The translations under genes were made by a program, and so were the position numbers. A stretch of DNA of 64,000 bases, from positions 1-64,000 of the forward strand of contig JAFZQO010000007.1 in assembly GCA_017620335.1 (NCBI GenBank). Direction: 5' to 3'. Numbering within the stretch: the first letter of the stretch is position 1; each line of letters opens with the position of its first letter. This document shows positions 1 to 64,000 of the stretch, piece after piece. Below the pieces are notes generated by a model. That model did not search any database, was not told the origin of the DNA, and saw only the letters and a list, made by a program, of their open reading frames with translations. Source of the DNA: Bacteroidales bacterium (GTDB lineage: Bacteria > Bacteroidota > Bacteroidia > Bacteroidales > UBA932).

Positions 1-726
<726 letters not shown>

Positions 727-756
727 TCAGGTTGTGTACCTTCTTCAAAATCAGCG

Positions 757-794
757 CAAATTTAACAAATTTTCGATGATTTTCCATATCTTTG
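757..794. promoter_or_regulatory. Divergent promoters of gap and surE
   Basis: Two Bacteroidota -7 boxes lie back to back: TAAATTTG on the minus strand (757-764) for gap, and TATCTTTG on the plus strand (787-794) for surE, 20 bases before its ATG. I see no convincing -33 TTG at the expected distance for either, so strength is unknown. Confidence 0.55.
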
Positions 795-814
795 TTCTAT
801 AAATCGATTTGTGG

Positions 815-1660
815 ATGAAGATTCTTGTAACGAACGACGACGGATACCGCGCGAAGGGTATAAAGACCCTTGCGAACATCATGAAAAAATACGGGGAAGT
901 GACCGTGGTGGCGCCCAAGACGCACCAGTCCGGCACCTCCATGGCCGTCACCCTGGGCTTCCGCCCCATCGCGGTCAGGGACTTCGGCGACGTGGACGGA
1001 GTGCGCTGGTACTATGTCGACGCCACTCCGGCCAGCTGCGTCAAGTTCGCCGTCGACAACATCTTCACCGACGGCAAGCCGGACCTCGTCATGAGCGGGA
1101 TCAACCACGGGGCCAACACCGCCACGGCGGCGTGTTATTCCGGCACGCTCGGAGCCGTGGAGGAGGCCTCGCTCAGCGGCATCCCCGCCATCGGCGTGTC
1201 GCTGGACAACCTCAGCCCGGACGCCGATTTCTCGGCCATAGAGGAGCTTTTCCCGGCCCTGTACAACCGCATCATGTCGTCCGGATGCTTCGAGAGGGGG
1301 ACGTTCCTGAACGTCAATTATCCGAGCCTTCCGGCCGCGGAGGTCAAGGGCGTGCGGCTCGCGCACATGGGCCGCGGCCACTGGGAGAAGGAGTTCCAGG
1401 AGTATGACCCGGAATACATCAAGCGCATGGGCATCGACCTGACCGCATACAGTATCCGCTGGGTGGATTTCGTGCCCGAGGCTGGCGAGGACCTCTATTT
1501 CATGGTCGGGACCTTCGTGGACGACCCCGACAATGTCCCCGGGGCTGACCATCACCTGGTCAAGGAAGGCTACGTCACGGTGACGGTACACAATCTTGAC
1601 AATACCGACCGCGCCCTTTCCGCGCGCTTGCGCGAGTCGGGCTTCGAGGCCGGTTTCTGA
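815..1660 (+). CDS. surE: 5'/3'-nucleotidase SurE
   Basis: Metal-dependent nucleoside monophosphate phosphatase of the SurE family, 281 residues. The start MKILVTNDDG carries the family's metal-binding NDDG loop at residues 7-10, and SGINHGAN near residue 95 is the second conserved block. The ATG at 815 is chosen over a TTG at 809 and GTG at 811 because only it gives the canonical N-terminus. It is followed one base later by lpxB, so the two are probably co-transcribed, then by an amidohydrolase gene. Such surE-lpxB pairing is common in Bacteroidales. Confidence 0.95.
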   Translation: MKILVTNDDGYRAKGIKTLANIMKKYGEVTVVAPKTHQSGTSMAVTLGFRPIAVRDFGDVDGVRWYYVDATPASCVKFAVDNIFTDGKPDLVMSGINHGANTATAACYSGTLGAVEEASLSGIPAIGVSLDNLSPDADFSAIEELFPALYNRIMSSGCFERGTFLNVNYPSLPAAEVKGVRLAHMGRGHWEKEFQEYDPEYIKRMGIDLTAYSIRWVDFVPEAGEDLYFMVGTFVDDPDNVPGADHHLVKEGYVTVTVHNLDNTDRALSARLRESGFEAGF

Positions 1661-1661
1661 C

Positions 1662-2783
1662 ATGAAATACTATATCATCGCGGGCGAGGCGTCCGGCGAC
1701 CTTCACGGGTCGAACCTGATGAAGGGGCTGTACGCCGGGGATCCGGAGGCCGAGGTGCGCTTCTGGGGCGGCGACCTTATGGCCGCGGCCGCAGCGGAAG
1801 CGGGGTCGGGGCGCGGCGCGCTCGTGCGCCATTTCCGCGAGGGTGCGGTGATGGGCATCAGCGACGTGCTCTTCAAGGCCGGGCGCCTGCTGGGCAATGT
1901 CCGGGCCTGCAAGGCCGACATCGCCGCCTGGCGCCCAGACGCCGTGATTCTCATCGACTACCCGGGATTCAATTTCAAGATAGCGCGCTTCGCGCACAAC
2001 GCCGGTTTCAGGGTCTTCTACTACATAGCGCCTAAGACCTGGGCATCCCGGGAGGGGAGGAACTGCAAACTCCGGAAGTACGTGGACAAGCTGTTCATAG
2101 TCTTCCCGTTCGAGATCCCTTTCTTCGAGAAACATGGCATTCAGTTCGTGTACAAGGGCAATCCTCTCGTCGATGCGGTTGACGGCCATGTGTTCGAGCG
2201 TCCCGTCGAAGGACCGTACATAGCGGTGTTGCCGGGCTCGAGGAAGGGAGAGATTTCCCGCATGATGCCCGTGTGCATGGAAGTGGCGGACAAGCTCGGC
2301 TGCAAGGTTGTCGTGGCCGGCGCCCCGGCGCGCGGCGAAGCCGACTATGCGCCGTACATCGCCGGCCGGCCCGACGTGGAACTGCTTTTCGGGCGAACCT
2401 ACGACATACTGAAATACGCGGACGCGGCCGTCATCAACTCCGGGACGGCATCGCTGGAGGCGGCTCTCATCGGCACTCCGCAGGTAGTCTGCTGGAGCGG
2501 CTCGAAACTGACCATATTCGTGGCCAGGCATATTTTCAGGGTGGGGGACCGCCTGGACTTCATAAGCCTGGGCAATCTCATCGTGGGCAGGGAAGCGTTC
2601 CGCGAACTGATACAGGAGGATTTCAATGTGGATGCGGTCGTGGCTGAGGTGAAGCGGCTCAGGGATGATACGGAGTACCATAACCGCATGCTTGGAGACT
2701 ATCGTGAAATACGCGGTGCATTGGGCGGCAGGGGCTCTTCCCAGGCCGTGGCCGATGCCATGATAAAAGAGTTAAGGAAATGA
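1662..2783 (+). CDS. lpxB: Lipid-A-disaccharide synthase
   Basis: GT19 glycosyltransferase that joins UDP-2,3-diacylglucosamine to lipid X to make the lipid A disaccharide at the inner face of the cytoplasmic membrane. The protein of 373 residues begins MKYYIIAGEASGDLHG, the family's GEASGD motif; a second conserved region with NSGTASLEAALIGTP lies near residue 260. The start at 1662 lies one base after the surE stop; a longer reading frame upstream would lie inside surE and is rejected. The gene ends by overlapping the next start. It shows the host makes lipopolysaccharide. Confidence 0.96.
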   Translation: MKYYIIAGEASGDLHGSNLMKGLYAGDPEAEVRFWGGDLMAAAAAEAGSGRGALVRHFREGAVMGISDVLFKAGRLLGNVRACKADIAAWRPDAVILIDYPGFNFKIARFAHNAGFRVFYYIAPKTWASREGRNCKLRKYVDKLFIVFPFEIPFFEKHGIQFVYKGNPLVDAVDGHVFERPVEGPYIAVLPGSRKGEISRMMPVCMEVADKLGCKVVVAGAPARGEADYAPYIAGRPDVELLFGRTYDILKYADAAVINSGTASLEAALIGTPQVVCWSGSKLTIFVARHIFRVGDRLDFISLGNLIVGREAFRELIQEDFNVDAVVAEVKRLRDDTEYHNRMLGDYREIRGALGGRGSSQAVADAMIKELRK

Positions 2784-3706
2784 CGGTCAAGGATTTGGAT
2801 TTCAAGGTCATAGACGCGCACAGCCACCTTTGGTTGCGCCAGGACGCCCTCGTGGACGGCAAGCCCGTTTTCTCGCTGCGGAACGGAAGGGCCATTTTCT
2901 TCGGCGACGAGGTGCAGATGCTGCCGCCGTTCATCGTGGACAGCCGCAACACCGCGGACGTGTTCCTGTCCAACATGGACTACGCCCGGGTGTCAGGGGC
3001 AGTGGTGGTCCAGGAGTTCATTGACGGTATCCAGAACGAATACCTGGCCGGGGTCAGGAGGGGCTGGCCGGACCGTTTCAGGGTTTGCGCCATGTGCGAC
3101 TTCACCAGACCCGGTTTCCTGGAGGATGCGCTCTGCCTGGTTTCATGCAGGGCTTTCGACGGGATCGCCATCCCGGGCCACAGGCTCTCCAGGCCGCTGA
3201 ACGACCCTGAGATGATGTCGATGTACGCCCGGATGGAGCGCTTCGGGATGTTCCTTTCGCTCTGCCTTCACGAGGACAACCACCAGCTCCCCGAGGTTGA
3301 GGAGATTGTCGCTTCCTTCCCGGGACTGAAGATAGCCGTAGGCCATTTCGGGATGGTCACCACTCCCGGCTGGATGGAGCAGGTCCGTCTCGCGCGGCAT
3401 CCCAACGTATATGTAGAGTCCGGCGGCATCACATGGCTGTTCAACGATGAGTTCTATCCTTTCGACGGGGCTGTCAGGGCCATCCGCCAGGCCGCGGACG
3501 AGGTCGGTATCGAGAAACTTATGTGGGGTTCGGACTATCCCCGCACCATCACGGCCATCACCTACCGCATGTCCTACGACTTCATCCTGAAGTCAGACCT
3601 GCTGACGCACGATGAGAAGCGTCTCTTCCTCGGCGACAACGCCCGCCGCTTCTACGGCTTCGACAACCTCATCGACCTTCCCTATATCCGCAACATGTCG
3701 GAATGA
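2780..3706 (+). CDS. Amidohydrolase-family metal-dependent hydrolase
   Basis: A TIM-barrel hydrolase of the amidohydrolase-2 type (308 residues). Seen in the sequence: DAHSHLW near residue 12 (the first metal-binding HxH-type motif), conserved histidines around KIAVGHFG, and GSDYPRT near residue 250, the usual final metal-binding aspartate. The ATG overlaps the lpxB stop by four bases, so it is translationally coupled to surE-lpxB. The substrate cannot be told from sequence; related enzymes act on cyclic amides, lactones or carboxylated aromatics. No signal peptide, so cytoplasmic. Confidence 0.82.
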   Translation: MTVKDLDFKVIDAHSHLWLRQDALVDGKPVFSLRNGRAIFFGDEVQMLPPFIVDSRNTADVFLSNMDYARVSGAVVVQEFIDGIQNEYLAGVRRGWPDRFRVCAMCDFTRPGFLEDALCLVSCRAFDGIAIPGHRLSRPLNDPEMMSMYARMERFGMFLSLCLHEDNHQLPEVEEIVASFPGLKIAVGHFGMVTTPGWMEQVRLARHPNVYVESGGITWLFNDEFYPFDGAVRAIRQAADEVGIEKLMWGSDYPRTITAITYRMSYDFILKSDLLTHDEKRLFLGDNARRFYGFDNLIDLPYIRNMSE

Positions 3707-3731
3707 TGGGGCCGCAGGGCTTAGCGGCCTC

Positions 3732-4529
3732 CTACCTCCTGATGCTGAGGTCGACGGGCTCGGGCATGCCGTAGATCAGGGCGCGGTCGGTGAACTGCCA
3801 GTACGTCCAGCCCCCGTGGATGGGGGAGTCCACGCCGTAGTGGGCTATCCAGATAGTGTAATTGTCCTTGATCTCGTCGCAGAGTATGTCCCTGGCGAAG
3901 GAGTCAGGGGTATAGACTATGGGCTTGCGGCCGTAGTGTTTCTCAACCTCTTTAAGCCATTGCAAGGCCCTTTCATTCAGAAGTTTATATGTGCAGCCGC
4001 GATGGATGGTCTCAAGGTCCAGGACGGGCGGTAGGTCGTCGTGGCGGAGCTGGCCGACCGTGGCGATGAAGTGGCGGGCCTGGACTGCGCCGTCGCGCGA
4101 GGTGCGGAAGAAATGGTAGGCTCCGCGCTGGATGTCCCTTTCGCCGGCTTCGGCCCAGTATGTCTTGAACTTCGGGTCGCGCATCGACACTCCCTCCGTA
4201 GCCTTTATGAAGACGAATTTCACGGGATAGACCTTCCGAGCTTTCTCCAGGTCGCGGACCGTCCTGCCGGCCCGGTCGACCATGACGCGGAGGGAGTCCC
4301 AGAGGACGGGACCTTCGTTGTTGTGGGAGATGTCTATGCCTAGGGCCTGGAACTGCACCGGGGGGAGGGCGGCGCCGGTGTCGCCGGCGGGCCGGGCGTG
4401 CCGCAGTAGCGGCAGCCCGACCGCCAGGGCGAGCAGCAGCGCCGCCGCAACCGCCGCTGCGGGCGGCACCTTGAGTTTCCGCTTCCGCACCCGCCGTTTC
4501 TTCCGTGTATCCTTTTTGTTTTGAGCCAT
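3732..4529 (-). CDS. GH25 lysozyme-like muramidase, membrane anchored
   Basis: Peptidoglycan hydrolase of glycoside hydrolase family 25, 265 residues. A very basic cytoplasmic start (KKDTRKKRRVRKRK) precedes one hydrophobic segment near residues 24-42, then the catalytic barrel starts with the family hallmark GIDISHNN (nucleophile-side Asp). FIKATEGVSMRD, YHFFR and PPVLDLE, with the general-acid Asp-x-Glu, follow in order. The start at 4529 (MAQNKK) is preferred to an upstream GTG at 4589 because it directly precedes the basic anchor. Bacteroidales often carry such chromosomal GH25 enzymes; a phage origin is not needed. Confidence 0.87.
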   Translation of the reverse strand: MAQNKKDTRKKRRVRKRKLKVPPAAAVAAALLLALAVGLPLLRHARPAGDTGAALPPVQFQALGIDISHNNEGPVLWDSLRVMVDRAGRTVRDLEKARKVYPVKFVFIKATEGVSMRDPKFKTYWAEAGERDIQRGAYHFFRTSRDGAVQARHFIATVGQLRHDDLPPVLDLETIHRGCTYKLLNERALQWLKEVEKHYGRKPIVYTPDSFARDILCDEIKDNYTIWIAHYGVDSPIHGGWTYWQFTDRALIYGMPEPVDLSIRR

Positions 4530-4615
4530 GTCTAAAATCTCCCGGCAAAGATACGCATTTCGATAATTATTGTTAAATTTGTTGGACACGACAAATCTTA
4601 ATTCATTATAGCCTT

Positions 4616-5830
4616 ATGAAGAGAATCATCATCGCCGCCATCGCGCTCGCTTTCGGAGCGACCCTGGCATTTGCGCAGCCGCAGCGTCCTCCGCAGCAGC
4701 AGCCGGCGCCCGCAGCTCCCTCCCTTACGTTCACCACTGTCAAGGAGCTCCCCATCACCTCGGTCAAGAACCAGGCCAGCAGCGGTACCTGCTGGGCCTA
4801 CTCCACGATCAGCTTCCTGGAGTCCGAGGCCATCCGTATCAACAATATCAAGGACCCGGCCAAGTATCCGGATTTCTCCGTGTTCTTCGTAGTAAGCCAC
4901 TCCTATGCAGAAAGGGCTGACAAGTTCGTCCGTCTGGACGGCAACCTCACCTTCGGAGCAGGCAGCGAGGCCGACGACGTCCTCCATGTAGTGCGCGACC
5001 ACGGCATCGTCCCTCTCAAGGAGATGACCGGCATGAACTACGGCACCGAGCTCCCGGCCCAGTCCGAGCTCGACGCTGTCCTCAAGGCCTATGTCCAGGC
5101 CGTCGCCAAGGTTCCGAACAGGACCCTTACCACCGCTTGGAAGAACGGCTTCCAGGGCATCCTCGACGCCTATCTCGGCAAGTATCCTGAGACCTTCGTC
5201 GTCGACGGCAAACAGTACACCCCTGCTTCCTACCGTGACGCCCTCAAGATCAATCCTGACGACTATGTGACCATCACTTCCTTCACGCACCATCCGTTCT
5301 ACACCAAGTTCGCCATCGAGGTGTGCGACAACTGGCGCTGGGACGAGGCCTACAACGTGCCGATCGACGAGTTCATGCAGGTTCTCGACTATGCCATCGA
5401 CCACGGTTACACCGCCGCATGGGGCACTGATGTCAGCGAGACCGGCTTCAACCGCCAGGGCCTCGGCCTCCTCCTCGACAGCGCGGCCGCTGCCGCCCCT
5501 GGCTCCGACCAGGAGCGCTGGGTAGGCGGTGGCAACCAGCCGCAGGCTATTCCCGCCAGCCAGAAGGAAATCGTCCCCACCCAGGAGTACCGCCAGGACG
5601 AGTTTGACAAGAAGAGCACCACCGACGACCACGGAATGCACATCTACGGCACCGCCAAGGACCAGTACGGCCGCAAGTTCTATCTTGTGAAGAACTCCTG
5701 GGGCGAGACCGGCGCCTACAAGGGCATCTGGTACGCCTCCGAGGCATTCGTGGCCGGCAAGAGCATCGACCTCGTCGTCCATAAGGACGCCGTCCCCGCC
5801 GCCATCAAGGCCAAGCTCGGCATCAAGTAA
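4616..5830 (+). CDS. Secreted papain-fold (C1-type) peptidase, aminopeptidase C-like
   Basis: Cysteine peptidase of 404 residues. A signal peptide (about residues 1-20, ending AFA before QPQRPP) exports it. The region KNQASSGTCWAYSTISFLES near residue 58 carries the papain-type Gln and catalytic Cys (GTCWAY). Near the end, DDHGMHIYGTAKD supplies the His and YLVKNSWG the Asn. This matches the bleomycin-hydrolase/PepC-like branch found in Bacteroidales, but here exported rather than cytoplasmic. Its stop codon overlaps the pssA start by one base. Confidence 0.87.
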   Translation: MKRIIIAAIALAFGATLAFAQPQRPPQQQPAPAAPSLTFTTVKELPITSVKNQASSGTCWAYSTISFLESEAIRINNIKDPAKYPDFSVFFVVSHSYAERADKFVRLDGNLTFGAGSEADDVLHVVRDHGIVPLKEMTGMNYGTELPAQSELDAVLKAYVQAVAKVPNRTLTTAWKNGFQGILDAYLGKYPETFVVDGKQYTPASYRDALKINPDDYVTITSFTHHPFYTKFAIEVCDNWRWDEAYNVPIDEFMQVLDYAIDHGYTAAWGTDVSETGFNRQGLGLLLDSAAAAAPGSDQERWVGGGNQPQAIPASQKEIVPTQEYRQDEFDKKSTTDDHGMHIYGTAKDQYGRKFYLVKNSWGETGAYKGIWYASEAFVAGKSIDLVVHKDAVPAAIKAKLGIK

Positions 5831-6534
5831 TGGCTTTGCGCAAGGCAATACCGAACAGCATCACCTCCATGAACCTCCTCTGCGGGGTCATGGGGGTGAT
5901 ATTCACTTTCAATGACCGTCCGGACGTCGCCTTCTGCATGATGCTGGCCGCGGCCGTCTTCGATTTCCTCGACGGTCTGGCAGCACGCGCGCTTGACGCC
6001 TATTCAGACATTGGGAAGGAGCTCGACTCGCTCAGTGACATCGTCAGTTTCGGCGTCCTTCCCGCCTTGATGCTGCACCGTACCATGGCGGGCCTGTCCG
6101 GGGCCGGCATATTCTGCTGCCTGCCGCTGGTCCTCGCCGTATTCTCTGCGCTGAGGCTTGCTAAATTCAACATCGACGAACGTCAGCACTCCGGTTTCCT
6201 CGGCCTTCCCACCCCGGCGTCCGCGATGATCTGCGGCTCGCTGTGCTGCTTCGTCTTCATGGAACCCTCTTCCGCGCCCGCGAGGTGGTGCGCCACCGTC
6301 TGGGTGCTCCCGCTCCTGGCCTGCGTGCTTTCCACGCTTCTCATCTGCGAGATCCCCATGTTCGCCATGAAGTTCGGGAAGGGGATGGAAGCGGACAGGC
6401 GCACGCGCGCCAGGCGCATCGCCTTCCTGGCGGTCGCGCTGGCCGGCGCAGTGCTCACCGCCATCCTAGGCCTCCACTGGTCGCTGGCGGTGCTTATTGC
6501 CTTCCTCGGCTATATCGTAGTGAATCTTATCTGA
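5830..6534 (+). CDS. pssA: CDP-diacylglycerol-serine O-phosphatidyltransferase
   Basis: Integral membrane enzyme that makes phosphatidylserine, the precursor of phosphatidylethanolamine. The CDP-alcohol phosphotransferase signature D-x2-DG-x2-AR-x8-G-x3-D-x3-D is read directly as DFLDGLAARAL...GKELDSLSD near residues 45-70. Several hydrophobic segments follow over 234 residues, consistent with six or more membrane spans. The start overlaps the preceding stop (TAATG). Convergent with the antiporter gene, whose end overlaps it by eight bases. Confidence 0.94.
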   Translation: MALRKAIPNSITSMNLLCGVMGVIFTFNDRPDVAFCMMLAAAVFDFLDGLAARALDAYSDIGKELDSLSDIVSFGVLPALMLHRTMAGLSGAGIFCCLPLVLAVFSALRLAKFNIDERQHSGFLGLPTPASAMICGSLCCFVFMEPSSAPARWCATVWVLPLLACVLSTLLICEIPMFAMKFGKGMEADRRTRARRIAFLAVALAGAVLTAILGLHWSLAVLIAFLGYIVVNLI

Positions 6535-8794
6535 AGAATCCGCAGGAATCCCTTTCCCCCGCGATCCATACCGAATCACCGGCCCTGAAGCGGAAATCCG
6601 CCCTGGGGTTGGTGATGAATTCGTTGTCGCGCAGGACGCTCAGAACCATGCATCCGCTCTCGCGCATCGAAAGGTCCTTGAGCGCCTTGTCGTACATATA
6701 CGACTTCTCCGTGACGGGGATTACCTCCACGGTGAAGTCCTGGTCGTCCCCGGAAGCGTCCAGGTGTATGGAACGGGAATCCATCACCTCGTGTTCCATC
6801 ATCTTCGCGAAATCGGCGATCTGCGAGCTTGTGCCCACGGCCAGGATACGGTCGTAGGGGAAAATGTGCTCGTCCCCGTTGGGGATGAGGATGGAGCGCG
6901 AGCCGCGTACGATCTTCACGATGTTCACCCCCGTGGTGCTCCGGAAGGGGATGTCGCGCAGCTTGTCGCCGATGTACTCGGAATCAGGGGAGATGTAGAA
7001 CGAGTCGATGTGGACGTCGTATCCTGACAGCTTCTCGCGGATGGTGGTGGTGACGGGGGCCTTGCGGCGGTTTTCCATCTCACGCGCGTTGAGGTTGGAG
7101 ATGAAACGGTCCTCGAGGCCGGAGAGCTTGATGTAGCGCGGCAGGATGCGCAGCACGGCCAGGGTGGCGGCCACGATCAGCAGCACTGCCCACCACGAGA
7201 GGTCGAACTTGCTGGAAATGAAAACCAGTATGAAGGCGGCCGCGAGCAGCAGCCTGAAGACCATAAGGGAGAGGATGGGCCATTTGTTGCTGTCCTTCTC
7301 CTGGAGTAGCTTGTGGACATGCCCCTGGAGGGAGCCCCGCTGGACCGAAAGGCCGTATAGGAAGGGGGCCATGACCACCAGGGTCACCACGACGCCGGTC
7401 CATTTGACGAGCGCGGGATGCAGGCCGTGCATCAGCTTGTCGAGCAGGTTCTCCAGGAAGGTGTGCGATCCTATCAGTATGGCTATCAGCACGATGCTGT
7501 AGAGGGCTATGCGCGTGACATAGGCCGTGAGGAACTTCTTCCATTCACCCTTCTCGGCGGAGGAGCCGTTGTGGCCCTCGTCGTCGGAGGCGTTGATGCG
7601 GGCCAGGAGCTTCGCTGGGAGCTTGCGGTGCAGCCACAGGCTGGCGGGGTCTGCGGCCTTGATCATGAAGGGCGTGATGAAGGTCGTGAGCACTGAGACG
7701 GCGATGATGACGGGGTAGATGAATCCGCGCATCACGCCGAGGGAGACTCCGAGGCTGGCGAGGATGAAGCCGAATTCGCCGAGCTGCGCGAGGCTGAATC
7801 CGGTATGAACCGCGGTGTCGAGGCTCTTGCCGGCGAGCAGCGCACCGATGGTGATGAAGGTCATGATGCCGCCAACGGCAAGGAGGGCGATGACGAGTAT
7901 GGTCCCCCAGTGCTGACCTATTACCGCCGGGTCTATCATCATGCCCACTGACACGAAGAAGATGGCTCCGAAGAGGTCCTTGATGCCCGAGACGAGATGT
8001 TCGATATGCTCTCCCTCAATCGTTTCGGCAAGTATGGAACCCATGACGAACGCTCCGAGGGCTGAGGAGAAGCCCACCGCTGTGGCGAGCGTGACCATGC
8101 CGAAGCAGAGGCCGATCGAGATGATGAGGAGGATCTCGTCGTTGACATACTTGCGGGCCTTCTTGAGCAGCGAGGGGATCACGTAAATGCCCACGAGGAA
8201 CCACAGGATGATGAAGAACGCCAGCTTGGCCAGGTTCCATACCATTTCGCTCCCGGAGAACTTGTTGGAGACGGCGAGCGTGGAGAGCAGGACCATGAGC
8301 ACGACGGCGATCAGGTCCTGTACGATGAGACTGCCGAAGACCAGCGGGGCATAGGGTTTCTTCTTGAGCCCCAGGTCGTTGAAGGCCTTGATGATGACGC
8401 TGGACGAGGACATGGACATCATTCCGCCCAGGAAGAGGCTCTCCATGGTGGACCAGCCCAGCACCGAGCCTATTGTCAGGCCGACCATGAACATTCCTAT
8501 GCAGTTGGTCCCGGCGGTAATGAGCGCGCTGCTGCCTACCTTCAGGAGTTTTTTGAAGCTGAACTCGAGTCCGAGGGCGAAAAGCAGGAAAATGATGCCG
8601 ATCTCGGACCACTGCTCCACGGACTCCACGCTGGAGATGGCGGGCAGAAGGCCAAGATGGGGACTCACGAGGAAACCCGCGATGATGTATCCGAGGATGG
8701 GGGGCTGCTTGAGTGCCCTGGATATGACGGTAAAGATGCCGGCGGCTATCAGTATGACCGCAAGATCGGCAACCAGGTTGAGTTCAGATCCCAT
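6527..8794 (-). CDS. Cation:proton antiporter (CPA2/KefB-like) with C-terminal RCK_C regions
   Basis: Monovalent cation/proton exchanger in the inner membrane, 755 residues. The first 380 residues are a run of hydrophobic segments typical of the Na+/H+ exchanger fold (GFLVSPHLGLLP, SSSSVIIKAFNDLG, LGAFVMGSILAET). A second group of about four hydrophobic segments (roughly residues 420-545) is unusual for plain KefB. The C-terminus holds two TrkA-C-like (RCK_C) segments near 605-660 and 690-750 (IPVTEKSYMYDK, RAGDSVWIAGERDS). Start taken at ATG 8794 rather than GTG 8803. Substrate ion is inferred only. Confidence 0.88.
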   Translation of the reverse strand: MGSELNLVADLAVILIAAGIFTVISRALKQPPILGYIIAGFLVSPHLGLLPAISSVESVEQWSEIGIIFLLFALGLEFSFKKLLKVGSSALITAGTNCIGMFMVGLTIGSVLGWSTMESLFLGGMMSMSSSSVIIKAFNDLGLKKKPYAPLVFGSLIVQDLIAVVLMVLLSTLAVSNKFSGSEMVWNLAKLAFFIILWFLVGIYVIPSLLKKARKYVNDEILLIISIGLCFGMVTLATAVGFSSALGAFVMGSILAETIEGEHIEHLVSGIKDLFGAIFFVSVGMMIDPAVIGQHWGTILVIALLAVGGIMTFITIGALLAGKSLDTAVHTGFSLAQLGEFGFILASLGVSLGVMRGFIYPVIIAVSVLTTFITPFMIKAADPASLWLHRKLPAKLLARINASDDEGHNGSSAEKGEWKKFLTAYVTRIALYSIVLIAILIGSHTFLENLLDKLMHGLHPALVKWTGVVVTLVVMAPFLYGLSVQRGSLQGHVHKLLQEKDSNKWPILSLMVFRLLLAAAFILVFISSKFDLSWWAVLLIVAATLAVLRILPRYIKLSGLEDRFISNLNAREMENRRKAPVTTTIREKLSGYDVHIDSFYISPDSEYIGDKLRDIPFRSTTGVNIVKIVRGSRSILIPNGDEHIFPYDRILAVGTSSQIADFAKMMEHEVMDSRSIHLDASGDDQDFTVEVIPVTEKSYMYDKALKDLSMRESGCMVLSVLRDNEFITNPRADFRFRAGDSVWIAGERDSCGFFR

Positions 8795-8838
8795 AACGGG
8801 CACAAATTTACGAAATAAATCCTTATCTTAGCGTGCAG

Positions 8839-9474
8839 ATGGAAGGACAAAAGGTCATATTGTACATACACGGAATGGGCGGGGGAGCGGACAGCCGCAT
8901 CCCATCCATACTCTCGGAATGCCTGCCTTCCTCGTTGAGGGTGGTCGTGAGGACATACGACTTCGACCCCGAAGTGGCATCAGGACAGATTTCATCGTGG
9001 ATAGAGGAACTCCGGCCGGCGGTGCTGGCGGGGGAGTCCCTCGGGTCGGTCCATGCGATGGAGATGCGCAGCCGGTACGGCTTGCCGACCGTTCTCGTGT
9101 CGCCTGCGCTGAATGCGCCGGCGGTGTTCCGTCTCTGGGCCCCGCTCACCCTGGTCCCGGGAGTGGGCGCGCTTCTGGGCGTCATCTACAAACCCCGTCC
9201 CGGCGACCGTCAGAAACTGGAATTCCGTTTCCGTACCCTTCGCAAATGGCGTCCTGTAAGATATTGTTCCTCAGATGCTTGTCTTTTCGCATTCTTCGGG
9301 AAGCACGACCATTATCGCCGCAGCGGAGTCGTGTCGCTGCGCGCTTGGCGCAAGCGCTTCGGCGAGGGTACGTATGCCATCTACGACGGCTCCCACTTCA
9401 TGGAGGAGCAATACGTCAGGACCCTTCTGGCAGACCACCTGAGGGGTCTGGCAGAAGGGTCCTGCGAAGGGTAG
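8839..9474 (+). CDS. Small alpha/beta-hydrolase, esterase-like
   Basis: Putative cytoplasmic alpha/beta-hydrolase of 211 residues. VILYIHGMGGGADS at the start is the strand-loop with the oxyanion-hole region, LAGESLGSVHAMEM near residue 65 is the nucleophile elbow (GESLG), and YDGSHFMEEQ near 180 supplies a candidate catalytic histidine. This resembles the YqiA-type esterases. The ATG at 8839 is preferred to the GTG at 8833. Oddly, the last coding 45 bases form a 17-bp hairpin (see 9419-9462). Function beyond hydrolase fold is not known. Confidence 0.75.
   Translation: MEGQKVILYIHGMGGGADSRIPSILSECLPSSLRVVVRTYDFDPEVASGQISSWIEELRPAVLAGESLGSVHAMEMRSRYGLPTVLVSPALNAPAVFRLWAPLTLVPGVGALLGVIYKPRPGDRQKLEFRFRTLRKWRPVRYCSSDACLFAFFGKHDHYRRSGVVSLRAWRKRFGEGTYAIYDGSHFMEEQYVRTLLADHLRGLAEGSCEG
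9419..9462. repeat. Long imperfect hairpin inside the 3' coding end of the hydrolase gene
   Basis: Arms 9419-9436 and 9445-9462 pair at 17 of 18 positions with a single G.G mismatch (9430/9451) and an eight-base loop. It lies in the last codons of the plus-strand gene and just beyond the convergent barrel gene, so it may act as an RNA end or be a repeat captured as coding sequence. Confidence 0.7.
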
Positions 9475-9484
9475 GCCAAGTGTC

Positions 9485-10156
9485 CTAGAAACCTATGATG
9501 AAGTGCAGTTTCGCACCCGCGAGCATCATGCTCTTGACACTGATGTCATCAGCGGTGGTCTGGTCAATCGGAAGGTTGCTTATCAGCTTGTTGTAATGCT
9601 GGAAAGGAAGACCGAAGCTTAAGGAGATGACGTCGTTGATGGCTATGCCGAACTGGGGCTCGATGAAGAAGCCTTTGACATTGGTCTTCTCGAACTTGTC
9701 AAACAGCCCTGCATTCTTGCCGCTGTTGAAGGCCCTGAGGCCGAAGCGGTATCCGAGGTCGCACTGGATGAAGTAATTGGCTCCGCGGGAATACAAGTCT
9801 CCGAGGAGATAGCGCCCGCGCAGGAAGAGCGGCAGGCTCAGCTCTCCGTGCTTGTCGTACTTCTTTTCGTTGTTCTCTTTGCCCTGGAATGCAAGGGCAT
9901 GGATGTAATCGACGCCGACACCGACTCCGAACTGGAACTCGGGGGAGAGGCGGGCGAGGAAGGAGAAGTCGCCTCCTCCTATGGCGTTGGCGCCTTTGCC
10001 CATGAACTGGCCGAGGTGGAGGTCGAGGTAAGAGGCGACGGTGCCGGTGCGGTCGACTTCGTGGCGGCGGTCGTCATAATACCTCTGTGCATAAGCACTT
10101 GATACAAAGAGACAGCAGATTGCCGTCAGCAGGAGGGTCTTCAAAGTCTTTTCCAT
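9485..10156 (-). CDS. Outer-membrane beta-barrel protein
   Basis: Exported protein of 223 residues with a signal peptide (MEKTLKTLLLTAICCLFVSSAYA) cleaved before QRYYDD. The remainder alternates hydrophobic and polar residues with glycine-rich turns and ends in a terminal aromatic-type strand (AKLHFIIGF), as in outer-membrane barrels of the PorT/OmpW-like size class. Phrases such as EPQFGIAINDVISLSFGLPF fit barrel strands. A minus-strand TATTTTTG -7 box at 10171-10178 lies 15 bases upstream of the ATG. No specific ligand or pathway is recognisable. Confidence 0.75.
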   Translation of the reverse strand: MEKTLKTLLLTAICCLFVSSAYAQRYYDDRRHEVDRTGTVASYLDLHLGQFMGKGANAIGGGDFSFLARLSPEFQFGVGVGVDYIHALAFQGKENNEKKYDKHGELSLPLFLRGRYLLGDLYSRGANYFIQCDLGYRFGLRAFNSGKNAGLFDKFEKTNVKGFFIEPQFGIAINDVISLSFGLPFQHYNKLISNLPIDQTTADDISVKSMMLAGAKLHFIIGF

Positions 10157-10246
10157 AATCTGCATTTTTACAAAAATAATACTTTTTCACGTCAAATCAA
10201 ACCCTCCCGACCCTTTCCTTTTATTGGGAAAGAAGCAGAAAAGTCG

Positions 10247-10254
10247 TAACTTTG
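10247..10254 (+). promoter_or_regulatory. Promoter of the DUF4837-exonuclease-methyltransferase cluster
   Basis: TAACTTTG matches the Bacteroidota -7 box, with a TTG at 10224-10226 separated by 20 bases as a -33 element. The first gene starts at 10273. Confidence 0.6.
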
Positions 10255-10272
10255 CATTTAAATGAATCCGTT

Positions 10273-11367
10273 ATGAGAACTGTCAGCACCTTGATCCCGG
10301 TTTGCACCGCCATGCTTCTGGCCGCCATCGTTGCAGGCGGATGCCGCGAGACGGTGGGCTCGGTCCGCCCCACGGTCCCGTTTGTCGAGCAGATCCTGAG
10401 CCAGAAGGGCAGGGACTGGTCGCTGGTGTCGGGCTTCAATCCCGGCGACCCCAGGGGCAGCATAGCCCTGGTGGGCCCGGCTGACCGTAATGAGGAGCTG
10501 GCCCGCCGTTTCCTGGCGGGCGACGTTTTCGACAACATCGACGGACGCCTCGCTCCCGACGACCTTCCCGATTTCGCCGGAGAACGTATCGACGTCATCT
10601 CCGACATGGCCAATCTCCCGTACGAGGCCCTGCTTGGAGGTAATGAAGACAGCCTCAGGACCGTCACGGTGCGCAACTTCCTTTTCGCCCTGGATACCAC
10701 TCTCAGCATAGGGGCCTTCGACAACGAAAGGCTCGAACGCAAGGAGAACGCCAAGCTCGTGGTGTTCACCTCGCCGCTCTCTGCCGCGTACGGCGCGTTC
10801 GACGTCGACACCCTCATGCGCTCCGCCGGCAAGACCGTGCCGGTGATTTTCCCGGCCCGCCTGATGTTCGGCAAGCAACTGGACAGGAATATCCCGCACC
10901 TTCATGTGGCGGTGCTGACGGACAGCCTCACGGCGGCGTCCGGCGCTTATCAGAGCGTATTCGACGAGATGGCGGCGCAGCGCGGGCAGCTCGGCTGCGG
11001 CTGCGTGGCTTTCTCTTCCGACTCGCTTTCGTACGCGGGGGCGCTCCTGGACGGATACCGGGCGGCCGGGGGTTACATGCCCATTTCCGCAGTCATCGTA
11101 GACGACCCTTCGGCCGACATCGAGGGGCTCCGCGACTCTTTCCAGTGGATAATGCGCGTACAGAGCGAGGCCAACCTCGGCTACCGCAAGCTCATCGCTG
11201 ACGACCTCGCGGTAGTGGACGCCCGCCGCGCCGTAACGGACGAATGCTACCACATCCTGCGCCGGACCAACAATTTCACGCACGACATAGCCTATCCCTA
11301 TTCCAGGGAGTATGTCACGGTGAAGGCCACTTCCGGCGGAGGATACAATCTCGTGGAAAAGTATTGA
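10273..11367 (+). CDS. DUF4837-family lipoprotein
   Basis: Predicted lipoprotein of 364 residues. The start MRTVSTLIPVCTAMLLAAIV leads to a lipobox AGGC, so the mature protein would begin at the Cys near residue 25. The rest contains the DUF4837-type layout: an early segment describing two repeats of mixed sheet and a late block RRTNNFTHDIAYPYSREYVTVKA. In Bacteroidales this family is commonly next to a 3'-5' exonuclease and an rRNA methyltransferase, as here. Its role is unknown. The ATG at 10273 is chosen because it starts the signal peptide. Confidence 0.85.
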   Translation: MRTVSTLIPVCTAMLLAAIVAGGCRETVGSVRPTVPFVEQILSQKGRDWSLVSGFNPGDPRGSIALVGPADRNEELARRFLAGDVFDNIDGRLAPDDLPDFAGERIDVISDMANLPYEALLGGNEDSLRTVTVRNFLFALDTTLSIGAFDNERLERKENAKLVVFTSPLSAAYGAFDVDTLMRSAGKTVPVIFPARLMFGKQLDRNIPHLHVAVLTDSLTAASGAYQSVFDEMAAQRGQLGCGCVAFSSDSLSYAGALLDGYRAAGGYMPISAVIVDDPSADIEGLRDSFQWIMRVQSEANLGYRKLIADDLAVVDARRAVTDECYHILRRTNNFTHDIAYPYSREYVTVKATSGGGYNLVEKY

Positions 11368-11368
11368 C

Positions 11369-12031
11369 ATGTACAAGATCACCGTATCCGCAGAAGACAT
11401 AGAGAAGCTCGAGATGGTTTCCTTCCCGGGGAAGATCATCGTCATCGACAAGGCCGACGAGTCGCTTGTGAAGGCCGTCGCGTACCTGCGCCGGCAGAGC
11501 ATCCTGGGTTTCGACACCGAGTCGCGTCCCTGTTTCTCCGCGGACCAGCCACATTATGGCGTTTCCCTCCTCCAGCTTTCCAGCGCCAAGCGTGCGTATC
11601 TCTTCCGCATCAAGAAATGCGGCATGCCCAGGTCGCTCTGCAGCCTGCTGGCCAACCCCCGCATTGTCAAGGTCGGGGCAGCCGTGCACGACGACCTGCG
11701 CGGCCTCAAGCGCCTTCACGGCTTCGAGCCGGCCGGTTTCGTGGACTTGCAGAAGATAGGCTGGGAGTACGGCATCAAGGACAAGGCTGTCAAGAAACTG
11801 GCCGCCAACATCCTGGGTATCAGGATTTCCAAGACACAGCAGCTCTCCAACTGGGAGAGCGACAAGCTCAGCGAGCCACAGCAGAAATACGCTGCGACGG
11901 ATGCCTGGGTGTGCAGGGAGATGTATCTGAGGCTCCTGCAGTCCGAGAAGCATCCGCTTACTCCGGAGCAGCTGCTCCCCAATCCTCCAAAAACAGAGTC
12001 CAATGATCAAGGTCATACTGAAGAAGGGTAG
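11369..12031 (+). CDS. 3'-5' exonuclease, RNase D/WRN-like (DEDDy)
   Basis: Exonuclease of 220 residues. The DEDD residues are visible in order: LGFDTES (first Asp-x-Glu) near residue 48, KVGAAVHDDLRGL (second Asp) near 105, and QKYAATDAWVCREMY (Tyr-x3-Asp, making it DEDDy) near 175. It resembles the WRN exonuclease domain and acts on single- or double-stranded nucleic acid ends in the cytoplasm. It starts one base after the DUF4837 stop and overlaps the methyltransferase start by 29 bases, so the three genes form one operon. Confidence 0.92.
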   Translation: MYKITVSAEDIEKLEMVSFPGKIIVIDKADESLVKAVAYLRRQSILGFDTESRPCFSADQPHYGVSLLQLSSAKRAYLFRIKKCGMPRSLCSLLANPRIVKVGAAVHDDLRGLKRLHGFEPAGFVDLQKIGWEYGIKDKAVKKLAANILGIRISKTQQLSNWESDKLSEPQQKYAATDAWVCREMYLRLLQSEKHPLTPEQLLPNPPKTESNDQGHTEEG

Positions 12032-13217
12032 GGAAGAGTCCCTGCTGCGTTTCCATCCCTGGGTTTTTTCCGGAGCCATCGCGCAGGTCGCCGGCAATCC
12101 CGCCGAAGGCGACGTCGTCGCGGTGCACGCCTCCGACGGAGGCCTGCTGGCTTACGGCCATTACCAGATAGGTTCCATCGCCGTCCGGGTGCTGAGTTTC
12201 GACGGCGCCGCGCTCGCGCCGGACTTCTACGAAGTCAGGCTGGCGCAGGCGCTGGAGGCGCGGCGCGCTGTCGGGCTGGCTGCCTCCGGCAGCCCCGCCG
12301 GCCCGGCGCCGCGCACCGACTGCTACCGCCTCGTACACGGTGAGGGCGACGGCCTGCCGGGCCTCGTCATCGACTTCTATGACGGCGTATGCGTCCTCCA
12401 GGCCCACTCCGTGGGCATGTTCCGTGCCAGGAACCGGATCTGCGAGGCCCTCAAGGCCGTTTATGGCGACAGTCTCAAGGCGGTCTATGACAAGAGCTCC
12501 GGCACGGCGCCCTTCAAGGCCGGCCTCGACCTGGTCGACGGCTATCTCTACAAGGCGGAAGGCTTCTCAGACGACGAGCAGACCGTCCTGGAGAACGGCC
12601 ACAAGTTCATCGTCAACTGGACCGAGGGGCAGAAGACGGGATTCTTCCTCGACCAGAGGGAGAACCGCGCCCTCGTCGGCCGCTACGCCGCCGGGCGCAA
12701 CGTGCTGAACCTCTTCTGCTACACGGGAGGCTTCTCCATCTACGCCTTGGCCGCCGGGGCGGTGCACGTCGACTCCGTCGACAGCTCCGCCAAGGCCATG
12801 ATGATGGTCGACCGCAACGTCGCCCTCAACGGCTTCGACGCTTCTCGCCACACGGGATACTGCACCGACGCCATCGACTTTCTGAAGAACGCCCCCGAAG
12901 GGAAATACGACCTCATGGTCGTGGACCCGCCGGCGTTCGCCAAGCACCGCGGGGTGCTGAAGAACGCCCTGCGGGCTTACCAGAGGCTAAACGCCGCCGC
13001 CATCGCCCGCATAGCCCCCGGCGGCCTCATTTTCACATACAGCTGTTCCCAGGTCGTCGACAAGGAGGCCTTCGCCCTGGCGGTCTTCTCCGCCGCCGCT
13101 TCCGTCGGCCGCAGCGTCCGCATCCTCGACCGCCTGAACCAGCCCGCCGACCATCCGGTCAACATCTACCATCCCGAAGGCGAATACCTAAAGGGCCTCC
13201 TCCTCTACGTGGAATAG
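12003..13217 (+). CDS. Class I SAM-dependent rRNA methyltransferase, RlmI/RlmK family
   Basis: Predicted 23S rRNA cytosine-C5 methyltransferase of 404 residues. An N-terminal PUA domain (about residues 1-80, with RFHPWVFSGAI) is followed by the RlmI-like linker and a Rossmann SAM domain: VLNLFCYTGGFSIYALAAGA (motif I) near 233, SVDSSAKAM, and DLMVVDPPAFAKH (motif IV) near 303, then FTYSCSQVVDKEAF. The gene overlaps the exonuclease 3' end. Family assignment is firm; the precise rRNA position is not deducible. Confidence 0.9.
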   Translation: MIKVILKKGREESLLRFHPWVFSGAIAQVAGNPAEGDVVAVHASDGGLLAYGHYQIGSIAVRVLSFDGAALAPDFYEVRLAQALEARRAVGLAASGSPAGPAPRTDCYRLVHGEGDGLPGLVIDFYDGVCVLQAHSVGMFRARNRICEALKAVYGDSLKAVYDKSSGTAPFKAGLDLVDGYLYKAEGFSDDEQTVLENGHKFIVNWTEGQKTGFFLDQRENRALVGRYAAGRNVLNLFCYTGGFSIYALAAGAVHVDSVDSSAKAMMMVDRNVALNGFDASRHTGYCTDAIDFLKNAPEGKYDLMVVDPPAFAKHRGVLKNALRAYQRLNAAAIARIAPGGLIFTYSCSQVVDKEAFALAVFSAAASVGRSVRILDRLNQPADHPVNIYHPEGEYLKGLLLYVE

Positions 13218-13237
13218 CCCTTTTTCACCCTTCCGAT

Positions 13238-13267
13238 TTGGTATTACAGGAAATTTGATTATATTTG
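13238..13267 (+). promoter_or_regulatory. tRNA-Cys promoter
   Basis: TTG at 13238-13240 and TATATTTG at 13260-13267, separated by 19 bases, form a full -33/-7 pair 12 bases before the mature tRNA start. Confidence 0.7.
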
Positions 13268-13278
13268 CAATCCCTTTT

Positions 13279-13352
13279 GGTGCCTGGGCCGGGAGGTTAG
13301 GCACTGGTCTGCAAAACCAGGTAGAGCGGTTCAATTCCGCTAGGCACCTCCA
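13279..13352 (+). tRNA. tRNA-Cys (anticodon GCA)
   Basis: A full cloverleaf folds by hand: acceptor GGTGCCT with AGGCACC, anticodon stem CTGGT/ACCAG enclosing loop CTGCAAA (anticodon GCA), and T stem AGCGG/CCGCT around TTCAATT. The discriminator is U, as expected for tRNA-Cys. The last 15 bases before the 3' end (13336-13350) are repeated at 36445-36459, so this is the integration target. With the element inserted the 3' end reads TCCA, an encoded CCA; the displaced chromosomal copy reads TCGGA instead. Confidence 0.96.
13336..13350. other. attL core
   Basis: The 15 bases TCCGCTAGGCACCTC span the T-arm end and acceptor 3' strand of tRNA-Cys and recur exactly at 36445-36459. Confidence 0.9.
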
Positions 13353-13356
13353 AAAA

Positions 13357-13389
13357 TGCCCCTACAGCTATCTGTGGGGGCATTTGCTT
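13357..13389 (+). terminator. Intrinsic terminator behind tRNA-Cys, carried by the element
   Basis: An 11-bp stem (13357-13367 with 13372-13382, one G-U type pair) is followed by TTTGCTTT. A matching 11-bp terminator sits at the same distance after attR (36465), so the element seems to replace the native tRNA terminator that it displaces. Confidence 0.75.
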
Positions 13390-13392
13390 TCC

Positions 13393-13463
13393 AAAAGTTG
13401 GCTACATCTTGGCTACATTTTTCAAGTTTTCTCCGAGATATCTGGAAATAGCATGTAGCCAAC
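13393..13463. repeat. attL-side integrase arm-type repeats
   Basis: Two tandem copies of TTGGCTACAT (ending 13407 and 13418) lie in a 31-base block, 13393-13423, repeated identically at 36316-36346. A third copy in inverted orientation occurs at 13453-13463. This is the arrangement expected for arm-type binding sites of a tyrosine integrase or its excisionase. The rest of 13424-13601 holds nothing else I can identify. Confidence 0.7.
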
Positions 13464-13601
13464 TCCCAGTGGGCTCCCTAGGCCATTACCTTCATCTGCC
13501 CCCTTTATAGCAATCATCCGACACTGGGGGAATGGCATTACTTGGAAATAGTTATTTCCACATATTATCTCCATCTTGCCGTCAGAACCAAGACGACAAT
13601 T

Positions 13602-14192
13602 ATGAAGATTCTTCTCGACAACGGCCACGGATTTGACACGCCCGGCAAGCGCAGCCCCGACGGCCACTTCCGCGAATACGCCTACAACCGCTACCTTGCT
13701 TTCCTCATCCGCGAACGCCTCACCGCATTAGGCCTTGACGCCCGGCTCGTAGTTCCAGAACGCGACGACATCTCCCTGAAAGAGCGCTGCCGCCGCGTAA
13801 ACAAGATCTGCCAGCAGTATGGCAATGACCAGGTAATTCTTCTCTCCATCCACGTTAACGCTGCAGGAATCGGCCAGAATTGGCTCGATACGCGCGGCTG
13901 GAGTTGCTTTACTACCCGAGGCAAGACCAATGCCGACGCCCTGGCCACTTGCCTGTACGAAGCCGCGAAAACTCATCTACCCGGCCACAGGCTCCGTACC
14001 GACTTCACCGACGGAGATCCCGACATCGAGAAGGACTTCTACATCATCCGCCACACAAGCTGCCCCGCTGTCCTGACAGAGAACCTCTTCATGGATAACC
14101 GGCAGGACGTGGCCTTCCTAGAGTCAGAAGAAGGCGCCAGGGCAATCGTCAATTTACACGTCAACGGTATTCTGATGTACTTATCCCAATAA
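13602..14192 (+). CDS. N-acetylmuramoyl-L-alanine amidase (Amidase_3), endolysin candidate
   Basis: Zinc amidase of 196 residues that cuts the bond between MurNAc and L-alanine in peptidoglycan. MKILLDNGHGFDTPGKRSPDG gives the first zinc histidine (NGHG) and the following glutamate is in FREYAYNR; LLSIHVNAAG near residue 86 supplies the next histidine, and PAVLTENLFMDN near 156 the catalytic glutamate. There is no signal peptide, so export would need a holin, which fits a phage-type endolysin. It is the first gene inside the left end, alone on the plus strand, with the other lysis genes on the opposite strand. Confidence 0.9.
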   Translation: MKILLDNGHGFDTPGKRSPDGHFREYAYNRYLAFLIRERLTALGLDARLVVPERDDISLKERCRRVNKICQQYGNDQVILLSIHVNAAGIGQNWLDTRGWSCFTTRGKTNADALATCLYEAAKTHLPGHRLRTDFTDGDPDIEKDFYIIRHTSCPAVLTENLFMDNRQDVAFLESEEGARAIVNLHVNGILMYLSQ

Positions 14193-14210
14193 CCACACAT
14201 ACATACGACA

Positions 14211-14250
14211 AGCCCCGGCAATCATCATTTGACTGTCGGGGCTGTTATAT
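14211..14250. terminator. Terminator between convergent amidase and lipoprotein genes
   Basis: A 10-bp stem (14211-14220 with 14234-14243) is followed by GTTATATTAT on the plus strand, placed between two converging genes. Confidence 0.6.
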
Positions 14251-14270
14251 TATGGGATTAACGAATACCT

Positions 14271-14861
14271 CTATTCAGGCACAACATTCTCAAGTATACC
14301 AGCATCTTTTAGAGCAAGTTCCAACTTTTCAGTGTTGATAGTAAACCTATACTCGTCTTGATAATCTCCTTTTACAGTGAACTCATAAGTGCTGGGGGAT
14401 GCCCGAAGAATATCAGGCCAGTAATGCCAGGTTTTATCTTCAACCTCTTGAAAACCTCGTCTCTCTTCATAATGATAAGCCTTGTGATTGGGTCGGTCAA
14501 CTATCTTGGTACCTCTCTTTGCTGGACTCGCATCATACCAAATATGGAAGTCTTCTGTGCCATCACAATACTCATCGAATCGCATATACCCATCAACAGA
14601 GTGCTTATCCGAATAACTGTTATAGGAGTGATTGAAGAAAACGATCACTCTTAAAGGGCTAGAAGCCGTAGCGGAATTACTGAAATCTCCGCGAATGATT
14701 TGTCTTACAAACTTCTCTCCTGTAGGCTCATCAAAATCATTCTTATAGTCACAGATCTCCCAATCACCGTATGGCGATTCTTCAACGACTTGTTTGGGAG
14801 TTCTGTTTCCACACCCTACGATAGCAAGGAGGGTGAAAACAAATACAAGATACTGTTTCAT
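14271..14861 (-). CDS. Hypothetical lipoprotein
   Basis: A protein of 196 residues with a lipoprotein signal: MKQYLVFVFTLLAIVGCGNR, lipobox IVGC, so it is probably anchored in a membrane at Cys17. The body is hydrophilic and rich in Tyr, Asp and Glu with several likely beta strands (YGDWEICDYKND, YEFTVKGDYQDEYRFTI). A minus-strand TATATTTG -7 box at 14899-14906 gives it its own promoter, separate from the leftward operon behind it. I do not recognise the family. As a surface lipoprotein expressed from an integrated element it could be a lysogenic-conversion or exclusion factor, but that is only inference. Confidence 0.7.
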   Translation of the reverse strand: MKQYLVFVFTLLAIVGCGNRTPKQVVEESPYGDWEICDYKNDFDEPTGEKFVRQIIRGDFSNSATASSPLRVIVFFNHSYNSYSDKHSVDGYMRFDEYCDGTEDFHIWYDASPAKRGTKIVDRPNHKAYHYEERRGFQEVEDKTWHYWPDILRASPSTYEFTVKGDYQDEYRFTINTEKLELALKDAGILENVVPE

Positions 14862-14930
14862 GATTGCGACTGAAATACTAATGGGTCTTTCGGTATGGCA
14901 AATATACAGTTTTTATTCCACATAATTGCA

Positions 14931-14965
14931 AGAAAGCCCCTCCGGACTCTCTCCGAAGGGGCTTG
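14931..14965 (-). terminator. Terminator of the leftward lysis/structural operon
   Basis: Arms 14934-14946 and 14952-14964 pair at 12 of 13 positions; read leftward the stem is followed by TTTCTTGC, 40 bases past the stop of the last operon gene. Confidence 0.65.
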
Positions 14966-15002
14966 CCAACTTGAGATTCAGGCACCGGGCCTGCTGCAGA
15001 CG

Positions 15003-15689
15003 TTACGCACTCAGCACCGCACTCACCATCTTTTCCCCGGACTTCTCGCCGGTGACGGTGTTCACGTAGAAGTAGCGGAAGAACACCTTCGGATAGCCGG
15101 CCGAAGGAGCGCCGCACTTCGCGTCGTAGTCGCTCTTGATGTTGATGGCCGTGGTGACCGGAGTGAGGGGATCGCCGAAAGCGGCAGCCTTGCTGTAGGC
15201 GCGGGTGATACCGTTGCCCTGGGGCTCGGAAGCCTGGATGATCAGCTTCAGGTTGGTCACATCGGACGGGATGTCGGCAAGCGTGAAGGTCATCGCGGAG
15301 CTGGAGAGAACGACGGTCGCGTCGGCCGGAGCCTCGACACCTGCGAGGGTGGGCACTGCGGTCATAATCTGACCGCCGCAATACACGACCCAGTAGTTCA
15401 GCCTCATGAAGAGGTTGCAGCCGCTGATTTTGCCCTTGGTGCCCAGCACCGAGCGGCCCTCGGCGGTGTTGGCGGCGGCGTTCCACGCGAGGATTTGCGC
15501 ATTGGTCAGACCCTTCCAAGCCTGCGAAAGCTGCTTGAACACAGCCTTCACGGAGGCCTGGTAGCTCGTGCGGGTAGACCCGCCGTAGCCGCGGTTTCGG
15601 ATGTACTTACGGCTCTTGACCTTCGCTGCGGTCACGCCCTTGGCGGAGCCGGACATCTCCTCGAAAGCGATAGAAGGAATGTACTTCAT
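15003..15689 (-). CDS. Element protein, DUF6266-like N-terminal domain (paralog 1 of 3)
   Basis: A protein of 228 residues, last gene of the leftward operon and overlapping the spanin-like gene by four bases. The first 105 residues match the other two paralogs (17205-18254 and 32859-33557): a start IPSIAFEEMSGSAKGVTA, a basic segment, an ALTNAQ-W type helix region, then GRSVLGTKGKISGCNLFMRLN. The C-terminal half is a separate beta-rich region (LKLIIQASEPQGNGITRAYS). The layout recalls DUF6266-type proteins of Bacteroidota mobile DNA, whose function is unknown. A virion or secreted role is plausible but unproven. Confidence 0.65.
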   Translation of the reverse strand: MKYIPSIAFEEMSGSAKGVTAAKVKSRKYIRNRGYGGSTRTSYQASVKAVFKQLSQAWKGLTNAQILAWNAAANTAEGRSVLGTKGKISGCNLFMRLNYWVVYCGGQIMTAVPTLAGVEAPADATVVLSSSAMTFTLADIPSDVTNLKLIIQASEPQGNGITRAYSKAAAFGDPLTPVTTAINIKSDYDAKCGAPSAGYPKVFFRYFYVNTVTGEKSGEKMVSAVLSA

Positions 15690-16165
15690 AGTTTGAAAAG
15701 ATTAAGGTTAAACAAATGTTTTATAACAAGATAAATCACAATCAACAAAACTGCGAGAAGGCACCAGCCCCCGACGCGCAGACGAAACGACTCCCACCAG
15801 CTCAGCTCCCGCTCCACCCGGATCTCCTCCCTGGCCACCCTGTCCCGGAAGACCACGCTGTCCCGATACACAATCTCCTTTTCGACCAGAACTGGCTCCC
15901 GCACAGCCTTCGTCGCAAGCGAATGGACCAGCCGACCACCGGAGACCTCAGCCTCAGAAATAGCATACTTATTCTCCAGCACAGAAACAGTATCTAACGT
16001 CACGACCTTCTCCACAATCACCGGCAACTCCACCCAGGCCGTGTCCACCACGATCTCTCTCTCCACACGCACTTCCACCCGAGTACTGTCCTGGACCGGA
16101 AGCATCCGGACAGTACCGCAGGCAGAAGCCCCCAAAAGCAGCAGCAGTGGCAAAACGTATCTCAT
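15686..16165 (-). CDS. Unimolecular-spanin-like protein
   Basis: A protein of 159 residues with an architecture that is read directly: a lipoprotein signal MRYVLPLLLLLGASAC (Cys16), an extended charged middle rich in Val, Glu and Arg (residues 25-118, e.g. VEVRVEREIVVDT and DSVVFRDRVAREEIRVERE), and one C-terminal membrane segment (about 129-150) with a short basic tail. An N-terminal outer-membrane lipid anchor plus a C-terminal inner-membrane helix is what phage unimolecular spanins use to fuse the membranes in the last step of lysis. The neighbouring holin-like gene supports this. No sequence family could be searched. Confidence 0.72.
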   Translation of the reverse strand: MRYVLPLLLLLGASACGTVRMLPVQDSTRVEVRVEREIVVDTAWVELPVIVEKVVTLDTVSVLENKYAISEAEVSGGRLVHSLATKAVREPVLVEKEIVYRDSVVFRDRVAREEIRVERELSWWESFRLRVGGWCLLAVLLIVIYLVIKHLFNLNLFKL

Positions 16166-16173
16166 ATCAGATC

Positions 16174-16443
16174 CTATTGCGTATTCTTACTCTCATTCTC
16201 CATCACCTGGCTCAACTCAGCCTCGAACTTCCGGAACTTCACGTCGTAGCTCGCCTTCACCCCGAGGATAGCCCCGCATAGCACAAGCAACTCGCTCACG
16301 ATCGACACGGCCGAAGAAGCGATTTCTCCCAGCGGCGGAATCCAGAACAGACACACGGCCGCGATCAGCACACCGCTGCTGAAACTCGCAATGGCGATGA
16401 TGCCCTGCAGGCGCGTCAATTCTATCTTCCTCTTCTCGGACAT
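16174..16443 (-). CDS. Holin-like two-helix membrane protein
   Basis: A protein of 89 residues: a charged N-terminus (MSEKRKIELTR), two hydrophobic segments (about residues 13-35 and 41-63, the second including SELLVLCGAILGV), and a charged tail (KFRKFEAELSQVMENES). Size, two spans and a polar C-terminus fit a class II-type holin that would release the cytoplasmic amidase encoded at 13602. It lies eight bases from the spanin-like gene. Small phage membrane proteins are hard to prove by sequence, so the holin role is inference from context. Confidence 0.65.
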   Translation of the reverse strand: MSEKRKIELTRLQGIIAIASFSSGVLIAAVCLFWIPPLGEIASSAVSIVSELLVLCGAILGVKASYDVKFRKFEAELSQVMENESKNTQ

Positions 16444-16453
16444 ACGGCATCGA

Positions 16454-17194
16454 TTAAATATCCCGCACCAGGTATGCGAACATAAACGGCTTGTTCGAAG
16501 TGTTCCTGAATCCCATCGAACGGTCTTCTCCCTTGATCGACCACACGCCGGCCTCGATCTTACTGGCGTTGACTCCGCCCAGATTGTCGTTGCCGTAACT
16601 CACGCTCATCATCATCGGCACCTCCGCATCGATGTCTGTAGGGAGCCCCTGCACCGTGACCTCGAAATCGGCGTCGCCCGCATCCCACGACACACTGTCG
16701 ATCTGAGCGTGCAGGAATACCCATTTCTGGAAAATCACGCAGATCGAATCGGAGGTCCAGAACGTATATCGGTTCGGATCGGTGAACGTCAGCCGCGTCT
16801 TCGTTCCGCGCACTGTATTCCAGCCCTGGTTGAGCTGGCAGTACATCGCCTGAATCCAGATGGTCAGCTCCCCGCGGTTGTCGAACTCCGGAAGTTTCTC
16901 GATCACGATCGTATTCTTATCCTTGACCCAGGACTTCAGCACCGTCCCCGCATCATAGACATAGGCCGAGCCGTACGAAACGCCCCGGTCCTTGTACTGG
17001 CACACCACACCGCAAACCGTGCTGCGCCCTATGGTAAGGTCGGGAACATAGATCTCCAGTTCTTCCGCCGCCAGATACGCAGCTGCAGAAGAATCAACCG
17101 TCAGCCTCGCATTCAGCACCAGATAGTTGCTCTCCTGAACATCCTTGAACTGGATGACCCCCGCCCCGAAATTATTGCCAGTAGAATTGAACAT
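16454..17194 (-). CDS. Hypothetical element protein, beta-rich
   Basis: A protein of 246 residues, second in the leftward operon, 10 bases after the first gene. No signal peptide or membrane segment. It is rich in predicted strands (YLVLNARLTVDSSAAAY, ELEIYVPDLTIG, NTIVIEKLPEFDNRGELTIWIQ, DADFEVTVQGLP) and in aromatic residues, the look of a jelly-roll or Ig-like virion protein. I do not recognise a family. Its position between a DUF6266-like protein and the lysis genes suggests a late, particle-related product. A structure prediction would be the best next step. Confidence 0.6.
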   Translation of the reverse strand: MFNSTGNNFGAGVIQFKDVQESNYLVLNARLTVDSSAAAYLAAEELEIYVPDLTIGRSTVCGVVCQYKDRGVSYGSAYVYDAGTVLKSWVKDKNTIVIEKLPEFDNRGELTIWIQAMYCQLNQGWNTVRGTKTRLTFTDPNRYTFWTSDSICVIFQKWVFLHAQIDSVSWDAGDADFEVTVQGLPTDIDAEVPMMMSVSYGNDNLGGVNASKIEAGVWSIKGEDRSMGFRNTSNKPFMFAYLVRDI

Positions 17195-17204
17195 ATCTCG
17201 CTCG

Positions 17205-18254
17205 TTAATTGGTATACAGCACTCCAGGCCCGAAAACCTCCGTCGGCTTCGTATACTCCCCGCCGCGCTGGGCGAAAGTCATCTTCGTAGCCCCGCTCAC
17301 GTTGTTCATATACACCAGGTACGACTGAGGCTTTATCTTCCCCGTGTCTCCCATTCCGCGCCCCAGAACGAGGCTCGAGCCTATCTGAGCGGCCGGCAGC
17401 GCCTTGTCCAGGACTACTTCCGAGGAAGCCACATTGCTGTGCCCCAGGCAGATCGCATCGAAATAAAGCACCGGAGCATTCGTCGAATAATCCACATCGA
17501 AGGACGACACGTGACTCTCCTCCGGAACCACATTGTCCATCGTCACCTTCATGCGCGGCACGTACGAAGACTCCCCGGTACAAAGGACCGAATCCTTATA
17601 TACCTGCCCCGTGAATCCCGTAGAAGTATCGAGCCAATAAGCCTCGATGAACACCTTTTGCCCTGGAGTCGGCTCCACCCCGATTGTCTTCAGATACAGC
17701 TTCGTCATATCCGCCTCGCCCCAGTCGTCTTCCACCTCGGAAGAAATGATCACCGTCTTGCTCCACCCGTTCGAGATGCCCGCGGACTGACTCCCGGACA
17801 TCTTCACCACGAGCTTGAGCGGCGCACTCTCGTGCTTGATACCATTGAAAACGACGAGCTCAGGCGTCATCACCACCTGAGAATAGAAAACGTTGGGGAC
17901 TGCCACGTTCGAAGAGGGAGCGTCCGAAAGAAGAGCCTCGCCGGCCATAACCCGGTTCGCATTCAGACGCACGTACAGATTCAGCCCGGAGATGACCGCC
18001 CTTTGCCCGAGAACGCTCTGCCCGGAGTTCGTCTCCGCCAGCCGGTCCCAATCCCTGCGCTGGTCGGAAGACAGCCTCTGCCACGACTTCGAGATCTTCG
18101 TAAGCGAAGCTCGGCGTACCACCTGGGCGTTCGTAGTCGGTCCCGTAGGCCAGGCCCGGACGGTGAGGATGCTACGGCCGCCCACCTGTCTGGCCGTAAC
18201 ATCCTTTGCCGACCCGGAGAATCCCCCGAAAGCGATGGAAGGAAGTGCAATCAT
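17205..18254 (-). CDS. Element protein, DUF6266-like N-terminal domain (paralog 2 of 3)
   Basis: First gene of the leftward operon, 349 residues. The N-terminal 105 residues repeat the shared pattern: LPSIAFGGFSGSAKDVTARQ, GGRSILTVRAWP, a W-x2-L-x3-Q-x3-W helix segment, then GQSVLGQRAVISGLNLYVRLN. The remaining 245 residues look like two or three beta-sandwich units (LKLVVKMSGSQSAGIS, KVFIEAYWLDTSTGF, APVLYFDAICLGH). It is the longest of the three paralogs and could be a main structural or secreted protein of the element. No transmembrane segment or signal peptide is visible. Confidence 0.62.
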   Translation of the reverse strand: MIALPSIAFGGFSGSAKDVTARQVGGRSILTVRAWPTGPTTNAQVVRRASLTKISKSWQRLSSDQRRDWDRLAETNSGQSVLGQRAVISGLNLYVRLNANRVMAGEALLSDAPSSNVAVPNVFYSQVVMTPELVVFNGIKHESAPLKLVVKMSGSQSAGISNGWSKTVIISSEVEDDWGEADMTKLYLKTIGVEPTPGQKVFIEAYWLDTSTGFTGQVYKDSVLCTGESSYVPRMKVTMDNVVPEESHVSSFDVDYSTNAPVLYFDAICLGHSNVASSEVVLDKALPAAQIGSSLVLGRGMGDTGKIKPQSYLVYMNNVSGATKMTFAQRGGEYTKPTEVFGPGVLYTN

Positions 18255-18836
18255 AGTCTAAGTGTAAAGGAGGTTTCAAATTATAAGTCTAAACCCAAAG
18301 ACGAAGTTCTGAATAAAATGTGGAAATGACAATCAATAATTTAACTATTTATCATAAGTTCATATATGGGGTGCGTCATACCCTTCGGAAGGCCTGAACA
18401 GCGGTGTGGCAGACGGAGTGACACAAAAATTGTTAGTTACATTCTGAAAACCCTCGTCTATGACCCTAAAATCGGGGTGGGAACGACCAAATGACACGTT
18501 TTTATGTGCATCTTGAAAAATAGTGCTTACAGATTGTAACCGGTGTTATGTTGATAACTTTTTTCAAATATTTACATCGCTCCACGAACGCCCCAGAACG
18601 CGTCCGCGAACGCTCCACGGCAAACCTTAACGCGCGTCAAGTAACGATTTTTAAATTGTGTTATAATTAGTTACGTCCCCTGTTCAAATTCTTCGATTAT
18701 TACTTTTTGCACCCTCAAAGACGCAAAAAACGGCTTTCATATTTCCACATTTTGCTTATATTTTTGTAGTTGCTGTTAGACTGGCAGCAGGAAGTCGCGA
18801 CTCCTTTTCACTAACACTTTACAATAACCATAGATT
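18255..18836. other. 582-base non-coding control region, candidate replication origin
   Basis: No reading frame here looks coding. It separates the leftward operon from the rightward replication genes. The hexamer GAACGC occurs three times within 28 bases (18586, 18596, 18608), iteron-like, flanked by AT-rich stretches (18540-18580, 18640-18720). A TATTTTTG -7 box (18759-18766) serves the HTH gene at 18837. Divergent promoters, short repeats and an adjacent replication ATPase are what an origin region would show, but nothing proves it. Confidence 0.45.
18759..18766 (+). promoter_or_regulatory. Promoter of the replication gene block
   Basis: TATTTTTG -7 box about 70 bases upstream of the HTH gene; no clear -33 TTG at the right distance. 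Confidence 0.45.
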
Positions 18837-19121
18837 ATGTCTGAAACAGATATGATTCGGGGATTCGTCAAGAATATCCTGAAACCAATTATCGCAGAAG
18901 CGATTGCAGAGGTCGGAGCAGAGACCGCACAACGAAGTGAAAAGAGATACTACACACGGGAGGAGGCGTGCCGGCACCTCAAAATCGGCACGACGACCTT
19001 CTACCGGCTGGCTAAGAAGGGCAAAATCAACATCCTCAAGATCGAAGGCAAGACCCTCGTCGATGCCGACGAACTCGACGAAGCGATCGAAACGCGCCAG
19101 GTGTTCCGGTATCAGCACTGA
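18837..19121 (+). CDS. Excisionase-family helix-turn-helix protein
   Basis: A small DNA-binding protein of 94 residues. The C-terminal half carries the MerR/excisionase-like winged HTH: YYTREEACRHLKIGTTTFYRLAKKGKI, followed by LKIEGKTLVDADELDEAI, the form usually annotated HTH_17. The N-terminus (MSETDMIRGFVKNILKPIIAEAI) looks helical. In Bacteroidales integrated elements such a gene normally precedes the replication ATPase and helps control excision or replication; here it is 15 bases before that ATPase gene. Whether it binds the TTGGCTACAT repeats is untested. Confidence 0.82.
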   Translation: MSETDMIRGFVKNILKPIIAEAIAEVGAETAQRSEKRYYTREEACRHLKIGTTTFYRLAKKGKINILKIEGKTLVDADELDEAIETRQVFRYQH

Positions 19122-19136
19122 TAGGAGGCCCAAGCT

Positions 19137-20201
19137 ATGGAAGTCGATCCTATCAAAGCAATCAGTGCTGAGGTCGAGAGCGTAGCTGCTGCCGACAACA
19201 TCGGAATGTTCACCGTCAAGACCGCAAACCGCACCCTCACCGACGCCAGCAAACGCCCCAATCCCGACCCCCTCTACCGCGAGTTGTGGTACGAAGGCGA
19301 GGTCTGCTGCCTCTTCTCCGACTCCAACCTGGGCAAATCCATCTATGCTGTCCAGATGGCCGAGGAGATTGCCCTGACGCAGAACGTCCTTCTCGTGGAC
19401 TGCGAGCTCTCCGACAAGCAGTTCCAGATGCGCTACACCGACAATGTGACCGGCCAGTTGCATCCTTTCCCGGAAGGCCTCTTCCGCGCCGAGATCAACC
19501 CGATGTCCCTTGACGTCAAGGACTACGAAGAGAAGATCCTGGCACACATCGTCGAAGCCATGCAGAAGCTCCGTTGCAAGGTCGCCATCATCGACAACCT
19601 CACATACCTCTGCAACAGCTCCGACAAAGGCGTGGACGCCGGCATCTTTATGATGAAGCTGATGAACCTCAAGAAGCAGTATGGCTGGTCCCTCCTGATC
19701 ATCGCCCATACGCCCAAGCGCAGCCTCACCAGCCCCATCACCCAGAACGACCTCGCCGGCTCCAAGAAGCTCTACAACTTCTTCGACTCCGTGTTCGCCA
19801 TCGGCAAATCCGCCAAGGACACGCGCCTGAGATATGTAAAGCAGCTGAAGGTGCGAGCCGGTGAATTCCGCTACGACTCCGACAACGTCATCGTCTACGA
19901 AATCGACAAGACCGACGGCTACGTCCACTTCGAATTCAAGGAGTTCGGCTCGGAGTTCAGCCATCTCCGCGAGCCCAACGAGCAGGACAACAACACCCAG
20001 GACCAGAACGTCAAAGAGTTGCTGGACAAGGGGAAATCCTATCGTGAAATCGCCGGAATCCTGGGTATCAGCAAGTCGATGGTCGGCAAGATCGCTGCCC
20101 GCATCAAGTCCCTGTCCACGTCCGAGGGCGCAGACAGCAAGGACACCGTGGACGGCGTGGACACCCAAGTCCTTGCCGACACCAAGACTCTCTTTGAATA
20201 A
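19137..20201 (+). CDS. RecA-fold replication ATPase (RepA/AAA_25-like)
   Basis: ATPase of 354 residues with a hexameric-helicase-type RecA core. A degenerate P-loop FSDSNLGKSIYAVQMAEEI lies near residue 60, VLLVDCEL and KVAIIDNLTYLC act as the Walker B region, and LLIIAHTPKRS near 190 is a sensor-like strand. The tail (about 285-330) has a separate HTH-like helix pair (GKSYREIAGILGISKSMVGKIA). This is the RepA-like protein usually paired with a DUF6371 protein in Bacteroidales mobile elements. Probably opens the element's origin for replication. Confidence 0.83.
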   Translation: MEVDPIKAISAEVESVAAADNIGMFTVKTANRTLTDASKRPNPDPLYRELWYEGEVCCLFSDSNLGKSIYAVQMAEEIALTQNVLLVDCELSDKQFQMRYTDNVTGQLHPFPEGLFRAEINPMSLDVKDYEEKILAHIVEAMQKLRCKVAIIDNLTYLCNSSDKGVDAGIFMMKLMNLKKQYGWSLLIIAHTPKRSLTSPITQNDLAGSKKLYNFFDSVFAIGKSAKDTRLRYVKQLKVRAGEFRYDSDNVIVYEIDKTDGYVHFEFKEFGSEFSHLREPNEQDNNTQDQNVKELLDKGKSYREIAGILGISKSMVGKIAARIKSLSTSEGADSKDTVDGVDTQVLADTKTLFE

Positions 20202-20278
20202 TTGTCCACTTTGTCCACATCATCCACGGCGGCTACTTTGGTCGCTGCCGTGGACACGTGGACGCAATCCCGAGAGCA

Positions 20279-21397
20279 ATGTATAAGTTACAGAAATACA
20301 CCAACATATCGTCCCGCCACACCTGTCCTGCCTGTGGACGGAAACGCTGCTTCACGCTCTATGTCGATGAAGCCGGCGACCCGCTGCACGAATCTGTAGG
20401 CCGCTGTGACCACGAGTCCAGCTGTGGCTACCACTACACCCCAAAGCAATTCTTCGCCGACCATCCGGACCTGAAACCGGGAAAGGACTGGAGAGACGAC
20501 CATCCCGTCTGGCTCCAGAAGCCCAAACCGAAGCCGCTCTGCACCATCCCCGACTACGTCGTGGACCGCAGCGTCCGCTTCAACCAGGACTCCGACCTTG
20601 TCACCTTCCTCCGCACGATCATCGACCCGATGGTGGTCCAGTCGCTCATCGACGAATACCGCATCGGCGTCACACGCTCCGGTGCCACCATCTTCTTCCA
20701 GATCGACTCCCTGGGCCGCTGCCGCACAGGCAAGATTATGAAATACGACCCGGAGACAGGTCATCGCATCAAAGATCCCGACGTCCCTAGCCGCATCACC
20801 TGGGTTCACTCCCTAATGAAGCAATCCGGTCAGCTGCCGGCCGACTGGGAACTCTCGCAGTGCCTGTTCGGCGAACATCTCCTGCTGGAGCATCCGGGGA
20901 TGCCGGTTGCCCTGGTCGAGAGCGAGAAGACCGCCGTCATTTGCTCGGGCCTGATGCATCAGTATCTCTGGCTGGCCACCGGCGGCAAGTCTTGCATCAA
21001 TGACCGGCTGTTCGTGTTGCAAGGTCGTAAGATCATCGCCTTCCCGGACATCGACGGCTTTAAGGAATGGACAGAGAAGCTGGCCGAGTATCCGCAACTG
21101 GGTATCACGGTCAGCCCGATCCTGCAGCAGAACTCCACGCCCGAAGACTTGGAAGCTCATATCGACATCGCCGACTGGCTCATTCGCTACAAGACTAGTC
21201 GTAGTGGTCATTCTGACCCCTCTTGTTATCCTGAGCGCAGCGAAGGATCTATTAGCCGCTCCATCGACTTCCTTCGCGCCGCTCGCTTCCTTGACCCTGA
21301 GCATCACGACGAGCTTGACGCGCTCATCAAGGACCTGGATCTGGAGTTCTGGGGAGCGGAGAGGATCGAGGAGATGGAGGAAGAGAAGCCGCCGTAG
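20279..21397 (+). CDS. DUF6371-like primase-type protein with N-terminal zinc ribbon
   Basis: A protein of 372 residues. The N-terminal zinc ribbon is read as CPACGRKRCF and CDHESSCGYH (roughly residues 16-50). The central region contains VALVESEKTAVICS near 217 and IIAFPDIDGFKEW near 255, which look like the acidic strands of a TOPRIM-type fold, so a primase-like role at the element's origin is likely. An ATG at 20279 is preferred to a GTG at 20258. Near residue 320 a piece reading SCYPERSEGSI matches a dispersed-repeat peptide (bases 21204-21252), an odd in-frame insertion. Confidence 0.78.
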   Translation: MYKLQKYTNISSRHTCPACGRKRCFTLYVDEAGDPLHESVGRCDHESSCGYHYTPKQFFADHPDLKPGKDWRDDHPVWLQKPKPKPLCTIPDYVVDRSVRFNQDSDLVTFLRTIIDPMVVQSLIDEYRIGVTRSGATIFFQIDSLGRCRTGKIMKYDPETGHRIKDPDVPSRITWVHSLMKQSGQLPADWELSQCLFGEHLLLEHPGMPVALVESEKTAVICSGLMHQYLWLATGGKSCINDRLFVLQGRKIIAFPDIDGFKEWTEKLAEYPQLGITVSPILQQNSTPEDLEAHIDIADWLIRYKTSRSGHSDPSCYPERSEGSISRSIDFLRAARFLDPEHHDELDALIKDLDLEFWGAERIEEMEEEKPP

Positions 21398-21465
21398 GTG
21401 GCTTTTTTACTGTCTTAGAATTATCCTATTAGGCTTTATCGCTAGTTATTCCGTTGGAAATTGCT

Positions 21466-21495
21466 AAATTTGCTTACTTAAGGAAGCAAATTTAC
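21466..21495. promoter_or_regulatory. R-M operon promoter inside a 30-base palindrome
   Basis: The -7 box TAAATTTG (21466-21473) opens a near-perfect inverted repeat: TAAATTTGCTT at 21466-21476 and AAGCAAATTTA at 21485-21495, with only two central mismatches. It lies 18 bases before hsdM, so a dimeric regulator bound here would block the promoter. Confidence 0.65.
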
Positions 21496-21513
21496 ACTCG
21501 ATAAGTATATATT

Positions 21514-23538
21514 ATGGCGGAAACAAATCCGACACCACTGCGTGATATTATGCAGTATGAGCCCCAAATTTGGGCCGCTGCCGATCTGCTGATAGCCGCA
21601 GGTATAAAACAAAGCAAGTTCCCGGACTTCATGATGCCCTTCTTCGCGCTCGTGATGCTCGAAAGCCGTATGCGCAACGTCATAGCCCAGCTCGAAAAAG
21701 AGGGGCTTTCCCGGGAGACGGATATGGATGAATTCATAGAAGCCTTCCGGGACGAGAAGTGTGGATACAACGAATTCATTGTTAAGGAAGGAAAGACCCT
21801 GTCAACAATTTGCAGCAACGACAAGACATTCGAGCAGGACTTCAACACGTACCGCAAGGGATTCGATCAGGAGCTGAAAATGCTCCTTGGTATCGACCGT
21901 GGTACCGAAGAACAAAAGTTCCTCAATATGGATGGCATCGTGGCCGAGCTACGGGCAAAGAAGATTCTCTTGGCCACTGTCACCAAGTGGGCCGAGATAG
22001 ATCTGTCTGGATATGACAACTCTGCCATCACAACCCTGGAGGAACACATCAAACGTCGTTGGGCAGACATTTCTGCAGAGACCGCTGGTGAGCAGTACAC
22101 CCCGGACGATATTATCAGCCTCATTTCCGAGATTGTTGCTTCAAAGATAACCGTTGCCAAATCCCAGTATGTCCACGTCTACGACCCCACCTGCGGTGGC
22201 GGAAACCTTCTTTTTGGCGTAGCAGACCGACTCAAAGCCAACGGTTATAATTACGTGGCCACCTACGGCTGTGACCTCTCTGACTCCCTCTACGCCCTCT
22301 CCTGCATTGAAAGTAAGTTCCGTACCCATTCCAAGATTCAGCACGGTAATACGCTTACCAAGGTGCCATTCATGGGAACCGAGTTTAATGTGGTCATAGC
22401 CAATCCTCCTTATGGCGTGAGCTGGAAGGGCTACGAATCAGACATCAAGAACGACCAGACTGGACAGTTCCATTACTATCCGTCTGTCTCTGACGGTCAG
22501 CTATTGTTCATGCAGCACATACTATTCCAACTTGCTGACAACGGCATAGCGGTAGAGGTTCACAACGGCTCAACTCTTTTCAGCGGAGATGCCGGCGGCG
22601 GTGAAAGTAACATCCGCAAGTTTATCTTTGACAAAGACTGGGTGGAAGCTATCATACAGATGCCATCTGACGAGTTCTTCAATACCGGCATCTACACCTA
22701 TCTCTGGATTATGAATAAGAACAAGGCTCCGGAGCGTAAGGATCACGTGATGTTAATCAATGGTTCCAATGGCTGGCGACTGCTCAAAAAGAGTAAGGGT
22801 AACAAGCGACGTGAGATGCTCCCAGAGCATCGCAAGGCCATTGTGGACGCCCTCGCCAAATTTGAAGACTGTGAAATAGGCAAGGTTTATCCTAAATGGC
22901 ATTTCTACTATAATAAACAAGCTCTCACACTTACCGATGTTGATGAAGCAGACGTGAGCGTGTTGGAAACCGTTTGCAAAGGAGACAAGCCCTTCAAGAT
23001 TGAGCCTGCGATGGCCATCCTTAACAATACGGCATATTCACCCTTGACGGAGTTGGAGCCAGAGAATGCCGCAACCGTTTTCGAAGCACTCCGATCATAC
23101 GACCCGATGCAGGACGTCCTCCTCATTAAGGATGTCAACGGTGATTCATACACCTTTGATGCCGACATGAACTCCTTCTTTAGGGAGTTGAAGAAAGGCG
23201 ACACTTCTTCTCTTGGGTGTGGCAAATGGATTTTTAAGCTGGTAAATAACCGCAAGACAGCCAAGCAGTCCATCCAATGTGCCATAGTGCCAACATATAT
23301 CAATGACTACGAAATCATTGATTACAGCCCCAACGAAGACGAGAACGATCGTCTCATCGATACTTTCCTCCAGAAATACATTTATCATCCCTACGAGAAG
23401 AAAGACAACACCGTGGGCGTGGAACTCAACTTCAACAAAGAGTTCTATGTGCCGGAAGAAATTGACGGCGTGGACAAGATTCTTTCTGACCTTTCCGACC
23501 TTGAAACTTCATTGCAGGATATAAGACTTGGCTTCTGA
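21514..23538 (+). CDS. hsdM: Type I restriction-modification system, DNA methyltransferase subunit
   Basis: N6-adenine DNA methyltransferase of 674 residues. SAM-binding motif I is DPTCGGGNLLFGVAD near residue 225 and catalytic motif IV is NPPYGVSW near 296, in the order of gamma-class type I enzymes. The N-terminal 180 residues are mainly helical, as in HsdM. The last residues lead into hsdS through a four-base ATGA overlap, so M, S and R are one operon. Longer than textbook HsdM because of an extended C-terminus (about 520-674). Confidence 0.93.
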   Translation: MAETNPTPLRDIMQYEPQIWAAADLLIAAGIKQSKFPDFMMPFFALVMLESRMRNVIAQLEKEGLSRETDMDEFIEAFRDEKCGYNEFIVKEGKTLSTICSNDKTFEQDFNTYRKGFDQELKMLLGIDRGTEEQKFLNMDGIVAELRAKKILLATVTKWAEIDLSGYDNSAITTLEEHIKRRWADISAETAGEQYTPDDIISLISEIVASKITVAKSQYVHVYDPTCGGGNLLFGVADRLKANGYNYVATYGCDLSDSLYALSCIESKFRTHSKIQHGNTLTKVPFMGTEFNVVIANPPYGVSWKGYESDIKNDQTGQFHYYPSVSDGQLLFMQHILFQLADNGIAVEVHNGSTLFSGDAGGGESNIRKFIFDKDWVEAIIQMPSDEFFNTGIYTYLWIMNKNKAPERKDHVMLINGSNGWRLLKKSKGNKRREMLPEHRKAIVDALAKFEDCEIGKVYPKWHFYYNKQALTLTDVDEADVSVLETVCKGDKPFKIEPAMAILNNTAYSPLTELEPENAATVFEALRSYDPMQDVLLIKDVNGDSYTFDADMNSFFRELKKGDTSSLGCGKWIFKLVNNRKTAKQSIQCAIVPTYINDYEIIDYSPNEDENDRLIDTFLQKYIYHPYEKKDNTVGVELNFNKEFYVPEEIDGVDKILSDLSDLETSLQDIRLGF

Positions 23539-24731
23539 TGAGACTGAAAGATTTAGTAACAGTGCGCAACATTAAGACAGACCGAACGGATCTGCCTTAC
23601 ATCGCGCTGGAGAATATCGTCAGCTGGGATGGCAGTTTTATTCCAACTGAGATTCAATCCGAGGGAACAAATGCTCGTTATTTCGCAGGTGATGTCCTCT
23701 TCGGGAAGCTTCGTCCATATTTAGCCAAAGCATACATTCCTGACAATGATGGAATTTGTTCTACTGAGTTCTTGGTGATGAAGCCTAAGAAAGCACTCAA
23801 CAACAAATTCCTTGAGTATTACTTGTTATCGCCGGATTTCATTGGATACATCAGGAATCAGGTTGCCGGTGTTAAGATGCCGCGCACTAACTGGACAGAG
23901 ATTGGGAATCTCACTGTTGCTTTCCCAGAGAGAAAAGAACAAGATGCCATTGTAGCATACTTGGATCAACAAATCAATCTGATAAATAAGCGTATATGCC
24001 TTAGAGAAAGAGAGTTACAAACTCTATTTAAGCTAAAGCATTCGGAAATTAATTTCGTTGTCACCCGTGGCCTCAATCCCATTGTTCCAATGAAAGACAG
24101 CGGTATTCCATGGATTGGTCAAATTCCATCCCACTGGGAGATACGTAGGATAAAAGATGTTGCTTCTGTAAACGCAAGAACTCTACCAGATACAACTGAC
24201 AAGTCATATAGATTCCGCTACATAGATATTAGTAGCGTCTCTTCAGAAGGTCATATAGCGTTGAGTGATGAAATGGAATTCCTTAATGCACCATCTCGAG
24301 CTCGTAGGATTGTGCGTCGGGATGATGTGATTGTTTCTACTGTCAGGACATATTTACGCGCCATAGCACATATTGGTTGGGAGGCAAAGGATGTGATTGC
24401 TTCGACCGGATTTGCAGTCATTACCCCGAATGAAATCAATCCAGTTTATCTTTCTTTCCTCATGCCAAGTGCTACGATGGTAGATGAAATCTGTCGACAA
24501 TCCACAGGTGTGAGTTATCCCGCTACGACTGCGTACAATATTGCTGCTCTACCAATACCTTATCCACCAATAGAAGAGCAAAAGGATATTGCGAAGTATT
24601 TATCAGAAAGAATTAGCCAGATAGGGGCTGTAGTTAAAAATATAAATGAACAGATTGAGAAGTTAAAACTACTGAAGAAAGCCCTTTTAAACGAGATTAT
24701 TACAGGGCGTAGGACAATAGTAAGCATATGA
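23538..24731 (+). CDS. hsdS: Type I restriction-modification system, specificity subunit
   Basis: A DNA-recognition subunit of 397 residues with two target-recognition domains, each followed by a conserved helix. The first (about 1-145) ends in FPERKEQDAIVAYLDQQINLI; the second begins KDSGIPWIGQIPSHWEIRRI near residue 186 and ends IPYPPIEEQKDIAKYLSERI. It fixes the two halves of the target site for methylation and cutting. Reading overlaps hsdM and hsdR by four bases at each end. Base composition is more AT-rich than hsdM, as usual for recombining hsdS genes. Confidence 0.93.
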   Translation: MRLKDLVTVRNIKTDRTDLPYIALENIVSWDGSFIPTEIQSEGTNARYFAGDVLFGKLRPYLAKAYIPDNDGICSTEFLVMKPKKALNNKFLEYYLLSPDFIGYIRNQVAGVKMPRTNWTEIGNLTVAFPERKEQDAIVAYLDQQINLINKRICLRERELQTLFKLKHSEINFVVTRGLNPIVPMKDSGIPWIGQIPSHWEIRRIKDVASVNARTLPDTTDKSYRFRYIDISSVSSEGHIALSDEMEFLNAPSRARRIVRRDDVIVSTVRTYLRAIAHIGWEAKDVIASTGFAVITPNEINPVYLSFLMPSATMVDEICRQSTGVSYPATTAYNIAALPIPYPPIEEQKDIAKYLSERISQIGAVVKNINEQIEKLKLLKKALLNEIITGRRTIVSI

Positions 24732-27700
24732 TAGAGAAAAATATACAGAGCGCCTACATAATGGATTTCCTATGTCGCCGTCAGGATGGCTTGGGATACC
24801 GTGAAGTGAAATGCAACACAGTAAACAATGATCTTTTCATCCCTGCAGACTTGCTGGAATTCGTGAAGATGAACTCACAGCGTGCTTGGAAAAACCTCGT
24901 TAAGAAAAACGAAGGTGATGAAGGTCTGGCCCTCACCCGGTTGATGGAAGAGATTAAGGCTCGTCTGAAAGATGCCACCAACGTGGCTATCTTCCTTAAC
25001 CGGAACAAGACGATTACCTTGCAGGGCGAATCCCTCCAGATTATCTATGTATCCGGCTCAGAACTCCGCGGTGACGAAGATTTCAAGAAGAACATCTTCT
25101 CTGCCTCCGAGGAAGTAAGTTACACGTTCATGATGGGCGACCGCAGAATCTTCACCATCCGCCCGGACATCTCCTTCTTTGTCAATGGTATCTTCCTCGG
25201 CTACCTCGAACTTAAGAGCCCCTTCAATGGTCAGTCAGCAGCAAAAGACGGCCGTGGCAAAGTCATCACAGATTATATGGAGGCTGTCCAGGAATATGCT
25301 GCTCTTGCCGGTCAGAACGACGAATCCCAGGCCCTCCGCCGGGAAATGCTCCGCATCTTCGAGAACTCGATCCATCTTGTAGCCACCGACATCAACGAGA
25401 CATACGTCCTTCGTAACGTCGGAATGTTCTGCGACGAACTCCGTAAAGGCTTCTCCGACCACACCCTATCGATGACCGAGAAGAAATGTGAAATCGAGAA
25501 GACATTCAAGATTTATCCGGTCAGGAATGCTGATGCCCCCGAAAAAGAACGCTTCGAAGAAGTCATGCGGGCGCTCTACAGCAAACCTATGATTGAGAAG
25601 GAAATCCTCTACTATAACTTCCTTCAGTACGAACTGGAAAAGCGTGGTAAGAAGAAAGAGCGCAAGAGCAACCGTGGCCGCCTGATTAGTCCGCGTCCAA
25701 AGCAGAAGTTCGGCTGCGATAAGATTATGGACCGCATCCAGGAATTCTTGGAGCACGAGAAAGAGCCCAACTACTTCCTGGACAAACTCCGTAAGGACAT
25801 GCTCGATATGGGAGTTGCTCCGGAGAAAGCCGAAGAGATTGTGGCCAAGCGAGATGCTTACTGCAACAATAAATACGTCTACTCTCTTCTGCTTCAGTAC
25901 GCCGCTGGTTTCGGAAAATCCAACATCATCGGCTGGACAGCCCTGCAGTTGAAAGACCTTCGCTATAACGGCAAATGGGTATATGACAAGATTCTCCTGG
26001 TGGTAGACCGTCTCCAGCTTCGAGACCAGTTGGACACGATGATGACCAATATGAACATCGACAAAGCGATGTTCACGGAGGCCAAGGACACACCTTCCTT
26101 CATCAAAGCCCTGCAGGATAAGAAGCGCATCATCGTCGTGAACATCCAGAAGTTCGACGATATGAAAGCCGCCATCGAAAAGGCCAATGTGACGCTGAAG
26201 ACAATGCGCGTTGCCTTCCTCATCGATGAGATCCACCGCAGCAATACCGGCGTTTCCCACGAGGAAATGATGAGCATCTTCGACCAGTTGCAGGATACCT
26301 TTGATGAAAGCGCTGGCACCCTCCTCTCCGGCAAGGGCAAGAAGAATCTCATAGTTGGTTTCACAGCGACACCCAGTGAAAAGGTCCTGGCCCGTTTCGG
26401 TGAGCTCAAGAAGAGCACCAACATAGACCCCATCTGGATTCCGTTCGATAGTTACTCTATGAAGGAAGCCATCCGGGATGGCTATATTCTTGACCCTACA
26501 AAGCACATCATAGCCGTACCGGCCAAGATGTACTTCGAGCTCCCTGACGGCGTTTTACGGGCCATAGAGGCTGGCACAGAGGCACAGAAATACGGTCTTA
26601 AGAAAGACCACGTTTACGAGAACCGGGACCGTATGAAAGCCATTTCCTCCTTCATCGTCAACCGCCTTCTAAACCTGGTCTATACCAAGATTCACGGTAC
26701 CGGCAAAGCAATGCTGGCCGTGACATCCATCCCCATTGCCATCGAGTATTGTAAACTCATACGGAGGATGATGGCGGAAAAGACCAAGCAGCCTCGCTAC
26801 GCCCGCTATGCAGATGCGCCAGTGTCCATTGTCTACAGCGACAATCAGGACTATCCTGCCAGCAAGACCATGAATGCCGGTGTACCCGAGGAAAAGGTCA
26901 TTGCTAACTTTAAATCAGCAAAGAATGGCATCATCATAGTCGTGGACAAACTCCAGACTGGTTTCGATGAGCCCAAACTGCACACTCTCTTCCTGGACAA
27001 GGAGATTCATGACATCAATGCCATCCAGACAATCTCCCGCGTGGACCGCGTTTGCAAATACAAGGAAGAGTGTCATATCGTGGACTTCTCCTTCAACAAC
27101 GAAAACGTCCAGAATATCCAACAGGCTTTCTTGAAGTATAGTGATATAGTCGTCAGCGACTTCAACGCTCAGGCTGAACTTGCTCTTATCGAGGAGGCTT
27201 TCCGCCAGCTCTGCTCTCACGAACTCTACTTAAAATGGTTCCATAAATATATAGCCAGCAAGAAGAATCCCGAGCAGAATACCTTGGTCACAATGGATAT
27301 GGTCCAGGACTTCCGGTCCTGGATCAGGGCTGCCATCAAGCGTTATCAGCTCTTTATGCAGTCTCAGCCCGAAGCCTCACAGCATAATGTCACTTCCGGT
27401 GATGACGCCGTAGCTAGCGAAGAACTCGACGGCGCCGATGATGCAAAGAAGCTTCGTCTGATAATTGGCGGTTACACATCTGGGCTCAACAATCTGGACG
27501 GAGTCCTCGAATGCAAGCCAATCTACAAGAACGAAGACATTCTGGACTTTTGGCGTCGATACTGCGAGATTTATAGAGACGAAACTGCTAAAGATGAGTC
27601 TTCCAACTCTATTCTAGTGGAGTATGACGGTAGCATCGGCCTCACCGTTGATCCCGAACTCGAAGAGCCTCAAGGGGCCGATTCTGGAGAAGGTGGAGAT

Positions 27701-28957
27701 GAAGAAGGTGGCGGAGGCAAGAAACGGAAAAGCATTAAGACTAGTTCTGGAATAGTCAATGTTCTAGAAATGATAGATCGCCTAAATAGTCAGGCTGAAG
27801 ACAAAGCTGAAGAAGTTGAATTCTGGTATGGAGTCATACAGACCTTCTTCGCCTTCCTTAAAGAAGACGGTAGCTTCGTTGCAATGATAACAGATGAACG
27901 CAACCGCTTCGACCGTGCTGAAATCCAACGCGACTACGCTGCCCTCACCCGTAGATTTAAGCGTCAGCACCAGAATGATCATGAACTTCTGGTCAAGTTT
28001 ATTAATGAGAATACCGAGTACCTCTTCGATGCCTTCATCGAGTATCTCGATAACCCGGAAGCCTTAAGCCAGCCAATCGAGATTGATGATAGTGTAGAGA
28101 CCAATGATTTAGCGCAATCTAAAAATAGTGCTTCACCTCAGCCATGTAATCCCACAAAATCGATGTCTTGTATGGCGCCAGATGGTTATATGAAGGCAAT
28201 TTCCATTAGACAGCCATGGGCATCTTTAATTATGAAGGGTATAAAAGATGTCGAGAACAGGACATTTAAGGCGACTCACATCCCTTCCACAGTCCTCATT
28301 CATACTGGGGTATCTGTTGAGAAAGGAAGTATCGATGAACTTTGTAATAGTGTGTGGGTGCAGGGTATAAAAACCATGAATGGGATAATAATGGGTAATA
28401 TCCCGGACTTTATGGAAATGCCCAGATCTGCCATTTTGGGTTACGCAACAATTGTTGACTGTACTCAGAATTATCCTTCTGATTGGGCAGCACCTGGCTG
28501 CTATAATTGGGTAATAAAGGATGTTTATGAGTTTGACAAACCGATACTGGGAGCTAAAGGGCAACTCGGATTCTTTAACTATCCTCTTGATCCTAACGAC
28601 CTTCCCCCGGCACACAAAGCTGAGCCGAAGGTGCCCACTATTAAGGGTAACACATTATTCTTCCCACTTTCAGCAAAGGTCTACAGCACTTTGAAGCAAG
28701 GAGAAGTGTTTGCCCTTGAATCCACTGACGAACTCATTGAGATTCTCTGTCCCGATCCTACCCGGCCAATTGCAGCCCCTTTGGAAACAATTACGGTATC
28801 TAGCCTACTTGGCCAGAAATCCTTCAAACTGAACGGCATCGAATTCATTGCTCAAACCGACGAAGAAACCAATGCCCCTCGGACCTACCGTACCTATGAC
28901 GGCACAGAGATGAACTACTACCGCATATTCTTCCACATAGGGGAAGAAATCGCATAA
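24728..28957 (+). CDS. hsdR: Type I restriction enzyme HsdR with C-terminal ASCH domain fusion
   Basis: Translocating nuclease subunit of 1409 residues. The nuclease core shows YLELKSPFNGQ near residue 160 (PD-(D/E)xK type). The helicase has P-loop AGFGKSNI near 394, the DEIHRSN Walker B near 500 and later SF2 motifs (TISRVDRV). From residue 1155 the frame reads MKAISIRQPWASLIMKGIKD and VENRTF, then TVLIHTG and KGQLGFFNY near 1275: an intact ASCH domain, a PUA-like fold related to modified-base and RNA readers. About 110 unassigned residues follow. The linker (around 1120-1154) is low in conserved features, as if a separate ASCH gene was joined in frame. Confidence 0.9.
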   Translation: MIEKNIQSAYIMDFLCRRQDGLGYREVKCNTVNNDLFIPADLLEFVKMNSQRAWKNLVKKNEGDEGLALTRLMEEIKARLKDATNVAIFLNRNKTITLQGESLQIIYVSGSELRGDEDFKKNIFSASEEVSYTFMMGDRRIFTIRPDISFFVNGIFLGYLELKSPFNGQSAAKDGRGKVITDYMEAVQEYAALAGQNDESQALRREMLRIFENSIHLVATDINETYVLRNVGMFCDELRKGFSDHTLSMTEKKCEIEKTFKIYPVRNADAPEKERFEEVMRALYSKPMIEKEILYYNFLQYELEKRGKKKERKSNRGRLISPRPKQKFGCDKIMDRIQEFLEHEKEPNYFLDKLRKDMLDMGVAPEKAEEIVAKRDAYCNNKYVYSLLLQYAAGFGKSNIIGWTALQLKDLRYNGKWVYDKILLVVDRLQLRDQLDTMMTNMNIDKAMFTEAKDTPSFIKALQDKKRIIVVNIQKFDDMKAAIEKANVTLKTMRVAFLIDEIHRSNTGVSHEEMMSIFDQLQDTFDESAGTLLSGKGKKNLIVGFTATPSEKVLARFGELKKSTNIDPIWIPFDSYSMKEAIRDGYILDPTKHIIAVPAKMYFELPDGVLRAIEAGTEAQKYGLKKDHVYENRDRMKAISSFIVNRLLNLVYTKIHGTGKAMLAVTSIPIAIEYCKLIRRMMAEKTKQPRYARYADAPVSIVYSDNQDYPASKTMNAGVPEEKVIANFKSAKNGIIIVVDKLQTGFDEPKLHTLFLDKEIHDINAIQTISRVDRVCKYKEECHIVDFSFNNENVQNIQQAFLKYSDIVVSDFNAQAELALIEEAFRQLCSHELYLKWFHKYIASKKNPEQNTLVTMDMVQDFRSWIRAAIKRYQLFMQSQPEASQHNVTSGDDAVASEELDGADDAKKLRLIIGGYTSGLNNLDGVLECKPIYKNEDILDFWRRYCEIYRDETAKDESSNSILVEYDGSIGLTVDPELEEPQGADSGEGGDEEGGGGKKRKSIKTSSGIVNVLEMIDRLNSQAEDKAEEVEFWYGVIQTFFAFLKEDGSFVAMITDERNRFDRAEIQRDYAALTRRFKRQHQNDHELLVKFINENTEYLFDAFIEYLDNPEALSQPIEIDDSVETNDLAQSKNSASPQPCNPTKSMSCMAPDGYMKAISIRQPWASLIMKGIKDVENRTFKATHIPSTVLIHTGVSVEKGSIDELCNSVWVQGIKTMNGIIMGNIPDFMEMPRSAILGYATIVDCTQNYPSDWAAPGCYNWVIKDVYEFDKPILGAKGQLGFFNYPLDPNDLPPAHKAEPKVPTIKGNTLFFPLSAKVYSTLKQGEVFALESTDELIEILCPDPTRPIAAPLETITVSSLLGQKSFKLNGIEFIAQTDEETNAPRTYRTYDGTEMNYYRIFFHIGEEIA

Positions 28958-29093
28958 CATCGGACCACCGACATGCCTCAATGCTCGTCGGTGATGATGT
29001 TAATAAGTATAGACTACAGAAAACTTGGCCAAGGTGCTGTTCCGTCACTACGGAGATGACACCCTGGCCAAGTATGAGCGTATAGTTATTGGA
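28958..29093. other. Gap after hsdR with a hairpin and a possible gene remnant
   Basis: Bases 29020-29075 form a long imperfect stem: a 14-position arm containing ACTTGGCC pairs with one containing GGCCAAGT, with a short inner CCGT/ACGG stem. One plus-strand frame (about 29022-29102) reads LAKVLFRHYGDDTLAKYERI before its stop, protein-like but without a start, so it may be the tail of a lost gene. Hairpin and remnant overlap; I cannot decide which matters. Confidence 0.4.
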
Positions 29094-29540
29094 TTAGAAT
29101 AAACTCTGCTCCAATTCAGCCTGTCCTTTCAAGAATAACTCACGTCTTTCCGCTTTGGTTGCCTCGTCGTAATAGTAGTCGTCGGGGACATTCTCGGTAG
29201 ATGTAACCTTGCCGAGATGATACCAGACTTGGCAGACGAGGTACTCTTCTCCATCTTCACCGACTGTGACCAGGTCGTTGCCATCTTCATCGATAAAGGG
29301 TACGAATTCTGCACTCTCCACAAGGACGGTCAGCCTGGGTGCTTCCTTACGGCGGCCGTTTATGAGATATAGTTCATCATATTTTACGCATTGGATGTCC
29401 AGACCTTCTTCAGTTTCTGTCTGGATGACATATTTGTTCACGTTGCTCGGATAGATAAACCTGTGTTCAACGTCTTGAGCCCCGTTGAGAATGTCTTTGA
29501 AACAGGGTCTGTCGATTTGGAGTGTAAGTCGCTTAGCCAT
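29094..29540 (-). CDS. Stand-alone ASCH-like domain protein
   Basis: A protein of 148 residues with the ASCH/PUA-like pattern: an opening strand and helix RLTLQIDRPCFKDILNGAQDVEHRF, a middle strand YDELYLINGRRKEAPRL, then TVLVESAEFV. This is a second ASCH-like protein beside the one fused to HsdR, on the opposite strand. ASCH-fold proteins bind RNA or modified nucleotides; some act as nucleases or hydrolases. A TATCTTTG -7 box on the minus strand (29567-29574) gives it its own promoter. A link to the R-M system is inference from position. Confidence 0.7.
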   Translation of the reverse strand: MAKRLTLQIDRPCFKDILNGAQDVEHRFIYPSNVNKYVIQTETEEGLDIQCVKYDELYLINGRRKEAPRLTVLVESAEFVPFIDEDGNDLVTVGEDGEEYLVCQVWYHLGKVTSTENVPDDYYYDEATKAERRELFLKGQAELEQSLF

Positions 29541-29596
29541 AGGGAATCAATTTTAGTGCAAGTGTTCAAAGATAGGGTATTTAAACCAATTTTACA

Positions 29597-30055
29597 TCAC
29601 CAGGAATCGAAATCCGTTAGATTCTCCACAGCGCCGCACACAAGGCACTGCGCATTGACGGTAGTTCCGAGTAGTGTGGGGCAAAAGAAGACTCTCACGA
29701 ATTCACCGGCGGAGCCGCTCTTCCCATGTTTTCTGTGTTCTTCAACGAATTTGTGCAAACGCTCGTCCTCGACCTTATTCAATGAGAAGGTCGTTGTTCC
29801 AAGATCTTCTTGTTCCTGTTCCCACCAGAAATGAAGGAGACAGTCGATTCTCTCGCTTTTCAAGGTGATGTAGAAGTCGCGATCCCCGCCATAGTAGTGT
29901 CCTTCGAAGCCAGGTCCGGTAAGCTCTAGTTTCTTTGCATCCAAGAAGGCGTATGCCTCCTTATAGGAATCAAAACTCTTGACGATCTCTACAGACCGGC
30001 AGTAATCACGTCGGCCAATACGGCCATTCGTTTCTTTCTTTACGATGATTCGCAT
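29597..30055 (-). CDS. Hypothetical accessory protein behind leader copy 1
   Basis: A protein of 152 residues from ATG 30055 (MRIIVKKETNGR). An ATG at 30088 in the same frame would add MRMFNIKNKSA, but those bases are part of a repeat shared with another gene, so they are more likely leader. The protein looks soluble with mixed helices and strands (SFDSYKEAYAFLDAKKLEL, DRDFYITLKSERIDCLLHF) and ends with two Cys (QCLVCGAVENL). I do not recognise the family. Placement beside an R-M system and a second leader-bearing gene suggests host-defence or conversion cargo. Confidence 0.6.
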   Translation of the reverse strand: MRIIVKKETNGRIGRRDYCRSVEIVKSFDSYKEAYAFLDAKKLELTGPGFEGHYYGGDRDFYITLKSERIDCLLHFWWEQEQEDLGTTTFSLNKVEDERLHKFVEEHRKHGKSGSAGEFVRVFFCPTLLGTTVNAQCLVCGAVENLTDFDSW

Positions 30056-30057
30056 AG

Positions 30058-30195
30058 CAGATTTGTTTTTGATATTGAACATCCGCATCACTTTACCACC
30101 GTGGCATCTGGCTTGCTCGGTTGGCGCTCCTCCGGGGAGACTCTTGATGCATGTGCAAATGTATGAATTATAATAGACTATTCCAACATAACTTG
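30058..30195 (-). repeat. Promoter-leader repeat, copy 1
   Basis: 138 bases that recur at 31127-31262 with about 95% identity, both upstream of leftward genes. Within it are a -33 TTG (plus-strand CAA at 30184-30186), 20 bases spacing, and a TACATTTG -7 box (minus strand, 30156-30163). The roughly 95-base leader that follows holds a CTCC/GGAG hairpin and in-frame ATG codons at 30088 and 30082 before the gene start at 30055. Reading rightward it also encodes the start of a small frame at 30163. Confidence 0.75.
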
Positions 30196-30309
30196 AATCT
30201 CTCAAACGGTTCCGAAATGGAGTTCTCGCCCGAGGACTCCAGGGTGAAAGTGGAGACACAACGCGAAAACTGGGCGATAATGCTCGGACTCGGTGACAAA
30301 ACAGTATAA
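30163..30309 (+). CDS. Possible small protein or remnant, 48 residues
   Basis: A plus-strand frame starting inside leader copy 1 (MNYNRLFQHNLNLSNGSE) and ending SRVKVETQRENWAIMLGLG plus four more residues. The last 30 residues look protein-like. The second leader copy encodes the same MxYNRLFQHNL start but then diverges. No promoter seen. Bases 30310-30411, before the next gene end, show nothing. Low confidence. Confidence 0.25.
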   Translation: MNYNRLFQHNLNLSNGSEMEFSPEDSRVKVETQRENWAIMLGLGDKTV

Positions 30310-30411
30310 AACGATGAGTCTGATGCGTCAGCTACACGGGATGACTTTCGTTCTGTTCAATTTGAAAATACTAAATGACAATCCCTAGTTAACCGGGACG
30401 ATTCTTTTTTC

Positions 30412-31122
30412 TCAAATAACCCCGTCAAGAATAAGTGAGAACACTCTCCGAAGTGAGTTAACGATAATTTGCATCTTCACATAATCCAATTCTCCAGACT
30501 CATTTATGTAGGTCTTCTTATTCAGTTCAATCATCATAGACGGATACGAAAAAGGCATTTTAGGTGACAAGGAATGTGAATACGGATGGTTGAGTCCAGT
30601 CTTTAAGCCCAGACCCTTGAAGATGGATTCTATCTGAGTCAGCATTTTAGCCTCTGGCTGGCTCCAATCGTTGTTATAACCGATACATACATCAACATCG
30701 GATAGGTCATACGGGAACGAATGGCAGTCAAGCAGGAATGCGGAGGGGTGCAGGTTACAGCGTAACCTGTCCATGAATGGATGATAATACAGCTTGAGAA
30801 GCTTTTCTATCTCATCATTCTTGATTCTTCGATGACACTTCCCGAAATCAGTGTAGATTATTCCTTGCCCAATGGACTCGAGGGGATCGTTTTCTAGTCT
30901 CTCTACGTCGCAGAAAAAGCGTGAGAAGGGGAATATCACAGGAACAATGCGCACGTCACCCATTGCTGCGGAACAGAATATCCAGTCAGTATACCAGTCA
31001 GTCCAGCGGGCGATATAGTCACCTATTCCATTACTCCAGTAATTGTACCCATTTGGAAATACTGGACTAGAATGAGGGATATGCAAAACTATACGCTTTG
31101 CACGAAATAAAGTCTGTGGCAT
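30412..31122 (-). CDS. N-formylglutamate amidohydrolase-family protein
   Basis: Zinc hydrolase-like protein of 236 residues. The start is set at ATG 31122 (MPQTLFRAKR); VLHIPHSSPVFP near residue 11 is the family's first zinc-histidine motif, LLDCHSFPYD near 107 the second, and HPYSHSLSPKMPF with MMIELNKKTY near 190 complete the set. Housekeeping members cleave N-formyl-glutamate in histidine breakdown, but this copy sits in a mobile element with no hut genes, so the substrate is probably different. It is controlled by leader copy 2, which is nearly identical to that of the unrelated gene at 29597. Confidence 0.82.
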   Translation of the reverse strand: MPQTLFRAKRIVLHIPHSSPVFPNGYNYWSNGIGDYIARWTDWYTDWIFCSAAMGDVRIVPVIFPFSRFFCDVERLENDPLESIGQGIIYTDFGKCHRRIKNDEIEKLLKLYYHPFMDRLRCNLHPSAFLLDCHSFPYDLSDVDVCIGYNNDWSQPEAKMLTQIESIFKGLGLKTGLNHPYSHSLSPKMPFSYPSMMIELNKKTYINESGELDYVKMQIIVNSLRRVFSLILDGVI

Positions 31123-31126
31123 AGAA

Positions 31127-31262
31127 CAGATTTGTTTTTGATTGAACATCCGCATCACTTTACCACCGTGGCATCTGGCTTGCTCGGTTGGTGCTCCTCA
31201 AGGGAGACTCTTGATGCACGTGCAAAAGTATGAAATATAATAGACTATTCCAACATAACTTG
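31127..31262 (-). repeat. Promoter-leader repeat, copy 2
   Basis: Second copy of the promoter-leader at 30058. The -33 TTG (plus CAA 31251-31253) and TACTTTTG -7 box (31223-31230) keep the 20-base spacing. A two-base deletion inside the leader is offset by two extra bases just before the gene, so the MRMFN-like frame stays open into the gene in both copies. Substitutions fall in the hairpin loop and next to the -7 box. Confidence 0.75.
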
Positions 31263-31270
31263 TCCACTCT

Positions 31271-31313
31271 GTCCATCATGTCCGCCCCGTCTACCGTGGA
31301 CGGGATGATGGAC
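31271..31313. repeat. 15-bp hairpin ahead of the small gene and RNA region
   Basis: Arms GTCCATCAT (31271-31279) and ATGATGGAC (31305-31313) enclose a second stem CCCGTC/GACGGG with loop TACCGTG. No T-run follows, so it is not a plain terminator. Bases 31314-31390 hold no other feature I can support. Confidence 0.6.
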
Positions 31314-31390
31314 GTTCAGTTTACGCTTTTGACACTTCCGCTATTATATGTTAAGGGCGATATTGCCCGAAACGTTAAATCACTAGAATT

Positions 31391-31501
31391 ATGGCAAACG
31401 TCAAGTTTACCCAACAGCCCAGGCAAAGGTATCCTGGAGACCGCAAATCAAAGAATGAGGACGCCCCCAAGACGGATAACAAGAAGTCAAAGGGGAAGTA
31501 G
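31391..31501 (+). CDS. Small basic protein upstream of the RNA region
   Basis: A 36-residue frame, MANVKFTQQPRQRYPGD ending KKSKGK, rich in Lys, Arg, Gln and Asp with no hydrophobic core, like small RNA- or DNA-binding peptides. It ends at the exact point where the dense stem region begins (first stem 31515), so the two may be on one transcript. No homolog is known to me. It could be a true small protein that partners the RNA, or a chance frame; its composition is the only internal support. Confidence 0.45.
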   Translation: MANVKFTQQPRQRYPGDRKSKNEDAPKTDNKKSKGK

Positions 31502-32767
31502 CGGGAATCGGTAGGCCGCTGGGGAAATGGGGACAGATGGTGCCCGGCTCCAGCGGCAGTGCCGATGCCGGCGTCCTTATCTAAAGCGGTACTCGCTCGT
31601 CTGGTCGGCGGAGCCTCCCAGACCAGCGACCTTCTATGCCGCCCTTCGCTGTGAGACTGTGACCGGTCAAGCCAGCCACAGACTCACTGACGCCCTCCCC
31701 GCAGATAATACTGATGCGGTCACGGTCAGCAGTCGGTCGTTCCGCTCGCTAACGTTCGCTCCACAACCTCCCGCTCACCGTGTCTGGTCTGTGCCCTCCC
31801 GGCCTCCCACAGGGAGGAGGATATCGCCCGGGAGAGGTCGTGCCGGCGCGGGCGGCGGCGCCCTGATTCCACGAACATAACATAATCCCATCGGGATTGT
31901 GTAACAGGCTGGGATGAGCCCAGCCTGTTTCCGCTCCGCACACAATCCGGATTATGTTAAGTTCGCTCCGTCAGTGAGTTACGTGTGTTTGTCCTTCGGA
32001 CTCCCGGGCGAGTCGGCGGCAGGGGAGCGGCCCCCCTCAGGGACCTCCGGCCTCCAGGCCCGTCGTGGGGCCGCGCACTTCCCGGATGCTTCCTCTGGGC
32101 GGTATAGGGTCACGAGCGTCGCTCCGGCCGTCGTCTCTTCGCGCTGCGCGCTCGAGACCACGGCCTCCGCTGCTCACTTCGTATCAGAGTTCAGTTGTGA
32201 GCGAGGGCGGGAAGTGCCGCCACGAGGAGCGTTTGTGCGTTGCGCTTGACGATGCCCGCATTGAGTTTCCGGAGCGACGCGAGCATCCTGCCGCCTCAGG
32301 CAGCTCCGCTGCTGGGTCGCGTCCACTCCGGATGTCAGCCGGCGTCCGGAGTCCGCCGGCTCACATCCTCCGCTCCCGCTCCTCGGTACGGCTTCGCCGT
32401 GGTTTTTATGGACCGGGAAGGCCGTCTGGCTTCCCTGCGCCGGTGGTCTCCTTCGCTTCGCCGTCGAGCCCGTGTCCGGTCTCGCCGATGCTCCGCTCCG
32501 GAGCCCCCCGGCCCCGCTCGCCAGACCGCCTTCCCGGTCACGCTCCGCTTCGCTCCGCGTCCTGTAGTCCTGGCAGACTCACAGATGCCGGCCGCACCCG
32601 GCGAGCCGGCACCGGCACCTGTGAGACTGCCAGCACCACAGGCTTTTTTGTTCTGTATCGGTCCGCCGTCGGATGCGGTGAAAGCATCCTGCCTCCGGAC
32701 GATTTGATGCACTGGATTTATACACATATCCAGTGAGAGCAGCGGCTGCCGCCGCTACTCTTTTTTT
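31502..32767 (+). ncRNA. Candidate large ornate non-coding RNA
   Basis: About 1.26 kb, very GC-rich, without a convincing coding frame on either strand. Stems found by hand, in order: 31515-31522/31550-31557; 31597-31606/31621-31629; 31651-31661/31677-31687; a three-tier arm 31872-31888/31949-31965, 31894-31902/31940-31948, 31903-31913/31919-31929; a domain 32064-32224 enclosing 32126-32137/32154-32165; 32276-32282/32317-32323; 32330-32344/32354-32368; 32411-32430/32520-32539 (19 of 20 paired); 32570-32584/32619-32633 extended inward by six pairs; 32710-32717/32728-32735; then a terminator with seven Ts. The terminator fixes the transcribed strand. It resembles GOLLD- and ROOL-type RNAs of phages in size and style, not in any sequence I recall. 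The promoter and 5' end are uncertain. Confidence 0.6.
32736..32767 (+). terminator. Intrinsic terminator ending the RNA region
   Basis: Stem AGAG-c-AGCGGC (32736-32746) with GCCGCT-a-CTCT (32751-32761), loop TGCC, followed by TTTTTTT. A clear rightward rho-independent terminator. Confidence 0.85.
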
Positions 32768-32858
32768 GACCGATCGTAGGTTTTTGAGTAACTTTGCTGC
32801 TGGGCGCGATTCCTCCCAACTACTTCATAATTACCTATCATCCCAAAACTTATGACTT

Positions 32859-33557
32859 ATGACACAGCTTCGCCCCAACATTCTTATCAGTGACGCCTAC
32901 GGTTCTGCGGGGGATGTCACGGCCTATCACAGGGGAGGGAAATGTTTCCTTCGGAAAAGGATCACTCCGGTCTATGCTGGCACCGTGTGTCAGCAGGCGT
33001 CGATGTCCGTGCATCTGCGGGCGCTGCAGGCCTGGCGGTCGCTGTCGCACGAGGAGCAGCTGCGCTGGGCGCCGTATGCGGAGCGGGTGGAGCCTCACCG
33101 GCCGCCGTTCGACCACAAGGCCCGTATCTCCGGCAACAATCTTTTCATCTCGGCATATCACGGGTTCGCGACGCTGGGGCGCGAGCACATCCCGGAGCCT
33201 CAGCCCTTCGAGGCGTTCCCGATGTTCCTGGTCGGTATCCTAGGAGCGTCGGCCGCGAATGGCACCCTGACCATCCGGCTGCGCCTGGAGGCGGAAGATC
33301 ACGCCGGCCGGTACCGGCTCCTCGCCAAGATCCAGCTCTCCCGTCCAGGCTCCGGCCGCAATCCCGGTGCCATGCGCAACTACCTCGCGTCCGGCACCGC
33401 GAACGACCCCTTCGTCACCGTTCTCATCCCCGACTACACATCCGTCTGGAGCCTCGACCTCCCGTCCTACCAGCTCCACTCCCGCTGCATCCTCCTGGAT
33501 ACGAAAACCGGATACCGCAGTCAGTTCCTCGCAGTATCCGGCATTGTGAGCTTGTAA
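32859..33557 (+). CDS. Element protein, DUF6266-like N-terminal domain (paralog 3 of 3)
   Basis: A protein of 232 residues, on the plus strand and far from its two relatives in the leftward operon. The shared segment is clear: NILISDAYGSAGDVTAYHR, GGKCFLRKRITPVYAGT, a W-x2-L-x3-Q-x2-W segment (AWRSLSHEEQLRWAPYAE), then FDHKARISGNNLFISAYHG. The C-terminal half (GTLTIRLRLEAEDHAGRY, VWSLDLPSYQL) is a single beta-sandwich-like unit. It begins about 90 bases after the RNA terminator. Function unknown; the three copies suggest a family whose C-terminal parts diverge while the N-terminal part is kept. Confidence 0.62.
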   Translation: MTQLRPNILISDAYGSAGDVTAYHRGGKCFLRKRITPVYAGTVCQQASMSVHLRALQAWRSLSHEEQLRWAPYAERVEPHRPPFDHKARISGNNLFISAYHGFATLGREHIPEPQPFEAFPMFLVGILGASAANGTLTIRLRLEAEDHAGRYRLLAKIQLSRPGSGRNPGAMRNYLASGTANDPFVTVLIPDYTSVWSLDLPSYQLHSRCILLDTKTGYRSQFLAVSGIVSL

Positions 33558-33560
33558 GGT

Positions 33561-34766
33561 TTAGAATCCTTCCTTCAGGAATTTCCTCAGCGAAAGATGT
33601 GTGATGCCGTTCTCGTCTCTCTGCGTCAAAAGCGGCGTGGCGCTGATGACATATTTGGGATGATTATCCTTTATCTTTTCCAGCGGCCCAAATTCACGCT
33701 GACGTGTTGATTCATCTGAGATGATGTAGCTTACTTGTACATACACAGTCTTTCCAGGTTTTGTACAAACGAAATCGACCTCTCCAGCATTTAGCACGCC
33801 TACGTGGACCTCATACCCAAGGAAACAAAGCTGCTTATAGACGGCATTCTCGATGACTTTCTCAATGTAGGAGTCCATTCCGCCTTCGGCCTTAAGATTT
33901 CTAAGACCAAGGTCATCCCAATAGACTTTCTCATTGGACTCAAAGAGTCTCTTACCGTGGATATCATAGCGAGATACGACGTCAATTAGATATGCTTCTG
34001 CGTAGAATCCTCTATACAGAAGAATCAGGTTGGAGGAAACGTTTTCTTCCTGAGATTTCATGTACTTGGAGATGCTGTTGGCAGAAGTCAATTTACCGGT
34101 GGTGTCGGCATAGAAGGCAATGAGGTTATTCAGGAACGGGATATTGCGGATATCATGACGTTCAATGATATCCTTCAGCATAATGGTGTTGAAGACACTG
34201 GTCAAATAGGCCCATACCTGCTCGTCGCTACCCAGGCCCACTTTCCGCAGACCGGGAAGGCCACCATAATTCAGATAGGTCATCAGGCTCTCATCATTGT
34301 CCGGGAGGTTATGGAACTGCAGAAATTCAGAATAGCACAGGGGATGAACCCGTACTTCCACATGGCGGCCGGAAAGGAGAGTGGCCAGCTCTCCGGAGAG
34401 CATCTTGGAATTGCTACCGGTGATGATGACATCGGTATTATCTTCCGTATACCAGTTACAGACACTTTCTTCAAACTGCTCAATCTCCTGGGCTTCGTCA
34501 ATGAGAATGCAGTTGTGTTTGCCCTGGATGAAGCGAGCCTCAATCCATGCGTCCAGATCATCCTTGGTCTTGATTTTCTTGAAGGCTTTTTTCTCCTTGT
34601 CGATGAAGATGATGTTTATATCCGGTTCATCTTTGTGTCGCTGGATGAAGTCTTTAAGGACATAGCTCTTGCCTACACGGCGAGATCCCACGAGTGCGAT
34701 GATGTTTCCTTTCCCTATCCAGGAATCAACGATATCTGCGTAATGCTGTCTAGTCAATACTTCCAT
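33561..34766 (-). CDS. ATP-binding protein, AAA_14 plus DUF4143
   Basis: A protein of 401 residues of the archaeal-type ATPase group common in Bacteroidales. The Walker A GSRRVGKSYVLKDF is near residue 27, Walker B CILIDEAQEIEQFE near 90, and IITGSNSKML the sensor strand. The C-terminal DUF4143 region carries EVDFVCTKPGKTVYVQVSYI, with the PD-(D/E)xK-like layout of this domain. Often found as single genes and linked to unknown regulatory or toxin-like roles. An operator-like palindrome overlaps its promoter (34803-34826). It converges with paralog 3. Confidence 0.85.
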   Translation of the reverse strand: MEVLTRQHYADIVDSWIGKGNIIALVGSRRVGKSYVLKDFIQRHKDEPDINIIFIDKEKKAFKKIKTKDDLDAWIEARFIQGKHNCILIDEAQEIEQFEESVCNWYTEDNTDVIITGSNSKMLSGELATLLSGRHVEVRVHPLCYSEFLQFHNLPDNDESLMTYLNYGGLPGLRKVGLGSDEQVWAYLTSVFNTIMLKDIIERHDIRNIPFLNNLIAFYADTTGKLTSANSISKYMKSQEENVSSNLILLYRGFYAEAYLIDVVSRYDIHGKRLFESNEKVYWDDLGLRNLKAEGGMDSYIEKVIENAVYKQLCFLGYEVHVGVLNAGEVDFVCTKPGKTVYVQVSYIISDESTRQREFGPLEKIKDNHPKYVISATPLLTQRDENGITHLSLRKFLKEGF

Positions 34767-34788
34767 AGTATAGATCTTTTATCCAATG

Positions 34789-34826
34789 CAAATATAGTTA
34801 AATTTTATTGTCCGCAAACAATAAAA
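34789..34826 (-). promoter_or_regulatory. Promoter with palindromic operator for the AAA_14 gene
   Basis: Minus-strand TATATTTG (34789-34796) and TTG (34815-34817) form a -7/-33 pair 18 bases apart. The repeat TTTTATTGT/ACAATAAAA (34803-34811 and 34818-34826) overlaps this spacer and the -33 box. A further half-site, ACAATAAAA, lies near 34858. The rest of 34767-34891 is AT-rich with no gene. Confidence 0.55.
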
Positions 34827-34891
34827 GCGATAAAATCGTCGTTTTCGTTGTTTACAGACAATAAAATCTCAGATTCTTCTTTTTTGTTGTC

Positions 34892-36268
34892 TTAGCGGAA
34901 GTAGTCGTACTTGTCCGTGAGCTTCTCGACCACCTCCAGAGAGTCGGCCTTGATGTACTTCTTGAGCATGGCCGGGGAGGAATGGCCGGTGACCTTCATA
35001 ATGTCATAGACGTCGATGCCGGCAAGATACATAAGCGTGGCGCCTGTACGGCGAGCAGTATGAGTGTGGATAAGCTTGTACTTCTCGATCCTCTCCTTCT
35101 TGGGCGTACCGCCCTTCGTCGTCTCAATCTCCACGAATTCCGTCAGACCGGCCTCCTTCGCGACATCCTTGATGTACCGGTTGATCACCTGGTCCTCGAG
35201 GTGGGGGAGCTGGTAGTCGTACTTCTCCAGGATCTCCTTCAATGCCGAGTTGCACGGGATGGCCACCTTGGCCCCGGTCTTCTTCTGCCGGATGTTGAGA
35301 TAGGTGATCTCCTGCTGCTCGATCCACGCCTTCTTCTTCCCTGGATTCTCCGGATCGTCCGCCTCCTTCATCACATTCTTCGTCAGCGTATCGAAATCCT
35401 CCTTCTTGATATTGTTGTAGTCCGACACGCGTTGGGCAGTCCAGACGCCAACCATAAAGATATCGCGCGCCTGCGCATGCCCGGTGCTCAACTTCGACAT
35501 ATCGACCGCCATGATCTTGTCCAGATCCTCCTGCGTCAGATAAATACTGTCTATATCCACGCGCGTACCCTTGAACTTCTTGTCCTTCCAAACATTGTTC
35601 GAATGGTATCCCTCAGTCTCTGCCGCATACAGAATGGACTTCAACTCCTTGATGCACTTGCCGACCGAATTGATCGAATACTCCTTCTTCTTGAGATAGG
35701 CGGTATAATCATAGTAGAAGTTCATATCGATATCCTTGAAATCGTAAGTCCGCCTCCTCGACTTCTGGAACATCTCGAACTGCTTCATCGCCTGCTTGAT
35801 CGCCTTCACCGTAGAGTACGCATAGTTCCGCCCCTGCTCCGTCTGCCTTGCCCCGGTCGAAATCTGCTCGATATACATCTTGATGAACTTGTTCAACGTC
35901 ATCCTCTTCGCCTCCTCCTCCTTCCTGGCCTTCTCCTCAGCTTTCTTCTTCTGGGCTGCCTTGGCTTCAGCGTAGACTATCGAGTCGATTATCCCGCGCA
36001 TCTCATCCTTGGTGATCGGAGAATCGTTGTTCAATGTCAGGTCAAGACTCTTCCTGATCGCATCCATCTTCTCCGTCAGCTCTGGATAAGCATTGCGGAA
36101 GTTATTCATGGTGGTAGAACTCTTCTTTGACTTATTCCACGCCTGGATATCGACAGACAAGGCTGAAGCGACCTTGTAGTTGATCCCATGCTTGCGAGAC
36201 TGTAAACGAACGAAGAGGGTTGCTTCACCCTTCTTCTCCTCCGACATTAAAAAGAAACTTGTAGCCAT
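34892..36268 (-). CDS. int: Tyrosine-type site-specific integrase
   Basis: Recombinase of 458 residues that inserts and excises the element at tRNA-Cys. An N-terminal arm-binding region (about 1-60) and a core-binding helical domain (about 110-200) precede the catalytic domain: Arg in WTAQRVSDYNN near 277, HTARRTGATLMY (His-x2-Arg) near 400, GHSSPAML, and the nucleophile Tyr in KKYIKADS near 442. The start at 36268 is preferred to 36292 because a TATATTTG -7 box ends at 36295 and the predicted mRNA start would lie at or after the longer start. It faces away from attR, next to the arm repeats. Confidence 0.93.
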   Translation of the reverse strand: MATSFFLMSEEKKGEATLFVRLQSRKHGINYKVASALSVDIQAWNKSKKSSTTMNNFRNAYPELTEKMDAIRKSLDLTLNNDSPITKDEMRGIIDSIVYAEAKAAQKKKAEEKARKEEEAKRMTLNKFIKMYIEQISTGARQTEQGRNYAYSTVKAIKQAMKQFEMFQKSRRRTYDFKDIDMNFYYDYTAYLKKKEYSINSVGKCIKELKSILYAAETEGYHSNNVWKDKKFKGTRVDIDSIYLTQEDLDKIMAVDMSKLSTGHAQARDIFMVGVWTAQRVSDYNNIKKEDFDTLTKNVMKEADDPENPGKKKAWIEQQEITYLNIRQKKTGAKVAIPCNSALKEILEKYDYQLPHLEDQVINRYIKDVAKEAGLTEFVEIETTKGGTPKKERIEKYKLIHTHTARRTGATLMYLAGIDVYDIMKVTGHSSPAMLKKYIKADSLEVVEKLTDKYDYFR

Positions 36269-36294
36269 AACACAATCCGTTTTCGAACTCATTA

Positions 36295-36346
36295 CAAATA
36301 TAAGAAAAAAACCGGAAAAGTTGGCTACATCTTGGCTACATTTTTC
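36295..36346 (-). promoter_or_regulatory. Integrase promoter and attR-side arm repeats
   Basis: TATATTTG on the minus strand (36295-36302) is the -7 box. Directly upstream lies the 31-base block 36316-36346 with two TTGGCTACAT repeats, identical to that at 13393. Integrase or excisionase binding there could repress integrase transcription. Confidence 0.65.
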
Positions 36347-36444
36347 GAAAACTCGCGAAACGCCGCGAAAACCACAAGCAGTTAAACCATTGATTTACAG
36401 ATGTTCCCTTTTTCATCCCTTTCCACCCTCACCCACAAACGAGG

Positions 36445-36459
36445 TCCGCTAGGCACCTC
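36445..36459. other. attR core
   Basis: Exact 15-base copy of the tRNA-Cys 3' end at 13336-13350, marking the right boundary. After it the bases read GGAATC, the displaced chromosomal flank. Confidence 0.9.
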
Positions 36460-36464
36460 GGAAT

Positions 36465-36499
36465 CGCCTCTGCAGCTTACTGCAGGGGCGTTTTCTTTT
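36465..36499 (+). terminator. Displaced native tRNA-Cys terminator
   Basis: An 11-bp stem (36465-36475 with 36480-36490) followed by TTTTCTTTT, at the same distance from the core as the terminator at 13357. It was probably behind tRNA-Cys before integration and also faces the convergent DUF5131 gene. Confidence 0.7.
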
Positions 36500-36518
36500 C
36501 TAATGTACCTCGATGAGA

Positions 36519-37322
36519 TTAATCGTGGTAGTCGCTGTCTTTCCATTCGTACCTGACGGTCTCGGGTACGAGGTATCTGCCTATCTTGTAGTCGATATCG
36601 GCCTTGTGGGCCTGGCTGAGCTGGTAGCAGCGCGGGATCCGGTACATCTTCCCGTCCTTGATGAACCGGGCGCCGGTTTGGTGGAAGCGGAAGGCCACTC
36701 CTTTTGAAACGCACTGCTCCCTGAGTGCGAGTATCCAGTCATAGTCGCAGGGCCTGGCATCAGCCCCCGACTCGCCGCCGACCGACACTTCCTCAATGGT
36801 GTCGTCCAGGTATGGGGTAAGGTCCACCGCGGTGATCATGGGGGAGACGATGATGCTCTTGTGCTTGATTGGAAGGGAGAGGAAGATGGGCAGGCGGTAG
36901 TCCGCCATGGCCTGGTTCTCCACGGTACAGCCCACGATGACATTGTCGTAGCCGTCGCCCCAGTCGTCGGGCACGCACTCCATGAAACGGTCGATGCGCT
37001 TGGTGAAGAAGTAGAAATATAGGTCGCTTCTCCTTTTCATCATCAGCCAGCATTCGGGCCTCCACTGGTCCGCATCCTTCAGGAGGAAATCGGAGGTGAA
37101 GCAGGTGAAAACGACCTTCCCGCTATCAATCTTCCAAGACCTGTCCCGCTTGCGCTTTATCGGAAGGTAGAAGTTGCCGGTCTTCCTGCACTCGCTGCTG
37201 GAAATCTCGCTGCCGTACATTTCGTCCTGGCGATAGACATAGCAGTACTTGCACCCGGGGCTTATCTTGGTGCAGCCGTGCCAGGGATTCCAGTCGGCGT
37301 ATATCTCCCAGTTCTCGGACAT
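36519..37322 (-). CDS. DUF5131 (phage Gp37/Gp68-like) family protein
   Basis: A protein of 267 residues. The start ENWEIYADWNPWHGCTKISPGCKYCYVYRQ contains the family hallmark with three cysteines (GCTKISPGCKYCY) like a radical-SAM-type cluster site. Later blocks FTKRIDRFMECVP, VGCTVENQ and SVGGESGADARPCDYDWI also belong to this family. Members occur in phages and chromosomes and lack a confirmed function. It lies immediately outside attR, read toward the element, and is six bases from the TfoX-like gene with which it probably shares a transcript. Confidence 0.87.
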   Translation of the reverse strand: MSENWEIYADWNPWHGCTKISPGCKYCYVYRQDEMYGSEISSSECRKTGNFYLPIKRKRDRSWKIDSGKVVFTCFTSDFLLKDADQWRPECWLMMKRRSDLYFYFFTKRIDRFMECVPDDWGDGYDNVIVGCTVENQAMADYRLPIFLSLPIKHKSIIVSPMITAVDLTPYLDDTIEEVSVGGESGADARPCDYDWILALREQCVSKGVAFRFHQTGARFIKDGKMYRIPRCYQLSQAHKADIDYKIGRYLVPETVRYEWKDSDYHD

Positions 37323-37328
37323 GGCGGC

Positions 37329-37850
37329 CTAATCCAGCGTCTTGTAAGCCTCGACTGCATCCCGGAAGGTCTTCCCGGCGTTCTCGTTCAGCCATTTCTG
37401 GAATCCTACCCTGAAACGGAATCCGTCGCCCAGGTAGCGGACGAAGAAGGCCCTGAGTTCCTGGGAACAGACGATACCCTTGGGAATGAAATCGTCAAGC
37501 GAGGAAGGGACGAACTTGTCCCTCGTGACCATAGGATTCTTCCTGGTCTTAGTTTTCGAAAGTGAAGGCATCGTGGCCCTGACAAGGGCGGTCAGATACT
37601 CCCGGTCGTCCACGTCGCCGATGTAGAAATGCTCCTTTGCACCGGGGTAGGGGGAGCGCATGTCGACTTCTTTCAGGACGGCCGCACCAGTGTACGTTGG
37701 CTTGACATAGAGGTTGTTGTCGCAAATGAGGCCGAAGATGGTGCCGTCGCAGTAGATGCAGTAATCTCCCATCATCTTCCTGACGGTGATGTCCCCCGCG
37801 CCGGAGCACTGGTCCACTATGAACTGTACGAAATCAGGGTTGCTGGCCAT
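37329..37850 (-). CDS. TfoX N-terminal-like protein with C-terminal DUF6434-like region
   Basis: A protein of 173 residues. The TfoX/Sxy-type part is visible as FVQFIVDQCSGAGDITVRKMMGDYCIYCDG, then KPTYTGAAVLKEVDMRSPYPGAKEHF (about residues 5-95). A second part KFVPSSLDDFIPKGIVC with FQKWLNENAGKTFRDAVEAY looks like the DUF6434 module. TfoX in gamma-proteobacteria activates competence genes; in Bacteroidales these small proteins have no proven role. ATG 37850 is chosen over 37907 because it lies after a TATATTTG -7 box (37868-37875). Divergent from the GH43 gene. Confidence 0.82.
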   Translation of the reverse strand: MASNPDFVQFIVDQCSGAGDITVRKMMGDYCIYCDGTIFGLICDNNLYVKPTYTGAAVLKEVDMRSPYPGAKEHFYIGDVDDREYLTALVRATMPSLSKTKTRKNPMVTRDKFVPSSLDDFIPKGIVCSQELRAFFVRYLGDGFRFRVGFQKWLNENAGKTFRDAVEAYKTLD

Positions 37851-37867
37851 AAGCGTTCTATTCTGTG

Positions 37868-37915
37868 CAAATATACTGAAAGACTTCCATATAAGGTGCA
37901 ATTTCACTATCTTTG
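37868..37915. promoter_or_regulatory. Divergent promoters of the TfoX-like and GH43 genes
   Basis: Minus-strand TATATTTG (37868-37875) for the TfoX-like gene and plus-strand TATCTTTG (37908-37915) for GH43, each 18-43 bases from its start codon. Confidence 0.55.
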
Positions 37916-37957
37916 CTTACGTACCGCATACGGATATACACGCTAAACATAACCATT

Positions 37958-39472
37958 ATGAAAAAAACAATCGTTCTTGCAGCCGCCGTGCTTCTGTCGG
38001 CCGGACTGCTGAATGCCCAGACCCTGGGCAGGGATGCGCGCTACTGCAATCCGCTTCCCATGGAAATCGGACAGGGAAGCGCCTCCGGAGACGTGAGCGT
38101 CTTCCAGTGGGAGGGCAAGTATTACATGTTCTGCACCGGCGGAGGCGCATGGGTCTCTTCCGACATGCTCAACTGGGAGTATCACTATGTGGCGGGCGTC
38201 CCCGTAGCGCCCGACGTATGCCCCTACAACGGCAAGTTCTACATGACGGGCAACAGCAGCAACGTCTGGGTGGCAGACAATCCGCTTGGACCGTACGAGG
38301 TCCTCGGGCAGTGGAAGGGCACCCCTGACCGCGAGCACGGCTGGAGCCAGGGCTTCGACCCCCACATCTATGTAGACGAGGACAACCAGCCCTACCTTTT
38401 CTGGCCGGGAATGGCCATCAGCGGCATTTACTCCGTCAAACTTGACCCGAACGACATAACACAGTTCGTGGGCCCCGTGACGCACCATTTCAGCTTCAAC
38501 CCCGACCACATCTGGGAGCGTCAGGGAGAGATGAACGAGTTCCCCGACGTCGCCTGGATCGAAGGCCCTTGGATCTACAAGCTCAACGGGACCTATTACC
38601 TCCAGTATTCCGCCTCAGGAACGCAGTGGAGGACCTATGCGGAAGGTTATTATAAGTCGAAAAATGTCCAGGGACCGTATGAGTACGCGCCGAACAACCC
38701 GTTGCTCCGCCGTACCGACGGTATCGTGACCGGCCCTGCGCACGGAAGCATGGTGACGGGCCCTGACGGCAATATCTGGCAGTTCTACACCATAGTCCTG
38801 CGCAGCGGCGGACGCCGCATCGGCATGGACCGCGTGACCGTCGACGGTGACGGCAACCTCGTCTGCAACGTGACCGACACGCCCCAGTGGGCTCCCGGCG
38901 TTGTCAAGGATCCCGCCAAGGGCGATTCAGGATCGCTGATCGTATCCGTCGGCAAAACTACGAGGAGCACGGGCGGGGGAGCGCCCGGAGCCGCGAAGGT
39001 GGCTTCGAGCTCCAAGCCCGGAAGGGGCCCGGAATACGCGCTTGACAATTCCACGGCGACCTGGTGGGAGCCGGAGGATGACGACGCCAATCCTACGCTT
39101 ACCATCAGCCTGTCGCCGGCCGTGGACCGCGACAGGGTGCAGACCTTCAAGATCGACGGCTCGCGTCTTCTCTTCGGCGGCAGCGGAAGGGGATTCTCCG
39201 GCTCAGCCGGGACTCCGATATACAAGTACAGGATTGAGGTTTCGATGGACGGCGAGAATTTCAGTACCGTGCTCGACACGTCCGGTAATACCGTTCCTAG
39301 GAACGTGGTCTTCGACGAGATCACGCCCGTCGAGTGCCGCTATGTCCGCCTGACCATGCTCGACTGGCCCAAGGGCAGCCCCCTGAGCATACTTGATTTC
39401 TCCGTGTTCGGGAAGGCCACCGGGTACTCGCCCTCGCAGGTGCCGGTCCCGACGCCGAAGAAAATGAACTGA
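37958..39472 (+). CDS. GH43-family glycoside hydrolase with F5/8 type C-like domain
   Basis: Secreted enzyme of 504 residues: signal peptide to about residue 20 (SAGLLNAQ), then a five-bladed propeller hydrolase. SASGDVSVFQWEGKYYMF near 38 carries the catalytic base Asp, and WIEGPWIYKLNGTYYLQYS near 190 the general acid Glu. A C-terminal beta-sandwich (about 355-495), rich in RYVRLTMLDWPKG, is of the F5/8 type C carbohydrate-binding kind. Likely acts on arabinose- or xylose-containing side chains; the exact linkage is unknown. It has its own promoter and no transport genes beside it. Confidence 0.88.
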   Translation: MKKTIVLAAAVLLSAGLLNAQTLGRDARYCNPLPMEIGQGSASGDVSVFQWEGKYYMFCTGGGAWVSSDMLNWEYHYVAGVPVAPDVCPYNGKFYMTGNSSNVWVADNPLGPYEVLGQWKGTPDREHGWSQGFDPHIYVDEDNQPYLFWPGMAISGIYSVKLDPNDITQFVGPVTHHFSFNPDHIWERQGEMNEFPDVAWIEGPWIYKLNGTYYLQYSASGTQWRTYAEGYYKSKNVQGPYEYAPNNPLLRRTDGIVTGPAHGSMVTGPDGNIWQFYTIVLRSGGRRIGMDRVTVDGDGNLVCNVTDTPQWAPGVVKDPAKGDSGSLIVSVGKTTRSTGGGAPGAAKVASSSKPGRGPEYALDNSTATWWEPEDDDANPTLTISLSPAVDRDRVQTFKIDGSRLLFGGSGRGFSGSAGTPIYKYRIEVSMDGENFSTVLDTSGNTVPRNVVFDEITPVECRYVRLTMLDWPKGSPLSILDFSVFGKATGYSPSQVPVPTPKKMN

Positions 39473-40516
39473 TTACCGCTTCAGATAGTCCAGATACCGG
39501 GAAATCTCGGTGTCGATGGCTTCTGGGTTTATGCAGTCGTCCCCGCAGAAGGGGACGACTGTTATTTTGTCCTTCGTGGAGGACCAGTTGCCCGCGGCCC
39601 TGCCGTCCGCGAGGACGACGGGCCAGAAGATGCCCCTGTTGTTGTGGGCGCGGTGGGAATGCTCCTGAGGAAGGACTATGTCCCGGCTCTTGTAGCTTAT
39701 GAGGTATTCGTCGAAGGGAGGGAGCAGGATGCAGCGGCCCTTGCGGAATCCCCGGGTGCGGGCGTCGTCCATAAGATAGAACTCCCTGCCGTGCCATTTC
39801 TCCGTATGGAGCCGGTCGCCGAGCAGGCCGATGCCCCTGCGGCAGTCGCCCATGCTCAGCCCGCTCCACCACGCGAAGTCCTCCAGCGTAGCGGGCTGGG
39901 CATGGCGGAAATACTTGAGAGTGAGGTGCATCAGGGCCTCGTCGCGGTCGAAGGACTTCCGTTCCGACAACTTGTCAGTCGAGAGCGAATAGCTCGCCTT
40001 CACCGGCAGCAGGTCCCCGCTGCAGAGCACTCCGTCGAACTCCGACATCCGGATATGGTACGAAAGCCTGTGGTCGTCCATGCTTATGCCTCGCTCCGCC
40101 AGGCCGCGGACTATGTCCTCCTTCGTCGCGCTCCTTTTGTCTCCGACGATCCGGCAAAGCATTTCCCGGATGCGGAAAAGTTCTTCGTCAGGGATGCTGA
40201 TCCCATTGCCGGCCATCCAGCCCCTGGTCACCGCAACGGCCTTGGGACTGCAAAGCCCCACCATCTGCCAGTAGTCTTCGGCCGAAACCAGCTGCCAGGT
40301 GCCGCGCATCAGATGGAAGCGGACGATTTCCCCACTGTCAAACGCCTTCTTGAACGCGCTGAGAGAGGGTTTCTTCGTGCGCATCGCCACTGCCCAGCGC
40401 ATACCCTTTGTATCCTGGGCCTGCATCGCGCCCATCCAGCCCACCACTTCCTTGGGGGTGGAGAACTGCGGGCATATAAGCTGCTGGCTCAGCAGGCGTC
40501 GGGAAACGGGATCCAT
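39473..40516 (-). CDS. Winged-helix DNA-glycosylase-like protein (AlkZ/HTH_42 family)
   Basis: A protein of 347 residues of the AlkZ-type HTH_42 family, whose characterised members remove alkylated or crosslinked bases from DNA. The catalytic-type Gln-x-Gln motif is read as GAMQAQDTKGMRWA near residue 30. Other family blocks are FHLMRGTWQLVSAEDY, HAQPATLEDFAWWSGLS and LLPPFDEYLISYKSRD. No resistance or biosynthetic cluster lies near, so it is a general repair-type copy. The stop is one base past the GH43 stop on the other strand, tightly convergent. Confidence 0.87.
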   Translation of the reverse strand: MDPVSRRLLSQQLICPQFSTPKEVVGWMGAMQAQDTKGMRWAVAMRTKKPSLSAFKKAFDSGEIVRFHLMRGTWQLVSAEDYWQMVGLCSPKAVAVTRGWMAGNGISIPDEELFRIREMLCRIVGDKRSATKEDIVRGLAERGISMDDHRLSYHIRMSEFDGVLCSGDLLPVKASYSLSTDKLSERKSFDRDEALMHLTLKYFRHAQPATLEDFAWWSGLSMGDCRRGIGLLGDRLHTEKWHGREFYLMDDARTRGFRKGRCILLPPFDEYLISYKSRDIVLPQEHSHRAHNNRGIFWPVVLADGRAAGNWSSTKDKITVVPFCGDDCINPEAIDTEISRYLDYLKR

Positions 40517-40568
40517 GTAAATCGGGATTTATCTGACAAGCAATATACGGAAAAAACGGCAAAAACGC

Positions 40569-40576
40569 TAAATTTG
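40569..40576 (+). promoter_or_regulatory. ridA-rhaM promoter
   Basis: TAAATTTG -7 box 33 bases before the ridA ATG at 40610. Confidence 0.5.
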
Positions 40577-40609
40577 TGATTGAAAGAATCCATTGAAAAA
40601 GCCTTGAAC

Positions 40610-40993
40610 ATGAAACCAGTCAGCACTTCCAAAGCACCGGCCGCCATCGGCCCCTACAGCCAGGCCATAGACAGCGGCGCCGGCCTCGTTTTCCTTTCCG
40701 GACAGCTTCCCATCGATCCCGCTACCGGCTCATTTCCGGAAGGGGGAGTAAAGGAGCAGACGCGCCAGTCCCTGCTTAACGTCCAGGCCATATTGGACGC
40801 CGCCGGCCTGTCCCTCACCAACGTCGTCAAGACGACGGTATTCCTTGCGGACATGGGGGATTTCGCCGCGATGAACGAGGTATATGCACAGTTCTTCTCC
40901 GAGCCGTTCCCGGCGCGCAGCGCAGTGGCCGTCAAGACTCTCCCCAAAGGCGCGCTCGTCGAGATCGAGTGCATCGCAGCGAAAGTGTCATGA
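40610..40993 (+). CDS. ridA: RidA-family reactive intermediate deaminase
   Basis: Trimeric cytoplasmic enzyme that hydrolyses reactive enamines or imines made by PLP-dependent dehydratases. The 127-residue protein begins [20 protein letters not shown], the standard RidA start, and contains [15 protein letters not shown] and the substrate-binding Arg in [21 protein letters not shown] near residue 105. The ATG at 40610 is chosen over a TTG at 40580 because only it matches family length. It overlaps the following mutarotase gene by four bases. Confidence 0.94.
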
Positions 40994-41319
40994 AAAGGTT
41001 CTGCCAGACACTGGAACTCGTCGATGACGAAGAATTGATTGAGAAGTACTGTGAGGTGCACCGTCACGTGTGGCCGGAGGTGATAGCCGGCCAGCGCGAG
41101 GTGGGTATAATTGATATGCAGATCTACTGCCACGGACGGCGGCTCTTCATGATTTGCGACACGGTCGACGGCTTCGACTGGGAGCGGGACATGGCGCGGC
41201 TCGCTACACTGCCACGGCAGGCGGAGTGGGAGGCGTATGTGGCTCAGTTCCAGGGCTGCCCGGCCGACGCTCCGTCGTCGGCGAAGTGGCAGCTGATGGA
41301 GAAGATATTCCAGCAGTAG
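40990..41319 (+). CDS. rhaM: L-rhamnose mutarotase
   Basis: A 109-residue enzyme that interconverts alpha and beta L-rhamnose. Conserved blocks [21 protein letters not shown] and a tail [15 protein letters not shown], with the closing [13 protein letters not shown], fit the family; the catalytic-type His is in HRHVWPE near residue 22. ATG at 40990 overlaps ridA's stop, so the two are coupled. No rhamnose isomerase or kinase is beside it, but rfbA and rfbB of dTDP-rhamnose synthesis are downstream, which may be coincidental. Confidence 0.9.
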
Positions 41320-41320
41320 C

Positions 41321-41401
41321 GCCCGCAGGGTCGGGCGTTTTTATGGGTACCCTGCGGGTAAATGCCCGCAGGGTAGGGCGTTTTTGGGCATACCCTGCGG
41401 G
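41321..41401. repeat. Tandem REP-like palindrome pair, locus 1
   Basis: Two 38-base units (41321-41358 and 41364-41401), five bases apart. Each begins GCCCGCAGGGT and ends TACCCTGCGGG so that its ends pair, with GGGCGTTTTT inside. The same two-unit form recurs at 50285-50365. It lies between convergent genes and may also end transcription. Confidence 0.8.
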
Positions 41402-41402
41402 A

Positions 41403-41993
41403 TTAGAGGAGACCGAGGGAGGCGAAGAGGCTGCGGTAGGCCTCGGCCTTCCGCTCGAGGGGTAGGGGATAGGCGCGTGATGTGGAGGGCATGCGGTGGA
41501 AGGTGAGTGTGCGGCCGGCGGCGGATACGCCGATGCAGCCGCCGACCGGCGGCTCGTCGCAGCCGAAGGCGCCGACGAGCACGTCGGTGGCCTTCTGGCC
41601 GGTGGTCACCACCGCCCGGCATTCAGGGATCCGCTCCAGCAGGGCTGGGATGTCCGTCGGCGTCACGACCTCAAGGAACTTGTCGGAGGCGTTGTCCTTC
41701 AACCTCCGGACCTCCGTGGCGGTGTCGAACAAGGCTATGCCTTTCCTTTCGCAGAAATCCTTGACCTTCAGTATGTCAAACCTTTTCTCCCCGGGAATGA
41801 CGAAATGCTCCCGGTCTCCGTAGAATACGATACCGCAGATACGCCAGAAATCGTTGAGCCAGTTGGGATAATAGAACTCCATGCACCAGCGCTTGCGCTG
41901 GGGCGGGAAACTGCCGAGCATCAGGACTTTCGCCCCTGCCGGCAGGAACGGCTCGAAAGGATGCCGCTCGACGGTGATGTCTCCTTCTTCCAT
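41403..41993 (-). CDS. Uracil-DNA glycosylase-family protein
   Basis: A protein of 196 residues of the UDG superfamily in the Mug-like branch. Seen: [28 protein letters not shown] near residue 22 (motif A, GSFPP with a water-activating position and the uracil pocket), and [13 protein letters not shown] near 168 (motif B-like, HxxPS equivalent FHRMPSTS). ATG 41993 gives family length; a longer frame upstream would overlap the rfbA promoter region. It removes damaged or deaminated bases; the exact substrate is unknown. Confidence 0.82.
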
Positions 41994-42021
41994 CTCTCCT
42001 GCGAAAATAGAAAAAATTTTG

Positions 42022-42029
42022 TATTTTTG
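42022..42029 (+). promoter_or_regulatory. rfbA promoter
   Basis: TATTTTTG -7 box 23 bases ahead of the rfbA ATG, in an AT-rich stretch between the divergent UDG and rfbA genes. Confidence 0.5.
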
Positions 42030-42051
42030 TAAGGATATAACCGAAGCGTTT

Positions 42052-42933
42052 ATGAAAGGAATCGTTCTGGCCGGGGGATCCGGCACCCGTCTTTATCCTA
42101 TCACCAAGGGCGTCAGCAAGCAGCTCCTGCCGATTTACGACAAGCCGATGGTATATTATCCCATCAGCGCGCTGATGCTGGCGGGGATCAGGGATATCCT
42201 CATCATCTCGACGCCGCAGGACCTGCCGGGCTTCCGGCGGCTGCTTGGCGACGGTTCCGACTACGGCGTACGATTCGAGTACGCCGAGCAGCCGAGCCCC
42301 GACGGTCTCGCGCAGGCCTTCATCATCGGAGCCGACTTTGTCGGCGACGATGCGGCCTGCCTCGTGCTCGGCGACAACATCTTCCACGGTTCGGGCTTCA
42401 CGGACCTGCTCCGCCAGGCCGTGAAGGACGCTGAGGAGAATGCCAAGGCGACGGTCTTCGGATACTGGGTAGGCGACCCGGAGCGCTACGGCGTCGCCGA
42501 GTTCGACGCCGACGGCAACTGCCTCAGCATTGAGGAGAAACCGAAGGTTCCCAAGTCGAACTATGCCGTCGTCGGCCTCTACTTCTACCCCAACAAGGTT
42601 CTTAAGGTCGCCAGTGAGATCAAGCCCTCGGCACGCGGAGAGTTGGAGATAACTTCTGTCAACCAGGCTTTCCTAAAGGACGGCGAACTCAAGGTGCAGG
42701 TGTTCGGCCGTGGCTTCGCATGGCTCGACACCGGCACGCACGACTCGCTCGCCGAGGCCTCCATCTTCGTGGAGACCCTTGAGAAACGTACCGGCCTGAA
42801 GATCGCCTGCCTCGAGGACATCGCATTCGAGAACGGTTGGATCAGCGCGGAGAGGCTGCGCGAGATCGCGGCGCCTATGGCCAGGAATCAATACGGCCAG
42901 TACCTGCTGGCACTTGCTAACGGAGAAAGATAG
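42052..42933 (+). CDS. rfbA: Glucose-1-phosphate thymidylyltransferase
   Basis: Makes dTDP-glucose from dTTP and glucose-1-phosphate, the first step to dTDP-rhamnose and related O-antigen sugars. The 293-residue protein starts [18 protein letters not shown] (nucleotide-binding GGxGTRL) and continues [28 protein letters not shown] with the metal-binding Asp, and [19 protein letters not shown], all standard RfbA blocks. rfbB follows four bases on; rfbC and rfbD are not in this window. Confidence 0.96.
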
Positions 42934-42937
42934 GGAT

Positions 42938-44077
42938 ATGTATAACAGAACAATCATCATTACCGGAGGAGCCGGGTTCATCGGCTCGCATGTCGTACGT
43001 CTTTTCGTCACGAAATATCCTGATTATCATATCATCAACGTTGACAAGCTGACATATGCCGGCAACCTCGCGAACCTTAAGGACGTGGAGGACAGGCCTA
43101 ACTACAGTTTCGTCAAGGCGGACATCTGCGACTTCGACGCTATGCTAGCCCTGATGCAAAAGGAACGGGTAGACGGCATCATCCACCTTGCGGCGGAGAG
43201 CCACGTCGACCGAAGCATCAAGGACCCGTTCACGTTCGCGAAGACGAACGTGCTGGGGACCTTGAGCCTTCTCCAGGCCGCCCGTCTCTACTGGGAGTCG
43301 CTCCCTGAGAAATATGAAGGCAAGCGCTTCTACCACATCTCCACGGACGAGGTGTACGGAGCGCTGCGGATGGATTGCCCGGAGGGCGTCGAGCCGCCTT
43401 TCACTACCAAGGCTTCTTCGGGCGAGCATCACCTGGCTTACGGCACCAGCTTCTTCACGGAGGACATGAAATACCAGCCGCACAGCCCTTACAGCGCCGC
43501 GAAGGCCTCTTCGGACCATTTCGTGAGGGCGTTCCACGATACCTACGGGATGCCGACGGTGGTGACGAACTGCTCGAACAATTACGGTCCTTACCAGTTC
43601 CCGGAGAAGCTTATTCCCCTGTTCATCAACAATATCCGGCATCGCAAGCCCCTGCCGGTCTATGGAAAGGGGGAGAATGTCCGCGACTGGCTCTACGTAG
43701 AGGACCACGCCCGGGCCATCGACGTAATCTTCCATAAGGGGAAGGTTGCGGAAACCTACAATATCGGCGGCTTCAACGAGTGGAAGAACATAGACATCAT
43801 CAAGGTGCTCATCCGTACCGTGGACCGGCTCATTGGACGGCCCGAGGGGGCGGACGACGACCTCATCACCTTCGTTACCGACCGTGCGGGGCACGACCTC
43901 CGCTACGCCATCGACTCCACCAAGCTCCAGCGCGAGCTGGGCTGGGAGCCTTCCCTGCAGTTCGAGGAAGGTATCGAGAAGACAGTCAGATGGTATCTCG
44001 ACAACCAGGAATGGCTGGACAACGTGACTTCCGGCGACTATCTGGAGTACTATTCCCGAATGTACGACGGCCGTTGA
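42938..44077 (+). CDS. rfbB: dTDP-glucose 4,6-dehydratase
   Basis: NAD-dependent short-chain dehydrogenase family enzyme, 379 residues, converting dTDP-glucose to the 4-keto-6-deoxy sugar. The Rossmann motif TGGAGFIGSHVV is near residue 8, HLAAESHVDRSI near 83 follows, the ISTDEVYGAL block near 135 contains the catalytic Thr-Asp-Glu triad, and the YSAAKASSDHFVRAF Tyr-x3-Lys is near 190. It carries an insertion of about 25 residues (PFTTKASSGEHHLAYG) seen in the Bacteroidales branch. In one operon with rfbA. Confidence 0.95.
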   Translation: MYNRTIIITGGAGFIGSHVVRLFVTKYPDYHIINVDKLTYAGNLANLKDVEDRPNYSFVKADICDFDAMLALMQKERVDGIIHLAAESHVDRSIKDPFTFAKTNVLGTLSLLQAARLYWESLPEKYEGKRFYHISTDEVYGALRMDCPEGVEPPFTTKASSGEHHLAYGTSFFTEDMKYQPHSPYSAAKASSDHFVRAFHDTYGMPTVVTNCSNNYGPYQFPEKLIPLFINNIRHRKPLPVYGKGENVRDWLYVEDHARAIDVIFHKGKVAETYNIGGFNEWKNIDIIKVLIRTVDRLIGRPEGADDDLITFVTDRAGHDLRYAIDSTKLQRELGWEPSLQFEEGIEKTVRWYLDNQEWLDNVTSGDYLEYYSRMYDGR

Positions 44078-44295
44078 TCCCGCTTTTCCGGCATCTGGCC
44101 GGCTTTCGCCTGTCCCTTCAGCGCGTTTTTTTGAAAAATACATAGGGATGGCGGAGCTAAATATCTGACAATAAAACAGTTGAAAGTTTATCCGTTTCCA
44201 ATTTGAGGAAACGGATAGCTCAGCCTATATTTGCCGTCGACAAATGCCGGAAAGTATCGGGAATATACCGGATGGCTCTGAAAAAACTTTTGACT

Positions 44296-44475
44296 ATGAA
44301 GAAAAGACCAGAATTGAAGTATCTGCGCCCCGGGACGAATGCTGTGAAAATGGATCTGGAAGGGGTTATCTGTGATTCCATGCGTTTCATTGTAACCGTG
44401 GATGAACTGGACAACAAGAACATTCCCGCCAGTGGTCAGACAGCCCCGTCGGAGACCATGTATTTCGAGTTTTAA
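44296..44475 (+). CDS. Small protein preceding a fimbrillin gene
   Basis: A 59-residue frame starting MKKRPELKYLRPGTNAVKMD with GVICDSMRFIV in the middle and no signal peptide. Short proteins of this type, with a KK(Y/x)-x-P-x5-V start and a central (I/L)C(A/D)S piece, often precede surface-protein gene clusters in Bacteroidales, but I know of no function. ATG 44296 is chosen because it matches this pattern; upstream in-frame codons look non-coding. It is 19 bases from the fimbrillin gene. The 218 bases from 44078 hold no other clear feature. Confidence 0.5.
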   Translation: MKKRPELKYLRPGTNAVKMDLEGVICDSMRFIVTVDELDNKNIPASGQTAPSETMYFEF

Positions 44476-44494
44476 CCGTTCAATCCTTACTGAA

Positions 44495-46225
44495 ATGAGA
44501 AACTTCCTTTTCGCCTTGCCGGCCTTGGCCGCGGCGCTTGCGCTGTCATCCTGCAACACAGATTTCAGGGAGCATGATCCCACCCCGAAGGTCATCGACT
44601 CAAACACTCTCGCATTCACGCTCAAGGAAAACGGCCCCGAGACCCGTTCCGGGAGCGATGTCCTGACGGCCGTCACGGGAGTGACCATTCCCCTGGGCGA
44701 GCCGGTCGGGGGGTACGGACTTTTCCTCGAGGAGACCGTAACCACCCTCGGAACGGCTTGCAGGGATCCTGAGACCAAGGGAACTCCCGTGTATACGGAA
44801 AACTTCTCCGAAATGTTCGACGGAAAGTTCTACGGGCTGGCATATTCCGCCCCGGGTGGGACACTGTCCGAGACTCCTGCCATCCCGGACGGAGCCTTCG
44901 AAAACGACGGAGATGCTTGGGTCAGGAAATTTGCTTCGGACCCGTTCGGGGACAACGATGAACTATATTTTTTCATGCGCGCTCCGGAGACCATGACGGG
45001 CATGGGAGCGCCCCTGTACAGTCTTGATGATGACGGAAAGACTGTCGTCGAATTCGATTACACCGTCCCTTTGAACGCTGCCGACCAGCAGGATATCCTC
45101 TTTACCGGCCGTCCGGTAACAAAGTCGGAGGCAGGGGAGGAGATACCTGTCCTTTTCCACCATGCACTTACCGGGGTCAAGTTCGCCACTGACAACGACA
45201 ATTCCGGCGGAGCCAAGACCTATATAACAAAGATAGAGTTCCCGCAGGCCCTTTTCAGGTCCGCCCACATCAAGGTCACATCCTCTTTGGAGAACGGCCG
45301 TCGGGTGGATGATCCCGATACGCATTCATCTTCTTCAACCGGTGTGGTTGTTGTTGACAATCCACGGCAACTCAGTGACGACGAGGTCTTTACCCTGGAG
45401 TTGGAAGAGAGCGACATCGTGGATTTCGAACCTGGAGGAAAGTTCGAAAACAAGGGCGGATATGCCGGTTCTTTCGCCGCAGCAGGAAACGAAAGTAATC
45501 TAAACGATGCCGACGCGACCAAGACCTTCTGGTTCATTCCCCAGCAGATGGACGCTGATGTCGTGATGGACGTGACCTTCCATGTCGTGAGCGGAGGAAA
45601 GGATTCCGGCCCCGTCACCCGCCGTATCGAGTTTGGGAAGGCATTGACCAACAGCGTTTTCTGGAAGGCAGGCGAGATCCGCACTTACACCCTCAAGGCA
45701 GGCCTCATGGATGTTGACATCGAGGATAGGGTAAGCGGCTTCGAGAAGACCGACGTTGTAATCTCAAACACCGGCAACATCGACTCTTTCATCCGCGCGC
45801 ACATCGTCGCCAACTGGTACGGCAATGCCGGCGGCGACTACGGCATCGCCCTTGGATACAGGTCCGGGACAGGCAGCGGATTCGTCCCTGCATGGAAGAT
45901 GGACGACACGTTGACCGGCGATAACTACGGCGGCGTATTCACCGGTCTGCCTGGGGCGGATTGGGAGTACAAGGACGGGTTCTTCTATTATACGAAGAGA
46001 GTCCCGGCAGGACATTCCATCCCGTCGGCTTTGTTCTCCAGATATGTCCTGGACACGAGTCAGGCCGGTGTCCCGCCAGACATCTATTATCTCGACCGGA
46101 AAGCCGGCAAAAGGCCTTTCACCGACCTTGAACTCGTGATGGAGATCCCCGTCCAGGCCGTTGACGCCCGTGATTACACCGATTACAGGGATGCGTGGGG
46201 CGCCGCAGGCGTGACTATCTACTAA
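44495..46225 (+). CDS. Fimbrillin-family lipoprotein
   Basis: A surface lipoprotein of 576 residues. The signal MRNFLFALPALAAALALSSC gives lipobox LSSC (Cys20). The mature N-terminal region has the fimbrillin/Mfa-like layout: NTLAFTLKENGPETRSGS followed by an RSG-type processing context, then DDELYFFMRAPE-like blocks and FHHALTGVKFATDND (HxLxxVxF core) near residue 225, typical of BF2867/FimB-like proteins. The C-terminal 150 residues (after KTDVVISNTGN) form a separate region. It probably forms or caps a pilus with the VWA protein encoded next. Confidence 0.85.
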   Translation: MRNFLFALPALAAALALSSCNTDFREHDPTPKVIDSNTLAFTLKENGPETRSGSDVLTAVTGVTIPLGEPVGGYGLFLEETVTTLGTACRDPETKGTPVYTENFSEMFDGKFYGLAYSAPGGTLSETPAIPDGAFENDGDAWVRKFASDPFGDNDELYFFMRAPETMTGMGAPLYSLDDDGKTVVEFDYTVPLNAADQQDILFTGRPVTKSEAGEEIPVLFHHALTGVKFATDNDNSGGAKTYITKIEFPQALFRSAHIKVTSSLENGRRVDDPDTHSSSSTGVVVVDNPRQLSDDEVFTLELEESDIVDFEPGGKFENKGGYAGSFAAAGNESNLNDADATKTFWFIPQQMDADVVMDVTFHVVSGGKDSGPVTRRIEFGKALTNSVFWKAGEIRTYTLKAGLMDVDIEDRVSGFEKTDVVISNTGNIDSFIRAHIVANWYGNAGGDYGIALGYRSGTGSGFVPAWKMDDTLTGDNYGGVFTGLPGADWEYKDGFFYYTKRVPAGHSIPSALFSRYVLDTSQAGVPPDIYYLDRKAGKRPFTDLELVMEIPVQAVDARDYTDYRDAWGAAGVTIY

Positions 46226-46251
46226 CGGAAAACAACCAAAAGGGAATTGAA

Positions 46252-48837
46252 ATGAAAAACACGATCAATACCTTGCCGGCCATCTTGGCCGCCCTGATAC
46301 TGGCTTCGTCGGCAAATGCCCAATCCGGTTTCAACCCCGAGAAATACGTCTCGTATCCGGACCTGCACGTCGGCCTGAACAAGTACCTGAAGACCACCGA
46401 ACCTAATTCGGAGGGAGAGTATACTCTTCGTCTTGAGACATTTACTACCGGATCAGTCTCAAAGCATGTAGTCCCTACAGACTTCGTCCTAGTGCTGGAC
46501 AATTCCGGTTCGATGCTGGAAGACTGCCTCTATGGCAGGCCAAGGCCCGAATACGTGACTGCAGCCCAGATGGCGGATCCCGGCAATCCGTACTACCAGT
46601 TCCTGCGCGAGGCGCACTCTCCGGAGAACTGTCATCAGGGAGTCCATTGCTATTCATACAATTCCGGATATGACCATGGAGAATTATTGCTGAACGTTCC
46701 CGCCTCGAACCAGAATGCCGATGAATACAAACTGACAAGCTGGTCTTACTTTGACTCGACGGAGGACAGCCCTTCATCTTCCCTTTATTACTATCATGAG
46801 GGAGATGAGACTTACTACAAGATCCACAGGGAGGAATACAAGCCTCAGAGCGCCATATGTTACAATCTGTTCATTACCAGGACAAACGGAGAGAAACTGT
46901 ATGTCAGATGCAGCGAGGACGGATCCGGATACAAGACAGAGTTAAGCACTGAAGGCCTTTTTGCAGGGAACAACAGTCCGAACCAGATACTCCTGGTCGG
47001 ATATGAAGGAGACAACATCTACCGTCCGTTATCCCGGGTGGATGAATTGCTGCCCGGAGTCAATGCATTCATCCAGTCGATATATGAACATAACATGACC
47101 GACCGGTTTGAAGCCGGAGTAACCAGGCATCAGGTCTCTGTCATCGCTTTCGCAGACCAGATGTTGTCCGGAGGCGTCTCGAATCCCAGTATCGTCCCGT
47201 CGTCTGCTGACCTGACTTTCAGGCAAAAAAGAAGGACGAGGGTCATAAAGGACTTTGAGGAGATCGGCGACGACAACCTTGCATCGTACTTGTCAGTCAT
47301 GGAAGACCATTTCAATTTCAGGGGAGGGACCCTGACATATTATGGCCTGCGTCTGGCGACAAGATTGCTTCAGAAACTGCAGAAGCAGGCTGATATGGCG
47401 CCACTGAACAGCGCCGGCGAGGTGAACCGCAACAAAGTCGTGGTCGTCTTCACGGACGGCGAGCCGAAGGAATTGAATGAAACCGGTGATTACCCGACTG
47501 GGCCGGATGTGAGCAGGTTCAACAACGTGAATCTCTCCTTGCAGGAATCCGGACTCCTCCAGGCTGACTTCAGGACAGGTACCGGCAACGATAAGGGGAC
47601 AAGTGCAAAGGTGTTCACGATCGACCTGGCAGACAACAGTCATGCATCGGAGTTCCTTAAGTACCTGTCATCCAATTATTCCGGCTCAACGGCCTCCGGC
47701 GGCCCGGGAATGGCGGATATAATATATTCCGGAACGGCCGTCACTCCTGAGGAAGACCGTATCTATTATATGGATGCGAACCACAGCGGAGGTCTTGAGG
47801 ATGCGTTTGCAGACATTGCGGATGCCACCATGGGAGATACCAGTGCACATCTGGTTGCAGTGGATGTGATCGGCGACAGTTTCGACCTTCCTGAAGGGCT
47901 CGCTACCAGCGGCAAGGTCCGCTTGTTCACCGCACAGTGTATCGGTACCAAGGAGATTGATGGTCAGATGTATCTTGCGTTCGCGGAGGATGTGCCGGTG
48001 GATGGAAGACCTCCCCTTGAAGAGATATGGTTTGACAGGGTAGGTAATCATGGTAACGTTTCATGGACAAGGAAAACCAATCTTGACATTGATGCGGACA
48101 TTACTTTTGTGATAGATGGTAAGCAATTTATATTCAAAGGTTTTGATTTTGCTAACCTATGGTGCGGCCTCGACGGTGATCCGAGTCACGGCAATACCAG
48201 GCAGATATCTGCCGGAGATCCGAACTATGCGTATCAGGAGGAGGGATATCGCGGGTTCAAGCTGATTGCGGAGTTCCCGGTCATCGTAGCGGATGATGTG
48301 GTCGGAGGGGCAGATATCCCTACAAACGTCTTCAGTGATTCCGGGCTGTTCATCTCTGACGAGGACGGCAATCCCGAGGGGGCGGCCATAGCCAACTATC
48401 CGGAGCCCGTTATTTCCATTCCGATCAGGCTTGTCATACAGAAGAACGGAATGGCGGAAGGGGAGAGCGTAAGTTTCACGGTCCAGCGCAAACCAATCGA
48501 CGGGGCAGGGGACTATGAGGATTTCGCTTCATTCATCCTGACAGGTACGGCATACGGTTCCGATGGTCCGGAAGTCAGGCTCCTCGAACTCGATCCGAGA
48601 TACCATTATCGCGTAAAGGAAACCGGATGGAGCTGGGCCTACGGACAGGCGGACCCTTCTTTCCTTCCTTCGACGGAAGATCCGGGGCTGGTCAACCCTA
48701 TAGTATTTGAAAATCAACCTGTCGACTATGCTCCCAGACACGCCGAGGCCAAGGCTGTGAACAAGATGGGGTCAGTCGGCGGTGTAGAAATCGATAAGGT
48801 CGGCGATGGCCTGCTGGCAGACGGGGCAGAAGGCTGA
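46252..48837 (+). CDS. Surface protein with von Willebrand factor A domain
   Basis: A protein of 861 residues with a signal peptide (LIILASSANAQ-type, ending near residue 25). The VWA domain is shown by DFVLVLDNSGSM near 75, the metal-site DxSxS, and VVVVFTDGEPKE near 390, the late Asp. The C-terminal 130 residues (from about 710) are prealbumin-like repeats of the fimbrial-tip type (SVSFTVQRKPI, YHYRVKETGWSW). The last 66 bases overlap the 3' end of the convergent M64 gene, so the C-terminus may be shortened. In the fimbrillin operon it would act as tip adhesin. Confidence 0.8.
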   Translation: MKNTINTLPAILAALILASSANAQSGFNPEKYVSYPDLHVGLNKYLKTTEPNSEGEYTLRLETFTTGSVSKHVVPTDFVLVLDNSGSMLEDCLYGRPRPEYVTAAQMADPGNPYYQFLREAHSPENCHQGVHCYSYNSGYDHGELLLNVPASNQNADEYKLTSWSYFDSTEDSPSSSLYYYHEGDETYYKIHREEYKPQSAICYNLFITRTNGEKLYVRCSEDGSGYKTELSTEGLFAGNNSPNQILLVGYEGDNIYRPLSRVDELLPGVNAFIQSIYEHNMTDRFEAGVTRHQVSVIAFADQMLSGGVSNPSIVPSSADLTFRQKRRTRVIKDFEEIGDDNLASYLSVMEDHFNFRGGTLTYYGLRLATRLLQKLQKQADMAPLNSAGEVNRNKVVVVFTDGEPKELNETGDYPTGPDVSRFNNVNLSLQESGLLQADFRTGTGNDKGTSAKVFTIDLADNSHASEFLKYLSSNYSGSTASGGPGMADIIYSGTAVTPEEDRIYYMDANHSGGLEDAFADIADATMGDTSAHLVAVDVIGDSFDLPEGLATSGKVRLFTAQCIGTKEIDGQMYLAFAEDVPVDGRPPLEEIWFDRVGNHGNVSWTRKTNLDIDADITFVIDGKQFIFKGFDFANLWCGLDGDPSHGNTRQISAGDPNYAYQEEGYRGFKLIAEFPVIVADDVVGGADIPTNVFSDSGLFISDEDGNPEGAAIANYPEPVISIPIRLVIQKNGMAEGESVSFTVQRKPIDGAGDYEDFASFILTGTAYGSDGPEVRLLELDPRYHYRVKETGWSWAYGQADPSFLPSTEDPGLVNPIVFENQPVDYAPRHAEAKAVNKMGSVGGVEIDKVGDGLLADGAEG

Positions 48838-50253
48838 GGCGGAGTTGGTGCGCATCCTGCAGTCCTCGGCTCCGCGCCAGACGCCCTTGCTCTGGTAGCC
48901 GGCGCCTTCGTAGAGACCGACGCCCTCGATGGAGAGGCGGCGGGCGCGGGCCTGGCGGCTGCGGGCGGAGCCCGCGCCGGCCGAGGACCGCGCGTCCCGC
49001 CGGCTGAGGATCCGGCTCAGGATGGAGCGCGCACCCCTGCCGTCAGGCAGGTCCGCGACGACTTCACCGTTCGGCAGGACGGTCCCTGCCGGGAGCAGGT
49101 CCTGCCATTTCGAAGCAAAGTCGGCCAGGGTGGTGATGTTGGGCTCCCAGGGTTCCGTGTCAGGATAGTACATCTCGACGTACTGGTCGTCGTAGAAGTA
49201 TTCGTCGGCCAGTCCGGCGAAGCTGTGGCCGAACTCGTGCACCACCACGGGCTTGAACTGGGCGTGGTGGGCGGTGGTGAGGGTGTAGGAATTGTAGATG
49301 CCTCCGCCGCCGTATGTGTCGGTATTGGCCAGGATGATGATGTGCTCGTACGGGAATTCCGCGAGTGCGTCATGCAACTGTTTGAGTCTCAAAGTGGTAA
49401 GATAGCGGTTGGAGTAGAAGGTGTCGAAATGCGACCCTATCGCGGTGTCCTTCCAGAGTCCCTCGCGCGGCACGCTGACTCCGCTGTCCGCGGAGGCGGC
49501 GGCCACGGCGAGTATGTTGAACCTGTCGCTCAGGGAAGCGTAAGGTTCGTGGTTGAAAAGCGACTCGGCCGCAGCCTCGGCGTCGGCGAAGAAAATGTCC
49601 CTCTCGGCCTCCGTATAACCCTCCGCGAGGATGACGACGTCGATGCAGTCTTCTGGTGAGCCGCTGTAATGGACGTAGCGGGCCGGGACACCCTTCGGGG
49701 AAAGCGCGCCCCCTTCAGCCGCATACCGTCGGACATCATCCTGCGAAAAGCCTCCCTTAGGACGGATCAGGATATCCTCCGGATCCACCGGATGGGTCAG
49801 CGTCGCGACCACCCGGTCGTGAAAATCATAAAGTTCGACGGTGATATCGACGGGAACGGACGGCATAGGCAGCAGGAACACGTTCTCGAAGCTCTTTCTC
49901 AGGCGAGTCGCCTCCTCGGTGGCCTGCCATTCCTGGAAAAGCGTGCTGAAGGAAGTCCTGTAAAGCGTATCCCCCGTGGCCGCCTCCGTCATGCAGACCT
50001 GGCCGTTGCCCCGCAACGGCACGTCCTGCATGTGCCTCCGGCGCCCGGCCCATCCGTCCAGGCGGTTCAGTTCGTCCACGGCTATTCCGCTCTCCTTGTC
50101 CGTCCCGCTGAAAATGTAGTCCACCCGCAGCGTCGCCTCGCTCAGCCGCGCGTCCAGCGTCTCGGGGACGCCGTCCTGCGCGCGGGCTCCGCCAGTCGCG
50201 GCGCCGGCGCACAGCAGCGCCACGACCGCCAATTTTATTCCGATACCTTTCAT
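48772..50253 (-). CDS. Secreted M64-family zinc peptidase
   Basis: A metallopeptidase of 493 residues with a signal peptide (to about residue 25, GGARAQ). The zinc site is HEFGHSFAGLADEYFYDDQ near 317 (HExxHxxxxxxDE), as in IgA peptidase M64. N-terminal region 30-160 matches the M64 N-terminal domain, and the middle shows VVILAEGYTEAERDIFFADA, IIILANTDTYGGGGIYNSY. Its 3' end overlaps the VWA gene on the other strand by 66 bases. Its target protein is unknown. Confidence 0.9.
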   Translation of the reverse strand: MKGIGIKLAVVALLCAGAATGGARAQDGVPETLDARLSEATLRVDYIFSGTDKESGIAVDELNRLDGWAGRRRHMQDVPLRGNGQVCMTEAATGDTLYRTSFSTLFQEWQATEEATRLRKSFENVFLLPMPSVPVDITVELYDFHDRVVATLTHPVDPEDILIRPKGGFSQDDVRRYAAEGGALSPKGVPARYVHYSGSPEDCIDVVILAEGYTEAERDIFFADAEAAAESLFNHEPYASLSDRFNILAVAAASADSGVSVPREGLWKDTAIGSHFDTFYSNRYLTTLRLKQLHDALAEFPYEHIIILANTDTYGGGGIYNSYTLTTAHHAQFKPVVVHEFGHSFAGLADEYFYDDQYVEMYYPDTEPWEPNITTLADFASKWQDLLPAGTVLPNGEVVADLPDGRGARSILSRILSRRDARSSAGAGSARSRQARARRLSIEGVGLYEGAGYQSKGVWRGAEDCRMRTNSASAFCPVCQQAIADLIDFYTAD

Positions 50254-50284
50254 GATTGCAAAAATAGCATTTTCTGCGGGAAAT

Positions 50285-50365
50285 GCCCGCAGGGCAGGGC
50301 GTTTATGGGGGTACCCTGCGGGAGTCCGCCCGCAGGGTAAGGCGAAAACAGGGATACCCTGCGGG
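50285..50365. repeat. Tandem REP-like palindrome pair, locus 2
   Basis: Two units (50285-50322 and 50328-50365) of the same 38-base design as at 41321, with the same five-base gap. The second ends nine bases before the -7 box of the polymerase gene, so it lies in that promoter's -33 region. Confidence 0.8.
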
Positions 50366-50373
50366 TTTTTTGC

Positions 50374-50381
50374 TATCTTTG
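50374..50381 (+). promoter_or_regulatory. Near-leaderless promoter of the Y-family polymerase gene
   Basis: TATCTTTG -7 box ends five bases before the ATG at 50387, so the transcript would start at or within a few bases of the start codon. Confidence 0.5.
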
Positions 50382-50386
50382 TGCAG

Positions 50387-51829
50387 ATGGAGTCCAGGAG
50401 TTACATAGCGATAGACCTGAAGTCGTTCTACGCCTCGGTGGAGTGCGTCGAACGGGGCCTGGATCCGCTGACGACGAACCTCGTCGTCGCGGATGCGTCC
50501 CGTACCGACAAGACTATCTGCCTGGCCGTGTCGCCTTCCCTTAAGGCATACGGGACGGGCGGGCGGCCGCGCCTCTTCGAGGTGGTGCAGAGGGTGGCGG
50601 AGGTCAACGGGGCGCGGCTGCGGGCGGCGCCGGGCCGCCGCTTCGCGCGTCGTTCCAGCGACGACACGGAGCTCCGCTCCGACCCGTCGCTGGAGCTCGG
50701 CTACATCGTCGCCACCCCCAGGATGGCCCTTTACATGCAGGTCAGCAGCCGGATATATTCCATCTACCTCAAATACATCGCTCCGGAGGACATCCAGGTT
50801 TATTCCATCGACGAGGTCTTTATCGACGCCACCGACTATATCCGGACGTACGGCATCTCCGCCCACGACCTGGCAATGAGGATGATACGGGACGTGCTGG
50901 CGGCGACTGGCATTACGGCGACGGCCGGCATCGGCACCAACCTCTACCTGGCCAAGGTGGCCATGGACATTGTCGCTAAGCATTCCGATCCGGACAAGGA
51001 CGGCGTGCGAGTGGCCCGGCTCGACGAAATCGGATACCGTCGCATCCTCTGGGACCATATGCCGTTGACGGACTTCTGGCGGGTGGGCCGTGGCATAGCC
51101 TCGAAGCTCGAGGCGGCGGGCATCCGCACGATGGGCGAACTGGCCCGCCGCTCGCTCGACCCCTCATGGGAGGCCTGGCTCTACAGGCTCTTCGGCGTCA
51201 ATGCAGAACTCCTTATCGACCATGCATGGGGCTGGGAGCCGTGTACCATGGAACTCATCAAGGCCTATCGTCCCATGACCAACAGCCTCAGCTCGGGCCA
51301 GGTCCTATCCGAGCCTTACAGCTTCGCGAAAGCGAGGGTGGTGCTGGGGGAGATGACTGACTCCCTGGTGATGGACCTGGTGGCGAAACGCCTGGTGACC
51401 GACCAGATGGTCATAGAAATAGGTTACGAGCGCGTACGTGACGGATACCGCGGCGAGCAGGTGAAGGACTGGTATGGGCGCACGGTGCCGAAGCCTGCGC
51501 ACGGCAGCGTGAACCTCGGCCGCAGGACTTCGTCCACGCGCCTGGTTTCCGAGGCCGTCCTTGGCCTCTTCGACCGCATCGCGGACCCGTCCCTGCACGT
51601 TCGCCGCCTCAACGTGACGGCGGCGAACGTCACGGCCGAGTCCCGCGAGGGGGAGCAGTTGGAGCTGTTCGGGGAGGACTTCGACACCGAAAAGGAGCGC
51701 CGCCAGCAGGAGGCCATCCTGGAGATCCGCCGCAAATACGGCAGGAATGCCATCCTTAAGGGGATGAACTTCGAGGATGGTGCCACGGCCATAGAGCGGA
51801 ACAAGCAGATAGGAGGGCACAAGGCATGA
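50387..51829 (+). CDS. Y-family translesion DNA polymerase (DinB/UmuC-like)
   Basis: An error-prone polymerase of 480 residues. YIAIDLKSFYASVECVERG near residue 6 has the first catalytic Asp, VYSIDEVFIDATDY near 145 has the Asp-Glu pair, and TATAGIGTNLYLAKVAMDI follows. The thumb HhH region and little-finger domain follow to about 400. A 40-residue insertion (GGRPRLFEVVQRVAEVN to FARRSSDDTELR) lies in the palm, as in the Bacillus UvrX/YqjW-type branch. ATGA overlap with the next gene, a YolD-like protein, is the usual pairing of that branch. Start chosen at 50387 by family N-terminus. Confidence 0.9.
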   Translation: MESRSYIAIDLKSFYASVECVERGLDPLTTNLVVADASRTDKTICLAVSPSLKAYGTGGRPRLFEVVQRVAEVNGARLRAAPGRRFARRSSDDTELRSDPSLELGYIVATPRMALYMQVSSRIYSIYLKYIAPEDIQVYSIDEVFIDATDYIRTYGISAHDLAMRMIRDVLAATGITATAGIGTNLYLAKVAMDIVAKHSDPDKDGVRVARLDEIGYRRILWDHMPLTDFWRVGRGIASKLEAAGIRTMGELARRSLDPSWEAWLYRLFGVNAELLIDHAWGWEPCTMELIKAYRPMTNSLSSGQVLSEPYSFAKARVVLGEMTDSLVMDLVAKRLVTDQMVIEIGYERVRDGYRGEQVKDWYGRTVPKPAHGSVNLGRRTSSTRLVSEAVLGLFDRIADPSLHVRRLNVTAANVTAESREGEQLELFGEDFDTEKERRQQEAILEIRRKYGRNAILKGMNFEDGATAIERNKQIGGHKA

Positions 51830-52224
51830 GCGGGAAGTATGACGACATCATCAACCTGCCGCATCCGGTTTCCAAGAGGTATCCGCGGATGCCCCTGGCG
51901 GAACGTGCGGCCCAGTTCTCTCCGTTCGCCGCGCTGACCGGCTACGATGCGGTCATCCGCGAGACCGCGCGGCTCACCGACCGCCGCGTCGAGCCCGACG
52001 AGTGCCTCAGGCAGGAGCTCGACGCGGCCCTCCGGGACCTCGCCGCGCGGCTTGACAGCCGCCCTGAGGTCCTTGTCACATATTTCCGCAAGGACCCCCG
52101 GAAGGAGGGAGGGGAGTACGTCCACGTTTCCGGCCGTCTGAGGAAGATTGACTCCTATACCCGTTCGCTCGTGCTCGAAGACGGCACCCCCATCCCCGTC
52201 GACGACATCCTCGAACTGTCGTAA
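51826..52224 (+). CDS. YolD-like protein
   Basis: A 132-residue partner of Y-family polymerases. The YolD-like start reads YDDIINLPHPVSKRYPRMPLAERAAQFSPFAALTGYD, followed by a helix and a small beta region (YVHVSGRLRKIDSYTRSLVLEDGTPIPVDDI). In Firmicutes these are encoded beside polymerase V-like genes and are thought to regulate or process them. The ATG overlaps the polymerase stop by four bases, so the two are made together. Confidence 0.86.
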   Translation: MSGKYDDIINLPHPVSKRYPRMPLAERAAQFSPFAALTGYDAVIRETARLTDRRVEPDECLRQELDAALRDLAARLDSRPEVLVTYFRKDPRKEGGEYVHVSGRLRKIDSYTRSLVLEDGTPIPVDDILELS

Positions 52225-52315
52225 AAAGGGTCCCAAGCCTGCAAGTGAGGGGACTTTTGGAAAAATCGTGCTTGTCTTTGGCTGAATAAGGCAAGGGTGG
52301 GGAAGGGTAAATTCT

Positions 52316-52323
52316 TATTTTTG
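52316..52323 (+). promoter_or_regulatory. Promoter of the SusC operon
   Basis: TATTTTTG -7 box 52 bases ahead of the susC ATG. No -33 TTG or regulator site was found. The stretch 52225-52374 is otherwise without features. Confidence 0.5.
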
Positions 52324-52374
52324 CGTTAACGACAAACCAAACAGTATTTACTAACACTAAATTCTCCCACCCTA

Positions 52375-55300
52375 ATGAAAATCAGTAAATTGCTAATGCT
52401 GTGCGTGGCCTTCCTCCTCGCAGGGGCCGGCGTGTACGCGCAGAACATCAAAGTCACGGGAACCGTGACGGATGCCGGCAACGGCGATCCGCTCATCGGT
52501 GCCGCTGTGGTCGTCAAAGGCACGACCGTCGGCACGTCCACCGATCTCGACGGACGTTTCGAGCTCAACGCTCCCGCGGGAGCGACCCTGGAGTTTTCCT
52601 GCATCGGCTATACGTCGAAGGAACTCCCTGCCGCCGCCACCATGAACGTGACGATGGATGTCGACACCCGCTTCCTCGACGAGGTCGTCGTGACCGGTTA
52701 CATGACGGAGAAGAAATCCGACCTGACCGGTTCCGTGGCCGTCGTCAAGATGAAGGAGGTCGCCGACATCCCGACCGGTAACGTCATGACCGCCCTCCAG
52801 GGCCGCGTGGCCGGTATGAACGTCTCCACTGACGGTACTCCGGGCGGTACGAGGACATCTTCCCTCATCCGTGGTACGACCACCATCAACAACTCCTCCC
52901 CGCTGTACGTCATCGACGGAGTCATGACGCGTTCCGACGTCGGAACGATCATCTCCAGCAACGACATCGAGTCCATGCAGGTGCTGAAGGATGCGGCCTC
53001 CGCCGCCATCTACGGCGCCCAGGCTGCGAACGGCGTTATCATCATCACCACCAAGCGCGCCCAGGAAGGCCAGATCCGCGTCGACTTCCAGAGCTCACTC
53101 ACCCTCCAGACGGTCCAGCAGGGAATTCCCCTGATGAACGCACAGCAGTGGGGTGAAGTGTACTGGGCCGCCTACAAGAACGACTTCGGCGTAACGCCGA
53201 AATCCACGGTCTACGGCGACGGCGCTAACGCTGTGCTGCAGCTCGGCAAGCCTTACTGGACCGACCCGAACAACCCGGACCTGAAGATGCTCGTCTCGGA
53301 TACCGACTGGTTCAAGGAGTCCTACCACAGCGCGCTCATGCAGAACTACAGCCTCTCCATCTCCAAGGGAACGAAAGACCATGTCTCCTCGCTGAGCTTC
53401 AACGTCCTGGACCAGGACGGTACGCTCCGCAACTCCGACTACCTGTCCTTCGGCACCCGATACAACACTGAGTACCGCTTCTTCGACAACCGCCTGAGGA
53501 TTGGCGAGTCCGTAAACCTGACCTACTGGACCCAGCACAAGAAACCGGACGGATACGAGTCCATCGAGCGCCAGATCATCGCCCAGCATCCCGCCCAGGC
53601 CATCTACGCCACCGACGGTACTTATGCAGGCGCTGAAATGGACCTCCTCGGCTCACGCCAGAACCCGATCCGCTACATCGACAACGAGGCCAACAACATC
53701 TACAAGAGCTGGCGCATTTTCGGCAACGCCTACGCTGAGGTCGTTCCCATCAAGAACCTTACGTTACGCACCACCTTCGGCGTCAACTACAACCCGAACT
53801 ACCAGAATATCCTGACCCCGGCGTGGGACGAGCACGTGCGTTCCTACTCCGAGACCTCCCTGGACGTAACACAGACTGACAACCTCGAGTGGGTCTGGAC
53901 CAACACGGCACAGTACAACCTCAACAGCGGCATCCACGCCCTGACGGTCCTCCTCGGAACCGAGGCCAAGAAGAACCGCACCGACGTCACTACGGCCACC
54001 GGTACGGGCTTCGGCATGACGAACCGCGACTACGTATATATTTCACGCGCGGAAGGCACGAAGACCGCGAACAACTCGGCCAACATCTATGCAATGACCT
54101 CCTACTTCGGCAAGGTGAACTACACTCTCGCCGAGAAGTACCTGTTCTCCGCCACGGTCCGCCGCGACGCCTCTTCCCGCTTCGGCAAGGAGAACAACTC
54201 CGGTATCTTCCCTTCCGCCTCCATCGGCTGGAGGGTCAACAAGGAGAACTTCCTGGCAGACGCAGGCTGGCTGTCCGACCTCAAGCTCCGCGCTTCCTGG
54301 GGTATCAACGGTAACGACCAGATCAACAACACCGCCACGTACAGCCTGTATGACGTCAATATCTACAACAGTACGTACAACCTGAGCGGAGACGACAGGA
54401 CCCTTTCCTACGGCGCCATCCGCAGCCAGACCGGAAACTCCAACCTCCGTTGGGAGCAGACCGAGCAGTGGAACGTGGGCTTCGACGCCGGCTTCTTCAA
54501 CAACCGCCTGTCCATCACCTTCGACGCCTACACCAAGAACACCACGGGCATGCTCTACATGCTGTCCCTGCCGGCCATCTACGGTGAAGGTGCATCCTCC
54601 TACCAGAACTGCGCCTCGATGAACAACAAGGGTATCGAGGTGATCGCCTCCTGGCGCAACACGGTCGGTGATTTCAGCTATGAGTTCTCCGGCAACGCCA
54701 CGCTGCAGAAGAACGCCATCACCGACCTCCCGGAGGAAATCTACTGGACCTTCGGCTGCGGTAACGCCAACGCTAACGTTACCAACGTCGGCCTTCCTTA
54801 CGGCGGCCGCGTGGGTTACGTGACCGACGGCGTCTTCCACACCCAGAAGGAGGTCGATGAGTACATGGCCAAGTACACCGTGTCCGGCCGCGCTCCGGGC
54901 GTCGGACGTATCAAGTACGTGGATGTCAACGGTGACAACATCATCGACGCAAAGGACCAGCAGTTCATCGGCAGCGACCTTCCTAAGGTGCAGTTCGGTC
55001 TGAACTTCAACGCCGCGTGGAAGGGCTTCGACCTGGCCATGTTCTTCAACGGCATGGTACGTGACGTCTACAACACCTCCAAGCTCTACACCGACTTCTT
55101 CCCGCTCGGCGAGGGTCTCGGCAACCATTCCACCCGTCTCGTCGATGCTATGAACGCCTATTACGAGTACGAGAAGACCGGCACCTACGACTGCAAGTAC
55201 GCCGCTCCCACCACCATCAACTCGAACAACGAGAACCAGACTTCCACCTGGTATGTGGAGGACGGCTCATACATCCGCCTGAAGAACATCGTCCTCGGCT

Positions 55301-55473
55301 ACTCGCTCCCGGCCGACACGCTCCGCTCGGTCAAGCTCCGCTCCGCGCGCGTCTTCATCCAGGGTCAGAACCTGCTGACCTTCACCAAGTACACCGGACC
55401 CGATCCGGAGGCGACCGGATATCCGTATCCGTTCGGCAAGAACTTCGTCCTTGGTCTGAACATCGGTTTCTAG
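52375..55473 (+). CDS. SusC/RagA-family TonB-dependent outer-membrane transporter
   Basis: A 1032-residue outer-membrane barrel that imports oligosaccharides. Signal peptide to about residue 22 (AGAGVYAQ), then a carboxypeptidase-like region (about 25-100, VTGTVTDAGNGDPLIGAAVV), a TonB-box-like DEVVVTGY near 103, and the plug (LQGRVAGMNV, SPLYVIDGV). Later barrel motifs such as YVEDGSYIRLKNIVLGYSLP and the closing FVLGLNIGF are typical. It is followed by a SusD gene 24 bases later, so this is a polysaccharide-utilization pair, here in one operon with GH13 and esterase genes. Confidence 0.95.
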   Translation: MKISKLLMLCVAFLLAGAGVYAQNIKVTGTVTDAGNGDPLIGAAVVVKGTTVGTSTDLDGRFELNAPAGATLEFSCIGYTSKELPAAATMNVTMDVDTRFLDEVVVTGYMTEKKSDLTGSVAVVKMKEVADIPTGNVMTALQGRVAGMNVSTDGTPGGTRTSSLIRGTTTINNSSPLYVIDGVMTRSDVGTIISSNDIESMQVLKDAASAAIYGAQAANGVIIITTKRAQEGQIRVDFQSSLTLQTVQQGIPLMNAQQWGEVYWAAYKNDFGVTPKSTVYGDGANAVLQLGKPYWTDPNNPDLKMLVSDTDWFKESYHSALMQNYSLSISKGTKDHVSSLSFNVLDQDGTLRNSDYLSFGTRYNTEYRFFDNRLRIGESVNLTYWTQHKKPDGYESIERQIIAQHPAQAIYATDGTYAGAEMDLLGSRQNPIRYIDNEANNIYKSWRIFGNAYAEVVPIKNLTLRTTFGVNYNPNYQNILTPAWDEHVRSYSETSLDVTQTDNLEWVWTNTAQYNLNSGIHALTVLLGTEAKKNRTDVTTATGTGFGMTNRDYVYISRAEGTKTANNSANIYAMTSYFGKVNYTLAEKYLFSATVRRDASSRFGKENNSGIFPSASIGWRVNKENFLADAGWLSDLKLRASWGINGNDQINNTATYSLYDVNIYNSTYNLSGDDRTLSYGAIRSQTGNSNLRWEQTEQWNVGFDAGFFNNRLSITFDAYTKNTTGMLYMLSLPAIYGEGASSYQNCASMNNKGIEVIASWRNTVGDFSYEFSGNATLQKNAITDLPEEIYWTFGCGNANANVTNVGLPYGGRVGYVTDGVFHTQKEVDEYMAKYTVSGRAPGVGRIKYVDVNGDNIIDAKDQQFIGSDLPKVQFGLNFNAAWKGFDLAMFFNGMVRDVYNTSKLYTDFFPLGEGLGNHSTRLVDAMNAYYEYEKTGTYDCKYAAPTTINSNNENQTSTWYVEDGSYIRLKNIVLGYSLPADTLRSVKLRSARVFIQGQNLLTFTKYTGPDPEATGYPYPFGKNFVLGLNIGF

Positions 55474-55497
55474 TCTAACCATTAATCACTGACGTAT

Positions 55498-57330
55498 ATG
55501 AAAATCAAGAATATACTTTTAAGTGTCGTCTGCTGCGCGGCCCTGGTCGCCTGTAATGAGAAGGAATTCCTCGACCTGCCTCCGCAGGCGTCGCTGGACA
55601 ACGCTTCCCTGACCACGAGCGAAGGTATCAGTTACCTGATCAATGCCGCCTATGCGGCGCTGGCCGGTCCGAACGTCACGTTCGGCGCCATGTCCTCCCC
55701 GGTGAACCACTGGATCGAGGGTGAACTCCACTCCGACAACGCCTACAAGGGCGGCGGCGGTCCTTCCGACAATACCAACATGCACATGATCGAGACCAAC
55801 GCGATCGATGCGAGCCACGGCCTCCTGAACGGCTGGTGGCAGGCCCTGTACCAGTCCATCCGGCGCACCAACATGGCGCTGAACGCCCTGGACGACCTGG
55901 ACCCTGCCGATGTCCCCGAGCTGGAGTACCTGAAGGCTGAGATGCGCGTCCTCCGCGCCCACTACTACTTCGAGCTGAGCCGTCATTTCAACAAGATCGC
56001 CTGGATCGACGACAAGACTCCCGAGGATGAGTACAGCACGACCCGCAATGACGTGTACTCCCGCGACGAGATCCTCGGCATGATTGCCAAGGACATGGAG
56101 GAGGCCGGCCAGATCCTGCCCGATTCCTTCCAGGACCTGGGCCGTATCAACAAGTGGGTGGCCAAGGCCTATGCCGCCAAGGTGTACCTCTATAAGGCCT
56201 ATCGCCAGAATCCTTCCAACAACGCCGTGACCGGCATCGACCAGGCCGACCTCCAGAAGGTGGTCTCCCTGACCGGCGAGGTCATCAACTCCGGCAAGTA
56301 CGGCCTGTTCGACGATTTCCAGCAGCTCGACATCGTCGAGTACGAGAACGGCAAGGAGTCCATCTTCGCGGTTCAGTACTCCATGAACGACGGCGCCACC
56401 CTGTCCCTGCCCTGGGCCTACAGCGCCATCGGACACGTCAACTGGAGCGCCCTGCTGAACACCCCGAAGGGCCCGTACAACGGTGACAACTTCTTCTGGG
56501 CCAGCCAGGACCTCGTCAACGCGTTCAAGACCGTGAACGGCCTGCCGATGCTTGACGGCTCCTTCCAGAACGAGGACTATGACGTGGTCGTCGAGACAGT
56601 CAACGGCGACACCAAGACCTACACCAACACGCAGATCGACCACCCTGTGGATCCCCGTCTGGACTTCATCGTCGGCCGTCTGAACGTCCGTTGGAAGACC
56701 TATGAGGTGGAGCCCGTCACCGAGACCTGGTACCGCGATTTCAACTCCTATGGCTACCATATCATCAAGCGCTTCCTCGTATCCCCGGATTCCGGCCACC
56801 TGGCCACCACTTATCCTTGGGGCAACTCCGGCCTTAACTACCAGATCATCCGTTACGCCAGCGTCCTGCTGTGGCGTGCCGAGGCCATGGTCGAGCTGGG
56901 CCAGCTGGACGAGGCCCGCGAACTGGTCAACCAGATCCGCCGCCGCGCCAAGAACAGCCCGTACGTGACCGCATGGGCGGACAAGACGAGGTTCCCTCAG
57001 GCCGTGGATATCGACGGCTATGCGGCCAAGTATGAGATCGAGGAGTATCCTGCCGCCGGCTGGACGCAGGACTATGCCCGCAAGGCCGTCCGCTTCGAGA
57101 CCCGTCTCGAGCTGGCACTCGAGGGCGAGCGCTTCTTCGACCTGGTCCGCTGGGGCGTCATGGCTGACACGATGAACCGCTTCGTCGAAGTCGAGAAGGG
57201 CAAGCGCGTGTACTACGAGGGCGTGTCCTTCAAGGCCGGCCGCGACGAGTACTTCCCGATTCCCGTCACGCAGTACAACCTCACCGGCGGTACTTACGTG
57301 CAGAACCCGGGCTACGCCGCCTTCAATTAG
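55498..57330 (+). CDS. RagB/SusD-family glycan-binding lipoprotein
   Basis: Surface lipoprotein of 610 residues that caps SusC and captures glycans. Lipobox LVAC lies near residue 19 (MKIKNILLSVVCCAALVAC). Tetratricopeptide-like SusD features include GWWQALYQSIRRTNMALNAL near 110, RVLRAHYYFELSRHFNKI near 155 and YASVLLWRAEAMVELGQL near 450, and the closing RFFDLVRWG. The substrate is unknown; the neighbouring GH13 gene suggests an alpha-glucan, which remains inference. Confidence 0.94.
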   Translation: MKIKNILLSVVCCAALVACNEKEFLDLPPQASLDNASLTTSEGISYLINAAYAALAGPNVTFGAMSSPVNHWIEGELHSDNAYKGGGGPSDNTNMHMIETNAIDASHGLLNGWWQALYQSIRRTNMALNALDDLDPADVPELEYLKAEMRVLRAHYYFELSRHFNKIAWIDDKTPEDEYSTTRNDVYSRDEILGMIAKDMEEAGQILPDSFQDLGRINKWVAKAYAAKVYLYKAYRQNPSNNAVTGIDQADLQKVVSLTGEVINSGKYGLFDDFQQLDIVEYENGKESIFAVQYSMNDGATLSLPWAYSAIGHVNWSALLNTPKGPYNGDNFFWASQDLVNAFKTVNGLPMLDGSFQNEDYDVVVETVNGDTKTYTNTQIDHPVDPRLDFIVGRLNVRWKTYEVEPVTETWYRDFNSYGYHIIKRFLVSPDSGHLATTYPWGNSGLNYQIIRYASVLLWRAEAMVELGQLDEARELVNQIRRRAKNSPYVTAWADKTRFPQAVDIDGYAAKYEIEEYPAAGWTQDYARKAVRFETRLELALEGERFFDLVRWGVMADTMNRFVEVEKGKRVYYEGVSFKAGRDEYFPIPVTQYNLTGGTYVQNPGYAAFN

Positions 57331-57339
57331 TCCGACCGC

Positions 57340-58215
57340 ATGAAAAGGGTCCTAGTATCCCTTTCCCTGCTGTTCCTCGTGGCCCTGGGCTTGTCTGCCC
57401 AGGGCCGCCGGGGACCGCAGATCGACACTGTCAGGCTCTGGCCGGACGGTGCGCCCAACGCATTCGAGATTCCCGGACCGGAATCCGGATTCATGGTCTT
57501 CGGAGCAAAGAACTACGAGCTGGCCATGATGGAGGTGTATCCTGCGCGCGAGCCCAACGGACTGTGCGTCATCATGTGCCCCGGCGGAGCCTATGTCATG
57601 GAGTCGCAGACCCATGAGGGAAGGGATCTCCACGATTGGTTCAACGCCCGGGGGATCACATACTGCATGTTGCAGTACCGTCTCCCGGTCGGCCACCACG
57701 AGGTCCCGCTGAGTGACCTCCAGCAGGCCATACGCATCATGCGGAGCCGCACGGATCTGGGCATCACCAAGGTCGGCGTCATGGGCAACTCCGCCGGCGG
57801 ACATCTCGCCGCCTGCGGCGCGACCATGTTCGTCGACAGTGAAACGCGCCCTGATTTCCAGATACTCATGTATCCCGTCATTACGATGGAGACGGAGCTG
57901 ACGAACATGATGTCCCGCGACGCGCTTCTGGGCAAGGAGCCTCCGCAGGCCCTGATAGACAAGTACAGCTGCGAGAAGAATGTGACGGCGGACACGCCGC
58001 CTGCCTTCATCGTGTTGTGTTCCGACGACACCGTCGTCGTCCCGCAGAACAGCCTGATGTACTATGAACAACTGATCGCGAACAAGGTGTCCGCCACCCT
58101 GCATATCTACCCCTACGGGGGCCATGGCTGGGGATGGCAGGACTCCATGGTTTTCAAGGAAAGCTGGGTCTCCGCCATGGAGGACTGGCTGCGTCTCGTC
58201 GTCGGGAAACTGTGA
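57340..58215 (+). CDS. Secreted alpha/beta-hydrolase, esterase-like (BD-FAE type)
   Basis: An esterase-like protein of 291 residues with a signal peptide ending near residue 21 (LGLSAQG). CVIMCPGGAYVMES near 72 is the oxyanion-hole HGG-equivalent region, GVMGNSAGGHLAACGA near 150 holds the nucleophile Ser (GxSxG), and IYPYGGHGWGW near 265 the catalytic His, with an Asp in CSDDTVVV between. This fits carbohydrate esterases that remove acetyl or feruloyl groups. Nine bases after the susD stop, so part of the same operon. Confidence 0.87.
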   Translation: MKRVLVSLSLLFLVALGLSAQGRRGPQIDTVRLWPDGAPNAFEIPGPESGFMVFGAKNYELAMMEVYPAREPNGLCVIMCPGGAYVMESQTHEGRDLHDWFNARGITYCMLQYRLPVGHHEVPLSDLQQAIRIMRSRTDLGITKVGVMGNSAGGHLAACGATMFVDSETRPDFQILMYPVITMETELTNMMSRDALLGKEPPQALIDKYSCEKNVTADTPPAFIVLCSDDTVVVPQNSLMYYEQLIANKVSATLHIYPYGGHGWGWQDSMVFKESWVSAMEDWLRLVVGKL

Positions 58216-58264
58216 TGTCCGGATGTTCCTTTGACTGTAAACAATTACTAACAAAAGAAATAGC

Positions 58265-60001
58265 ATGAAGAAAATACTGGCAATCGCACTTGCGTGCGTG
58301 CTCCTTGCCCCCGGCATGTCCGCTCAGAAGAAATCTCAGCCGTCCTGGCTGAGCGACGCCGTCTTCTACCAGATCTATCCCTCGTCCTTCCAGGACAGCG
58401 ACGGCGACGGTTACGGCGACCTTCAGGGTATCATCTCCCGCCTGGACTACATCAAGTCCATCGGGGTCACGGCCATCTGGCTCAACCCGGTCTATGTGTC
58501 GGGCTGGACGGACGGCGGTTACGATATCATCGACTATTACCGCGTGGACAAGCGTTTCGGCGACAATGACGACCTGGTGGAATTGATTGCGGAAGCCCAC
58601 GCACGCGGCATCAAGGTGGTCATGGACCTGGTGGCCGGACATTCTTCCGACCAGTGTGAATGGTTCCTCCAGTCCAAGGAAGGCGCGGACCTGCGCTATT
58701 CCGACTACTATATCTGGCCTACTTTCAAGCCTGAGGAGCCGGCGCAGACCGGTCCTATGGACTATGCCGCGCTGATGAACTCCAGCGCCAGCCTCATCCG
58801 CAAGTTCGTGGCTACGGACGCCCCCCGCGGGCCTTTCTATGTAAAGAACTTCTTCGACACCCAGCCGGCCCTGAACTTCGGTTTCGCCGATCCCGATCCG
58901 GAACATCCCTGGGAGCAGGCGGTTGATGCGCCGGGGCCCAAGGCCATGCGCCGTGAGATCAAGAACATCATGTCGTTCTGGATGGACAAGGGCGTGGACG
59001 GCTTCCGCGTGGACATGGCTGCGAGCCTCGTGAAGAACGACTTCGACAAGTCCGCCACCATCAAGCTCTGGAAGGAGGATTTCACGAAGTGGTTCGACGA
59101 GGAGTACCCCGAGGGCATCCTGATCGCCGAGTGGTTCAACCCCGCGCAGTCAGTGGCGGCGGCGAACTTCGACCTCGACTTCTTCTGCCACGACGGGCAG
59201 TACAACTACTCCACGCTGTTCTTCTACGGCCGCAGGGGCTTCGGTCCCGCCGCCAGCGCCACACCGGCCGCGCCGTACTTCGACAAGTCCGGTACCGGTG
59301 AGCTGAAGGTCTGGTATGACCTCTATACCTATCAGTATGATGCGGTAAAGGGCAACGGCTATGTCTGCATGCCTTCAGGAAACCACGACTTCAACCGTGT
59401 CTGCACCGATGGCCGCACCACTCCCGAGGAGCTCAAGGTGGCCATGACCTTCTTCCTGACCATGCCCGGAGTGCCGTTCCTGTTCTACGGCGACGAGATA
59501 GGACTGAAGCAGAATCCCAACGCCCCGTCGACCGACGGCTCTGGAGGCCGCGCCGGCTGCCGCATCCCCATGCTTTGGGACGGCACCGCCAACGGCGGCT
59601 TCTCCACCTGCCCCATCGAGAAGGTATATATCCCGCAGGATCCCGACCCTGACCGCATGACGGTGGAGAAGGAGGAGAACGACCCCGCGTCGCTGCTGAA
59701 CTACGTCCGCTCGATGCTTGCCCTCCGCAAGGAGGTGAAGGCGCTCGGCGCCGACGCCGGATGGCGTCTTGTCAGCAGCCTGGACCAGCCTTATCCCATG
59801 GTCTATGAGCGCAAGCTCGGAAACGAGCGCTGCTATGTCGTGCTGAATCCTTCCGGCAAGGCCGTGACGGTCACGCTCCCTACTGAGCCTTCCGCTCCGG
59901 AACTCATCGCGGGCAGCTACAAGAAGTGCACTTACAAGCAGACGAAGAAGGGCGATGTCATCAATATCTCCCCGATATCCGCCGCCGTCTTCAAATTCTA
60001 A
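58265..60001 (+). CDS. GH13 alpha-amylase-family glycoside hydrolase
   Basis: A secreted enzyme of 578 residues. After a signal peptide (to about residue 20) the barrel begins VFYQIYPSSFQDSDGDGYGDL. Catalytic residues are visible in order: nucleophile Asp in GFRVDMAASL near 245, acid Glu in ILIAEWFNPA near 280, and Asp in PSGNHDFNR near 370. GSDG/PSTDGSGGRAG near 420 and a C-terminal beta domain (505-578) follow. This places it in GH13, likely on alpha-1,4/1,6-glucans. It is 49 bases after the esterase gene. Confidence 0.93.
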   Translation: MKKILAIALACVLLAPGMSAQKKSQPSWLSDAVFYQIYPSSFQDSDGDGYGDLQGIISRLDYIKSIGVTAIWLNPVYVSGWTDGGYDIIDYYRVDKRFGDNDDLVELIAEAHARGIKVVMDLVAGHSSDQCEWFLQSKEGADLRYSDYYIWPTFKPEEPAQTGPMDYAALMNSSASLIRKFVATDAPRGPFYVKNFFDTQPALNFGFADPDPEHPWEQAVDAPGPKAMRREIKNIMSFWMDKGVDGFRVDMAASLVKNDFDKSATIKLWKEDFTKWFDEEYPEGILIAEWFNPAQSVAAANFDLDFFCHDGQYNYSTLFFYGRRGFGPAASATPAAPYFDKSGTGELKVWYDLYTYQYDAVKGNGYVCMPSGNHDFNRVCTDGRTTPEELKVAMTFFLTMPGVPFLFYGDEIGLKQNPNAPSTDGSGGRAGCRIPMLWDGTANGGFSTCPIEKVYIPQDPDPDRMTVEKEENDPASLLNYVRSMLALRKEVKALGADAGWRLVSSLDQPYPMVYERKLGNERCYVVLNPSGKAVTVTLPTEPSAPELIAGSYKKCTYKQTKKGDVINISPISAAVFKF

Positions 60002-61387
<1,386 letters not shown>

Positions 61388-61437
61388 CCGCTCCTCGGCG
61401 GGCTTCCCGCCGGATGATCATTGCTAAAACCTACACC

Positions 61438-61467
61438 CCGGGGCCTGTCACGGCCCCGGTTTTTTTG
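61438..61467 (+). terminator. Terminator of the Sus-type operon
   Basis: Stem CCGGGGCC (61438-61445) with GGCCCCGG (61452-61459), then a run of seven or eight Ts. Strong rightward terminator. Confidence 0.88.
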
Positions 61468-61480
61468 CCCGCACCCCTGC

Positions 61481-61558
61481 ATCCTTCTACCGCCGGTCGA
61501 AGGATACCGCCCTTTCAGGCAAAAACGGCCACATCCTTCTACCACAGGTCGAAGGATA
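61481..61558. repeat. Two copies of a 26-base imperfect palindrome
   Basis: Copies at 61481-61506 and 61533-61558, each with ATCCTTC at one end and GAAGGAT at the other and a middle that differs by three bases. They sit between the terminator and the TSCPD gene. They may be an operator pair or a small dispersed repeat. Confidence 0.6.
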
Positions 61559-61614
61559 ACGTCTTTCGGGAGAAAAAACGTATATTAGCGGTTGGAACAT
61601 AAAAAAGGACAGTC

Positions 61615-61914
61615 ATGGATATTTATGAAGTTACGAAGATAGGGGAGAGCGCCGAGGGGAACGTGCGTAGGGCGTCGTTCCAGACCTGCGGTTACGTGTG
61701 CTCCATGCAGATCGACATCGAGACGGAAGGCGACGTGATCTGCGAAGTGAAATACACCGGCGGATGCCACGGCAATACCCAGGGCATAGCTGCGCTGTGC
61801 GCGGGGATGAAGGTGGACGAGGCCATTGCCCGGCTTGAGGGCATCGACTGCAAAGGCAGGGGTACGAGCTGCCCGGACCAGCTGGCAAGGGCCCTTAAAC
61901 AAATGACATTATGA
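61615..61914 (+). CDS. TSCPD domain protein
   Basis: A 99-residue protein with the family's C-terminal signature TSCPDQLARALKQM, Cys-rich pairs in SFQTCGYVCSMQIDIE and KYTGGCHGNTQG, and a small alpha-beta fold. The domain occurs in ribonucleotide reductases and as single proteins such as this one, where the four cysteines could bind a metal. Role unknown. Its last codons overlap the start of the next gene by four bases. Confidence 0.88.
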   Translation: MDIYEVTKIGESAEGNVRRASFQTCGYVCSMQIDIETEGDVICEVKYTGGCHGNTQGIAALCAGMKVDEAIARLEGIDCKGRGTSCPDQLARALKQMTL

Positions 61915-62795
61915 GGTTTGTGAAATGTATGGCCTTGGCGGCGGCGCTTCTGCTCGCCGCGTCGTGCAAGGATGCACGCGGGCCGATGGAGACTGAGCTT
62001 TATCATTGGGCGGATTCGACCGCCTGCGCGTTGATGACTATGGATGCCGAGCTCCCCTCCGGGTCCGGAAAGGTTGCGGAGAATGTCCGTATGGAGCTGA
62101 CGGACGTGATAGACGGGATACTGGGGTATATAACCTCTTATGAGAATGAACGGATGGTCCCGGCCTATGACGGTGACGTCTCCGATCCGAAAGCGATGCT
62201 GGAGCATTACCGCGACGGGGCATTCGGAGTCATCTCGCGCCTGGCGCAGGGAGATGCTGACGAAAGGAAGGCCTACATACTTGAGGATGAGGATTTCACC
62301 GACGAACAGAAGGCTGAGTTCCTTGAGTCTTTCCCGCGCTGGGAGTATGAGTTCAGCCTGCAAAAGGTGGATGAGACGGACCGCTACGTGGTGTTCCGCT
62401 CAATGGATTATGTCTATATGGGCGGCGCGCACGGCGGCATTACCGGCGCGGGCTGCCTGACCTTCTCGAAGAAGGACGGCAGCCGCGTCGCCGACTTCGT
62501 CGACGCCTCCGGCGCCGCCGGGATGCAGCCCCTGCTCATCAAGGGGCTTCTGGATTATTACGCGGAATGCGGATATGAAACCACTTGGGACGAACTGAAG
62601 GACGGCCTGTTCATAGAGGACGGCTTCATTCCGCTGCCTTCCTGGCCTCTGTATCCTACGGACAACGGCCTGGGCTTCATATACCAGCAGTACGAAATTG
62701 CCAGCTATGCGGAGGGGATGCCCTCTTTCGTCGTACCATACTCCGATATCGAGCCCTTCCTGACCACTGAGGCGCGCAGCCTCCTGGGTCTGTGA
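61911..62795 (+). CDS. DUF3298-family lipoprotein
   Basis: A predicted lipoprotein of 294 residues; lipobox LAASC near residue 19. The C-terminal DUF3298 (RsiV-like) part reads MGGAHGGITGAGCLTFSKKDGSRV near residue 172, then FIYQQYEIASYAEGMPSFVVPYSDIEPFL near 255. The middle, about 60-160, is a DUF4163-like helical region. Such proteins occur on the surface or periplasmic side; some bind lysozyme, but that has not been shown for this family in Bacteroidales. ATG overlaps the TSCPD stop. Confidence 0.83.
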   Translation: MRFVKCMALAAALLLAASCKDARGPMETELYHWADSTACALMTMDAELPSGSGKVAENVRMELTDVIDGILGYITSYENERMVPAYDGDVSDPKAMLEHYRDGAFGVISRLAQGDADERKAYILEDEDFTDEQKAEFLESFPRWEYEFSLQKVDETDRYVVFRSMDYVYMGGAHGGITGAGCLTFSKKDGSRVADFVDASGAAGMQPLLIKGLLDYYAECGYETTWDELKDGLFIEDGFIPLPSWPLYPTDNGLGFIYQQYEIASYAEGMPSFVVPYSDIEPFLTTEARSLLGL

Positions 62796-63305
62796 TCAGT
62801 TGGCGGATTCTTCCTTGGGCTTTTCAGACTTCGGTGCGCGGTGGAAGTAGTATGTCGCTCTTTCGCTGATACCGAACACTGAGGTGTTGATGGCGGATTC
62901 CGGCTGTTTCAGTACCATGTTGTCACCGCTGAGCTCTACATCATAGATGCCCAGCAGGACGATCGCCTTTGCGTTGCCGCCGGCATTGAGACCTTCCTTG
63001 AACTCTATCCGTTTTGCATTCTTGTCGTAACTGAATGTTTCGACGTCAAGGTCGAGATTGTACCATAGTGAAGCAAGGAACGAAGTGTCGAGATTCAGAC
63101 GGCAATAATCCTTTGAGAAATCCGTAGTTGAAGTGTGAGTCGTGGTATTGCCGTTGACGGTTGTCGAAACCTCTACCTCGAGTTTGTCCACCACCCAGAA
63201 TCCATAGGGCGTACCGCTGAAATCCTTGTCCGGGTCGAGGGTTTCGCAGGAAGTGAATATGAAAGCCGCGCAGACGGCGGCAAAAGCCATGCTTAAAAGT
63301 CTCTT
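62796..63305 (-). CDS. Hypothetical lipoprotein
   Basis: A 169-residue protein with lipobox FTSC near residue 19 (MKRLLSMAFAAVCAAFIFTSC). Body rich in strands: GFWVVDKLEVEVSTTVNGNTTTHTS, YNLDLDVETFSYDKNAKRIEF, a small lipocalin-like or Ig-like layout. No family recognised. The start at 63305 is set by the signal peptide; an upstream frame is ignored. Its stop touches the DUF3298 stop on the other strand. Confidence 0.7.
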   Translation of the reverse strand, partial: KRLLSMAFAAVCAAFIFTSCETLDPDKDFSGTPYGFWVVDKLEVEVSTTVNGNTTTHTSTTDFSKDYCRLNLDTSFLASLWYNLDLDVETFSYDKNAKRIEFKEGLNAGGNAKAIVLLGIYDVELSGDNMVLKQPESAINTSVFGISERATYYFHRAPKSEKPKEESAN

Positions 63306-63488
63306 CATGTCGTAAATGGTTAAATAAACTGACATGCAAAATCTACAAATACCGTGCAAAACCGCACTCATGACTTCTTTAGTTCCTGAGGGTGGTGCTC
63401 CCGGAGATATATCTTCTTGTTTTTCGGAGAAAAGTGCTTATATTTACAAGACTTGACAGCAAGATCGTTATCTACAAACTTAACAAAC

Positions 63489-64000
63489 ATGAGAAAAGCA
63501 TTTTATTTGATTGCAACCATGCTGCTGGCCATGAGCCTATCGGCAGGTGCGCAGCCTCCGGGAAGGCCCGGAGTGCCGCCCGCAGGCGGTTCCAAGGGTG
63601 AGAACGCCGCACAGGAAAAGGAGAAGGCTCCCGAACTGACTTTCAAGCAGGGACTCTTCGGAGTCGCCCAGAATGAGAAGGACTGGTATTTCGAGATTCC
63701 TGACGAGATTCTCGGCCGCAGGATCCTTGCAGTGACCCGCTACGTCAGTAACACTCCCGGCGCCAGTGAGTATGGCGGTGAAGAGGTGAATGAGGCGATG
63801 GTTTATTGGGAGAAGGCCTCCAACGGCAACCTCCTGCTCCGCGCCGACGTGCTGAGCATCGCGGCCGACGAGGGCGACGATATCGCCAAGGCCGTGAAGG
63901 TGAGTTCTGAGAATCCTATCGTCGCTTCCTTCAAGCCCGAGGAGAAATCCAGCGAGGGCACGACCCGCGTCAAGGTGACGAGCCTCTTCGAGGGCGATAC
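63489..64000 (+). CDS. Zinc-dependent metalloprotease, DUF5117/DUF5118 type (3' end cut by window edge)
   Basis: The first 170 residues of a larger protein. Signal peptide MRKAFYLIATMLLAMSLSAGAQ, then a Pro-rich linker (PPGRPGVPPAGG) and the DUF5118-like opening: LTFKQGLFGVAQNEKDWYFEIPDEILGRRILAVTRYVS, followed by the DUF5117-type start (NEAMVYWEKASNGNLLLRADV). Full members are near 800 residues with a later HEVGH zinc motif, which lies outside the window. A long secreted peptidase of Bacteroidales; substrate unknown. Confidence 0.85.
   Translation, partial: MRKAFYLIATMLLAMSLSAGAQPPGRPGVPPAGGSKGENAAQEKEKAPELTFKQGLFGVAQNEKDWYFEIPDEILGRRILAVTRYVSNTPGASEYGGEEVNEAMVYWEKASNGNLLLRADVLSIAADEGDDIAKAVKVSSENPIVASFKPEEKSSEGTTRVKVTSLFEGD

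Follow-up and report, generated by a model that had tools for sequence, protein, structure and literature searches.

A conserved kilobase-scale fold, possibly a large structured RNA, in putative integrative phage-like elements of rumen-type Bacteroidales

ROOL, GOLLD and OLE are large structured RNAs of bacteria, and the first two are encoded in prophages and phages (PMC12286853). The locus reported here is a block at positions 31502–32767 of the window, the whole 64,000-nucleotide stretch of Bacteroidales DNA that was analyzed. Like ROOL, which comes from prophages and phages, the block is large, multi-branched and apparently noncoding; unlike ROOL, it has no Rfam match, shows prominent GNA/GNNA loops, is linked to a protein gene and is found almost entirely in a single Bacteroidales genus. 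With GOLLD, many members of which exceed 800 nt and are prophage-borne, it shares the combination of a conserved part and a variable part, but it differs from GOLLD in lacking an Rfam match and in having its structured strand opposite the neighboring promoter in most copies. OLE RNA has a dedicated partner protein, and the block can likewise be read as a large structured RNA with a candidate partner, the protein A232 encoded beside it; unlike OLE, it is without an Rfam match, and the putative partner belongs to no annotated family. Any resemblance of the block to these three RNAs in how it works would be at most one of analogy.

Single-stranded DNA provides further comparisons. In the intergenic region of filamentous single-stranded DNA phages and in single-strand origins, several hairpins on one strand constitute origin and packaging signals; these are a few hundred bases long, and in the element that carries the block no rolling-circle gene was recognized among the proteins scanned. 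When GNA or GNNA loops cap G-C stems, the resulting DNA mini-hairpins are hyper-stable, with a melting temperature of up to 78 °C for GCGAAGC (PMC4686876; PMC6479982). The block has loops of the same classes with G-C closing pairs, but the mini-hairpins described in those papers are short and designed or synthetic, whereas the loops of the block cap a kilobase fold.

Models for HEARO and group II introns are included in Rfam. A first-pass annotation of the window had named GOLLD, ROOL, OLE and HEARO as the families to check; when this was done on the window's block with Rfam 15 at gathering thresholds, no match was obtained. A permissive search of 31200–32900 (E up to 10) returned five matches, none of them to GOLLD, ROOL, OLE, HEARO or a group II intron, and the best, sbrA, reached 27 bits, its threshold being 45. 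With no Rfam match to ROOL, GOLLD, OLE, HEARO or group II introns, these known RNA families were rejected for the block, and a literature search that covered part of the literature returned no description of such a block. A large covarying structure with no match in Rfam 15 at the gathering thresholds joins the few known kilobase-scale folds, and this one is common in its genus (51 of 200 genomes).

Host element, neighboring protein and distribution

The block lies inside a 23.1-kb integrated element at tRNA-Cys. Its placement within a Bacteroidales mobile element, suggested by the first-pass annotation, is upheld by att-like repeats at 13336–13350 and 36445–36459, and a 31-base repeat sits immediately inside both element ends. 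The main features outside the block are as follows.

13336–13350, plus strand: attL, at the 3′ end of tRNA-Cys (TCCGCTAGGCACCTC)
32859–33557, plus strand: A232, a conserved protein gene adjoining the block, 232 aa
34892–36292, minus strand: tyrosine integrase of the element, at its right end
36445–36459, plus strand: attR, the identical 15 bases

The amidase of the element is an endolysin by PHROGs and separately matches Amidase_3, and two small proteins resemble a holin and a spanin, with no family match. The element also carries a primase/helicase-like protein, a DUF6371 protein and a type I restriction system. Packaging-type matches were weak (terminase small subunit, E = 0.004 and 0.04; head protease, E = 0.02) and fell on a helix-turn-helix protein, the helicase-like protein and the integrase, with no others among the proteins scanned; no rolling-circle or relaxase family was matched among the element proteins scanned either. 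The element, with its endolysin and integrase, may or may not be a satellite, as the first-pass annotation had called it. The window's 228-, 246- and 349-aa proteins were scanned with PHROGs and NCBIfam, two of them with PADLOC, and relatives in the locus L088 with Pfam. A minimal 4.5-kb element with the block at its left end was also considered, and only chance-like repeats of 9–11 bases were found in the six loci tried.

Several other components of the mobile element deserve mention. Two SAM-I/IV riboswitches lie on the minus strand at 30055–30155 and 31124–31222; their leaders share exact direct repeats of 51 bp and 27 bp and precede different genes, one of which encodes an N-formylglutamate amidohydrolase. 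The type I restriction subunit at 24728–28957 has a weak C-terminal ASCH-like match (E = 0.017, under the Pfam cut-off). Between A232 and the integrase, an AAA_14/DUF4143 ATPase gene occupies 33561–34766 on the minus strand and matches the candidate defense family PDC-S01 (E = 4 × 10⁻¹²⁶).

A232 lies within 1.5 kb of the block and in the same direction in 28 of the 35 copies with room to see it; in four of the remaining seven, an A232 match is located 2.9–5 kb away on the other strand. Comparison across copies shows the predicted A232 gene to be linked to the block, and as such a frequent neighbor A232 is a partner that can be tested directly. An alignment of 25 A232 sequences, including that of the window, contains 33 invariant columns, and the protein is weakly similar to two further element proteins, of 228 aa (E = 6 × 10⁻⁶) and 349 aa (E = 1.5 × 10⁻⁵). 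Searches of Pfam, PHROGs, NCBIfam and PADLOC assigned A232 to no family, and its best match in the PDB (E = 0.18) was not convincing. A resemblance of A232 and its paralogs to DUF6266 was considered and rejected: Pfam support was absent both for A232 and for the L088 paralogs, and the part of the literature that was searched contained no mention of this domain. In five copies (L236, which is an IMG/VR contig, L073, L083, L084 and L085), A232 is reversed relative to the block, so that the structured strand would there be downstream of A232 in its own direction.

When 200 genomes of the genus were searched by blastn, 51 proved to hold homologs of the block, about 1.2–1.6 kb in length. A covariance model built on the AT-rich domain matched 35 of 200 genus genomes and three of 393 genomes of the order, namely the block's own genome, one further genome of the genus and one from another family. 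The core pattern of the block was present in 36 stretches of named genomes, of which 35 are labeled Bacteroidales or Bacteroidia and the other is labeled Desulfovibrio; rumen, omasum or abomasum samples or RUG isolates (RUG denoting rumen genomes) are named in many of the labels. A search of IMG/VR for the core pattern yielded one contig. The block had no blastn match in phage and plasmid records, and A232 and the 246-aa protein had no tblastn match in phage records. Within the genomes searched, comparison of sequence matches shows an occurrence nearly limited to one Bacteroidales genus, the relatives being largely metagenome-assembled and many copies ending at contig breaks.

In the contig labeled Desulfovibrio sp. 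(L125), the block is identical over the aligned part to that of a Bacteroidales locus (L138), and the contig is probably mis-binned. Five copies (L071, L097, L098, L103 and L104) contain only the left part of the block, within window positions 31514–31957, on a contig that continues far beyond it, and no right-only copies were seen. These left-only copies are placed among other genes, one of which, beside the L098 block, we take to be similar to mnmE. Such one-sided shortening (five copies versus none) is only suggestive of a retro-element.

A conserved multi-branched fold

The GC content of the block is 65%, versus 51% for the whole element, and the block is far more strongly folded than dinucleotide shuffles of it (z = −8.4 for the plus strand and −11.3 for the minus strand; 100 shuffles). 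The stems named in the first-pass annotation were found, including 32411–32430/32520–32539 with 19 of its 20 positions paired; the arm at 31872–31965 is present with inner tiers, and the closed domain at 32064–32224 corresponds to the helix 32075–32085/32207–32217. A further stem, 32561–32591/32612–32642, is 31 nt long with 87% complementarity.

The block looks noncoding. Among 14,538 short gaps in pairs of homologs, which are not independent of each other, 12.9% are divisible by three; on these gap lengths a protein-coding block was rejected, in agreement with the earlier view that no coding frame is credible. Stop-free stretches across the block are long (median 204 codons on the plus strand and 141 on the minus strand), as expected in GC-rich DNA. 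A basic frame of 36 codons, also pointed out earlier, was rejected as a small gene: a search of 40 loci gave no convincing relative next to the block, and the best match (E = 0.079) lay elsewhere.

Homologs were aligned with MAFFT, which is not structure-aware. After 31 duplicate, short or cut loci had been dropped, 46 rows were aligned; removal of near-duplicates and fragments (L086, L090, L094, L109, L117, L125 and L132) then gave a 39-row set, used for covariation, strand cells, loops, gaps and T-run counts, and nine divergent loci were added for a 48-row covariation alignment. Because the consensus structures were computed by RNAalifold on the same alignments as were tested, slid and simulated controls were used.

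When structure pairs were tested in the 48 aligned copies, 82 of 290 minus-strand consensus pairs covaried (E < 0.05), compared with 9–18 pairs when partners were slid by 1–3 columns and 0–1 in each of 15 tree-simulated alignments. The covariation check on aligned homologs from a nucleotide search, proposed earlier for a many-stemmed ornate structure, was thus strongly positive. At least four changes on each side were seen at 126 consensus pairs, and on average 90% of consensus pairs formed over the 48 rows, as against 40% when slid. In a stricter test, run over every column pair of the 39-row set, 36 pairs were significant, and 12 of these were canonical in 80% or more. Divergent copies retained the fold: among the 15 of the 48 rows that were listed, seven are 52–58% identical to the window, and five of these form 86–92% of pairs, with the partial rows L194 and L185 at 81% and 75%. 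In the same listed set, rows below 50% identity form 61–76% of pairs (37–45% when slid), and six fuller rows of 52–60% identity have 32–46 pairs in which both bases differ from those of the window and pairing is kept. Covariation extends to the long-range helices 32015–32024/32286–32295 (four pairs), 32075–32085/32207–32217 (three) and 31824–31834/32001–32011 (three). Comparison of the homologs shows a conserved, predicted multi-branched single-strand fold with long-range helices, and such extensive covarying secondary structure is of the kind that characterizes large ornate noncoding RNAs. The parts of the fold are listed below.

31502–32767, minus strand: conserved folded block (homologs 51/200; 82/290 pairs covary; wobble origins 157:61)
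31651–31687, minus strand: hairpin close to the left end (2/14 pairs covary)
31824–32011, minus strand: domain holding the AT-rich arm, closed by 31824–31834/32001–32011 (3/10 pairs covary)
31871–31966, minus strand: two-tier arm, rich in AT (TTAACATAATCCGGATTGTGT...), where conservation is highest (19 pairs; 608/608 cells pair in the 32 rows used, which were selected for length); near-invariant, with double changes at 3 pairs
32015–32295, minus strand: long-range helix 32015–32024/32286–32295 around the central domain (4/10 pairs covary)
32027–32074, minus strand: GC-rich arm in which both sides are replaced wholesale and in concert (two helices, with 9 covarying pairs)
32075–32217, minus strand: helix 32075–32085/32207–32217 closing the variable domain (3/11 pairs covary)
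32300–32312, minus strand: hairpin with a loop of mainly GGA or GAA (CGGAG 23, CGAAG 9, CTGTG 4 of 39 rows)
32315–32382, minus strand: arm with the densest covariation, inner helix 32325–32346/32352–32373 (14/17 pairs covary)
32388–32400, minus strand: hairpin with a C-GNA-G triloop in which all four N occur (CGAAG 19, CGTAG 6, CGGAG 3, CGCAG 1 of 39 rows)
32411–32539, minus strand: long helix 32411–32430/32520–32539 with inner helices (4/18 outer-helix pairs covary)
32561–32642, minus strand: 27-pair helix with a variable tip and a conserved tandem U-G/G-U motif (13 covarying pairs; double changes at 18/27 pairs; UG 25/34, GU 29/34)
32739–32758, minus strand: terminal hairpin with a C-GNNA-G loop, read as a terminator on the plus strand (loop and T-run counts are given below)

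The functional strand

An A-C mismatch on the plus strand is a G-U pair on the minus strand. When helices were predicted for both strands with G-U disallowed, the wobble-type cells in the plus reading comprised 196 A-C and 75 G-T. Counted as independent origins on the tree, A-C outnumbered G-T by 157 to 61 (p = 6 × 10⁻¹¹), and by wobble origins 18 of the 27 helices were minus-type and seven plus-type. The same procedure, applied to RNase P of 30 genus genomes, gave 62 G-T versus 16 A-C origins on its true strand. When G-U was allowed, the consensus energy was −572 for the minus strand and −521 for the plus strand, and wobble made up 3.6–5.1% of variable pairs on the minus strand versus 1.0–1.2% on the plus strand. 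Taken together, the wobble origins, the RNase P control and the consensus energy indicate that function most likely resides on the minus strand. The first-pass annotation had read the structure on the plus strand, a choice supported neither by the origins (61:157 against plus) nor by the energy, which is better on minus.

RNA or single-stranded DNA

Our preferred reading, to which we assign a probability of roughly one half, is that the minus strand of the block encodes a large, structured noncoding RNA of about 1.2–1.6 kb, representing a new family that integrative phage-like elements carry in rumen-type Bacteroidales. The minus strand would be made as RNA, presumably when the element is active, and the RNA may work as a scaffold or as a ribonucleoprotein with A232 in element propagation, as ornate phage RNAs may act. 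Tandem U-G/G-U is a common RNA motif. The RNA reading is favored by prior expectation, by the precedent of large structured RNAs in phages and prophages (PMC12286853), by the covariation, by this motif, by minus-strand wobble above the wrong-strand level and by GNRA tetraloops, of which the minus strand has 12 versus 2.8 by chance. Several findings argue against it: wobble in the block reaches 0.4–0.7 of the level in RNase P (7.5%) and tmRNA (8.3%; 22 of 30 loci used); the conserved unpaired minus-strand bases are G 59, A 30, T 27 and C 15, whereas those of RNase P are A-rich (A 47, G 28, T 10, C 8); and seven of the 27 helices have more plus-type wobble origins. The covarying fold keeps the original RNA proposal plausible, but a number of its loops resemble those of DNA mini-hairpins, and Bacteroidetes-type promoters pointing into the block are no commoner than chance (0/42 on the minus strand of the right flank, with 0.8 expected; 1/29 on the plus strand of the left flank, with 0.35 expected).

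A strong alternative, which we regard as less likely, is that the minus strand is exposed as single-stranded DNA in replication, transfer or packaging, and that the fold is an origin, packaging or processing signal, perhaps bound by A232. Part of the evidence for it comes from the loops. Over 39 copies, which are homologous and not independent, GNA triloops number 99 on the minus strand versus 4.8 in shuffled sequence (10 versus 3.4 on the plus strand), and each of the 39 copies has at least one on the minus strand. In six of 26 consensus hairpins, most rows have a GNA triloop or a C-GNNA-G tetraloop, with G and A kept while N varies (CGAAG/CGTAG/CGGAG/CGCAG; CGGCAG/CGCCAG/CGTCAG/CGTTAG). In the terminal hairpin, 22 of the 28 GNNA rows listed have C or T as the third base of the loop, which is not GNRA. 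Of the nine hairpins of RNase P, by comparison, two have a GNRA loop in every one of the 30 rows, and GNA triloops predominate in none; four T-GCA-A triloops occur. The corresponding bias in flanking DNA is weak (351 kb; GNA/TNC in 25 of 151 triloops versus 9 of 93 in one shuffle). Against this reading, GNRA loops are likewise above chance, and the tandem U-G/G-U is better explained by RNA.

The flanks of the block also bear on the single-stranded DNA reading. Ahead of the next gene lies the following site.

32765–32796, plus strand: promoter-like site TTTG-N20-TAACTTTG (Bacteroidetes consensus)

This arrangement fits the Bacteroidetes promoter consensus. Promoter-like sites at the block point outward, on the plus strand of the right flank in 18 of 42 copies (1.9 expected) and on the minus strand of the left flank in 10 of 29 (1.1 expected), although these flank counts, made with the Bacteroidetes-type consensus alone, include near-duplicates and related loci. 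Repeats of RG[CT]CGATR are enriched by the left end (1.6 per locus versus 0.14 in background), with at least two in 11 of 21 loci, but the window's own copy has none within 220 nt of its left end. No rolling-circle or relaxase family is among the proteins scanned, and we know of no natural single-stranded DNA fold of such size. Tentatively, then, a kilobase-scale single-stranded DNA fold with several arms capped by hyper-stable GNA/GNNA hairpins, working with A232 in replication, transfer or packaging, might be the equivalent in natural DNA of giant ornate RNAs; if the fold is DNA, natural DNA would be able to carry an ornate conserved fold.

Both the preferred minus-strand RNA and the single-stranded DNA fold place the function on the minus strand. 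A plus-strand RNA ending at a hairpin near 32767, as the first-pass annotation proposed, is very improbable. The hairpin and T-run of the proposed terminator (32736–32767) are indeed present on the plus strand of the window, and G-T cells exceed A-C cells in the AT-rich arm (9:0) and in its closing helix 31824–31834/32001–32011 (11:4). However, while the hairpin at 32739–32758 is conserved, a T-run follows it in just 7 of 34 copies, wobble origins run 61:157 against this strand, and a promoter-like site leads into the block from the left in just 1 of 29 copies. A conserved plus-strand intrinsic terminator was ruled out on the same T-run count, and the run in the window overlaps the promoter-like site, containing the TTTG box that points at the A232 gene. 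Palindromic DNA homogenized by hairpin-mediated recombination or template switching, with no folded function, would account for hairpin modules swapped wholesale among copies and for five left-only copies with no right-only ones, but it has only a slim chance of being correct given a covarying long-range helix over 280 nt and a strand asymmetry of wobble and loops that is unexpected under strand-symmetric palindrome repair.

A separate repeat was noted at the left side of the block. At least two TGTCCAC repeats stand directly left of it in 6 of 21 copies (L069, L070, L076, L114, L129 and L140), whereas the window's copy has none within 220 nt on that side. Similar TGTCCA repeats occur elsewhere in the window, at 20203–20260, near the end of the helicase-like gene, and at 31261–31277, about 240 nt left of the block.
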